DNA from: Terriglobia bacterium
GTDB taxonomy: Bacteria > Acidobacteriota > Terriglobia > Terriglobales > Acidobacteriaceae
Reading direction: 5' to 3'
Length of the DNA stretch: 38,717 nucleotides
Assembly (NCBI GenBank): GCA_021324365.1
Contig: JAJPJE010000124.1
Location: forward strand, 1 to 38,717
The translations under genes and the position numbers were made by a program. This document shows positions 1 through 38,717 of this stretch, in pieces (the first letter of the stretch is position 1; each line of letters starts with the position of its first letter). The notes beneath the pieces were generated by a model that was given only the letters and a program-made list of their open reading frames with translations, had not been told where the DNA came from and searched no databases.

Positions 1-425
1 AGCGGTGCGAGTTCGAGGCTGGGGAACCGTATCCACGCGGCAGTAACCGGTTGTGACTGGCCGCCTTGCAGGTTGAGACGACGAAGAGGAAGGGTGTTGG
101 TGGAAGGCGTGATGCTCAAGTCGATGTCAAGAAGGCCGTGCAGGTCCGGGCGAAGTTTGCCGTTTATACTCCAATCGACGCCAGTCACTTTGACGTTCAA
201 TTCGCATTGCTCGCCCGCATTGACCTGAAGGATCTGCGCCTCGTGTGTGCGCCACTCCTTATCGCAGACGATCTCGTAAGAAACGAATAACGGCTGGGCA
301 GGCTCCTGGATGGAGACGACTTTTCCGCGCAGCAGGTGATAGTCCCGCTTTTGCCGCAACTCGAAGTATTCAGTTCCGCCTGTCAGCAGATTACGCCACA
401 CGATCGCGCGCTCGAGGTGGTCCAT
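1..425 (-). CDS. Putative glycolipid-binding family protein (COG3554/PF06475-like), 3' end cut by window
   Basis: Reading leftwards from an ATG at 425 the frame stays open to the window edge for 141 codons, so the C-terminus lies outside. AGGAG sits about 9 bases before the ATG. The protein starts MDHLERAIVWRNL and contains YEIVCDKEW near residue 52 and a late TPSTNTLPLRRLNL motif. This matches my memory of the putative glycolipid-binding family, which has a conserved YEV-CD-W pattern and a DVDL..TP.TNTLP.RRL block near its C-terminus. The family forms a beta-barrel-like fold; its cellular role is not established. About 50 residues should be missing relative to the family's usual length of near 190. 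No partner gene is visible; the next gene on the same strand begins 125 bases upstream. The family assignment is by motif recall. Confidence 0.75.
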   Translation of the reverse strand, partial: MDHLERAIVWRNLLTGGTEYFELRQKRDYHLLRGKVVSIQEPAQPLFVSYEIVCDKEWRTHEAQILQVNAGEQCELNVKVTGVDWSINGKLRPDLHGLLDIDLSITPSTNTLPLRRLNLQGGQSQPVTAAWIRFPSLELAP

Positions 426-550
426 GCTCTTCCGCTCCTGCGATCAGATTATCGTGACCCGAAATTGGAGGGCTGTGAGGAGGAATACAAGGTAGTGGTT
501 GGTGAGTATTGGTCAGTGGCTGTGGCTTACCACCAATCACTAACAGCTAG

Positions 551-1156
551 TCACTTCTTAGGCCTGGCCACCAGCTTCACGCGTCCCTGCTTCAGTTCGA
601 CTTGGTATTCCACGGCATCGCAGGAATACTGTTTCCGGATCTGCTGCGTCTTCTTCATGACAAAGTCACGAAAGGCGTCGTAGTTGGTCGCCTCGCCGGC
701 ATCGGACGCATTCTTCTTGGCATTGGACAGGGCTGAGTATAGTGATTTCAGATGTTCCTGCTCTTTGGCTGGATCGGAAACGGCAACCCTAAATGGCTTA
801 TCGAGTGTTGCGACTTTGTGCTTCAACTCGTTACCGGCAGCATGTTCCTGTTCGGTACGCAAACCCTGGATACCCAGAACGGCATCCTGCGAGCGGCGAT
901 ACCCCTCTTCCTTGATTTTGGCCTTCTGGCGCCATAAATCGCTGAAAACTGCATATTTCTGCTGGATAGCGTTGAAGCGGAAGCGCTGGGCGACGCTGAG
1001 CCGCTGGGAGTCGCTGAACTTTTTTAGCAGAGACTGAACACGCCACTCCAGGTCTGTAGGCGGCCGTTTCGAGCCCCCTCCAAAGAAGATGTCGTATTCG
1101 ATTTTTAACCGGCGCAGCGCGTCATCTAGCTGCCCAATTTCTTCATCAACCGTCAA
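551..1156 (-). CDS. Conserved coiled protein, resembles MXAN_5187 C-terminal domain family
   Basis: A 201-residue soluble, charged, mostly helical protein without signal peptide or membrane segment. Residues about 8-90 (LDDALRRLKIEYDIFFGG, then QRFRFNAIQQKYAVFSDLW) resemble the C-terminal domain of the myxobacterial MXAN_5187 family, with its LK..YE..F, RFRFQ...Y..Y...W pattern. The function of that family is unknown to me. The start is TTG at 1156; a GGAG seven bases upstream supports it and there is no better ATG. It is transcribed away from the response regulator at 1315, and the 158-base gap between them should hold both promoters. The C-terminal third (FRDFVMKKTQQIRKQYSCD) is basic and could form an alpha/beta unit. 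Gene reality is strong; the family name is tentative. Confidence 0.8.
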   Translation of the reverse strand: MTVDEEIGQLDDALRRLKIEYDIFFGGGSKRPPTDLEWRVQSLLKKFSDSQRLSVAQRFRFNAIQQKYAVFSDLWRQKAKIKEEGYRRSQDAVLGIQGLRTEQEHAAGNELKHKVATLDKPFRVAVSDPAKEQEHLKSLYSALSNAKKNASDAGEATNYDAFRDFVMKKTQQIRKQYSCDAVEYQVELKQGRVKLVARPKK

Positions 1157-1314
1157 AGCGCACTCCGGATTTGCGCCTCTGGGAGGCGATAGCCCGGACT
1201 ATAGCACGGCTTTCCAACTTCCTTTGCAAACCCGGTAGCACTTTAGTCACATCTCACCACTAGTTCTCCCGACTTGCTTCGTGACTGCCGTAGGGTGCGG
1301 GTGACACTATAAAC

Positions 1315-1965
1315 GTGCCGGAGAAGATCCAAATCGTTGTTGCTGACGACCACGCGGTTCTGCGCGAGTCATTAGCTGCATTGCTGGCCACACATCCTGA
1401 TTTTGAGGTTTCTGGCAAAGCGGCCAATGGCACCGAAGCCCTCAGGTTAGTCCAGGAAACGCATCCGCACGTCCTGCTGCTCGATCTCTTTATGCCGGAG
1501 GAAAGCGGGTTCGACGTTCTGCGCGTTCTTGATCGGGAAGGAAACCGAGTAGCCGCCGTCGTACTAACCGGGTCCGAAAGCCATTCGGATTACCTGCAGG
1601 TAGTTCGATTGGGTGCCCGAGGTCTGGTTTTGAAAAGCGACGATCTGGAGCACCTGTTTTCAGCCATCCGCGCCGTCGCTGCCGGGGAACTCTGGTTTCC
1701 GCCCGAGATTGCCCAACAGGTCCTGACCGCCATGGCCGGTGAAACCAGGCAGCAGCCCACTTCCATTCAACGCCTGTCAGAGCGGGAACGCCAGATCGCA
1801 GGGCTGGTCGCCTCAGGGTTGCGCAATCGTGACATCGCTGAACACCTGAAGATCAGCGAGAACACGGTCAAGCGTCACCTGCAGAGCATCTTCGATAAAA
1901 CCGGCGCCCGTGATCGCCTGGAATTGGCCGTAATGGCGCTCGGAGAGTTGGACAGAGCCGCCTGA
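1315..1965 (+). CDS. NarL/FixJ-type two-component response regulator
   Basis: This 216-residue protein has an N-terminal receiver domain and a C-terminal LuxR-type helix-turn-helix. In the receiver, D11-D12 form the acidic pocket, D57 in LLLDLFMP is the phosphoacceptor, T85 follows in VVLTG and K107 is the conserved lysine. Residues about 152-208 (LSERERQIAGLVASG, NRDIAEHLKISENTVKRH) form the DNA-binding domain. It is therefore a phosphorylation-dependent transcription regulator. The start is GTG at 1315 without a clear Shine-Dalgarno sequence. No histidine kinase is in the window, so it is an orphan here and its signal and targets cannot be inferred. It converges on the MoeZ-like gene, with stops only 10 bases apart and no terminator between. 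Confidence 0.93.
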   Translation: MPEKIQIVVADDHAVLRESLAALLATHPDFEVSGKAANGTEALRLVQETHPHVLLLDLFMPEESGFDVLRVLDREGNRVAAVVLTGSESHSDYLQVVRLGARGLVLKSDDLEHLFSAIRAVAAGELWFPPEIAQQVLTAMAGETRQQPTSIQRLSERERQIAGLVASGLRNRDIAEHLKISENTVKRHLQSIFDKTGARDRLELAVMALGELDRAA

Positions 1966-1974
1966 CGATTCCAG

Positions 1975-3144
1975 CTAGTACTTCGGCACCTTAGGGTCGA
2001 CCTTGTCTGCCCAGGCATTGATACCACCGGTTAAATTCTTCACCTTCGTAAATCCGGACTGCCGCAGAAAATCCACAGCCTTGGCACTACGCCCCCCCAT
2101 TTTGCAATGGACGATCATCTCCCGGCTGGGATCGAGTTCATTCACGCGCTTAGGAAGATCATTCAACGGAATCAGGTATCCTCCGAGGTTGCAAATCTGA
2201 TATTCGTGCGGCTCGCGCACGTCGAGCAGAAACGGCTCGTTCCCCGCGTCGCGAAGTTGCTTTAATTCTTCCACGGTGATGCTGGGCATCTGCGTTTCCA
2301 CTGGCTTCTCTTCTCCTCGTATTCCGCAAAATTCGTTGTAATCGATCAGCTTCTTCAAAGTCGGATGCGTCCCGCACGCTGGGCAGTCCGGATTCTTCCG
2401 CAGCTTCAATTCGCGGAAGCGCATCGCCAGAGCATCAACCAGCAACAAGCGTCCGATCAGCGGCTCGCCTGCACCGAGAATCAGCTTGATGGCTTCCGTC
2501 GCCTGCATCACGCCAACCAGGCCCGGGAGAATCCCCAGCACTCCGCCTTCGGCACACGAAGGCACCAATCCAGGCGGCGGTGGCTCCGGATAAAGACAGC
2601 GATAGCACGGTCCTTCTTTCGTTGCGAAGATACTCATCTGTCCTTCAAAACGGAAAATGGATCCGTAGACATTTGGTATGCCGGTCAGTACGCAGGCGTC
2701 GTTCACCAGGTAACGCGTGGGGAAATTGTCGGTACCATCGACCACCATGTCGAAGTCACGGAACAACTCTAATGCATTCGCGCTGGAAAGCTTGGTATCG
2801 AACCTTACGATGTTGACGTTGGGATTGATTGCCCGCAGTTTGTCAGCAGCCGAATCAAGCTTCTTGCGACCTACATCGGCGGTGGTGTGGATGATCTGCC
2901 GCTGCAGGTTGGTGAAATCGACGACATCGAAATCAACTACGCCGAGTGTGCCGACACCGGCCGCTGCCAAATACAAGGCCAGCGGGGAACCGAGTCCACC
3001 CGCGCCAACACACAACACTCTCGCGGCTTTAAGCTTGAGCTGTCCTTCCATGCCGACCTCGGGCATGATCAAGTGGCGTGAGTAGCGGAGGACTTCATCA
3101 TTGCTAAGAGCTACAGCGGGTTTTGTTTCAGTAAGAGTTGCCAT
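1975..3144 (-). CDS. moeZ: MoeZ-like sulfur-carrier adenylyltransferase/sulfurtransferase (ThiF/MoeB + rhodanese)
   Basis: The 389-residue protein fuses an E1-like ThiF/MoeB domain (about 12-262) to a C-terminal rhodanese domain (about 287-385). The first has the nucleotide-binding GAGGLGS at 48-53, the DGTDNFPTR block near 136-144 and two zinc-binding pairs, C180/C183 (CYRC) and C254/C257 (CPAC). The rhodanese has its active cysteine C347 in VHCKMGGRS. Enzymes of this type adenylate the C-terminal Gly-Gly of a ubiquitin-fold carrier (MoaD, ThiS, CysO) and convert it to a thiocarboxylate. Mycobacterial MoeZ has the same domain order. It is the last gene of the minus-strand run cysM-mec-cysO-moeZ, so its nearest substrate is the CysO-like protein 86 bases upstream. 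It could also serve MoaD, because moaC and moeA lie elsewhere in the window. Confidence 0.92.
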   Translation of the reverse strand: MATLTETKPAVALSNDEVLRYSRHLIMPEVGMEGQLKLKAARVLCVGAGGLGSPLALYLAAAGVGTLGVVDFDVVDFTNLQRQIIHTTADVGRKKLDSAADKLRAINPNVNIVRFDTKLSSANALELFRDFDMVVDGTDNFPTRYLVNDACVLTGIPNVYGSIFRFEGQMSIFATKEGPCYRCLYPEPPPPGLVPSCAEGGVLGILPGLVGVMQATEAIKLILGAGEPLIGRLLLVDALAMRFRELKLRKNPDCPACGTHPTLKKLIDYNEFCGIRGEEKPVETQMPSITVEELKQLRDAGNEPFLLDVREPHEYQICNLGGYLIPLNDLPKRVNELDPSREMIVHCKMGGRSAKAVDFLRQSGFTKVKNLTGGINAWADKVDPKVPKY

Positions 3145-3164
3145 ATGTCTCTCGGTTGAGTGAT

Positions 3165-3245
3165 CGGGCGATCGAGCCGTCGAGTCATTTCAAAGCAAAC
3201 GGCATTCTCAATGATGCGATGACTCAATGACTAAATGACTCGATC
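3165..3245. repeat. Spacer simple-sequence repeat with inverted TCGAGTCATTT copies
   Basis: The spacer between the cysO-like and moeZ-like genes is made of imperfect iterations of gatcgagtcatt and its complement. TCGAGTCATTT occurs at 3180-3190 and again inverted at 3233-3243, so an 11-base-pair stem could form around a 42-base loop that itself contains tgatgcgatgactcaatgact. The inverted copy overlaps the last codons and the stop of the cysO-like gene. The same 11-mer is present at 38518-38528. This looks like a dispersed intergenic element and not a protein operator, but no function can be shown. Confidence 0.6.
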
Positions 3246-3518
3246 GTCCTTCCCTCCGGCGATCGAGGGCACAATCGACAGTGTGTCCGACTGGCCTACC
3301 GGGGTGTTCTCCTTCTCCATATAACGAATGTCTTCATCGTTGAGATATAGGTTGACGAAAGCGCGCAGCTTGCCTTCTTCGTTGTAGAGATGCTTTTTCA
3401 AATCCGGATGCGAAATCGTGAGATTCTTAAGCGCCTCGCCAACCGTGGTTCCGGGAACCTCGACGCTGTCCTTCTTGCCCGCATATTGCCGCAGCGGAGT
3501 CGGAATTAATACCTTCAT
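3231..3518 (-). CDS. cysO: CysO/MoaD/ThiS-family sulfur carrier protein with C-terminal extension after Gly-Gly
   Basis: A 95-residue ubiquitin-fold carrier. It starts MKVLIPTPLRQYAGKK and has the family's late LSIVPSIAGG block, with the diglycine at residues 88-89. In this family the terminal glycine is adenylated and turned into a thiocarboxylate that donates sulfur. Here the chain does not end at the diglycine but continues with KDDRVI. Those codons coincide with the spacer repeat next to the gene. The neighbouring JAMM peptidase is the obvious candidate to trim them, as known for some related carriers. GGAG eight bases before the ATG supports the start. Upstream neighbours are the JAMM protease and CysM-like synthase; downstream is the MoeZ-like activator. 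The gene set favours cysteine synthesis over molybdopterin synthesis, though MoaD use is not excluded. Confidence 0.88.
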   Translation of the reverse strand: MKVLIPTPLRQYAGKKDSVEVPGTTVGEALKNLTISHPDLKKHLYNEEGKLRAFVNLYLNDEDIRYMEKENTPVGQSDTLSIVPSIAGGKDDRVI

Positions 3519-3565
3519 TCAGTCTCTCCAATCAAAATGTCTCAAAACCCATTCAGTCGCCGCAC

Positions 3566-4081
3566 TTATTTGTCGGAACCGGGAACCTCAGCTGGCGGCA
3601 TGGATGCCTGCGCTGATAACGGTACATCGCTCTTCTGCGCAACAGCTACGAACGTAATTGGCTCGTCTTCGAAGTGCTTGTCTTCTTCTTCGGTGCCGCG
3701 CAACCAAAAGGAATTCGTGTCCACGGCCCGCGCCTTATCCACGCGGGTGATTACATAGGAGCAGCCGATCCAGTGCGCCTCCGCAAAGTCGGTCTTCGAC
3801 CACTGCGCCGGGCAGTCCGGATGCGAATGGTAGAACCCCACTATATCCAATCCCTGCTCTCGCCCCTGCCGCTGGATGCGAACCAGGTCGCGAGGATCGA
3901 TGTAGAAGCGATCCTGCGGGCGGTCTTCGCGAGTGTTATGGCACCGGACGGTCGAGCTCACAATCCGATGATCGCCTTCTTCGTTCATCGTCCCCAGCAG
4001 TACGCCGCAGCACTCGTCGGGATACGTCTCCTCGCCATGGCGCCTGATTTCCTCGTAATCCGATTGTTTGAACTCAAGCAT
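3566..4081 (-). CDS. mec: Mec-like JAMM/Mov34 metallopeptidase
   Basis: A 171-residue single-domain JAB1/MPN protein. The zinc site is complete: E23 in YPDECCG, then H85-S-H87 and D98 in FYHSHPDCPAQWSKTD, which is the JAMM pattern. In mycobacteria the homologue Mec+ releases cysteine from the CysO-cysteine adduct made by CysM; in other carriers such enzymes trim residues beyond Gly-Gly. Both activities would fit here. I chose the ATG at 4081, five bases after the stop of the CysM-like gene; the longer frame upstream only runs antiparallel in codon sense through cysM and has no family resemblance. The last 30 or so residues (Ala/Pro/Ser-rich) look like a disordered tail. Tight spacing indicates cotranscription. 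Confidence 0.92.
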   Translation of the reverse strand: MLEFKQSDYEEIRRHGEETYPDECCGVLLGTMNEEGDHRIVSSTVRCHNTREDRPQDRFYIDPRDLVRIQRQGREQGLDIVGFYHSHPDCPAQWSKTDFAEAHWIGCSYVITRVDKARAVDTNSFWLRGTEEEDKHFEDEPITFVAVAQKSDVPLSAQASMPPAEVPGSDK

Positions 4082-4086
4082 GATTC

Positions 4087-5073
4087 TTAAATACCGCCAC
4101 CCGAGACCAGGGTCTCTTCCTGCCAAAACCTCTCGCTGAGATATTTGTCTGCACCGTCGGGCATCACCATCACAATGGCCGCGCTCTGACCGGCGGCCGC
4201 CAGCGGGCGAGCAATCTTCAACGCGCCTGCCAGAGCTGCACCGGCCGAGACCCCCACCAGTAGCCCCTCTTCCCTCGCCAGGCGCTTTACCATCCAATGA
4301 GCTTGTTCTGTCGAGATCCCCAGATTTTCGTCCGCTATTGCAGGATCATAAATGGGAGGGACAATCGCTGTCGCCATATGCTTGGCGCCCTCGATGCCAT
4401 GGAACGGAGAATCCGGCTGCAGTGAGATACAACGAATCTTCGGATTCAGTTCCTTCAATCTCCGGCTGGTGCCCACGAACGTCCCGCTGGTCCCCAGCAT
4501 AGCGACGAAGTGAGTCACCCTCTCCGCCGTCTGTTCCCATATCTCGTTCGCAGTTCCACGATAGTGAGCCCGCCAGTTCGCTTCATTTCCATACTGATTG
4601 GCATAAAAGTATGTCTCGGGGTTGGCGGCATGCAACTCGCGCGCCTTGCGCAGTGCGCCATCAGAGCCTTCGGCCGGATCGGTGTAGATGATCTCCACTC
4701 CGTAGGCATTCAGGATGTGTTTGCGCTCTGGAGAAGCATTCTCAGGAACGCACAATGTGACACCGAAGCCCTCAGCAGCGCCGATCATGGCGTAGGCGAT
4801 GCCGGTGTTGCCGCTGGTAGAATCCAGTAGCCGCTGGCCAGGCTTGAATTGGCCCAACGATCTGCCGTTGCGCACGATGTTGGCAGCGGCGCGATCTTTC
4901 ACCGAACCGCCTGGATTAAACCATTCCGCTTTTGCCAGCAACTCGACTCCGGGGTACTCCTGACCGATGCGCTCAAGCCGCAACAGCGGCGTATTGCCGA
5001 TTGTTTGCAGCAGCTTGGATCCAAGCTTTCGAGCAGGTACAACGATCTCGGCGTGTTTTTGAGCAACTTGCAT
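4087..5073 (-). CDS. cysM: PLP-dependent cysteine synthase, CysM/CysK family
   Basis: A fold-type II PLP enzyme of 328 residues from the ATG at 5073. NPGGSVKDR carries the PLP lysine (residue 59), STSGNTG near 85-91 is the phosphate/substrate loop, and GTSGTFVGTSRRL follows. The region FVPELYDP-like (IVPPIYDP here) near residue 237 resembles mycobacterial CysM, which uses O-phosphoserine and the thiocarboxylated carrier CysO. That context (JAMM peptidase, carrier, MoeZ-like E1 directly downstream) makes the CysO-dependent reaction the best guess; use of O-acetylserine and sulfide is the alternative. A TTG at 5115 in the same frame would add 14 residues, but I see no ribosome site for it and prefer ATG. 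First gene of the four-gene run. Confidence 0.92.
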   Translation of the reverse strand: MQVAQKHAEIVVPARKLGSKLLQTIGNTPLLRLERIGQEYPGVELLAKAEWFNPGGSVKDRAAANIVRNGRSLGQFKPGQRLLDSTSGNTGIAYAMIGAAEGFGVTLCVPENASPERKHILNAYGVEIIYTDPAEGSDGALRKARELHAANPETYFYANQYGNEANWRAHYRGTANEIWEQTAERVTHFVAMLGTSGTFVGTSRRLKELNPKIRCISLQPDSPFHGIEGAKHMATAIVPPIYDPAIADENLGISTEQAHWMVKRLAREEGLLVGVSAGAALAGALKIARPLAAAGQSAAIVMVMPDGADKYLSERFWQEETLVSGGGI

Positions 5074-5380
5074 GAAATCGGATTGCCGGAACCCCACGTG
5101 TCCGGCTTCTGTCAAAAGACTACTGAAAGTTGCGTGCTGGCATCAACTTTTAGGTTTTTCGCTGCTGGCCGAAACGCCGGTACACGATTTTCCTTGCCTT
5201 AATGGATGCCTCTGAAGCGCCACAAGCGTCAAATTGTGCAGGCACTTAACCCCGGAAGGCTTGCCCTGAGTCCTTCATGTTACGTTCGGGAGATCACTGA
5301 TGGCAGTTGGCACAGTATCCGGGTACAAGGTCATCATGTTATGGTTTGGTAGGAATTCCGGCTAAAGGTTAATCCGACAA

Positions 5381-5848
5381 ATGGCAAAGCAAATCGCCAC
5401 TCACACCTACGAAGACGCTGTTTCCTGGCTGAAAGATCATGGCTTCGACATCCTCGAAGCTCCCGGCGTGCAGAACCGTGTTTTCGTAAAAAAGAACAAT
5501 TGTTCTGCAGCCATCGAGGCCACTCCCGATGGCGGTGTGAAGATCTTTGCTTATCCCGGCGTGCTGATCGGCGGTGAAATTTCCAAGCTGGTCAACAAGG
5601 GCTACCAGCAATTCCTCAAGACCACTAAAACGGAGGTAGCGGCAACCGCCGACCACCTCAAGACTTTGCATCAGTTCACTGAAGAGTTGAAAGAAGCCAT
5701 CGGCGCAACCAGCCTCTACAACGAATCTCTGGGCACCGTCAGCGAGAACTACCATTACGATCGCGTCAAGGATCGTGAAGAGCCTGTTACCCAACGGCCT
5801 AAGCGTCCATGGGAAGCTAAGCGAACGCCAAAAGCCAAGCGCGCTTAG
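5381..5848 (+). CDS. Conserved hypothetical protein
   Basis: A 155-residue protein I do not recognise beyond a likely acidobacterial conserved hypothetical. It begins MAKQIATHTYEDAVSWLKDHG and the first 85 residues look like a compact alpha/beta fold (an amphipathic helix, then strands around VFVKKNN, AAIEATPDGG and VKIFAYPGVLIGGE). Residues about 85-110 form a helix (TADHLKTLHQFTEELKEAIG). The tail, ending RPKRPWEAKRTPKAKRA, is very basic and could bind nucleic acid. There is no signal peptide. AAAGG lies about 10 bases before the ATG. Its stop overlaps the stop of the convergent UDP-glucose dehydrogenase gene by four bases. The 265 bases upstream contain no gene I can support. Confidence 0.8.
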   Translation: MAKQIATHTYEDAVSWLKDHGFDILEAPGVQNRVFVKKNNCSAAIEATPDGGVKIFAYPGVLIGGEISKLVNKGYQQFLKTTKTEVAATADHLKTLHQFTEELKEAIGATSLYNESLGTVSENYHYDRVKDREEPVTQRPKRPWEAKRTPKAKRA

Positions 5849-7251
5849 CTCGCCTTGCGCAACTGCGGCATTTGCTCGGAATTCTCTTTCGGAAATGCCT
5901 CCGGCCGTCCCACGCTGTAATACATGAATCCGTTCTCTCCCATCATTTGGGGATCGTAGAGGTTACGCCCGTCGATCACGATGGGGTATTTCAGCGCGCG
6001 TCGCAGTCGAGGCAGGCTCAGAACCGCGAATTCTTCCCAATCGCTGAGCAGCAGCAGCGCATCCGCGTCTTCGGCGGCGTCATAGGCGCTCTCCGCGAAT
6101 GTCACTCTGTTGCCGAGTACCTCTCGCGACTTCACCATCGCCGCCGGATCGTAAGCCACTACTTCGCAACCCTCGCGAAGCAACAACTCGACCAGCGTTA
6201 TTGCCGGCGACTCACGCACATCGTCTGTTCCGCCTTTGAAGGCCAATCCCAGCACAGCCAGGCGCTTCCCCTTCAACGTCCACAATGCGCTTCGAACTTT
6301 GCGCAGGAAACGCAGGCACTGTTCTTCATTGATCCGGATCACCTCATCGAGCAGTCGGAAATCATACCCGGATTCGCGAGCCACAGCACGAAATGCCTTC
6401 AGGTCTTTGGGGAAGCACGATCCGCCATAGCCAATGCCGGGGCTAAGGAAGCGATCGCCAATGCGCGGATCGGAACCGATGCCGTCACAGACTTCCTCGA
6501 CGTTCGCTCCTACAGCCTCGCAGATGTTGCCCACAGCATTGATGAAAGAGATCTTCATCGCCAGGAACGCGTTCGAAGCATGCTTGATCAACTCGGCGCT
6601 CCGCGTGCTCGTGACAATCAGCCGGGCAGGAATTCGAGCCTGGTCGGGTTCCGGGATTGCATTCTCCCGCCGCGTATAAGACCCGTCGGTCAGCGGACGA
6701 TAGATCTCCTGCAAAAGGCATGCTGCACGTTTACTGTTTGCGCCAATCACGATTCGGTCGGGAAACAGGAAATCGCTAACCGCGGTTCCCTCACGTAGAA
6801 ATTCTGGATTCGAGGCCACTTCGAAGGCGTTCTCGGGAGCGCCATTCAGGACCATGATGCGGCGTACCCATTCGCTGGTACAAACAGGCACCGTGCTCTT
6901 CTGGACCACCAACTTGTATCCACTGACAGAGCGGGAAATTTCGCGAGCTACCACTTCCACATACGAGAGATCGCAGTCTCCATTGTCGGTGGACGGTGTT
7001 CCCACGGCGATGAAGATTACGGCGCTCTGTTGCACAGCTTGCGACAAGGATGAAGTGAATTTCAGCCGCTTGCCGCGGTGCCGTTCGAGCAACTCCGGCA
7101 AGAAGCGTTCGTGAATCGGTGTCTCCCCTCGCTCGAGCGCCGCGACTTTTGCTGTGTCGTTATCGACGCAAATGACCCAGTGCCCCAGTTCTGCGAAACA
7201 CGCCGAGGCGACCAATCCTACATACCCGGACCCCACAACTGTAACTTGCAT
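5845..7251 (-). CDS. ugd: UDP-glucose 6-dehydrogenase
   Basis: A 468-residue member of the UDP-glucose/GDP-mannose dehydrogenase family, which oxidises UDP-glucose to UDP-glucuronate with two NAD for polysaccharide precursors. The N-terminal Rossmann motif VVGSGYVGLV is at the very start, NPEFLREG follows near 148, and the catalytic cysteine C279 is in GYGGSCFPKDLKA. The C-terminal UDP-binding domain includes GLAFKGGTDDVRESPA. The ATG at 7251 puts the Rossmann strand at residue 2, as usual; an in-frame GTG at 7278 adds nine unconserved residues. A segment after IYRPLTDGSY (about 190-212) is a modest insertion compared with the E. coli type. It stands alone, so the polymer it feeds cannot be named. 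Confidence 0.95.
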   Translation of the reverse strand: MQVTVVGSGYVGLVASACFAELGHWVICVDNDTAKVAALERGETPIHERFLPELLERHRGKRLKFTSSLSQAVQQSAVIFIAVGTPSTDNGDCDLSYVEVVAREISRSVSGYKLVVQKSTVPVCTSEWVRRIMVLNGAPENAFEVASNPEFLREGTAVSDFLFPDRIVIGANSKRAACLLQEIYRPLTDGSYTRRENAIPEPDQARIPARLIVTSTRSAELIKHASNAFLAMKISFINAVGNICEAVGANVEEVCDGIGSDPRIGDRFLSPGIGYGGSCFPKDLKAFRAVARESGYDFRLLDEVIRINEEQCLRFLRKVRSALWTLKGKRLAVLGLAFKGGTDDVRESPAITLVELLLREGCEVVAYDPAAMVKSREVLGNRVTFAESAYDAAEDADALLLLSDWEEFAVLSLPRLRRALKYPIVIDGRNLYDPQMMGENGFMYYSVGRPEAFPKENSEQMPQLRKAS

Positions 7252-7478
7252 TCTTCCAAAGCACCCTTTGCTTTGCACAATGTGGAAACTTCACACACCT
7301 TCGTTGATGCTTTGCCTAGTTCCAGAGATGTAAATGAGCGCTTTGCACGAACCTGAGTTGCGGACCATTTTTCATCGCGACATTGGTGCAGAAATTTATC
7401 GCTTAAAATCAGCGTGCCAGGACAGGAGTGCACGATTTATGCTCTTTACAGTTGGTTTCCCTTGCAAGGAGATCTCGC

Positions 7479-7898
7479 ATGGCGTCGCCAGGATTCTATG
7501 AGGATCGGCAAGCGATACGTAAGCTGATCGACACGATCAATCACGCATGGCTGAACGGCCCGCTCGACCAGATGGAAGTCACGCTTGGCGCCTGCTTCCA
7601 CGAAAACATGATCATTAAGGGGCCAGGCTTGCGCGAACTCTGCCGGGGACGGACAGCCTGCGCCCGCAGCTACAAGGAGTTTGTCGAGCAATCGAACATC
7701 CTGGATTGCAAGCTGTCACATGCGGAAATCGACGTCGCCGGCAACACGGCGGCAGCCACTTACTCCTGGAACATGAGTTACGAAATGCACGGCAAACGCC
7801 GCCGTGAATCAGGCGAAGACTTCTTTGTGTTTACGCGAGATGACGGCCGCTGGTGGGCTCACTGGCGCGTAATCCTGGTTACGCGGGAGGAAAAGTAA
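7479..7898 (+). CDS. NTF2/SnoaL-like (DUF4440-type) protein
   Basis: A 139-residue protein with the pattern of the NTF2-like superfamily: helix 1 RQAIRKLIDTINHAWLNG, then MEVTLGACFHENMIIKGPG, a central SYKEFVEQS helix and final strands AATYSWNMSYEM, ESGEDFFVF and WWAHWRVILVT. Such proteins are small cone-shaped folds used as binding proteins or ketosteroid-isomerase-like enzymes; no catalytic residues point to one reaction. The start at 7479 is set by AAGGAG at 7466-7471, seven bases upstream; an in-frame ATG at 7428 has no such site. It is divergent from ugd, with a 227-base shared upstream region, and followed by a small hairpin at 7920-7941. Confidence 0.85.
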   Translation: MASPGFYEDRQAIRKLIDTINHAWLNGPLDQMEVTLGACFHENMIIKGPGLRELCRGRTACARSYKEFVEQSNILDCKLSHAEIDVAGNTAAATYSWNMSYEMHGKRRRESGEDFFVFTRDDGRWWAHWRVILVTREEK

Positions 7899-7919
7899 CG
7901 CGATCCAGGGGCCGGATGC

Positions 7920-7941
7920 GCCCGAGCGGATACATTCGGGC
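7920..7941 (+). terminator. Hairpin after the NTF2-like gene
   Basis: GCCCGA at 7920-7925 pairs with TCGGGC at 7936-7941 around a 10-base loop. It lies between two convergent genes, 22 bases after the NTF2-like stop. There is no T-run on either side, so it is a weak terminator candidate. Confidence 0.3.
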
Positions 7942-7967
7942 TACAGAAACTGACAACCAACTGACTA

Positions 7968-9425
7968 CTACTTCGCTCCCGCGAGATTCACCACGACGTC
8001 GTACAACACCTTAGGACCCCGTTCTACTTCCGCAACGCGAATACGCTCGTTGTTTGCGTGTTCCGTCGATCCTTCTTCTTCGGTTGCCGCAAATGGTGAA
8101 AAACCGTAACTCACCACTCCGAGTTGCCGAAAACGTTGGTTCTCTGTGTACCCGCCGGACAAACGAGGAACTACGGGCGCTCCGGGAAAGTAATGATTCG
8201 CAACCTCCTCTATTGATCGATACAGGTCCGTATGGATGGGCGAGGCGTTCGGCACCTCGAAATTGTCTTTCATAGGGGTAACCGTCACGTTCGGATCGGC
8301 AACGACTTTTCTGATCGTCTCTAGGAATTTCGTGGGGTCTTCTCCCGGGAGCAGGCGCACATCCAGATTCGCCCAAGCCTGCGCCGGAATTACGTTCGTC
8401 TGCTCGGATCCGCTCAGCATGGTGATCGCAATTGAGTCGCGAAACAAGAAGTTCAACGAATCATCTTGCGAGATCATTTCCCGGAACGCAGGCTCTTTCA
8501 TCGCGCGCCGGATATCACGGAACTTCGGCTGCAACAGTTCCGGCTGCAGCGGGGCCAGATCGCGCATGAATTCCTGCATCACCGGGATCACTTTGATTTC
8601 GGGCTGATAGTTCTGAATACGATACAACGCTCGTATCAGACGGTTCGGTGCGGAATCCGGACTGGGCCGCGATCCATGCCCCGGCTTTCCCGTAGCGACC
8701 ACGTGCAACCAGAATGGGGATTTCTCGGCCACATCCAGGCCCACGTACTTAACTTTGCCTCCGACGAGAGGATTCTCGCCGCCTTCGGTGATCAGGAATT
8801 CAGCGTTCTCCAGCAGTTCGCGACGATTGGCAATCATCCAATCCGTGCCGCTGTCGTCCACTTCTTCGTCGGCGGTGGCGAGAAAGATGATGTCGCGGTC
8901 GAGCGCAACCTTCTCGCGCTTCAGCATCACCATCACCATGAGTTGCGCCAGGCCTTCGCTCTTCATGTCCTGTGCGCCACGGCCGTACATCACACCGTTG
9001 TTGATGGTGGCGCTGAATGGGGGATACTTCCATTGCGACGCGTCGCTGGTGACGACATCCATGTGACTCAGCAGGATTAAAGGCCGCTTCGGATTTGCAA
9101 CTGTCGCGGGAACTCGCGCCCAGATATTCCCGCGTCCCGGGCGGTATTCGAATTCCTGATTCTCGATGTTCTCCCGATCGAAGATGCTCTTCAGGAACGC
9201 GACTGCTTTGCCTTCGTTGCCGGGAGGATTCGTTGTATCGATGCGCAGGTACTGCTGCATCCAATCGATCGCCATCGTTTGATATTGCTTTTCCCTGTCA
9301 ATCGGAATGCTCTCGGATGCAAGTCCGGCGAACGTCTCCTGGGCGAAAAGCGGCACAACCATGAATGAAAGGAGTAATGTGGCGCGATATAGTCGTGAAG
9401 AAAAGGTATCCGTACTTAGGGACAT
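7968..9425 (-). CDS. Exported M20 family metallopeptidase
   Basis: A 485-residue protein with an N-terminal signal sequence (hydrophobic stretch ATLLLSFMVVPLFAQ, likely cleavage after the following Ala-rich part) and an M20 peptidase fold. Zinc-site motifs are visible: LILLSHMDVV (His), GRGAQDMKS (bridging Asp), TADEEVDDSG (catalytic Glu and ligand) and ITEGGE. The dimerisation or lid domain follows SPFWLHVVATGKPGHGSRP. M20 enzymes remove N-terminal or acylated amino acids from peptides. Being exported, it probably acts in the periplasm on peptide nutrients. ATG at 9425 begins MSLSTDTFSSRLY; an upstream TTG at 9458 is less likely. It stands alone on the minus strand. Confidence 0.92.
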   Translation of the reverse strand: MSLSTDTFSSRLYRATLLLSFMVVPLFAQETFAGLASESIPIDREKQYQTMAIDWMQQYLRIDTTNPPGNEGKAVAFLKSIFDRENIENQEFEYRPGRGNIWARVPATVANPKRPLILLSHMDVVTSDASQWKYPPFSATINNGVMYGRGAQDMKSEGLAQLMVMVMLKREKVALDRDIIFLATADEEVDDSGTDWMIANRRELLENAEFLITEGGENPLVGGKVKYVGLDVAEKSPFWLHVVATGKPGHGSRPSPDSAPNRLIRALYRIQNYQPEIKVIPVMQEFMRDLAPLQPELLQPKFRDIRRAMKEPAFREMISQDDSLNFLFRDSIAITMLSGSEQTNVIPAQAWANLDVRLLPGEDPTKFLETIRKVVADPNVTVTPMKDNFEVPNASPIHTDLYRSIEEVANHYFPGAPVVPRLSGGYTENQRFRQLGVVSYGFSPFAATEEEGSTEHANNERIRVAEVERGPKVLYDVVVNLAGAK

Positions 9426-9810
9426 ATTCTCTCTAGCTGTCGCCTTGACAGTTAACAACCGCCTCGTAACTGTAGCCCGAAACTCTTGTACCGGGCGGCG
9501 GACTTCGTCGGGAAAGCCTAAATTTCATACCCGATAACCACGGGCCAACCAGTTGATAGAAATTACGCGAATTCAGCCTTTCCTACCTATCGAGCCCACA
9601 ACCTGAGCTGCCGCCCTACCATCCAAATATTGATGACAAAGGAGTTGTTGCTTCTCTGTCGTGCCGGTTTTTGGCCCTTTGATTGTAAATGTCCATGTCG
9701 AGAGCGTCTCCAGCGCCAGAGACATTGGACAGTTGGCAGCTGGCCTGAACAATAGCGCGCCGCACTCGCGGCATGACAGAAAACGCTCCCGTCGAACCGG
9801 AGGAATTGCA

Positions 9811-10782
9811 ATGAAGATTCGTACTTTGATGGTGCTTCCGCTCGCAGCCACCTTGATGGCCCCTGCGTTTGCGCAGCAAGCTCCCGCAAACAGCAGCCAG
9901 AGCCAGCCAGCGGCTGCCGCGTCCGAGTCCAGCTCGAATGCGGCCACCAGCTCTGATCAGAACACCTCGGCTCGCCAGCCGCTGGTGCCTGATACTCATG
10001 AGGGATTCTGGGGTCATCTGAACCCATTCGCTCGGAAGAAATATGTACAGCGCCAGATGTCACCGATTCGTGATCGCGTAAATGAACTTGACGAACTTAC
10101 CGCGTCAAATTCGAAGGCGATCAAGGACGTGGACGCGCGTGCGCAGGAAGGTATCCGCCAGGCTTCGGCGAAGGCCGACCAGGCTGATCAACACGCCGTC
10201 GATGCCGGCAACCGGGCCCAACAGGCACAGGCCACCGCAGATCAGGCAACGCAACATTTGCAGACAGTACAGCAGGCTGTCACCAACCTCGATCAGTACC
10301 AGCCCAGCACTGATGCCGAGCTTCGCTTCCGTCCGGGACAGAGCGTTCTGAGCACCAAGGCGAAAGAAGCGCTCGATCAGATCGCAGACTCGGTGAAGGA
10401 TCAGCGCGGCTACATCATTGAAGTCCAAGGCTTCGCTCCTGGAGCCAGCCAGGCCTCGATCGCGGCCTCGCAGAAGATGGCCGACTCGGTCGTCCGTTAC
10501 CTGGTAGTCGATCACCAGATTCCGGTCTACCGGATCTACACGCTAGGCATGGGCAATGCGAAGTTGACTCCTTCGGGCCAGACCCAGCAAACCGACGCCA
10601 ACGGCAAGCCAGTTCGTCCGTACCGTGGCGCTCGAGTCCAGGTCACCGTGCTGAAGAACAGCGGTGTGGAACAGCTGAATAACCAGGCAATGGCTACACC
10701 TGCCGGCACAATGAACGCTCCGGCAACCACCAATCAGGGCGCGCCGCAATCCTCCCCCAATACCCCGGCGCAGCCGCAGTAA
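9811..10782 (+). CDS. Exported OmpA-family protein with coiled-coil region
   Basis: A 323-residue protein with a clean signal peptide (MKIRTLMVLPLAATLMAPAFA). A disordered Ser/Ala/Gln-rich stretch follows (to about 60), then a helical region at about 85-160 with heptad-like Ala spacing (ASAKADQADQHAVDAG), and a C-terminal OmpA-like domain at about 165-285 (AELRFRPGQSVLSTKAKEAL, IIEVQGFAPG, then YRGARVQVTVL). OmpA domains bind peptidoglycan, so it probably tethers wall to outer membrane or acts as a periplasmic spacer. The tail after residue 290 is Asn/Pro/Gln-rich. GGAGG nine bases before the ATG is a strong ribosome site. It ends before a strong terminator, so it is monocistronic. The usual basic peptidoglycan-contact residues are not all obvious. 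Confidence 0.9.
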   Translation: MKIRTLMVLPLAATLMAPAFAQQAPANSSQSQPAAAASESSSNAATSSDQNTSARQPLVPDTHEGFWGHLNPFARKKYVQRQMSPIRDRVNELDELTASNSKAIKDVDARAQEGIRQASAKADQADQHAVDAGNRAQQAQATADQATQHLQTVQQAVTNLDQYQPSTDAELRFRPGQSVLSTKAKEALDQIADSVKDQRGYIIEVQGFAPGASQASIAASQKMADSVVRYLVVDHQIPVYRIYTLGMGNAKLTPSGQTQQTDANGKPVRPYRGARVQVTVLKNSGVEQLNNQAMATPAGTMNAPATTNQGAPQSSPNTPAQPQ

Positions 10783-10811
10783 GGATCGGGCCACAGCCTG
10801 TATCCTCAGAC

Positions 10812-10850
10812 CTCCCCACCACGCTTCGGACGTGGTGGGGAGTTTTGCTT
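10812..10850 (+). terminator. Rho-independent terminator after the OmpA-like gene
   Basis: CTCCCCACCACG at 10812-10823 pairs with CGTGGTGGGGAG at 10831-10842, twelve perfect pairs. The loop cttcgga contains a C(TTCG)G tetraloop with one bulged A. TTTTGCTTT follows on the plus strand. On the minus strand no T-run follows, so it serves the plus-strand gene. Confidence 0.92.
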
Positions 10851-11238
10851 TAGGCGCATTCCGTCTTGGGACATTCCCGAATCCACAATTTGCGTTTGAA
10901 AATTCGGCACTTGTGCAAATCTTTCCCTTTTATTCGCCCGCTTAACTCTTGCATACTGTTGACTCGGATTCGAGCGCCAAAGGATCGAGAAGAATGGGAC
11001 TTCAATTTCCCGAGCCACGCCTGCAGTGGTGGCCATGCCAAAAACAGCCGTGCACAAAGATAGCTTTCTTGAGCGACGGCAATACTATGTCGGGCTTGCC
11101 CGGGAGACCCTTTCGGTGGAGTCGAAAGCGAAAACCCATCCGATGAACTAGAGAACGCACGGCGAGTTCGGCAGAAGTGTGCTTCGTACGGACGCGAGAC
11201 ATTAACGCGCTTCGGCGCTCCGACGTCAGTCGGTCCAT
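10850..11238 (-). pseudogene. vsr: Broken very-short-patch repair endonuclease (Vsr)
   Basis: The first 72 codons from the ATG at 11238 encode a good Vsr N-terminus: MDRLTSERRSALMSRVRTKHT, PGKPDIV with the catalytic Asp at residue 50, and FVHGCFWHGHHC with zinc ligands C65, H70 and C72. The frame then stops six residues later (TGA at 11002-11004). Later parts of the family continue in other frames: a basic YARVKRANKRERF stretch near 10930-10960, and KLWIREC near 10870-10890, which resembles the usual VWEC carrying the fourth zinc ligand. Vsr nicks T:G mismatches left by deamination of cytosine methylated by Dcm-type enzymes. No cytosine methyltransferase is nearby. At least two frame changes and the loss of the third zinc-site segment argue for a decayed gene rather than a sequencing slip. 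Confidence 0.75.
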
Positions 11239-11326
11239 GTGAGAAATCTACGACGAGGTTGCTGGAGATTCAAATCAGAAATAGCACGTCGCGGCACAGC
11301 TGCGTCGTACGGCACTGCAAGTAAGT

Positions 11327-11749
11327 TCACAGCTGTTCCGCGATGCCGCCCCAGTCCTGCGGGTGAACATCGGCAACAGACTGCGAAAAGGTCCAGGAAT
11401 GTCCAGCGAAGTCGACGACGTTGTATTGCCGCTCTCCGAAGGGGTAAGTCGTAGGCGCTTGCGTAACCTGGGCGCCGTGGGCCCTGGCTCGCTCGCAGTG
11501 GGCATCTGCATCCTCGATGCGGATCGTAACCGAGCACCCCACGCCTAGTGGGGCCTTGCTTTCGCCTTCTCGAAACTCTCTGACGATCACGGCGCCATCG
11601 GCTGCATGCAACTGGATTCTGTGGTTGCCGATACGCAGTCGCACGCTGAATCCGAATGCATCACACAACCACGTAGCAGCCTGATTCACATCCGGGTACG
11701 CCAGGACTGGAATCACCGTAGCGCGCGGTATTGACCGGTTCGATAGCAT
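11327..11749 (-). CDS. VOC/glyoxalase-fold protein (PhnB-like)
   Basis: A 140-residue vicinal-oxygen-chelate protein. Visible elements are an opening ATVIPVLAYPDVNQAATWLCDAFGF, then RLRIGNHRIQLHAADGAVIVREF, and a second half with VTIRIEDADAHCERARAHGAQV and a final YNVVDFAGHSWTFSQS. This is the paired beta-alpha-beta-beta-beta arrangement of glyoxalase, bleomycin-binding and PhnB-like proteins. Which activity it has cannot be said; metal ligands (a His in the first module, Glu or His late) are not unambiguous. I chose ATG at 11749 because GAGGA lies five bases upstream and the fold begins there; the longer frame to 11878 adds 43 unlike residues. It is divergent from the cupin gene at 11930. 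Confidence 0.85.
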   Translation of the reverse strand: MLSNRSIPRATVIPVLAYPDVNQAATWLCDAFGFSVRLRIGNHRIQLHAADGAVIVREFREGESKAPLGVGCSVTIRIEDADAHCERARAHGAQVTQAPTTYPFGERQYNVVDFAGHSWTFSQSVADVHPQDWGGIAEQL

Positions 11750-11929
11750 CTCGTCCTCAAATATGGCAGAGCCAAACCCACGCTGATCGTCATCAAGCAT
11801 AATGCATAGCGAGGTGCGGATTGTCGAAAGCACAACAGGAATCTCTTCTCGCTTTACTGGACTCCGGGCCGGTAACATCGGATCTTTAGATCGACAAACA
11901 CCCTCATTCCGATTAGAAGGATTCTGAAA

Positions 11930-12325
11930 ATGGAAATCAAACGAGCTGGTTCACAGCCTTCCGGTAAAGGCCCGTCCGACTGGTTCACCGGTACGGTCCG
12001 AATCGATCCGCTATTTCAAGCGCCGGATCCCGCGCTGGTTCAGGGCGCCAGCGTGACATTCGAACCCGGAGCTCGCACTGCGTGGCACACCCATCCACTC
12101 GGACAGACGCTAATAGTTACGGCCGGATACGGATGGGCGCAGCGCTGGGGAGGACCGTTGGAAGAAATCCGTCCCGGAGACGTGGTCTGGTTCTCCCCCG
12201 GCGAGAAGCATTGGCATGGCGCCACGCCGACCACTGCAATGACACATATCGCTATCCAAGAAAAGAAAAACGGCAAGGTCGTCGAATGGATGGAACACGT
12301 CAGTGATGAGCAATACCGCAAATGA
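11930..12325 (+). CDS. Cupin protein, close homologue of bacterial (R)-hydroxynitrile lyases
   Basis: A 131-residue single cupin. The first motif, [19 protein letters not shown], places H53, H55 and Q59, and the second, [12 protein letters not shown], places H94 and H96. From memory, the Mn-dependent cupin hydroxynitrile lyase of Granulicella tundricola uses His53, His55, Gln59 and His94 as metal ligands and has the same length and near-identical sequence (opening MEIKR.GSQ.SGKGP, ending DEQYR). Such enzymes cleave or form cyanohydrins from aldehydes and cyanide; the natural role in bacteria is unsettled. AAGGATT lies before the ATG. It is not in an obvious operon; the ogt-tag pair starts 110 bases later. 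A general carboxymuconolactone-type cupin annotation would be the cautious alternative. Confidence 0.9.
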
Positions 12326-12386
12326 CGATTTCGATCTACGAGTGTGATTTGTACGACTCAATTCGCATCCACAGCGCCATTCTTAG

Positions 12387-12407
12387 AATGTTGCTGAGTG
12401 TAACATT
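12387..12407. promoter_or_regulatory. Inverted repeat AATGTT-N9-AACATT upstream of ogt-tag
   Basis: AATGTT at 12387-12392 and AACATT at 12402-12407 form a perfect dyad centred 39 bases before the ogt start. A TATTAAA sequence at 12420-12426 is a possible -10 element just downstream, so a protein bound here would overlap the promoter. It is a candidate operator only; no regulator is identified. Confidence 0.35.
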
Positions 12408-12435
12408 GGCGGCGGTCTAGTATTAAACTTACCTG

Positions 12436-12963
12436 ATGAGCACCACCTGGTACTCTTCGTATCAGTCTCCATTCGGACAGCTACTGCTCGCGTCTACCGA
12501 ACGCGGATTATGCGCTCTGGAGTTTGATTTTGATAGCGCACGTCTCGCCGCCCTTGAGAATAGGGATGCATGGCAGCGCTCTGACAGACGCCTTGATCGC
12601 TGGAAGCGCGAACTGGACGCTTACTTCTCGCGCAAGCTGCGTGTTTTTCGAGAGCCGCTGGACTTGCTTGGCAGTGAGTTTCAGTTGCGGTGCTGGAATG
12701 CGCTGCTTGCCATCCCATATGGCGAAACGCGCTCCTACGCCGACCAGGCACGCGCCGTTGGTAGTCCTCGCGGATTCCGCGCAGTCGGGATGGCGAATCA
12801 CGACAATCCAATCGCCATCATTGTCCCCTGCCATCGCGTCATCACCAGCGATCACAAGCTCGGCGGTTATGGCGGTGGCCTGAGCGTAAAAGAATGGCTA
12901 CTGGACATGGAAGGCGCTGTCTGGCGCCGTCAGAAGTCGATCGAGTTCGCCCATGCCGGCTGA
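12436..12963 (+). CDS. ogt: Methylated-DNA-[protein]-cysteine S-methyltransferase
   Basis: A 175-residue O6-alkylguanine-DNA alkyltransferase. The alkyl-acceptor is C132 in the signature IIVPCHRVI, preceded by the DNA-binding helix and its arginine finger (SPRGFRAVGMANHDNP, R115). The N-terminal ribonuclease-H-like domain occupies about 1-80. The enzyme transfers methyl or alkyl groups from O6-alkylguanine or O4-alkylthymine to itself and is used once. At 175 residues it is of the Ogt type, without the Ada N-terminal sensor domain. The next gene, tag, starts inside its last 11 bases, so the two are translationally coupled and form an alkylation-repair operon. Confidence 0.96.
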   Translation: MSTTWYSSYQSPFGQLLLASTERGLCALEFDFDSARLAALENRDAWQRSDRRLDRWKRELDAYFSRKLRVFREPLDLLGSEFQLRCWNALLAIPYGETRSYADQARAVGSPRGFRAVGMANHDNPIAIIVPCHRVITSDHKLGGYGGGLSVKEWLLDMEGAVWRRQKSIEFAHAG

Positions 12964-13543
12964 ACTGGTGCGCTGTGAATGGGCACGGAATCCGCTTTTG
13001 ATTGAATACCACGACCGCGAATGGGGAACACCTGTCCACGACGACCTTCTGCTCTTCGAATTCCTGATTCTCGAGGGAGCACAAGCCGGTTTGAGTTGGG
13101 ACACGATTCTCGCCCGGCGTGAGGGTTACCGCGCCGCGTTCAGCAATTTCGATCCGGAAGCCGTCGCCCGCTACAACGCGCGCAAGATCGAATCGCTGAT
13201 GAAAGACGTGCGTATTATCCGCAATCGCCTGAAAATTGAATCCGCAGTTCGCAACGCCACGGCTTTTCTCAAATTGCAGAACGAATTTGGGAGCTTCGAC
13301 GAATACATCTGGGATTTCGTCGGTGGCAAGCCTCTCGTAAACCGATGGAAATCCCTGGCAGATGTTCCCGCCCACACTCATTACTCCGACACTTTGAGCA
13401 AAGATCTCGGCAAACGCGGCTTCAAGTTTGTGGGAACCACCATTTGCTACGCCTTTATGCAGGCTGTTGGATTAGTCGATGACCATATCGTAAGCTGTTT
13501 TCGAAAGCCGCAGCTATCCGCCGCCCGCTCGACCTCTGCATAA
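12953..13543 (+). CDS. tag: DNA-3-methyladenine glycosylase I
   Basis: A 196-residue Tag-family glycosylase that removes 3-methyladenine in base excision repair. The zinc-snap ligands are present at both ends: C8 (VRCEW) and H20 (IEYHDREWG), then H178 and C182 (DDHIVSCF). The core has FEFLILEGAQAGLSWDTIL and a conserved YIWDFVGGKP. Length is close to the E. coli enzyme (187), with a short Ser/Ala tail. The ATG lies within the end of ogt, so translation is probably coupled. A hairpin at 13565-13597 follows, though its T-run favours the opposite strand. Confidence 0.96.
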   Translation: MPAELVRCEWARNPLLIEYHDREWGTPVHDDLLLFEFLILEGAQAGLSWDTILARREGYRAAFSNFDPEAVARYNARKIESLMKDVRIIRNRLKIESAVRNATAFLKLQNEFGSFDEYIWDFVGGKPLVNRWKSLADVPAHTHYSDTLSKDLGKRGFKFVGTTICYAFMQAVGLVDDHIVSCFRKPQLSAARSTSA

Positions 13544-13549
13544 GACGAA

Positions 13550-13597
13550 AAAAATCAAACAAAAACGGGTTCCACACGATTGCACGCGTGAACCCGT
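13550..13597 (-). terminator. Terminator between tag and the BON-domain gene
   Basis: ACGGGTTCCAC (13565-13575) pairs with GTGAACCCGT (13588-13597), with one bulged C. On the minus strand the hairpin is followed by TTTTTGTTTGATTTTTTT, so it should end transcripts of the BON-domain gene. On the plus strand only CTTCGTTT follows, giving weaker termination for ogt-tag. Confidence 0.8.
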
Positions 13598-13625
13598 CTT
13601 CGTTTCGGCCGGAGAAAAGTTACTG

Positions 13626-15449
13626 CTAATTGCGCGGCGGATTGGTCGATCCGCTCGCGCCGGTGTTGGGCGTTGTGCTCTCCGGAGTTGTGGTGCTTCC
13701 CGGAGTATTGGTCGTATTGTTGTTAGGCGAGCTCATGCCAGTGGTGCCGGAACCGCTCGCCGTGGCTCCCGTGGTCGAGCCCGGGGTTGTGCCGGTAGCT
13801 CCGGCGTTGCCGCCGATTGCCCCCGGGGTACCGCTGCTCGCGGCGCCGCTCGCAACGGTCAGACTGTCAACGACGCTGCGGCTTCCGGAGAACGATTCAG
13901 CAATCCTCCGCGCCATGTCTTTGTCCTGCTGGCTCGGAACTGCTCCCGAGAGCTGCACGGCGTTGTCGGTAACGTTGATGTTGATGTTCGACTTGCCCAG
14001 GCTTGGATCATTCTTAAATGCCGTCTGAATGTCGCTCTTCACCTGCTCTGAGTTCATTCCAGTGGCCGGTTGCTGGGCATTCGCGCCAGTTGCACTGGTG
14101 TTGCCTGCAGCATTACCGGTTGCAGCGGTGTTGCCCACCGCGCCCGTAGATCCCTGCGCGGAACCAGCTTGACTGCCCACACTGGAAGGCGATCCGCTGC
14201 TGACAGTCGTCGCGTTCGATTGCGGCGTAGTGCCTGAGGCCGCCGTCGCCGAGGTCCCCTGCGCGCTGCTGGTCGGCGATGAGGACTGCGGCGCGGTGGA
14301 ACTGCTGCTGGTCGTTGCGCCGCTGTCGGTCGCGCTCGACTGCGAGTTCACGGTTCCTTGCGAACTGCTAGTTGAACTAGATGTGCTCTGCTGCTGCGTC
14401 GACGTTTGATAGGCGACGGTCATCAGGTGCGGCGGATTGCTACCCTGCGGGGTCGCCTCGGGAGCCGGCGTTTGCGTCTGGTCCGGAGAAGTTCCCGGAG
14501 TGTTAGAAGTTGGAGGTGCCTCGTTCATCGGTGCGTTTTGATCCGGGGGCCGTGGACTCTGCGAATCCGGAGTTCCGCCCGGGTTTGCGCTGGAGTTGGC
14601 GCCTACATTACCTGGTGAACTGCTGTCAGGCGAGTTGCTCGGAGCTTGGTTGTTCGTAGACGAACTATCTGGAGTTGAATTGTTCGTCTGCGAGCTGTTG
14701 CTTTGTGAGTTGCTATTCTGAGAGCTCTGAGCGTTGGAATAAGTATTCGTAGCCGCGTCGGGCTGAGTTGCCGGCTGGTTCGCATCCGGATTGCTGTTCG
14801 TGCCCTGGGCGCTGGAACTGCTGCTCGATGACGTTGAGCTTTGCGGGAAGAAATTGTTGTGCGGCGTGCTTCCCGGCTCCTGCGGTCCCGCAGGCGCATT
14901 CGGGTTGTTCGGATTGGTCGTCCCCGGACTCGAGGTTATGCTGCCCGCGTTACCGGGACCGTTCCCCTGTTCCGTGGGTTCGTTTCCGGTCTGGTTGCCC
15001 ATCGAACTCGCAGCAGCGCTGCTGGTTCCGCCAGGACTTGTGACCGACAGGTTGTCTTTCACTTTCTTCACGCCCGGAACGGCGGAAGCAATTCGCTTCG
15101 CTTCCTTCTTGTCATTCTTGTTTGGCACAGATCCGGTGAGCGTCACCTTGCCTTTGTCGACCGCGATCTGAATGTTCTGCAGATCAGGATTGGTAGAAAG
15201 CTGGTCGTGAACCTGGCGATGCAGAGTCTGGTCGTCTACGTGGGGCGCCCCTTTCGTTGCGTGTGCGTCTGATCCAGGCATGCTCTGGTCGCCGCCTCCC
15301 GTTGAGGGCGTGCTGGGTGAACTTCCTGTTCCCGTGCCGGGTGAGGTTCCTGTGCCGCTCGGCGGCATCTCATTCGGGCTCTGCGCGAGCAGAAGTCCCG
15401 ACGTGCTGAGCGCCAGTGCCAGCACGGACATTCTGAATAGCTGCTTCAT
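13626..15449 (-). CDS. Exported two-BON-domain protein with long low-complexity linker
   Basis: A 607-residue protein with signal peptide (MKQLFRMSVLALALSTSGLLLAQ). The first BON domain is at about 73-136 (LHRQVHDQLSTNPDL, VTLTGSVPNKNDKKEAKRIA) and the second at about 468-532 (VKSDIQTAFKNDPSLGK, VQLSGAVPSQQDKDMARRIA). Between them lie about 330 residues made nearly only of Ser, Thr, Asn, Gln, Gly, Pro and Ala, and a 75-residue tail of the same kind follows. BON domains bind lipid membranes or anchor to the cell surface; osmotic-shock protein OsmY is the known example. The linker is predicted to be disordered and could span a periplasmic or surface distance. GGAG eight bases before the ATG at 15449 supports that start, against the longer frame to 15587. 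Confidence 0.88.
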   Translation of the reverse strand: MKQLFRMSVLALALSTSGLLLAQSPNEMPPSGTGTSPGTGTGSSPSTPSTGGGDQSMPGSDAHATKGAPHVDDQTLHRQVHDQLSTNPDLQNIQIAVDKGKVTLTGSVPNKNDKKEAKRIASAVPGVKKVKDNLSVTSPGGTSSAAASSMGNQTGNEPTEQGNGPGNAGSITSSPGTTNPNNPNAPAGPQEPGSTPHNNFFPQSSTSSSSSSSAQGTNSNPDANQPATQPDAATNTYSNAQSSQNSNSQSNSSQTNNSTPDSSSTNNQAPSNSPDSSSPGNVGANSSANPGGTPDSQSPRPPDQNAPMNEAPPTSNTPGTSPDQTQTPAPEATPQGSNPPHLMTVAYQTSTQQQSTSSSTSSSQGTVNSQSSATDSGATTSSSSTAPQSSSPTSSAQGTSATAASGTTPQSNATTVSSGSPSSVGSQAGSAQGSTGAVGNTAATGNAAGNTSATGANAQQPATGMNSEQVKSDIQTAFKNDPSLGKSNININVTDNAVQLSGAVPSQQDKDMARRIAESFSGSRSVVDSLTVASGAASSGTPGAIGGNAGATGTTPGSTTGATASGSGTTGMSSPNNNTTNTPGSTTTPESTTPNTGASGSTNPPRN

Positions 15450-15563
15450 AAACTCTTCTCCGAGTTGCTGGGTTTGTAACCGCGATGGTGAGTTTTCACT
15501 TGCCTCATTCTGGCGAGCGGCGCGCAACCGGTTCTCGGCCAGGGGGGAACCGTTGCGCCTGCC

Positions 15564-15592
15564 TTGACAGCACGCATCGCTCCACATCTAAG
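15564..15592 (+). promoter_or_regulatory. Possible sigma-70-type promoter upstream of the CDF gene
   Basis: TTGACA at 15564-15569 is followed after 17 bases by TCTAAG at 15587-15592, four of six matches to TATAAT. It points towards the CDF exporter, whose GTG is 224 bases further on. The rest of the 366-base gap 15450-15815 shows no gene I can support. Confidence 0.3.
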
Positions 15593-15815
15593 AACCGCAA
15601 CTTGCGGCCGGGGATTGCCACTTCAGCGCGTTTATTTGCCGCAACTTCGTCCTGCAGTTTCGGGATGGGTGCTACAAACCTCTTGCTGGCTCGATCAATG
15701 CCTAGGCTGGGCATGGGAATACACACAAGCTGAAATGCCGGAAAATTCGGCAGCTCTGGAGTTACGCGACTGGCATTACTTTCTTCGCAGTTGAAATGCG
15801 GTATAGACTTTAGCT

Positions 15816-16760
15816 GTGGCGGGACATAATCATCAGCATGGTGCCTCGGTCGGAGTTCTTCGCACCTCCCTGCTCCTGACCCTCGCCTATATCATCCTGC
15901 TGCTTGTGATGGGTGTGCGAGCACACAGCCTCGCGTTGCTTTCCGAGGCTGGGCACAATGTGTCTGATTTTCTAGCACTTTTGTTATCCCTCGCTGCTGC
16001 TTTTCTACAGACTCGCCCACCGAGTGCCACGAAGACGTTCGGCTACCATCGAGCCGGGGTGTTGGCAGCTTTTGTCAATGCATTGCTGCTGGTTGGAATC
16101 GCCTTTTATGTCTTTGTGGAAGCTGCTCAGAGGATCAGCAAACCCGAGAGCGTAGGCGCTGGAACCATGATCTGGGTTGCTGCTGTTGGCGTCACGCTAA
16201 ATGGGGTAATCAGCATCCTGCTGTATCGTTCCAGCCACGACTTGAATACCCGTAGCGTGTTCGTCCACATGTTGGGCGACACGTTGTCCACCGCGGCTGT
16301 TATTGTCGGCGCCTGGACAATTCTGCTGACTGGCAAATATTGGATCGATCCGGCTCTGTCGCTTGGAATTGGCGCCCTGATCCTTTGGTCATCATTTGGC
16401 ATTATTCGAGAGACGCTCAACATCCTGCTGGAAGGCACGCCCAGCGGCATGCAACTGGACCGCGTCACTCGTGAGATCTGTGCTGTCCCTGGGGTTAACG
16501 ACGTTCACGACCTGCACATCTGGAGTATCGGCAGTCACATGCACGCATTGTCGTGCCATATCAGCATCGCGGATATCCCGCCGTCGGCCAGCGAACTGAT
16601 CTTGCGCGATGTGCAGGAGCGGCTGCGCAACGCGTTCAGCATCCATCACACCACCATTCAATTTGAACACGTGGATTGCGAAATTGCTCACGGTTGCATG
16701 ATGCCGGTCTCGAGCGATGCCGAACACGAACACTCGCACGAGCACGAACACCCGCACTGA
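15816..16760 (+). CDS. czcD: Cation diffusion facilitator, zinc/cobalt/cadmium exporter
   Basis: A 314-residue CDF transporter with six membrane helices between about 15 and 210 and a cytoplasmic ferredoxin-like domain after that. The transport site has the zinc-type pattern: H47-D51 in TM2 (GHNVSDF) and H151-D155 in TM5 (HMLGDTL). Both termini are His-rich (GHNHQHG, and EHEHSHEHEHPH at the end), as in ZitB/CzcD, and probably buffer metal. These proteins exchange cytoplasmic Zn, Cd or Co for protons. GTG at 15816 is the start; no strong ribosome site is seen. No metalloregulator gene is adjacent. Confidence 0.93.
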   Translation: MAGHNHQHGASVGVLRTSLLLTLAYIILLLVMGVRAHSLALLSEAGHNVSDFLALLLSLAAAFLQTRPPSATKTFGYHRAGVLAAFVNALLLVGIAFYVFVEAAQRISKPESVGAGTMIWVAAVGVTLNGVISILLYRSSHDLNTRSVFVHMLGDTLSTAAVIVGAWTILLTGKYWIDPALSLGIGALILWSSFGIIRETLNILLEGTPSGMQLDRVTREICAVPGVNDVHDLHIWSIGSHMHALSCHISIADIPPSASELILRDVQERLRNAFSIHHTTIQFEHVDCEIAHGCMMPVSSDAEHEHSHEHEHPH

Positions 16761-16791
16761 GACTGCATGCCGTTGGGAATTGCTTGAAGGG

Positions 16792-17526
16792 CTAGCTCTC
16801 GCCGTCGCGATTCGCTTCGTCGAGCAGTCGCAGGCCCTCCATCAACAGGCCCTGCGTTGTCTTCGTGGTGGTCTGCTCGGAGCTATGGCCGTCGAAATCG
16901 ATCTGGAAGTTTCCGACCGTCCAGGTGAGCACTTTGTAGACGGCATCATCGCCTCGCACGCTGCCGTAGGCGGCATGATTGATTTGTCCTTCGGAGAAAT
17001 ACAACTCGCATTGATCGCCGTTATTGGCGATGGTCAACGCGCATGTCTTTCGGCCCATCTCGAGCGATTGCAGCAGGTCGATGACATTCATTTGCGCTAG
17101 CGTGCCGCGCAGTACAGTTTCACCCGGTGCTTCGCGCGCCATCTTCTCGAGTGCGATCTTGTCGAGCACACGCTTCACCCGCGCCATGGCGTCTTTGACA
17201 AAAAAAGGCTTCTCAACCAGATCTTCGACTGCCCCCTGGATACCGCGCAGTTTTTCGCTGATATCGGTCCGAGTCGCCATGAGCACGAATGGGATGTTTG
17301 ATGTCGTAGGCCGCTGGCGAATCGTTTCCACCAGTTGGCGTCCATCGAGTCCGGGCATCTGGAAATCAGAAACGATCAGGTCGGGCATCTCGTTGACCGC
17401 CTTCAGCAGCGCGTCGGCGCCGTCCGCAGCGGTAGTGACGGGCGCCAGTTCGGCGAGTTCGCGCCGAAGCAGGTTCAGCACCATGGGATTGTCGTCGACC
17501 AGAAGAATCTTGAGAGTGACAGCCAT
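16792..17526 (-). CDS. Response regulator with C-terminal DUF4388 (PatA-like) domain
   Basis: A 244-residue protein. The receiver domain at about 1-120 has D11-D12, the phosphoacceptor D54 (IVSDFQMPG), T85 and K106 (VEKPFF). A helix (about 108-135) links it to a DUF4388 domain at about 139-215 (LRGTLAQMNVIDLLQSLEMG, ELYFSEGQINHAAYG, DAVYKVLTW). DUF4388 is found in PatA-type regulators of gliding or heterocyst signalling and probably mediates protein contacts; no DNA-binding domain is present. It therefore likely works by protein-protein output. It ends just after the CDF gene (convergent) and starts 12 bases after the moaC stop, so it may be cotranscribed with moaC, although no functional link is evident. 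Confidence 0.9.
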   Translation of the reverse strand: MAVTLKILLVDDNPMVLNLLRRELAELAPVTTAADGADALLKAVNEMPDLIVSDFQMPGLDGRQLVETIRQRPTTSNIPFVLMATRTDISEKLRGIQGAVEDLVEKPFFVKDAMARVKRVLDKIALEKMAREAPGETVLRGTLAQMNVIDLLQSLEMGRKTCALTIANNGDQCELYFSEGQINHAAYGSVRGDDAVYKVLTWTVGNFQIDFDGHSSEQTTTKTTQGLLMEGLRLLDEANRDGES

Positions 17527-17538
17527 TTCCGGGCCCCA

Positions 17539-18021
17539 TCAGAGTTGTCGCTTTCGCTTAGCGCGGCGGTACTCTCCACTTTTCCCGCCGGACTTGCTCT
17601 CTAACACCACCTCACGGATTTCAATGCCTTTGTCGAGCGCCTTGCACATGTCGTAAACAGTCAGCGCCGCCACGCTTGCCGCTACGAGTGCTTCCATTTC
17701 CACGCCAGTTTCGGCTGTGGTAGTTACTCGCGAGGTAATAGCGACGCCATTCTCGCACACGCGTATGTCCACATCAATGTGCGAGAGCGGCAGCGGGTGA
17801 CACATTGGGATTAGCTCTGAAGTGCGCTTCGCTGCCTGGATGCCGGCAATGCGGGCGACTTCCAGCGGATCTCCCTTGGGATTCTGCGGCAGGGCATCGA
17901 GAACGGTCTTAGACATCAGGACCTGAGCGGAGGCGACCGCTTCTCTTCTGGTCGCCTTCTTCCGAAAGACGTCGACCATGGAGGCGCGACCGGAGGAATC
18001 GTAGTGAGACAGTTTTTTCAT
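17539..18021 (-). CDS. moaC: Cyclic pyranopterin monophosphate synthase
   Basis: MoaC converts the MoaA product (3',8-cyclo-7,8-dihydro-GTP) to cyclic pyranopterin monophosphate in molybdenum cofactor synthesis. The 160-residue protein matches the family length and carries MVDVFRKKATRREAVA near the start, IPMCHPLPLSHIDVD (H75) and the active-site block TVYDMCKALDKG with D124 and K127. The ATG at 18021 begins MKKLSHYDSSGRASMVDV; the longer frame to 18168 is not conserved. A purine-rich stretch (GAAGAAAGAAG) precedes it. moeA lies upstream on the same strand with a 180-base gap, giving a small Moco group. The basic tail RRAKRKRQL is a slight extension. Confidence 0.96.
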   Translation of the reverse strand: MKKLSHYDSSGRASMVDVFRKKATRREAVASAQVLMSKTVLDALPQNPKGDPLEVARIAGIQAAKRTSELIPMCHPLPLSHIDVDIRVCENGVAITSRVTTTAETGVEMEALVAASVAALTVYDMCKALDKGIEIREVVLESKSGGKSGEYRRAKRKRQL

Positions 18022-18201
18022 TTCTTCTTTCTTCGCACGCTGAAAGGAATCTGGTCGGGTATTTCGTTCGTTGTCGTTTGCACCATTATCTGCAAGAGGG
18101 AATCGGGTCATCCTCGATAAGGAATGAGCCTCAGCATCCTGACGAGGGCGACCTGTTCTCCAATTCAAAGCCTGTTTTCAAATGGGCTCTAGCCTTCATC
18201 A

Positions 18202-19458
18202 TCAAGCCTGCGTCCGCAGTACCGCCACCATTTCGCCCTCTGCGATCCGCTCCCGATCCGGCGGAATCACCAGGTAGCAATTAGCCCTCGCGGTTGAAAC
18301 CATGTCACCCGAGCCCTGCCAGCGCACCAGTTCGACTTCAACTTCGCCAAATTCGCCAGACAGCATCGCGGGCAGGAATCGCGTCAATCCTGTTTTCGTC
18401 CGCACGTCGGACTTCAAGCGCGCCTGAAGAAACTGCATGGGCGTGGGCCCTGCGCCAGACAGAGCGTCGATCATCGCTCGCGCAAACAGTTCAAAGCAGA
18501 CCATCGTAGAAACCGGATTCCCCGGAAGGCCGAAGAAGTATGTTGGGGTGCCGCGACCGCCAACTCGACCGAAGACCACGGGCTTCCCCGGTTGAATCTG
18601 TGCTCCCGTGAAGTAGAACTCCGCGCCTGATTCCGAGAGCACCTGCTCGACCAGATCGTACTTCCCCATCGATACGCCGCCGCTTATCAGCAAAAGATCA
18701 GAATTGAGCCCCTCGTGTACAAGTGCGCGCAGAGGCTCGAGTCGATCCGGCGCAATCGCCAGCGGAACGGGAACCGCACCTGCTGCCTGTAGCTGCCCCG
18801 CGAGCGAATACGTATTTGAATTACGAATCTGGTTGGCGGCTGGCTGCTTATCGACATCAATGATTTCGTCGCCTGTCGAAAGAATCGCCACCCGGGGCTT
18901 CTGGTAAACCTGTACCTGTGCTTTACCCACAGACGCGGCCAGGCCGAGTGCCGCCGGACTCAAACGCGTCCCCGGCGAGAGCAACAATTGACCCGCTCGA
19001 CATTCCGCTGCCTGCGGCACAACATTTTCCGCACTCTTTACACTGCGCTGAATCTCGACTCGACTCCCCGCGCGGCGCGTGTACTCGACCATCACGACAG
19101 CATCGGCGCCACGTGGAACAGGCGCACCAGTCATGATTTCGATGGCGTGACTGGCATCCACTGAGTATTCATACTTCTCCGGTGAGTCCCCTGCGCGAAT
19201 CTCGCCGGCGACTTCGAGAGTAGCGGGAACGCGGGAAACACCTTCCGCACGCACTGCAAACCCATCCCGCGTCGCACGCGGAAATGGCGGCAGATCGCGG
19301 TCCGCATGAATCTCTTCTGCCAGGACGCGGTTGACAGCCGCGAGGAGAGTGACGGTTTCTTTCTCGATCGGCTGAACTCCTGCCGCGTGCTGCTCCACGG
19401 TGTGGCGCGCTTCCTTAAACGAGAGCACCACCTGCTCCGAGTGTGTGATCGAATACAT
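18202..19458 (-). CDS. moeA: Molybdopterin molybdenumtransferase
   Basis: MoeA inserts molybdate into adenylated molybdopterin. The 418-residue protein has the usual four-domain layout: LPPFPRATRDGFAVRAEG near 60, the MoCF-like domain with VAILSTGDEII, SNTYSLAGQL, LISGGVSMGKYD, and the PGKPVVFGR...FGLPGNPVSTMVCFELF block, then a C-terminal beta domain. The ATG at 19458 (MYSITHSEQVV) is chosen; sequence before it has no family resemblance. No good ribosome site is visible. moaC follows downstream. Two in-frame features are normal and nothing is missing. The remaining Moco genes (moaA, moaE, mobA) are not in the window. Confidence 0.96.
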   Translation of the reverse strand: MYSITHSEQVVLSFKEARHTVEQHAAGVQPIEKETVTLLAAVNRVLAEEIHADRDLPPFPRATRDGFAVRAEGVSRVPATLEVAGEIRAGDSPEKYEYSVDASHAIEIMTGAPVPRGADAVVMVEYTRRAGSRVEIQRSVKSAENVVPQAAECRAGQLLLSPGTRLSPAALGLAASVGKAQVQVYQKPRVAILSTGDEIIDVDKQPAANQIRNSNTYSLAGQLQAAGAVPVPLAIAPDRLEPLRALVHEGLNSDLLLISGGVSMGKYDLVEQVLSESGAEFYFTGAQIQPGKPVVFGRVGGRGTPTYFFGLPGNPVSTMVCFELFARAMIDALSGAGPTPMQFLQARLKSDVRTKTGLTRFLPAMLSGEFGEVEVELVRWQGSGDMVSTARANCYLVIPPDRERIAEGEMVAVLRTQA

Positions 19459-20080
19459 TGGGGCAATTGTAGACGAAGGTCTCCCAGGCTTGGCTCTGCG
19501 GAACAATACATCCTGCTTTTCCTCCCCTTTCCACAGCAAATCCCCAAAGGTCACAACTTCTGCACAGCTCTCGCCGCCTTTTCTCTTGTTCCTGGGGCAG
19601 CCTTACTTCAAAGTCTCCTCATTCGCGAGTGCAGATGTCCTGAGCTTCTCGCGCGGGTTCAAGAGTCAGATTTCCGGCGCTTGCGTCGGAAGAATGACAA
19701 AGCCGGACCCAAGGCGATGCAAAGCGTTGTTCCGGTGCGCCAGCGCCGAAATGACTTGAGCATGTCCTTTTCGAGCGAGGACGGCTGAGGTTCGGCTTCA
19801 GGTTCGCTTGAAACTGGTTGGAAATCTGCTGAGGTGAAAACTTCGGCGGTCCATCCTGTGAACGTCGTGCAAGCGGCAACGGATTTCAGCAATGAATTCC
19901 GACAGCGGCGACAAGCGACAGTTCGACGGTTAGCGCGCTTCGCGGCGCGTTGACCCGGGATCAGATCCAACTGGTCACGGCTTGAGCCAATTGAATCCGC
20001 ATCGCTGCTATCTGTCGCGGGGGCAAACTCCTGGCGGCAGAAAACGGCAGCTAACCGGATGCTCAGGATACTGCCTTACA

Positions 20081-20118
20081 GCGCGGTCGTGTGGCTGGCA
20101 CGGCCGCGCTTGGATTTT
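20081..20118 (+). terminator. Orphan terminator-like hairpin
   Basis: GCGCGGTCGTG at 20081-20091 pairs with CACGGCCGCGC at 20099-20109 (ten Watson-Crick pairs and one G-T) around a seven-base loop, followed by TTGGATTTTGTT. It has the form of a plus-strand intrinsic terminator, yet no plus-strand gene lies within 3 kb upstream. Either it ends an unannotated RNA or it is a chance or REP-like hairpin. Confidence 0.5.
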
Positions 20119-20209
20119 GTTAGTCAGTCGATCAGCTCTCAGCTCTCTTCTTCTTTTCCCAGCGAGTATTCAACCTTTGGCATACGTCAGCTTTCGGTCT
20201 CAGAAAAGA

Positions 20210-20290
20210 GCTCCGGAGGAGCGGAATACGCTAGCCCAGCGCGTAAGCGCTGGGTAGATCCCCTCACGATCTACCGAGCCCCGTAGGGGC
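20210..20290. repeat. REP-like run of four hairpins
   Basis: Four hairpins follow one another: GCTCC-gga-GGAGC (20210-20222); CCCAGCGC-gtaa-GCGCTGGG (20235-20254, a GNRA-type loop); GGTAGATC-ccctcac-GATCTACC (20253-20275, sharing two bases with the second); and GCCCC-gta-GGGGC (20278-20290). This density of perfect stems is typical of REP/BIME elements. Only one copy is in the window, so dispersal is inferred from the structure. Confidence 0.65.
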
Positions 20291-20352
20291 GGCACATGCT
20301 TGCCACGTCAAAACTTCTCTTTCGTCTTCTTTTCGCCCCGGCCGTTTTCGTG

Positions 20353-20358
20353 CATAAT
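20353..20358 (+). promoter_or_regulatory. dnaB: Possible -10 element for dnaB
   Basis: CATAAT matches TATAAT at five of six positions. The hexamer 17 bases upstream (TTTTCG) is a poor -35. A transcript from here would have a leader of about 190 bases before the proposed dnaB start. Confidence 0.25.
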
Positions 20359-20552
20359 AACCAAACCTCTTCCGCGATGACTCCGCCGTTGTTTGTCCAA
20401 AACTTTTTTGATTTCAGACGAGTTTCCCTCAGGGATTTTGCACTTCTTCGGATGACTTGTTTGGAATTCGAACCCATGATGAAACTCTCACTCGCAAAGC
20501 CGACAGCAGACAGCCGGCGACTGAGAGACTGATCGACCGAGAGACTTACCAT

Positions 20553-21941
20553 TTGGCCACCACTGATTACAGCCTAGAACGCGGTTTACCATCGAGCATG
20601 GACGCTGAGCGCTCCATCCTTGGCGCTATCCTGCTCGACAACAACGCCTACTTTCAGGCCTCGCAAAAATTGCGTGCCGACGATCTTTCCGTCGATTCGC
20701 ACCGCCGCATCTTCGCCCGCATTATTGAGATGATGGAGGCCAATCGATCCGTCGACATCATCACGCTCTCGGAAGAACTCCGAACCCAACAGCAGTTGGA
20801 AGCCGTCGGCGGTGTGGCCTATCTCGCCTCTCTCACCGATGGAGTCCCGCCGCGCCCGAACATCGAACATTACGTCAAGATCGTCAAAGACAAGTCTCTG
20901 CTGCGCGGTCTTATCAATCTCTCGAATCTCTCAATTTCGCGTGCCCTGGAACAATCCGAAGCAGTGGAAAGCATTCTCGGCGAAGCCGAACAGGGGTTGA
21001 TGAAGCTGTCGGAAGATGCCATCCAGACCGGCTTCGTCGATGTGAACCAGATCGTGCAGGAGAAGTTCGGCTCTATTGATGCATTGGTCAACCGCGGGCA
21101 CGGTGTTTCGGGACTCTCTACGCACTACGCCGATCTGGACGAAAAGCTGAACGGCCTGCAGCCCTCAGATCTCATCATCGTGGCGGCTCGCCCTTCCATG
21201 GGCAAGACGGCTTTTGCGATGAACATCGCTGAAAATGCGGCAGTCATGGGTGGAAAGACGGTTGCCATCTTCTCGCTGGAAATGTCGGCCGAGTCGCTGC
21301 TGCAACGCATGGTCTGCTCGCACGCGCGCGTCGATTCACACCGCATGCGCACAGGATTCCTCGATCGCGGCGACCGCCAGCGCGTAATGGAAGCTGTCGG
21401 CCGCCTGATGGAGACCAAGCTCTTCATTGACGACACTCCCGGCATTTCTCTCCTGCAGATGCGCGCCAAAGCGCGCCGCCTCAAGCAGTCGGTCGGATCG
21501 CTCGATCTTGTCGTCGTCGATTACCTGCAGCTCATGTCCTCGGACGTTATCGGCAACAAGCGATACGAGAACCGCAACCAGGAAGTCTCGGCAATCTCGC
21601 GGGGACTGAAGCTGCTCGCGAAAGAACTGCACGTGCCCGTCGTCGCGCTCTCGCAGTTGAGCCGTGCTCCCGAAGCGCGCACGGGCGACCACAAACCGCA
21701 GCTCTCGGATCTGCGCGAGTCGGGATCGATCGAGCAGGACGCCGATGTGGTGGCCTTCATCTTCCGCCCGGAAGTCTATGAAAAAGACGATTCGAAGAAA
21801 GCTGAACTGGACGGCCAGGCACAGATCATCATCGCCAAACAACGTAATGGCCCGACCGGAACCGTTCACATGGTGTTCCTGAAGAAGTTCACGCGCTTTG
21901 AGCAGGCAATGGGCGGAGACAACTTCGAGGCAGGCGAATAA
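20553..21941 (+). CDS. dnaB: Replicative DNA helicase DnaB
   Basis: The hexameric helicase that unwinds DNA at the replication fork. The N-terminal primase-interacting domain runs from about 8 to 110 (SSMDAERSILGAILLDN), and the RecA-like ATPase follows with Walker A ARPSMGKTAF (K218), LEMSAESLLQRM, Walker B LDLVVVDYLQLM (D323) and SQLSRAPE...LSDLRESGSIEQDAD. From a TTG at 20553 the product has 462 residues, normal for DnaB, and starts LATTDYSLERGLPSS. The frame is open further back to a TTG at 20457, but those 32 residues are encoded by a spacer-like sequence (gactgagagactgatcgaccgagag) and are unlikely to be conserved. No strong ribosome site marks either. No intein is present. Confidence 0.95.
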   Translation: MATTDYSLERGLPSSMDAERSILGAILLDNNAYFQASQKLRADDLSVDSHRRIFARIIEMMEANRSVDIITLSEELRTQQQLEAVGGVAYLASLTDGVPPRPNIEHYVKIVKDKSLLRGLINLSNLSISRALEQSEAVESILGEAEQGLMKLSEDAIQTGFVDVNQIVQEKFGSIDALVNRGHGVSGLSTHYADLDEKLNGLQPSDLIIVAARPSMGKTAFAMNIAENAAVMGGKTVAIFSLEMSAESLLQRMVCSHARVDSHRMRTGFLDRGDRQRVMEAVGRLMETKLFIDDTPGISLLQMRAKARRLKQSVGSLDLVVVDYLQLMSSDVIGNKRYENRNQEVSAISRGLKLLAKELHVPVVALSQLSRAPEARTGDHKPQLSDLRESGSIEQDADVVAFIFRPEVYEKDDSKKAELDGQAQIIIAKQRNGPTGTVHMVFLKKFTRFEQAMGGDNFEAGE

Positions 21942-22029
21942 TCACCTTAAGTGAAGCCCGTTCGCCCCCGAGCGAGTGCTGGCAGCACCTCTGCCGCCCC
22001 GCGCATCCGAACCTGCTGGAGGAATCTGA

Positions 22030-22260
22030 ATGAAGAAGCTGATATTCATCGCCTTGCTGGCGTTTGGGACTGCCGTATTTGCGCAGGATAACGGCCAGAG
22101 CGCAAAGCAGGATGTGAAAGATGCCGGTCACTCCACGAAGGAAGCTACGAAAAAAACCGCGCACGCGAGCAAGAAGAAGACGAAGAAGGGCGTAAACAAA
22201 GGCGCCGAAAAGACACAAGAAGGCGCCCAGAAAGTGCAGGACAAGACCGCTCCGCAGTAA
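22030..22260 (+). CDS. Small exported Lys/Ala-rich protein
   Basis: A 76-residue protein with a clear signal peptide (MKKLIFIALLAFGTAVFAQ). The mature part of about 57 residues is highly basic and hydrophilic, with Lys-Lys, Ala and Gln and a repeat-like KDAGHSTKEATKKTAHASKK. It resembles histone-H1-like or stress-type low-complexity peptides and is probably disordered. I cannot assign a function. GGAGG seven bases before ATG is a strong ribosome site, so the gene is real. It sits between dnaB and alr on the same strand, with gaps of 88 and 171 bases, and is followed by a 12-pair hairpin. Confidence 0.82.
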   Translation: MKKLIFIALLAFGTAVFAQDNGQSAKQDVKDAGHSTKEATKKTAHASKKKTKKGVNKGAEKTQEGAQKVQDKTAPQ

Positions 22261-22277
22261 GTAAATCAAAGTCCGAC

Positions 22278-22312
22278 TCCCACCCATCGTCAAAACTCTC
22301 CGATGGGTGGGA
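22278..22312 (+). terminator. Hairpin after the Lys-rich protein gene
   Basis: TCCCACCCATCG (22278-22289) pairs perfectly with CGATGGGTGGGA (22301-22312) around an 11-base loop. There is no T-run, so it may be a stabilising 3' hairpin or a weak terminator before alr. Confidence 0.5.
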
Positions 22313-22431
22313 CCTCGCAATGTGCGAACAACGCTGCCTGACGACTAACCAGGTTCCCCTCAGTCTTCCTGCCGAGAGCGTTTCCATTCTCGCCCGCTAT
22401 AATCGAATTTCGGTCAGTTGATGGAAGGTCC

Positions 22432-23571
22432 ATGCGTCCTATCTGGGCGGAGATCTCGCGCAGCGCTCTCCGGCACAATCTGAAAGCAATCCGGCAGCAC
22501 ATCGGCGACAAGATCACCATTTGTGCCGTCGTTAAAGCTGATGCCTATGGTCACGGTTCGGTCGGATGCGCCCGGGTGCTCGAAGCCGAGGGCGTAGATT
22601 GGTTTGGCGTAACCGGGACCGAAGAGGGAGTTCGCTTGCGCGAGGGCGGCATTCGCGGCCGCGTCCTGCTGCTGTCGGGCTTCTGGCAAGGCGAGGCCGA
22701 AGAAGTTATTCACCAGCGACTGACTCCTGCCGCGTACGATCTATGGCAGATCGCGGCACTGGAGCAAGCGGCTGCAAAACTGAACCTCGCTGAGCCCTTT
22801 CGTTTTCACCTGAAGATTGATACCGGCATGTCGCGGCTCGGCATCAACATGAACGATCTGCCGAAGGCGCTGGAACAGATTCGCCAATCACCGCACTTGA
22901 AATTCGAAGGGGCATTTTCGCACCTGGCTTCGGCCGAGGTCCTCGACTCGGCAGCCATGGCCGAGCAGGAGGCGAATTTCGATTATGCCAGAGAAACGAT
23001 CGTCTCTTACGGCCTGAACCCTGGTTACCTGCACCTTGCCAACACATCGGGGATGATCGGCCGCCCGGAAGCGCGCTTTAACATGGTGCGGCCGGGGCTG
23101 GCGCTCTACGGCTACACGCTGCCGTTCATTCGGAACCATGCGCCGGCTACGATTCTCCCTTACGTCGACCTGAAACCCGCGCTTTCCTGGAAGACACGTA
23201 TTGTGTCGCTTCGCGATCTACCATCCGGACGTTCGGTGGGATACGGCGGAACCTATGTGACCACCCGTTCAACACGAATCGGTGTGCTCCCAGTGGGATA
23301 CGCCGACGGGCTAAATCGCGCGCTATCGGGAAAGGGCTGCTTCCATACACGTGGGCATAAAGTCCCGATCCTCGGCCGAGTCTCCATGGACCTTACCGTG
23401 GTCGATGTGACCGATATTCCCGAGGCTGCGCTCGGCGATGAAGTCTGCCTCATTGGTGGCTTCAACGGATGCAGCGTAACCGCCTGGGACCACGCCAAAC
23501 TGGCGCATACGATTCCTTACGAGATCCTCTGCAACATCAGCAAGCGCGTCCTCAGGCAATTGGTGGACTAG
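22432..23571 (+). CDS. alr: Alanine racemase
   Basis: Alr makes D-alanine for peptidoglycan. The 379-residue protein has the PLP lysine K35 in AVVKADAYGHG, the barrel motifs HLKIDTGMSRLG and FSHLASAE, NMVRPGLALYGY, and the catalytic tyrosine Y271 in SVGYGGTYVT at the start of the C-terminal domain, followed by GVLPVGYADGLNR and GRVSMDLTVVDVT. All expected parts are present and the length is normal. The start is ATG at 22432 after GGAAGG. It is separated from the gene before by a hairpin, and the ankyrin gene follows 84 bases later. Confidence 0.97.
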   Translation: MRPIWAEISRSALRHNLKAIRQHIGDKITICAVVKADAYGHGSVGCARVLEAEGVDWFGVTGTEEGVRLREGGIRGRVLLLSGFWQGEAEEVIHQRLTPAAYDLWQIAALEQAAAKLNLAEPFRFHLKIDTGMSRLGINMNDLPKALEQIRQSPHLKFEGAFSHLASAEVLDSAAMAEQEANFDYARETIVSYGLNPGYLHLANTSGMIGRPEARFNMVRPGLALYGYTLPFIRNHAPATILPYVDLKPALSWKTRIVSLRDLPSGRSVGYGGTYVTTRSTRIGVLPVGYADGLNRALSGKGCFHTRGHKVPILGRVSMDLTVVDVTDIPEAALGDEVCLIGGFNGCSVTAWDHAKLAHTIPYEILCNISKRVLRQLVD

Positions 23572-23655
23572 TCTTGAAATTCGACTGAGTCACCAATAAC
23601 CGCCTTGGCAAGCTGCCGCTTCGCGGAGGACAATATCACCCTGTCCAGGAGAAAC

Positions 23656-24315
23656 ATGAAGAACCTTTTGGACGCTGTTCGCGCCGGCGACATCGATGGG
23701 GTACGGGCGAATCTTTCAGCGGATTCGGCTTGCGCCGAGCTGAAAGATGAAAATGGTCTTTCAGCCGTGCTGCTTGCCGTCTACTACGGCCAGCCGCTGA
23801 TCGCGAATTTACTGATCGAGCGCCACCCGAACTTGGATATCTTCGAAGCCAGCGCCACGGGACGGCTCGACCGCGTCCGGCATTTGCTTAGCGAGCATCC
23901 CGAACTGGTTCATGCCTACTCCTGCGATGGCTGGACGGCGCTTCACCTGGCCGCGTTCTTCAAACATCCGACGATCTGTTCCCTGCTACTTGACCACGGC
24001 GCTGATTTGTCCGCGCGCTCCCGTAACCAGATGGCGAACCTTCCGCTCAACGCGGCTGTCGCTTCGGGAAGCCACGAAGCAGCCGCCCTGCTCATGGATC
24101 GCGGAGCGGATGTGAACTCGCGCGGCAGTTCCGGATCGGTGCCCCTGCACAGCGCCGCCGCGAATGGTGATCTTCGATTAATTGAGCTGCTGTTAGCACG
24201 CGGCGCGGATATCAACGCAAAGATGGATTCCGGCGTTACGCCTCTCGCGCTCGCGATGGAACGCAACCACGAAGAAGCCGCTGCGCTGCTGCGAGCGAAG
24301 GGTGGCAAAGAGTAG
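23656..24315 (+). CDS. Ankyrin repeat protein
   Basis: A 219-residue protein made almost entirely of about six ankyrin repeats. Good units are GWTALHLAAFFKHPTICSLL, then LPLNAAVASGSHEAAALLMD, VPLHSAAANGDLRLIELLL and TPLALAMERNHEEAAALLRA, each ending with an RGADIN-type turn. Ankyrin stacks bind other proteins; no enzymatic domain or signal peptide is present, so it is likely cytoplasmic. ATG at 23656 has AGGAGA five bases upstream; an earlier in-frame TTG/ATG-type start at 23605 is not needed. It is in the alr direction but may have its own promoter. Confidence 0.92.
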   Translation: MKNLLDAVRAGDIDGVRANLSADSACAELKDENGLSAVLLAVYYGQPLIANLLIERHPNLDIFEASATGRLDRVRHLLSEHPELVHAYSCDGWTALHLAAFFKHPTICSLLLDHGADLSARSRNQMANLPLNAAVASGSHEAAALLMDRGADVNSRGSSGSVPLHSAAANGDLRLIELLLARGADINAKMDSGVTPLALAMERNHEEAAALLRAKGGKE

Positions 24316-24411
24316 GGCTAACCCACAGAGGAACGAAAAACTAACGCGAGATCCATAAAAGAGAACCGCGGGTGAGGGTGCCCACGCCACTAAAGTTTCC
24401 AGTCGAAATCC

Positions 24412-25698
24412 CTAGCTCACCGCTACCGGGCTCAATGCTTTCGCTCGGCGCTCCGCGTAAAGCGGGAACTGGTCGGCCAGTTCGTGCACCTGCCGACGGA
24501 TGCGCGCAAGGTACTGTGCATCACTACGGTGGTCCAGCGCATCTGCGATCCAACGGCCAATCTGTCGAAATTCTGATTCCTTCATGCCACGCGTTGTCAG
24601 CGCCGGAGAGCCCAGCCGAATGCCGCTCGGCTTCATTGGAGGATTGGTGTCGAACGGAATGGCGTTTTTATTAACGGTGATAGCGGCCTCGCCAAGCGCT
24701 TTTTCCGCTTCGCTGCCCAGCATGCCCTTGGAGAAGACGTCCACCAGCATGACATGCGTATCCGTGCCGCCGGAAACAATGCGGTAACCTTCGGCCTGCA
24801 TGGTCTCTGCAAGCACCTTCGCATTGGCGACCACCTGCCGCGCATAGTCTTTGAATTCCGGCTGCAAAGCCTCAAGAAAACAGACAGCCTTCGCCGCAAT
24901 GATATGAACGAGTGGTCCACCCTGATCTCCGGGAAAGACCGTCTTATCGATAGCCTGCGCGAAATCCTGCTTGCTGAGAATAAGCCCGGCGCGCGGGCCG
25001 CGCAGCGTCTTGTGGGTCGTCGAAGTCACGATCTGCGCATGTGGTACCGGCGAGGGATGGACGGCTCCTGCCACCAGGCCGGCAAAATGCGCCATGTCGA
25101 CCATGTAGATCGCGCCCACTTTATCAGCGATCTGGCGCATGCGCGCGAAATCGATAATGCGCGCGTAAGCGCTGCCGCCGCCAATGATCAGCTTGGGGTG
25201 CTCACGCTCGGCGATCTGTTCCAACTCGTCATAGTCGATCGTCTCCGTATCGCGCGTTACGCCGTAAGGTACTATGCGGTACATTTTGCCGGAAAAGTTC
25301 AACGGGTGGCCGTGCGTGAGATGTCCGCCGTGAGCGAGATTCAATCCCAGGACCGTGTCACCCGGCTTCAGCACTGAGCCCAGCGCTTCCATATTTGCCG
25401 TCGATCCCGAGTGCGGTTGCACATTGGCATGCTCGGCGCCAAAGAGCTGCTTAGCGCGATCGCGCGCCAGGTTCTCGACAACATCGGCAAACTCGCAGCC
25501 GCCGTAATACCGCTTGCCCGGGTAGCCTTCCGCATACTTGTTCGTGAACACGGAACCCATGGCTTCGAGCACTGCTTCACTGACAAAGTTCTCGGACGCG
25601 ATCAACTCGAGCCCCTCATGCTGGCGGCGCTCTTCGTTGGCTATGGCATTCGCTACTTCTGGATCAACTTCAGACAATGGAAGGGACATACGATTCAT
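24412..25698 (-). CDS. glyA: Serine hydroxymethyltransferase
   Basis: GlyA interconverts serine and glycine with tetrahydrofolate and supplies one-carbon units. The 428-residue protein has [47 protein letters not shown], and the PLP lysine K230 in [11 protein letters not shown], then [10 protein letters not shown]-like [12 protein letters not shown] and a C-terminal [13 protein letters not shown]. The ATG at 25698 gives [12 protein letters not shown]; a second ATG at 25689 is possible. Neither has a good ribosome site. rpiB ends 43 bases upstream on the same strand, so rpiB-glyA is probably one transcript. Confidence 0.97.
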
Positions 25699-25741
25699 GG
25701 GGGATTCTCGTTTTCTCAGTCTATCAGTTCGTCTGTGTGCT

Positions 25742-26209
25742 TCAACTCGTACGATTGGCGGGAGCTGTTTCAAGTTTTTCGATGTCACTCATCTTTCCCA
25801 CTCGGCGTGCATGGCGGCCACCGAGAAAAGGCGTTTTCAGCCAGACATCGACTATGTTTATAGCCAGATCGGAGCCCGTAACGCGGGCGCCTAAAGTCAG
25901 CACGTTAGCATCATTGTGTTCGCGGCTAAGCTGCGCATCGATTTCGCTGACGGCTCGCGCTGCGCGGATACCTGGAACTTTATTTGCCGCCATCGACATG
26001 CCAATGCCGGTACCACAGACCAGAATGCCGAGATCAGCCCAGCCTCCGACGACGTCTTCGGTGACTTTCAGTGCGTAATCGGGATAATCGCACGATTCAG
26101 GCGAGTCCGTCCCCTTATCGAGGACGTCTACTCCCCGGCTTTGCAGATGATCCCTGATTTTCTGCTTGAGTTCAAAACCGGCATGATCGGCCCCAATGGC
26201 GATCTTCAT
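25742..26209 (-). CDS. rpiB: Ribose-5-phosphate isomerase B
   Basis: RpiB interconverts ribose 5-phosphate and ribulose 5-phosphate. The 155-residue protein opens [15 protein letters not shown] with the D8-H9 pair and has the catalytic C65 in [15 protein letters not shown], followed by [15 protein letters not shown]. These are the RpiB signatures; in LacA/AlsB relatives this cysteine differs. The C-terminal [19 protein letters not shown] is also typical. Downstream is glyA; the rpiB-glyA order is common in bacteria. Confidence 0.96.
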
Positions 26210-26308
26210 AGACCTATTTTACGACTTCAGGATGGTTTCACCACAGAAGAGGCAGAGGACGCAGGAGTATGGCAAACCTGCCACGAGCCCAAAACTAATA
26301 ACTTGTGC

Positions 26309-26343
26309 CCCAGGTTCGCGTCCTTCTTGGACGCTAACCTGGG
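26309..26343. repeat. Long intergenic hairpin
   Basis: CCCAGGTTCGCGTCC (26309-26323) and GGACGCTAACCTGGG (26329-26343) pair over 14 of 15 positions around the loop ttctt. No T-run follows on either strand. It sits in the 152-base gap between a small exported-protein gene and rpiB. Directly before it, 26235-26265 carries a degenerate CCACAGAGGCAGAGG stretch. It may be a dispersed repeat or an RNA-stability hairpin. Confidence 0.5.
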
Positions 26344-26361
26344 ACTGACCTTGATGTTCCC

Positions 26362-26661
26362 TTACTTCCCGTTCGCCTGACCAGAAACGACTGGCTTCAT
26401 ATTGGGCGACTGTTTTTGTGAATGTTTGTTATCAAAGTTAATACCTGCTCTTACCTCTTCAATTGCCTCGTTGGTAGCGCCCAAAGCTTTAGCGCGATGG
26501 CCGCCCTTGTCACGCTCGGCAGCTTGAAGTTCAGCCTTGGCGGCCTCAAGATGCTCCAGGGCTTTGCGCATGTGCGGCTGATTTTCTGCAAACATGCTGG
26601 GGCTCATCATTACGGCGGCCAGCGCGAACACAAGGATTCCCGAATACTTTTTCAAATTCAT
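26362..26661 (-). CDS. Small exported helical protein
   Basis: A 99-residue protein with signal peptide (MNLKKYSGILVFALAAVMMS, then FAENQP). The mature part is a predicted helical hairpin: MRKALEHLEAAKAELQAAERDKGGHRAKAL, then TNEAIEEVRAGINFDNKH. The helix pattern with Ala at core positions resembles short periplasmic four-helix or coiled-coil proteins; no named family is certain. GGAGG six bases before the ATG is a strong ribosome site. It is divergent from the enoyl-CoA hydratase gene. The Gln/Asn/Lys-rich tail is probably disordered. Confidence 0.85.
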   Translation of the reverse strand: MNLKKYSGILVFALAAVMMSPSMFAENQPHMRKALEHLEAAKAELQAAERDKGGHRAKALGATNEAIEEVRAGINFDNKHSQKQSPNMKPVVSGQANGK

Positions 26662-26851
26662 GTATTTCCTCCATTGCTAGGTTAGGGCGTGGCGGAATTC
26701 TGCAACAGGTCAGCCCGTTGCAAAAGAGGATTTTCGCCAAAGCACCAGCAATGCCAACGTACATGTACTGTCAGCCAGCGCAAACTATTGTTGGCAGGCA
26801 TCTTTCCATCCGATAATGCGCGAGGAAGATCTTGCCGTCAGGGAGGCCGAG

Positions 26852-27646
26852 GTGAGCGCAGCCGGCACGGAGACACAGAAAGTCTACAAATACATACAGT
26901 TCGATGCTTCGACCTTCGTAGCCCGAGTCACGCTGAACCACCCCCAATACAACGTTCTGACCGTCCCAATGATGGCTGAATTGGCGGAGGCCATCGAAAG
27001 CCTGAATGGCCGGGGCGACATTAAGTGCATCTTACTGCAATCATCGCAGAAGACCTTTTCCGCCGGTATTTCCCTTGAAGACTCCCGTCCCGAGCGCGTC
27101 TTCCAGACCCTCGACGCGTTCACGCGCGTATTCACCGCAATCAGTGAGATTTCGAAGCCAATGATTGTCGCAGTCGACGGTCCCGCTATCGGCGCCGGCT
27201 CAGAACTTGTCGCTTTTGGCGATGTCATCATCGCCACTCCTAATGCGCGTTTCGCGCAACCGGAAGTGAAAATGGGCGTTTTTCCGCCATTTGCAGCCGT
27301 CATGCTTCCGCAATTAATCGGTCCGAAAAAGTCCTACGAGCTGATTCTTACCGGGCAGGCGATCTCGGCCGAAGAGGGTTTCGCGCTCGGCTTCATCAAT
27401 CGCGTAGTAGCTGAGAAGGATCTCGACAAGGCGCTGGAAGAGGTGATTGCCCGTATCGGCGAATTCAGCGCACCCGTGCTCGAAATGACCAAGAAAGTCA
27501 TCAGCACGACAATGGGCCTGCCGCTCGAGGCCGCCATGAAGAAATCCCAAAGCCTCTACCTGAATCAGTTAATGGATCTAGAGGACGCACAGGAAGGGCT
27601 CCGGGCGGTACTCGAGAAGAGAAAACCAGTCTGGAAGAACCGATAA
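26852..27646 (+). CDS. Enoyl-CoA hydratase/isomerase family protein
   Basis: A crotonase-fold enzyme of 264 residues from the GTG at 26852. Oxyanion-hole and catalytic regions are visible: KTFSAGISLED, then GPAIGAGSELVAFGDVIIA with E118, and ARFAQPEVKMGVFPPFA with E138. Both acidic residues used by hydratases are kept. The PEVKMGVFPP segment, in place of the common G.PGAGGTQR, resembles cyclohexa-1,5-dienecarbonyl-CoA hydratases of anaerobic aromatic degradation, but no other such genes are nearby, so the substrate is open. The GTG has GGGAGG five bases upstream, whereas the ATG at 26816 has no site and would add 12 residues. It converges on fabG. Confidence 0.9.
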   Translation: MSAAGTETQKVYKYIQFDASTFVARVTLNHPQYNVLTVPMMAELAEAIESLNGRGDIKCILLQSSQKTFSAGISLEDSRPERVFQTLDAFTRVFTAISEISKPMIVAVDGPAIGAGSELVAFGDVIIATPNARFAQPEVKMGVFPPFAAVMLPQLIGPKKSYELILTGQAISAEEGFALGFINRVVAEKDLDKALEEVIARIGEFSAPVLEMTKKVISTTMGLPLEAAMKKSQSLYLNQLMDLEDAQEGLRAVLEKRKPVWKNR

Positions 27647-27672
27647 CGTTGAATCCCGTGCCGGTGGCGGAT

Positions 27673-28419
27673 TTACCCCATCAGCATACCGCCGTTCACG
27701 TTCAGCACGTGCCCGGTGATGTAGGAGGCGTCCTCCGACGCGAGAAACGCCACCGCTTTCGCGACCTCCACATCCCGGCCGGGGCGCCCGAGCGGGATCA
27801 TGGTTTCCACTTTATTCTTGAGCTCTGCTGGTAAATCGGCAGTCATGGCAGTCTCAATAAAACCGGGAGCCACAGCATTTACCGTAATATTTCGCGAAGC
27901 CACTTCGCGTGCGAGGGCCATCGTCAGACCGATCAACCCAGCTTTTGAAGCTGCATAATTCGCCTGCCCAATCTGCCCCATCTGGCCGAATACGCTGGTG
28001 ATATTCACAATCCGTCCCCAGCGCTGTTTCATCATCGAACTGAGAACCGCCTGGACGCACAAGTACGCGCTGGTAAGATTCGTATGAATAACGCTGTCCC
28101 AGTCGGACCTCTTCATTCGCAGCACCAGTTGATCGTGGGTGATTCCGGCGTTGTTCACGAGAATGTCGAGCTTTCCCAGTTGCGCGATTGCCGCCTTAAT
28201 TGCGGCCTTTATCTCCTCTTCGTTACCGACGTCCATCTTGAAAACGGCTGCGTTGCCGCCAGCCCCGGTAATCTCGCTACAAACTTCCGCCAGCTTCTGC
28301 TCGTTTCGTGCAGCCAGCGCCACCACAGCACCGCGGCTGGCGAGTTCCAACGCGCAGGCGCGTCCAATGCCCTGCGATGCACCTGTCACTAATGCGATAT
28401 GCCCCTGCAAATCAGCCAT
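27673..28419 (-). CDS. fabG: 3-oxoacyl-[acyl-carrier-protein] reductase
   Basis: A 248-residue short-chain dehydrogenase. It has the NADPH-binding TGASQGIGR at 12-20, ILVNNAG at 86-92, and the catalytic S142, Y155 and K159 (NYAASKAG), with ITVNAVAPGFIETAMT and a C-terminal SYITGHVLNVNGGMLMG. This arrangement and length fit FabG of fatty acid synthesis closely. The start ATG at 28419 has CGGAG eight bases upstream. A TATAAT lies 28 bases before the start. acpS is 4 kb away on the same strand; no acpP or fabF is adjacent. A different substrate within the SDR family cannot be excluded. Confidence 0.9.
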   Translation of the reverse strand: MADLQGHIALVTGASQGIGRACALELASRGAVVALAARNEQKLAEVCSEITGAGGNAAVFKMDVGNEEEIKAAIKAAIAQLGKLDILVNNAGITHDQLVLRMKRSDWDSVIHTNLTSAYLCVQAVLSSMMKQRWGRIVNITSVFGQMGQIGQANYAASKAGLIGLTMALAREVASRNITVNAVAPGFIETAMTADLPAELKNKVETMIPLGRPGRDVEVAKAVAFLASEDASYITGHVLNVNGGMLMG

Positions 28420-28446
28420 GAATGACTCCGTTTTGATGAACTTGGA

Positions 28447-28452
28447 ATTATA
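28447..28452 (-). promoter_or_regulatory. fabG: Consensus -10 element upstream of fabG
   Basis: TATAAT, read on the minus strand, is a perfect -10 hexamer 28 bases before the fabG ATG. I see no convincing -35 at 16-18 bases. It suggests fabG has its own promoter in the 69-base gap after the MCE gene. Confidence 0.4.
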
Positions 28453-28488
28453 CGGGCCAGCCAGCGAGAAGCTCTCTAGGCCGCCAGC

Positions 28489-29562
28489 TTAGAAGATCTT
28501 CATTCTGATCGTGAGGTACTTCTTCGGGTCCTGGCGGATGGCCTTTATCAGGTTGCGCGTCTCGATCAGCATCTGATCGGCGTTCGTATACAGCGATGGA
28601 TCCTTAATAAACCTGCCTGCCGTGCCCTGGCCGGACTGGATCTCATCCATGATCAGCGAGAGCTTGGTGATGCTGTTATCCAGCTTTCTAGCAAACTCTT
28701 CGTCCTTTGCCAGCTTGCCAAGCGCGCCTTTGCCCGAATTCATCTCCGCAGTAAGCTGGTTAAGGTTCGCGACAGTCTGGTTCGCATTGTTATACAAACT
28801 GGGATCTTTGATCAGTTTGCCCACGGAACCCTGGCCGTTGTTAATCTGATCGATGATGTTATTCAATTTGTCTACCGACGCATTCGCTTTTTGATACAGT
28901 TCGTCACTTACGACCAGTTTGCCGATGGTGCCCTGTCCGCTACTGATCTCATTCACCATGGTTTGAACTTCGGTCAATGTCGAATTCAGCCGGTTATAGA
29001 GGGACTGGTCATAAATCAGATGGCCGATAGAGCCCTGTCCACTCTCAATAAAGCTCACGATACGATCAATCCGTCGCACGAGAGTATCGATGTTCTGCAG
29101 GCTCGACTGGCTGGCGCGGACCACGTCCATGATGTCCGGTGTATCGCGAATCCTTAGCGTATCCCCATTCTCTACCGGTGGGCCGGTGGCGTGCGTACGG
29201 TCGATATCGATATAGGCTTCGCCCAGCACCCCTACACTCGCAATGCTGGATACGGCATCTCTGGGAATGCCCACTGCGGTTTTTTTGTTCACCTTCATCG
29301 AGATTTGAACGGGGGTCAGTCCGTGGTCCGGAACAACTCGGACGTCACTCACATTGCCAACCGTTACTCCCTGCAATGCGACCGGGGCGCCGACACGAAT
29401 GCCGCCGGCATTATCGAAATACGACTTAATAACAATCTTGGGAGTAAAGAAGCCGCCTGTGCCAGTCATTAGAAAGATGAGAACAGCCAGAACAATGACG
29501 GCGAAGATCACCGTCAATCCAACTCTCAACTGCGCCCATTGCACCTGGCGTTGACTAGGCAA
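28489..29562 (-). CDS. MlaD/MCE-domain lipid-transport protein with five 34-residue repeats
   Basis: A 357-residue protein with one N-terminal membrane helix (about 13-33), an MCE domain at about 42-125 (GIRVGAPVALQGVTVGNV, VGVLGEAYIDI) and a long C-terminal region. MCE proteins form hexameric rings that carry lipids between membranes; MlaD is the typical periplasmic part of an ABC system. From 170 on there are five units with motif SGQG-T/S-x-G-K-L at 175, 209, 243, 277 and 311, each 34 residues apart. These probably form a helical tube or needle extending from the ring. TTG at 29562 is supported by AGGAG four bases upstream. No MlaE or MlaF gene is in the window. Confidence 0.9.
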   Translation of the reverse strand: MPSQRQVQWAQLRVGLTVIFAVIVLAVLIFLMTGTGGFFTPKIVIKSYFDNAGGIRVGAPVALQGVTVGNVSDVRVVPDHGLTPVQISMKVNKKTAVGIPRDAVSSIASVGVLGEAYIDIDRTHATGPPVENGDTLRIRDTPDIMDVVRASQSSLQNIDTLVRRIDRIVSFIESGQGSIGHLIYDQSLYNRLNSTLTEVQTMVNEISSGQGTIGKLVVSDELYQKANASVDKLNNIIDQINNGQGSVGKLIKDPSLYNNANQTVANLNQLTAEMNSGKGALGKLAKDEEFARKLDNSITKLSLIMDEIQSGQGTAGRFIKDPSLYTNADQMLIETRNLIKAIRQDPKKYLTIRMKIF

Positions 29563-29694
29563 CTGGCTCCTCTGAGTGCATGTAGTGCTTCCCTGCCTGC
29601 GATTCTATCGTCTCAAATACGCGGTTCACCCACTTTATGGGGAGAGCCGAATCATAGCAAATGGAGTGCTATCAGTCAGCACTGCCGCTGTTCT

Positions 29695-32076
29695 TTACGC
29701 GCTCCGCAGCCGTGGCAACAGCAATAGCGCAAGTACATAAGCGAAAGCAGCACCTTCGAGTGTGACCATCAATCCGAATTGGATCGCAACTGTCATCGCC
29801 AGTACCGAACCCAGAACGCTGGATGCTGCGTTCATCGCCCATGCCCACTCCACCAGATTATCCTGAGCGCGCCACTCGCAGAGCAACCGCAGTCCGCTGG
29901 GAAAAGGCATGCCCATCGCAAAACCCAGAGGGATCAACACAGCGCCGCTGACCACCAGCTTCAGTGTGAACGGAATACCAACGAACGCATGAAGTACCGG
30001 TGAGAGTCCAAACGAGCACGCGCTGAGCAGGACGACGACGGCTATTAACGCCTTCCAGACGTGGCTTGGATCTGGGAACCAGTGCCGCGAGGCGAAACTG
30101 CCGGCCCCACTGGAAAGCAGCATGAGAAACACGACTACCGTCATCGCATAGATGGGATGGCCAAGGAACAGCACCAATCGTTGGATCATCGTGATCTCAA
30201 GCCCAATGTAGCCTAATCCGATCGCCACAAAATAGAGAAGCGGAAGCCACCGCCGAGTACCGGATGGCACTCGCACAGCAAGTAGCGGCAATATCAAAAA
30301 TGCCAAAACTGCGAAGACGGAAATCAGCAGAAGCATGAGCAACACCAGAACGCCCATGTTTACCTTCCAATCGATCGCGGTGCTATTTCCAAAACCGAGC
30401 AACTGGCTTGGCTTCAAGGTAAAGAAGAAAAAGGGAGCATTGTCGTACACCGGTTCGACGTTGTATGCGTATCCGGCAGCAAAGTCTTCCGGGTTCTGCG
30501 ACCAGATGAGATCGCGAAAGGACTTCGCTCCCTGAGGCTCCGGTCCTACGGTGGTGGCGAGCGAAGGCATGTATAAAGGAATCAGATTGGGATAGCGTGC
30601 CAGATGCGCACTCACCGCCAGTTCTTCGTCGTCGGTGAAAGGCGTCTTTTTGGCTAGAACAGTCACAGGACGCCCGTCGACGTCGAGTGCTCCGTCGGAA
30701 ATAATGATGAAGTTCTTGCGAAGGTCGCCTCCACCAAGAGCACGCATCGCCTGCGACACCACCCGCAGCGCCTCACGAGGATTCTTGAACTCCCAACGCG
30801 TAATCGCGATGAAACCGTTCCGCCGGAGATGCGCGAAGTACTCACGAAACGCTTCCACGGTATAGAGATTGTTCTCGCTCAGAGCGAATGCCCCGGCGGC
30901 AGTGGACGCCCAGGTATCTACAAGGGTCATCTGCAAGACGTCGAATTGTTGCGATGCGTTGCGCACCCAGGAGCGGCCGTCACTGACCTGAATGTGCACG
31001 TTAGGCCGCTCATATAGGCCGTACGAGTAATCCCGATAGCGCTCGCGCATGATCTTGGTAGCGATAATGGGATTAATCTCGATGCCGGTAACGCTTGGGC
31101 TGCCGTTCACAACAGCACGGAGCACATCGACACCGCCACCGGGGCCGATAATGGCGTACTCACCTTTCGGGCGCAGGATATTCGCAACCGACGGGGCTGC
31201 CGACATCAGGTTCTTTTGGTATGCGCTGCCTTTAAAGGGCTGATTAGGATCAAGCGCCATGATGTAAGTGGAGGCATCGGCATCAATGACGATTACCTTT
31301 GCTCCGCCCTGATTGTCGACCTCGACACGCGAAATGGCGTTCCAGCGTGCATATTCTACCCACGGCTTATCGCGGCGCATGCCCTTTGCGTAAACGATAT
31401 CGATGAGGCGCCCGGAATAGTTCGTCCCCACCAGTAAAACAAAAATCAGCACTAGCCCGCCCGCGATCTGGCGCGCGCGCTTCGAGTCTGCCCAGATCAG
31501 TGCTGAGCAGGCAAAGGAGATTGCGGCGGTCAACACCGTATTGGGGCCGCCGACGAAGTCCAGTAGCGGCACGATCACCAGGCACGCAGCCGCCCCGCCC
31601 ACGAGGTCAGCGGCATAGAGCTGCGAAATACGCTGCGTCTCACGCGCAAATAGGATCGAGAAAAACAGTCCAGTACAAAAGAATGGCAGTGATGAAACGA
31701 GATAAATGACCGTCAGTCGAAGCAGGTTCGCGGAGGTCAGATGCAGTTCAACTGGTGTGTGGAGGTCGATTTCGAGCACGATCAGCAGGAGCACCGAACT
31801 GGTGATCCCAACTGCGCTGCCAAGCTGGCGAATGCTCCATTGCGACAGGCGCTGCCTGAACACGTAAGCGAATACACCGCCCGCGCCGAGGCCGAGCAAG
31901 GCGATCGAGATCGCCAGGAACGCAAAATGATAGAAGAGGACGACGGAAAATAGTCGGGTGAGAGAAAGCTCGAGAAGCAAGCTGGCGAGGCTCATCAGAA
32001 GAACGCCCCCGAGCAGTGTCTTGCCGCTTTGCTGTGCGGGCGCTACGACTTCCGGCACCAGCGTAGTTTGCCCCAT
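29695..32076 (-). CDS. Large membrane protein with spermidine-synthase-like domain
   Basis: A 793-residue protein. Residues about 20-220 hold six or so membrane helices. A soluble domain at about 235-520 resembles spermidine synthase/methyltransferase: YAIIGPGGGVDVLRAVV (SAM-type loop at 310-315), TGIEINP, IQVSDGRSWV and LVDTWASTAAGAFALSEN. A second group of about six helices follows from about 570 to the end. Such fusions are common in Acidobacteriota and related phyla and are annotated as spermidine synthase family, yet their substrate is unknown. Whether the catalytic Asp of aminopropyl transfer is kept is not clear from reading. AGGAGA seven bases before ATG supports the start. Confidence 0.88.
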   Translation of the reverse strand: MGQTTLVPEVVAPAQQSGKTLLGGVLLMSLASLLLELSLTRLFSVVLFYHFAFLAISIALLGLGAGGVFAYVFRQRLSQWSIRQLGSAVGITSSVLLLIVLEIDLHTPVELHLTSANLLRLTVIYLVSSLPFFCTGLFFSILFARETQRISQLYAADLVGGAAACLVIVPLLDFVGGPNTVLTAAISFACSALIWADSKRARQIAGGLVLIFVLLVGTNYSGRLIDIVYAKGMRRDKPWVEYARWNAISRVEVDNQGGAKVIVIDADASTYIMALDPNQPFKGSAYQKNLMSAAPSVANILRPKGEYAIIGPGGGVDVLRAVVNGSPSVTGIEINPIIATKIMRERYRDYSYGLYERPNVHIQVSDGRSWVRNASQQFDVLQMTLVDTWASTAAGAFALSENNLYTVEAFREYFAHLRRNGFIAITRWEFKNPREALRVVSQAMRALGGGDLRKNFIIISDGALDVDGRPVTVLAKKTPFTDDEELAVSAHLARYPNLIPLYMPSLATTVGPEPQGAKSFRDLIWSQNPEDFAAGYAYNVEPVYDNAPFFFFTLKPSQLLGFGNSTAIDWKVNMGVLVLLMLLLISVFAVLAFLILPLLAVRVPSGTRRWLPLLYFVAIGLGYIGLEITMIQRLVLFLGHPIYAMTVVVFLMLLSSGAGSFASRHWFPDPSHVWKALIAVVVLLSACSFGLSPVLHAFVGIPFTLKLVVSGAVLIPLGFAMGMPFPSGLRLLCEWRAQDNLVEWAWAMNAASSVLGSVLAMTVAIQFGLMVTLEGAAFAYVLALLLLPRLRSA

Positions 32077-32231
32077 TTAATTCTCCTGAAAACCCATATC
32101 AGATTTCGTCTTCACGTGTTGCCGGAAAGCGATGTGAGCTTTATGCGAACAGCTCACCTGCCCGAAACGGTCACGTGCCCTAAGTTGTTTCTGAAACGAG
32201 AAACCTGAAACAGGGAAAACGACTTCGAAAG

Positions 32232-32609
32232 CTAATCTTCCAGAATCACCTGCGCTATTGCATGCTGGGCTGTGTGTGAAAGCGAAAGCGAAGCCCGCCG
32301 CATACCCATACGGTCGGCAATCTTTCCGGCTACGCCGGAAAAGACGATCGTAGGCCGTCCACCGGCGGCGCGCTGTACCTCGAAGTCATGCCACGTAATT
32401 CCGCCACGCCATCCGGTTCCAATAGCCTTCATCGCGGCTTCCTTTGCGGCGAAGCGCACAGCAAACCGCTCGTCAGCATTCGCTTTGGATTCGCAGTAAC
32501 GAATCTCGGCATCAGTGAAGATGCGCGTTGTAAACCGGACGCCGAACCGTTCGATGCTCGCGCTGATCCGCGGCACTTCCACAATATCGATGCCTGTTCC
32601 AATGATCAT
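32232..32609 (-). CDS. acpS: Holo-[acyl-carrier-protein] synthase
   Basis: AcpS attaches 4'-phosphopantetheine from CoA to acyl carrier protein. The 125-residue protein has the two signature parts: IIGTGIDIVEVPRI with D8, and RFAAKEAAMKAIGTG with E57, which bind magnesium and CoA. The end, SLSHTAQHAIAQVILED, is also typical. It starts at ATG 32609, 31 bases after the stop of the holin-like gene, so the two are probably cotranscribed. The gap after it to the spermidine-synthase-like gene (32077-32231) holds AT-richer spacer sequence with gaaac/gtttc repeats. Confidence 0.96.
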   Translation of the reverse strand: MIIGTGIDIVEVPRISASIERFGVRFTTRIFTDAEIRYCESKANADERFAVRFAAKEAAMKAIGTGWRGGITWHDFEVQRAAGGRPTIVFSGVAGKIADRMGMRRASLSLSHTAQHAIAQVILED

Positions 32610-32640
32610 TCTGACGATCTTGGCGATCCGCCTTATGTTA

Positions 32641-32994
32641 TCAGCGGTCTCGCGCCGGCTCGCGAACTAGTTTTTTCAGCACAAGATTGACGAGCATCAG
32701 AACGACTGCTCCCAGGAATGCTGCCCAGAATGTATCGATGCGGAAGCCAGGAACGAACCAGGTCGCCAGGCGTAACATGAGGGCGTTCACAACCAGCCAG
32801 AAGATTCCCAAAGTCAGAATTGCCAGGGGAAAAGTGACAATCTTCAGGAAAAATCCTAGAGTCGCGTTGATCAGACCGATTACCAACGCTGCAATCAGGG
32901 CCGCAATGAATCCGCCAACATGAAACCCGGGAACCACATAGGCCACGATCATCAGGGAGAGGGCACTCAACAGCCAGTTGAGCAGGAGTCTCAT
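32641..32994 (-). CDS. Phage-holin-4-2-type (PF04020) four-TM membrane protein
   Basis: A 117-residue protein with four hydrophobic helices (LLLNWLLSALSLMIVAYVV, GGFIAALIAALVIGLINATL, VTFPLAILTLGIFWLVVNAL and WAAFLGAVVLMLVNLVLKKL) and the family features VPGFHVGGF and WFVPGFRIDTF. It belongs to the family named after a phage holin, but most members are chromosomal with no phage context, as here. Function is unknown. The C-terminus is basic. It is upstream of acpS on the same strand. Confidence 0.9.
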   Translation of the reverse strand: MRLLLNWLLSALSLMIVAYVVPGFHVGGFIAALIAALVIGLINATLGFFLKIVTFPLAILTLGIFWLVVNALMLRLATWFVPGFRIDTFWAAFLGAVVLMLVNLVLKKLVREPARDR

Positions 32995-33052
32995 GTTTGC
33001 TTCCTGGTTGAAACGTTCTCACCAAAGGGGTCGGACTCGACCGCCCACCGAC

Positions 33053-33418
33053 TTACTGCCGTGTTAAGTCGACCCGCAGATTGATGGTCGGATTCTTGCG
33101 CGAATCGAACTGGCTCAGCGTCTTCGGATCGCTCTTATGCCCCTTGTAGTCGGCATATACCTGGTAATCGACGTCAGGCGATAGATTCGTGAAGCGGTAG
33201 TTGCCGCTCTTATCGGCAATATACGTGTGCACACTCTGTGTAGAGTTGTTCTTTAAATACACGATCGCGTCCGGCAAGGGCGCGCTGGTATCGGAATTCA
33301 TGACCTGGCCGACAAGAATGCGCAGATTCGCGTTAGGATCCTTCTTTTCCGCAAAGGCGGCAGCATTCACGAGACAAAGCAACCAGATGAGCAGGGCGAT
33401 AGTTTTCCCGGATTTCAA
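33053..33418 (-). CDS. Exported carboxypeptidase-regulatory-like (beta-sandwich) protein
   Basis: A 121-residue protein. From the TTG at 33418 it has a compact signal peptide (KSGKTIALLIWLLCLVNAAAFA) and a mature beta-sandwich domain like the carboxypeptidase regulatory domain: LVGQVMNSDTSAPLPDAIVYL, then SGNYRFTNLSPDVDYQVYADY and a final INLRVDL. GGGAGGGG five bases before that TTG decides the start; the ATG at 33466 adds 16 residues before the signal peptide. The domain type mediates binding rather than catalysis. The adjacent upstream gene encodes a protein with the same plan, suggesting duplication. Confidence 0.85.
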   Translation of the reverse strand: MKSGKTIALLIWLLCLVNAAAFAEKKDPNANLRILVGQVMNSDTSAPLPDAIVYLKNNSTQSVHTYIADKSGNYRFTNLSPDVDYQVYADYKGHKSDPKTLSQFDSRKNPTINLRVDLTRQ

Positions 33419-33490
33419 CGAAACCCCTCCCGCGGGACCGATTGGCACAGTCGGCGCTATCTGCATTTTAGCTCTGCTTGGCTCTGCGAA

Positions 33491-33943
33491 CTAATGGGGA
33501 AGATGAATGCTCATGTCCACACGCTCGTCATTCTCAACATGGACACGGCTTTCGGGCTTGGGCTCGCCTTTTTTTGTCTTTACATCGGCCCAGACGATGT
33601 AATCAGCCTTGCCCGTAGGCACCCGCTGCGCGAATTCGCCGGAATGATCGGACATCAGTTCCCAACGGACCTTCTTTGGCTTGTCATCGGCGCGCCGAAT
33701 CTTGATGGGGACGCCATATACCGGGCGGTCATTTGGCCCCCACACCGTGCCAAAGATGAGCGCGTAGTCCGGTTTGGGCTTCTCCTTATTGGAATCGGCT
33801 TGGGCGGCAAACAGGTGCGAGGGCGTTACCAGGAAGCCAGTTTCGAGGACGTATAAAAAGAGCAGGAAAAGGCTGGCCTTTCTGAGAAGCCCCGCCGAGC
33901 GGGCCGGATCTGCAACCGGGTACACGGCGTCAGTAGTCTCCAT
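33491..33943 (-). CDS. Exported/membrane-anchored beta-sandwich-like protein
   Basis: A 150-residue protein with an N-terminal hydrophobic segment (about 22-46, ASLFLLFLYVLETGFLV) preceded by basic residues, which may be a signal peptide or anchor. The remainder reads like the neighbour at 33053: ALIFGTVWGPNDRPVYGVPI, SDHSGEFAQRVPTGKADYIVWAD and VDMSIHLPH, i.e. a carboxypeptidase-regulatory-like fold without obvious active site. Its ATG lies 14 bases inside the end of the LysW-like gene, so translation is coupled to it. Function unknown. Confidence 0.82.
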   Translation of the reverse strand: METTDAVYPVADPARSAGLLRKASLFLLFLYVLETGFLVTPSHLFAAQADSNKEKPKPDYALIFGTVWGPNDRPVYGVPIKIRRADDKPKKVRWELMSDHSGEFAQRVPTGKADYIVWADVKTKKGEPKPESRVHVENDERVDMSIHLPH

Positions 33944-34127
33944 CTTCGTTTTCTTCGTCTTCCTCCAGTTCCTCGTCTTCCTCCTCCTCGATTTTCGAAA
34001 GTTCGAGTGGGTCGGTAGTCACGACCTCAAAGTCGGTGCCACATTCCGGGCACGAGATGATTTCGCCCTCGTCTACTTCTTCCTCATCAACATCGATGTC
34101 GCTTTCACAAACAGGACAGGTAACCAC
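33930..34127 (-). CDS. LysW-like acidic zinc-ribbon protein
   Basis: A 65-residue protein with two CxxC knuckles (TCPVCESDIDVDEEEVDEGE, then ISCPECGTDFEVV) and TDPLEL, the layout of LysW/ArgW amino-group carrier proteins. In those, the C-terminal Glu of an EDWGE tail is joined to aminoadipate or glutamate during lysine or arginine synthesis. Here the protein instead runs into a long acidic stretch and ends NEDGDY, so the usual attachment residue is absent. GTG at 34127 is the start: AAGGAGG lies eight bases before it and it gives MVTCPVC, as in LysW. A TTG at 34154 is the alternative. No lysX-type ligase is in the window. It overlaps the next gene by 14 bases. Confidence 0.85.
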   Translation of the reverse strand: MVTCPVCESDIDVDEEEVDEGEIISCPECGTDFEVVTTDPLELSKIEEEEDEELEEDEENEDGDY

Positions 34128-34223
34128 GTTTTCTGCCTCCTTCTGGATACCCAACGCCCAAGATAATATTTAGAATTTCGACCTCATCCGTCAAAGAAAA
34201 TCTTTTTGACGAGATAACAGGTG

Positions 34224-35666
34224 ATGATGATTCAATCTCGTTTGGCGTTTCTTGGGATGCTTCTGGCGGGTGCGTCGTTTTCGGCGGCCGCCCAACAACA
34301 TGCAATTCATCCAACCCACGCACCAAAGTCTCAGGTAGCGGCGGCTGCCGACCATACCGAGGACGAACTACAAACAGCCCAGCCCGATCCAGAGATCGCC
34401 GCGGCCTTGAAAGACGTATCCGCCGACCACATCCGGCACACGATCGAAAAGCTGGTTAGCTTCCACACGCGCCTGACAATCTCCCCGGCAACGCCGCAGG
34501 ACATTGCTGCAGGACACGGTATTGGTGCTGCCCGGGAGTGGATTCGCTCGGAATTCCAGCGCTATTCGGACGCCTGCGACGGCTGCCTGGAAGTAAAGAC
34601 CGATAGCTTCACGGAACAGCCAATGCGCCGCATTCCGAAACCTACCGAAATCGTTAACGTCTATGCAGTATTGAGAGGCACGAATCCGGCCAATGCAGGC
34701 CGCATATACCTGGTTGTTGGCCATTACGATTCGCGTCCCTCTAACGACCAGGACACCGGAGCCGCCGCTCCAGGCGCAAACGATGATGGCAGCGGCACCG
34801 CGGTTGTGCTGGAATGTGCACGGGTACTGAGCAAAAGAAAATTTCCGGCAACCATCGTCTTTCTTACGGTGGCTGGCGAAGAACAGGGTCTAAACGGGAG
34901 TCGTCATTTTGCCAAAATGGCGCGCGATCAGAACTGGGAGATCAATGCCGTATTGAGCAACGACATTGTCGGTGGCGACAAGAGTCCCGGGCAGGATACT
35001 CACATCGTGCGGGTTTTTTCTGAGGGTATTCCCGCCAACGCGACAATGGAAGAGGTTAAGCGCATTCGCGCATTCGGCGAGGAAAGCGACTCTCCTTCCC
35101 GTGAACTGGCCCGCTACATGCGGGAGATCTCGCGCCAGTACACATTACCAGCACTCGGAGCGAAGATGATCTTCCGTCCTGACCGCTACCTGCGTGGCGG
35201 CGATCACAGTTCTTTCAATGATCAGGGCTATGCCGCGGTTCGTCTTACCGAATATCGCGAAAACTTTAACCATCAACATCAGACGCCGCGCACGGAGAAT
35301 GGCATCGTATATGGAGATTTGCCCAAGTACGTGGATTTTGACTACGTGGCCAATGTGACTCGACTGAACGCGGCAACTCTAGCTTCCTTGGCGTCAGCCC
35401 CGGCTCAACCCGCCGATGTGCGCCTCGACACGAAACAACTAACGAACGAATCGACACTGTTTTGGAATCCGTCACCCGGTGGTCTGGCATCAAGTTACGA
35501 GGTGCTCTGGAGAGTCACTACAGCCCCGGAATGGGAAAACGCGGAACCGGTGCATGGGACCAGGACAACCCTCGATCGTTCCAAGGATAATGTTTATTTC
35601 GCGGTTCGTGCGGTGGACGACAAGGGTCATAAGAGCTTGCCCGTGATACCGCAACCGGAAAGATAA
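34224..35666 (+). CDS. Exported M28 family zinc aminopeptidase with C-terminal Fn3-like domain
   Basis: A 480-residue protein with a signal peptide (IQSRLAFLGMLLAGASFSAAA). The peptidase domain has all M28 zinc-site parts: VVGHYDSRP (His about 167), GANDDGSGT (bridging Asp about 187), VAGEEQGLNGSRHF (catalytic and ligand Glu about 219-220), LSNDIVGG (Asp about 247) and GGDHSSFNDQGYAAV (His). A C-terminal domain at about 390-475 (STLFWNPSPGG, SYEVLWRVT, VYFAVRAVDDKGHKS) looks like fibronectin type III. It probably trims peptides in the periplasm or outside. GTG at 34221 and ATGs at 34224 and 34227 are all possible starts. The rhomboid-like gene follows two bases after its stop. Confidence 0.93.
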   Translation: MMIQSRLAFLGMLLAGASFSAAAQQHAIHPTHAPKSQVAAAADHTEDELQTAQPDPEIAAALKDVSADHIRHTIEKLVSFHTRLTISPATPQDIAAGHGIGAAREWIRSEFQRYSDACDGCLEVKTDSFTEQPMRRIPKPTEIVNVYAVLRGTNPANAGRIYLVVGHYDSRPSNDQDTGAAAPGANDDGSGTAVVLECARVLSKRKFPATIVFLTVAGEEQGLNGSRHFAKMARDQNWEINAVLSNDIVGGDKSPGQDTHIVRVFSEGIPANATMEEVKRIRAFGEESDSPSRELARYMREISRQYTLPALGAKMIFRPDRYLRGGDHSSFNDQGYAAVRLTEYRENFNHQHQTPRTENGIVYGDLPKYVDFDYVANVTRLNAATLASLASAPAQPADVRLDTKQLTNESTLFWNPSPGGLASSYEVLWRVTTAPEWENAEPVHGTRTTLDRSKDNVYFAVRAVDDKGHKSLPVIPQPER

Positions 35667-35668
35667 GC

Positions 35669-36496
35669 ATGCGAAGAAATACTGATTTTCAACTCGGGAT
35701 GCCGCGCTTTACGGGAGCAGTACGCGGTTTAATCCTGTTCACTACGGCCGTCTACATCGTGCTATTACTCCTGATGGCGTTTCAGCGCGAGTTGGCGACC
35801 GTGGTTTTTGGTCTGGGTAGCCTCAGTCCCGAAGGCATCCAGCATCATTTTTATTGGCAGTTCCTGACCTATGGATTCCTGCACCAGGATCCCCTAAATT
35901 TCCTTCTGTGGATGCTCGCGATCTACTTTCTGGGCTCTTCGGTTGAAGACAACATTGGCTCGCGAAGCTTTTTCGAGATGTACCTTGTGTCGATTATTGC
36001 CTCTGGCGTGCTTGGGTATCTGCTTTCGTTCTCCGGATACTTCGCACAAGGGGTGGCACTCGGCGCAGGAGCCGCCGGCAATGCCATCCTGATGGTCTTT
36101 TACCTGCTTTCGCGCAACGCCCCCATTTTTGTCTTTCCAATTCCAATCCCGATTCCAACGAAATACGTGGTGATCTTTGCGGCGGCGGTCGAAGGCGCCT
36201 ACTGGCTGCTGTACCACTTCTCCCTGTTCTTTACGGTTGAACTTCTCGGATTCGTCGCCGGGTACGGCTGGTACAAGCTGCTGTTTCGAAAGAGCAGCGT
36301 CCTGGGAGTCGTCGAAGACCGGTTCTACGGCATCCGCAATGCATACTATCGCTGGAAGCGCCGCCGCGCCGGCAAGAAGTTCGAAGTTTACATGCGAAAA
36401 TATGATCGGGAGCGGTACTTTGACGAGCACGGCAACTACCGTGAGCCCAACGACAAGAAAGATAATGGTGAGAGCAGCGGACCGTGGGTTAATTAG
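35669..36496 (+). CDS. Rhomboid-family membrane protein, predicted inactive
   Basis: A 275-residue protein with about six membrane helices and rhomboid landmarks: WQFLTYGFLHQDPLNFLLWM, FLGSSVEDNIGSRSFFEMYL, and a GxSG-like site. The catalytic serine position reads GAAGN (A136), and the histidine position in the last helix reads VELLGF (E191), where active rhomboids have AHLGG. Both parts of the Ser-His dyad are therefore missing. It may be a pseudoprotease that binds membrane proteins, like iRhoms or derlins in eukaryotes. The C-terminal cytoplasmic tail (about 208-275) is long and strongly charged. Two bases separate it from the M28 peptidase stop, so the two form an operon. Confidence 0.88.
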   Translation: MRRNTDFQLGMPRFTGAVRGLILFTTAVYIVLLLLMAFQRELATVVFGLGSLSPEGIQHHFYWQFLTYGFLHQDPLNFLLWMLAIYFLGSSVEDNIGSRSFFEMYLVSIIASGVLGYLLSFSGYFAQGVALGAGAAGNAILMVFYLLSRNAPIFVFPIPIPIPTKYVVIFAAAVEGAYWLLYHFSLFFTVELLGFVAGYGWYKLLFRKSSVLGVVEDRFYGIRNAYYRWKRRRAGKKFEVYMRKYDRERYFDEHGNYREPNDKKDNGESSGPWVN

Positions 36497-36561
36497 ATTG
36501 GTAAATGCGTAATTTGGTGATTTGGGAACTTACCCAATCAGCAGATTGCAAGATTACGAAA

Positions 36562-36882
36562 TCACTCAGATCCGGCAGCTTTCGTCCAATTCTCTGTCAG
36601 TCGGTGCAGCTTTCCGTAAACCTGCTCGACTTCGCAGACCTGGCTCAGCCGCAGCCAGCACTGCTGAATATCGGGATCATCGTAAGCGTGCCGGCGGGAG
36701 TCTTCTGTCTTCCAGTAGCGTAGGTTGAACAACCGGTCATCGCTGGTGTCGCGATAGAGCTCGTCGCGGCTGTAGCCTTTGGCGGCCAGCGTAGCGTATA
36801 GGTCGCGGAGGACGGCAAGCACTTCAGCATCTTTGCCGGGATAGGGACGAACAATCGCGATGGCCAGGACTTCTTCCTGCAT
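36562..36882 (-). CDS. Antibiotic biosynthesis monooxygenase-like (ABM, dimeric alpha-beta barrel) protein
   Basis: A 106-residue protein with the ABM-type ferredoxin-like fold: strand VLAIAIVRPYPGKDAEVLAV, helix LRDLYATLAAKGYS, then DELYRDTSDDRLFNLRYW and a helix DDPDIQQCWLRLSQVCE. Small proteins of this kind include quinol monooxygenases and many of unknown function. GGAGG five bases before the ATG is a good ribosome site. Its start is 18 bases after the stop of pyruvate kinase on the same strand, so it is probably cotranscribed with pyk. The spacer after it (36497-36561) is another AT-richer simple-sequence stretch. Confidence 0.8.
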   Translation of the reverse strand: MQEEVLAIAIVRPYPGKDAEVLAVLRDLYATLAAKGYSRDELYRDTSDDRLFNLRYWKTEDSRRHAYDDPDIQQCWLRLSQVCEVEQVYGKLHRLTENWTKAAGSE

Positions 36883-36900
36883 CTTGCCTCCGAACGACAG

Positions 36901-38451
36901 CTATTTCTTGCGGCGCGTGTTCCCGGATCGCGAAGCTGGCTTTCGCTCTGCCATGGTTTCCGGCAGATCGGAACCAACGACATGCAATCGCATGACGTTG
37001 GTGGAACCCGATAAACCCGTTGTCCCTGAGATGACGCCGATCACCTGCCCGGGCCGGATTACACCGTGAGATTCGAGGATACTCTCCGCACCGAAGAGCA
37101 TCTGTTCTGCAGTAAGCGTATGCGGCCACAGAGTCGGGTGGACGCCCCAAAACAGGTTCAGCTGATTGCAGACGTGCTCTTCGTTGGCTAGCCCGAAAAT
37201 CTTGCACTGCGGGCGGTACTTCGATACCAGGCGGGCGGTGGTTCCGGTTTGCGTAAAAACCGCGATTCCGCTCATGTCGAGTTCGTACGCCGCGTGTGCT
37301 ACGGATTCGCAAATCGTTTCAGAAATCGACAATGCACGGCGGTCGGCCCGGCGCCGAATGAGCGGATTCTCCTGCATATGCGCTTCGGCCTCAACAATGA
37401 TGCGCGCCATCATGTCCACTGCCTCACGCGGATACTTGCCACTCGCCGTCTCGGCTGAAAGCATCACTGCATCAGTGCCGTCGAAAACAGCGTTGGCGAC
37501 ATCGCTGGCTTCCGCGCGGGTGGGCCGCGGGTTCTCGATCATCGATTCCAGCATCTGGGTGGCAGTAATCACGGGCTTCCGCCACTCGAGCGCGCGACGG
37601 ATCACGTGCTTCTGAATGATCGGGACCTGCTCGGCCGGGACTTCCACTCCGAGGTCGCCACGCGCGACCATCACCCCATCCGCTACGTCAAAAATCTCTT
37701 CGAGATTATCAATGGCCTGCGGCTTTTCCAGTTTTGCGATCACCAGCGCCGAACGGCCATGAAGGCGAATGAGCCGCTTTGCTTCCAGCACATCATTGGC
37801 GGAGCGAACAAATGAGAGCGCTACGGCATCGACACCATTCTTCAGGCCGAATTCGAGATCGCTGCAGTCCTTCGCCGTCATCGCCGGAAGGCTGAGCGCG
37901 GTACCGGGCAAATTGATGCCTTTGTGTTGGCCAAGCAAACCGCCGTTGATAATTTCGCACTCGACATCTTCCCCGGAAACCGATTTGACCCTAAGCTCAA
38001 TGAGGCCGTCGGACAGCAGAATTCCGGCTCCCCGCTGTACTTCCCGCGCAATAGGGAACGTAGTCGAGACCGCGCTGGCGTTCCCAGGCACTTCGCGGCC
38101 GGTGAGCGTTATGCACTCGCCCTGCTTCAAGGCGACCGGAGCGCCTGACGCTAACTTCCCAGTCCGTAGCTTGGGTCCCTGGAGGTCCTGCAGGATACAG
38201 ATAGTCCGGTTCTGGCCGGCAGCAACCTTGCGTAACCGTTGTATCAGCCTTGCGTGATCTTCGTGGGTACCATGGGAAAAATTCAGCCGTGCCACATCCA
38301 TCCCGTGGCGCATAAGCTCTTCGAGCTTCTCTTCGGAATTGCTGGCCGGTCCTAGTGTACAGACGATTTTCGCGCGTCGTCCCGTTACCGCATGCCGGTG
38401 CGCACTGCCTGTGTCCATTTCCGTGCTGGATCGAAATTCGGTCGTCGCCAT
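36901..38451 (-). CDS. pyk: Pyruvate kinase
   Basis: Pyruvate kinase makes pyruvate and ATP from phosphoenolpyruvate, ending glycolysis. The 516-residue protein has RAKIVCTLGPAS, MDVARLNFSHG, QDLQGPKLRTG, then VIAKLEKPQAIDNLEEI, VMVARGDLGVEV, ITATQMLESMIENPRPTRAE and DAVMLSAETASGKYP, all in order, followed by the C-terminal allosteric domain (VFTQTGTTARLVSKYRP). The first 25 residues and the basic tail SRSGNTRRKK are extra compared with the usual length of about 470. The ABM-like gene follows downstream. A short hairpin (38480-38497) precedes it. Confidence 0.97.
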   Translation of the reverse strand: MATTEFRSSTEMDTGSAHRHAVTGRRAKIVCTLGPASNSEEKLEELMRHGMDVARLNFSHGTHEDHARLIQRLRKVAAGQNRTICILQDLQGPKLRTGKLASGAPVALKQGECITLTGREVPGNASAVSTTFPIAREVQRGAGILLSDGLIELRVKSVSGEDVECEIINGGLLGQHKGINLPGTALSLPAMTAKDCSDLEFGLKNGVDAVALSFVRSANDVLEAKRLIRLHGRSALVIAKLEKPQAIDNLEEIFDVADGVMVARGDLGVEVPAEQVPIIQKHVIRRALEWRKPVITATQMLESMIENPRPTRAEASDVANAVFDGTDAVMLSAETASGKYPREAVDMMARIIVEAEAHMQENPLIRRRADRRALSISETICESVAHAAYELDMSGIAVFTQTGTTARLVSKYRPQCKIFGLANEEHVCNQLNLFWGVHPTLWPHTLTAEQMLFGAESILESHGVIRPGQVIGVISGTTGLSGSTNVMRLHVVGSDLPETMAERKPASRSGNTRRKK

Positions 38452-38479
38452 GCCTTGTTCAGAGATTCCTACACGTCAG

Positions 38480-38497
38480 GCAGGCAATGTAGCCTGC
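38480..38497 (-). terminator. Short hairpin between yihY-like gene and pyk
   Basis: GCAGGC (38480-38485) pairs with GCCTGC (38492-38497) around a six-base loop. It lies about 40 bases after the YihY stop on the minus strand. There is no T-run; a weak terminator at best. Confidence 0.25.
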
Positions 38498-38517
38498 ATA
38501 ATTGACCTATTAAATCA

Positions 38518-38528
38518 TCGAGTCATTT
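38518..38528 (+). repeat. Copy of the TCGAGTCATTT spacer motif
   Basis: The 11-mer TCGAGTCATTT is identical to the copies near 3180 and 3233. It lies just after the stop of the YihY-like gene, in an AT-richer spacer (attgacctattaaatcat). Confidence 0.5.
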
Positions 38529-38538
38529 GCATTTCGAG

Positions 38539-38717
38539 CTAAGTGGTTGCCGCCGTTGGTTGGCCCGAAACACTTTCTCCAATGACAGTTCTCGGATAGA
38601 GAATCGCGTTAAATTCAGCCCCCACCAAAACGATAACTGAAATTATCCATAACCACACCAGCAAAACGATAGCAGCCGCAAGAGAACCATAGAACAGGCT
38701 GTACTCGGCAAAATGAC
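38539..38717 (-). CDS. YihY/BrkB-family membrane protein, C-terminal fragment
   Basis: The minus-strand frame from the right edge is open for 59 codons to a TAG at 38539-38541. It encodes HFAEYSLFYGSLAAAIVLLV, then WLWIISVIVLVGAEFNAIL, which is the conserved last membrane helix of YihY/BrkB proteins (Y.S.G.....LLW.Y.....L.GAE.N), followed by a short tail ending AATT. These are inner-membrane proteins once called RNase BN; their transport or envelope function is not settled. The N-terminal part, with about five more helices, lies outside the window. It is upstream of pyk on the same strand. Confidence 0.82.
   Translation of the reverse strand, partial: HFAEYSLFYGSLAAAIVLLVWLWIISVIVLVGAEFNAILYPRTVIGESVSGQPTAATT

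Follow-up and report, generated by a model that had tools for sequence, protein, structure and literature searches.

In Mycobacterium tuberculosis, CysO, Mec+, CysM and MoeZ form a pathway for the synthesis of cysteine. In this CysO-dependent synthesis, CysM acts with the carrier thiocarboxylate and O-phosphoserine, and the Mec activity releases cysteine from carrier-Gly-Gly-Cys. For the removal of a carrier tail, the HcyS/HcyD pair of Wolinella provides a precedent. Carriers may also be synthesized with residues following the Gly-Gly: according to a passage of PMC6006322, a protease, for instance QbsD, is required by such capped carriers, and PtmS2 and PtmS3 end in GG-MV and GG-C. In Deinococcus radiodurans, a MoaD-MoaE fusion is cleaved by DRJAMM, according to a passage of PMC8832034. 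An operon comprising E1-rhodanese, JAB, cysteine synthase and ThiS/MoaD genes was listed in 2006, for Acidobacteria (Susi) among others, in row 4c of PMC1779556.

The window, i.e. the whole stretch of 38,717 nucleotides of DNA that was analysed, contains four consecutive minus-strand genes encoding members of the same four protein families as the M. tuberculosis pathway:

1975-3144, minus strand: E1-like ThiF + rhodanese adenylyltransferase/sulfurtransferase of the MoeZ/MoeB type (Pfam ThiF 1.5e-85, Rhodanese 7.3e-16)
3145-3230, minus strand: spacer of 86 nt between the carrier stop and the E1 start
3231-3518, minus strand: sulfur-carrier gene (ThiS/MoaD fold, CysO-like), 95 aa, ending AGG-KDDRVI-stop
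3566-4081, minus strand: JAMM/MPN+ metallopeptidase (Prok-JAB), 171 aa, motif HSHPDCPAQWSKTD (Pfam Prok-JAB 1.1e-24)
4087-5073, minus strand: cysteine synthase B-like PLP enzyme of the CysM type (Pfam PALP 2.1e-67)

The carrier matched Pfam ThiS (3.1e-12) over residues 3-89 and scored 59.4 bits with the NCBIfam SAMP1 model, slightly under the cut-off of 60. Its PDB relatives were 4n6e_B, 1v8c_A and 3dwg_C, and its closest named relatives belonged to the Acidobacteriota. The JAMM protein scored 83.2 bits with the NCBIfam desampylase model, under its cut-off of 130; its AlphaFold2 model (mean pLDDT of 92) gave as best Foldseek matches 2kcq, 2kks, and Pyrococcus JAMM1 alone and with SAMP2, 5lda being among the matches. 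The CysM-type enzyme, a putative CysM by family match, scored 323 bits with TIGR01138, under its cut-off of 394.2, and had as PDB relatives 2v03 and 3dwg_A, the 3dwg entry thus containing relatives of both this enzyme and the carrier. For the E1-like protein, the best NCBIfam models were PRK07411 and PRK07878 (MoeZ), neither of which reached its cut-off, and PRK08762 and PRK05690 (MoeB) were above theirs. Scans for sigma-70 promoters and terminators (positions 1900-5500) gave no excess over shuffled sequences.

The M. tuberculosis CysO ends at its Gly-Gly, the 3dwg_C match extending to the last of 93 residues, whereas the window gene encodes a tail of six residues. Like QbsE/QbsD, PtmS2/PtmS1 and similar capped carriers, the locus has both residues after the Gly-Gly and a JAMM gene in the cluster.

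The carrier tail and the dispersed repeat

As indicated in the preliminary description, the open reading frame at 3231-3518 ends with Gly-Gly followed by KDDRVI, the complete terminus being ...DTLSIVPSIAGG-KDDRVI-stop, i.e. ...SIVPSIAGG and six further residues. The ThiS domain stops at residue 89, the second glycine, and the six tail residues are therefore outside the domain. The AlphaFold2 model of the carrier had a mean pLDDT of 87, with values below 50 for residues 88-95 (Gly-Gly and tail), the tail being disordered in this predicted structure. The preliminary description had also equated the tail codons with the simple sequence of the adjacent spacer, and this was borne out, mostly in the form of an inverted copy. 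The relevant features are as follows:

3231-3251, minus strand: tail codons AAG GAC GAT CGA GTC ATT and stop codon TAG, directly after the Gly-Gly
3226-3249: inverted-repeat arm at the tail, which takes in the stop codon and all tail codons except the first two bases of Lys
3166-3189: partner arm within the spacer
3207-3241: period-8 repeat CTCAATGA (TRF score of 42, 4.4 copies, 70% matches)

The inverted repeat is imperfect, with arms of 24 nt that are 79% complementary and a perfect 11-nt core, TCGAGTCATTT; the Lys codon contributes its last base only. The tail resembled its own spacer beyond expectation (p = 0.015; 0.01 for the inverted match; 200 dinucleotide shuffles), and that spacer ranked first among the spacers of 42 loci. 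Thus, the proposal that the repeat had invaded the 3' end of the gene holds to the extent that the tail is largely repeat-derived here; the need for trimming, as developed below, was not created by the repeat.

The period-8 repeat is related to an octamer dispersed in the window's genome. With up to 2 mismatches, the octamer GAGTCATTNAGTCATT was found at 30 sites of this genome (4.44 Mb), versus 6 for the reversed control pattern, and formed five plus/minus pairs spaced by 45-121 nt. Dispersed octamer repeats (GAGTCATT) were present on contigs C7, C41, C56, C58, C78, C111 and others of this genome (G000; loci L185-L198), several of them as inverted pairs. Fourteen stretches carrying octamer copies were compared by eye, without gene calling, to open frames of at least 80 codons: the copies seemingly occupy the gaps between open frames or the 3' ends of frames, and in a few cases apparently provide stop codons or last residues (e.g. 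...KPLTH-stop and ...ILLH-stop). The octamer is like REP-like dispersed palindromes in forming short inverted repeats present in many copies. REP-like palindromes are fixed, in contrast to the degenerate, period-8 arms of the window. A second palindrome, suspected by eye at positions 440-600 of the window, was not confirmed on testing.

Carrier termini and JAMM genes in relatives

A carrier search in 150 relatives, a set from which the window's own genus was absent, gave a match in 125. Loci with their flanks were chosen from the best score downward (110 loci from 108 genomes), and 108 loci were scored, the window included. Outside the 108 are L146, whose carrier frame has only 13 residues before a stop, and L157, in which the Gly-Gly was missed by the search pattern and a tail, AGVCRAMCCCAGAHTRPRRYR, was seen by eye. 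In L146 (genome G007), homology continues past the stop of the carrier frame, indicating either that the gene is disrupted or that the sequence contains an error. Loci L247 (tail CCPLAACCCR) and L248 (E1 fusion) enter no count, and no tail count includes L031-L057, since GGK is the end of one of the patterns used to fetch that set.

In the 108 scored loci, the Gly-Gly was followed by 1-29 residues in 88 (median of 5.5), by a second domain in 18 and by nothing in 2 (L023 and L122, both with a JAMM gene). Seventeen of the 18 run-on carriers continued into E1 (two were cut by the contig end) and one into a cupin. The latter carrier frame (L142), of 214 aa, has its cupin domain after the Gly-Gly (Pfam Cupin_2 3.6e-14). 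In the carrier-E1 fusions (L011, L028, L086, L113, L116, L118, L132, L143, L144, L147, L154, L155, L156, L159, L160, L162 and L164), the carrier is joined in frame to E1 and the Gly-Gly is therefore internal. A JAMM match was found upstream in 17 of 17, and the one fusion checked with Pfam (L028) had the domain order ThiS-ThiF-rhodanese. The fusion state changed at least 9 times on a tree of 102 E1 proteins, which was built by a quick method and had 26 starred branches among its 99 inner ones. These fusions are like the D. radiodurans MoaD-MoaE protein, in which a carrier joined in frame to its partner enzyme is freed by a JAMM enzyme, an activity described in PMC8832034 for D. radiodurans and proposed here for Acidobacteria. 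The two systems differ by the partner, MoaE being involved in molybdenum cofactor synthesis, and by the repeated changes of the acidobacterial fusion state.

The distribution of tails bears on the origin of the one in the window. Invasion of a normal, Gly-Gly-terminal carrier by the repeat, creating a new trimming step in this lineage, would account for the match between the tail codons and the spacer repeat, and for a repeat that is dispersed in the genome and seems, by eye, to border on, or to form, the ends of other open frames. Such a maturation step, 'created here by a repeat' according to the preliminary description, does not agree with the state of the relatives: 105 of the 107 other scored loci already have a tail or a fusion, including the two nearest to the window on the tree, L007 (tail R-stop) and L002 (tail KEELCKLINKNALFDS-stop). 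This explanation is largely refuted, and we hold it to be very improbable. The presence of a tail or a fusion in nearly all scored loci indicates that the tail is an old property of this carrier clade, although the relatives share ancestry and the 106 loci of 108 are not independent events. As a tail, that of the window is commonplace in the clade; it is unusual in that a visible repeat is read into the carrier.

Tail sequence appears to turn over fast, though not everywhere. The preliminary description had raised the prospect of KDDRVI-type tails conserved independently of the spacer, which were seen in none of the 107 other scored loci. The converse expectation, that the extensions of relatives follow the local spacer, was found to hold for a portion of the loci: counting the window, 10 of 42 testable tails resembled their own spacer at p<0.05 and 7 at p<0.01, which exceeds expectation, and the remaining 32 had no significant match. 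In comparison with the spacers of the other loci, the own spacer ranked first for 5 of 42 tails (1 expected). The spacer repeats themselves vary by locus (L005, L008, L015, L103 and others). Two groups of tails were conserved, with a C[IV]CS ending common to 6 loci of family f5 and SVAAARC common to 3 loci of genus g82. The f5 tails (L020, L026, L029, L096, L112 and L129) end with CICS-stop or CVCS-stop, and possibly correspond to a REP-like element read into the carrier. In L020 and L096, a GC-rich inverted stretch was seen by eye directly after the stop, the fold z of L096 being -6.8. Locus L111 (genome G006) has a tail, AGVSSTSEGSTASVIPSGARDPGFCL, beginning with VIPSGARDPG, which seemingly derives from a different dispersed element (by eye).

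The palindromic character of some spacers raised the possibility that the tail or its hairpin is a functional RNA element tuning E1 expression, the residues being a by-product. The predicted fold of the window spacer is a long stem, which is unusual as RNA to a modest degree only (z of -1.7, 11 of 200 shuffles folding equally well; z of -2.6 for a slightly longer stretch, 30 shuffles), and strongly palindromic spacers were found in L096, L015, L103, L010 and L005 (z of -4.2 to -6.8). As a general device of the spacers, the hairpin was rejected: the mean z of the spacers (-0.37, n=79) resembled that of equal-length E1 coding sequence (-0.45, n=78). Against an RNA element stand also the octamers, often in inverted pairs, at other sites of the genome, and the outcome of an Rfam search of window positions 1-6000, which gave no match. 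We therefore regard a functional RNA element as unlikely.

In 35 aligned carriers, the two glycines were nearly invariant and the residues after them differed. Proline occupied the first tail position in 0 of 106 cases, versus 53 of 716 at later positions (Fisher p of 0.001; for fusions, only the 11 next residues were counted), the 106 first residues not being independent events owing to shared ancestry. Absence of proline at this position is as expected if a peptidase were to cut after the Gly-Gly.

In 95 of the 110 loci, a JAMM gene was present on the carrier's strand, no more than 700 nt upstream of the carrier; it was elsewhere in the fetched locus in 3 and elsewhere in the genome in 12, each of the 108 source genomes having a JAMM match. 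The metal-binding motif HxHx7SxxD was intact in 97 of 98 JAMM proteins. Trimming by the neighbouring JAMM peptidase, as advanced in the preliminary description, is thus supported by comparison only, and the enzyme would be a likely candidate for this role. Distant carriers (29-40% identity) without a JAMM, E1 or CysM match in their flanks ended at the Gly-Gly in 26 of 27 cases (L058-L084). Among paralogous acidobacterial carriers, 12 of 18 taken from a longer list ended at the Gly-Gly. Of these 18, 15 lacked a JAMM match in the fetched flank, and 5 of them had tails; the other 3 adjoined a JAMM gene, and 2 of them ended at the Gly-Gly. This mixed result indicates that a JAMM neighbour and a tail do not strictly go together. 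GGK tails were also seen in nine more paralogs (L049-L057) with no JAMM gene in the fetched flank, a set that is biased since one search pattern contained GGK.

Proposed maturation of the carrier

From the tails, the repeat match, the gene neighbours, the intact JAMM site and the lack of proline at the first tail position, we infer cleavage, the order of cleavage and the chemistry of the pathway. Our best reading, to which we assign a probability of roughly 0.77, is that the protein is a capped carrier of the CysO/Mec/CysM/MoeZ type, matured by the JAMM peptidase, and that the end of its gene drifts into neighbouring sequence, repeats included. The four genes would form an acidobacterial cysteine-synthesis operon (CysM, Mec-like JAMM, CysO and MoeZ types) in which the carrier would be produced with a cap after its Gly-Gly. 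This cap would be cut off by the JAMM peptidase, E1 would then adenylate and thiolate the freed glycine, and the sulfur would pass to the CysM substrate. The same JAMM enzyme would release cysteine from carrier-Gly-Gly-Cys, the window JAMM being the proposed enzyme for both trimming and carrier-Cys hydrolysis. Since the bond in carrier-Gly-Gly-Cys is of the same kind as that in carrier-Gly-Gly-Lys or any tail, there would be a simple reason for tails to be tolerated. As a Mec enzyme, the JAMM protein would be there even without any trimming role.

Because the peptidase must in any case cut after the Gly-Gly, the end of the carrier gene would be little constrained, barring proline after the glycines. 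Stop codons would drift, and the tail would often be whatever the spacer holds. In the window, this would be one arm of the dispersed octamer palindrome; elsewhere, it would be other repeats, the whole of E1, or selected sequence such as the poly-cysteine peptides described below. The sequence of events set out in the preliminary description, a repeat and therefore trimming, is best reversed in this reading: trimming came first and repeats were then let in. The acidobacterial caps, of up to 29 residues or a whole enzyme, differ in size from the QbsE/PtmS-type caps, of one or two residues (C, MV) in the passage of PMC6006322, and also in that they differ between most of the genera sampled.

An alternative is that the tail stays in place, the carrier functioning without a free Gly-Gly or housekeeping proteases clipping a minor population only. 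The existence of some tailed paralogs without a JAMM gene next door is in its favour. It is difficult to reconcile with the 17 relatives in which the carrier is fused to E1 itself, with the near invariance of the two glycines in the 35 aligned carriers in spite of differing residues after them, and with the lack of proline directly after the glycines; retention of the tail thus appears quite improbable. Maturation of a capped carrier by JAMM leads to a testable rule: where a dedicated peptidase finishes the C-terminus, the 3' end of the gene would be released from constraint and could come to include repeats, leader peptides or the gene that follows. The relatives constitute a natural library of approximately 100 different tails for one JAMM family.

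Poly-cysteine peptides between carrier and E1

Tails and spacers of relatives were searched for poly-cysteine peptides, defined as an open frame between the Gly-Gly and E1 containing at least 4 cysteines in 8 residues. Eighty-seven loci were tested (86 unfused loci and the fusion L155; L024, L025, L119 and L137 were excluded as too short or lacking E1). A poly-cysteine frame was present in 22 of the 87 loci. The reverse strand gave 1 of 87, and 100 dinucleotide shuffles averaged 0.33, with no shuffle exceeding 2. The peptide was fused to the carrier in ten loci (L009, L017, L018, L087, L104, L109, L114, L128, L161 and L163), examples being CCWYCCCR and SGRMADCACSCCCCR. In the twelve others (L012, L019, L021, L088, L089, L095, L097, L098, L099, L106, L127 and L138), it was encoded by a separate micro-ORF, e.g. 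MARTSQYRPACGCCCCCMCCCR. The poly-cysteine state changed at least 13 times on the E1 tree, fusions excluded. In the window, the operon and the region upstream of cysM contain no poly-cysteine peptide; seven six-frame matches occur elsewhere, all at position 10,254 or beyond.

An ATG was located at -5 to +9 nt of the carrier stop in 22 of 90 unfused loci, starting E1 in 9 cases, a poly-cysteine micro-ORF in 10 and other short frames in 3. For 7 of these 10 micro-ORFs, the ATG was 9-10 nt past the Gly-Gly codons, whose GGNGG sequence could act as a ribosome-binding site. The peptide would either be an extension of the carrier or begin at the carrier stop, with the Gly-Gly codons directing initiation. 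In all 18 loci with a definable frame, the first TGYTGYTGY run of the spacer coincided with the translated frame (1 in 3 expected by chance; p of 2.6e-9 if loci are independent), one more case lacking an ATG. The peptide, rather than a DNA repeat, therefore appears to be selected, and a mere (TGT)n repeat was ruled out by this test.

In mycobacteria, polycysteine short ORFs have been described whose runs of Cys codons are believed to make the regulation of the downstream gene depend on cysteine supply (Canestrari 2020, as cited in a passage of PMC9094748); a passage of PMC13236596 also treats these ORFs. The mycobacterial ORFs are called leaderless in the title given there for Canestrari 2020, whereas the acidobacterial peptides are encoded inside an operon, adjoining the carrier gene or fused to it. 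Among the matches listed in the open-access literature, we found no report of poly-cysteine peptides in Acidobacteria. Their location within a cysteine operon suggests a cysteine-sensing leader like the mycobacterial ORFs, and the peptide may sense the cysteine supply, which would amount to a cysteine sensor built into a cysteine-synthesis operon. Because JAMM would cut everything after the Gly-Gly, the discarded tail could serve as a parking place for regulatory or accidental sequence, with the poly-cysteine peptide of many relatives reporting on the supply of cysteine-tRNA and tuning the E1 gene, and, in the window's lineage, with the octamer palindrome parked there. We consider this extension possible, although somewhat short of probable.

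A simple RNA switch, in which a stalled ribosome would free the Shine-Dalgarno sequence of E1, was unsupported, the effect being above that of a random mask in 8 of 22 loci with a mean change of -0.008. The CCCR-stop ending was also considered as a genome-wide family: 53 matches were found in 90 family genomes, 8 of them at the carrier locus, versus 101 for the reversed control, and this gives no sign of a wider family. A cysteine-rich tail of 28 residues, SSSCLNALGASLCSCCSYCGRENCLCDI, was observed in a paralogous carrier (L245, genome G072) that has no JAMM match in its flank.
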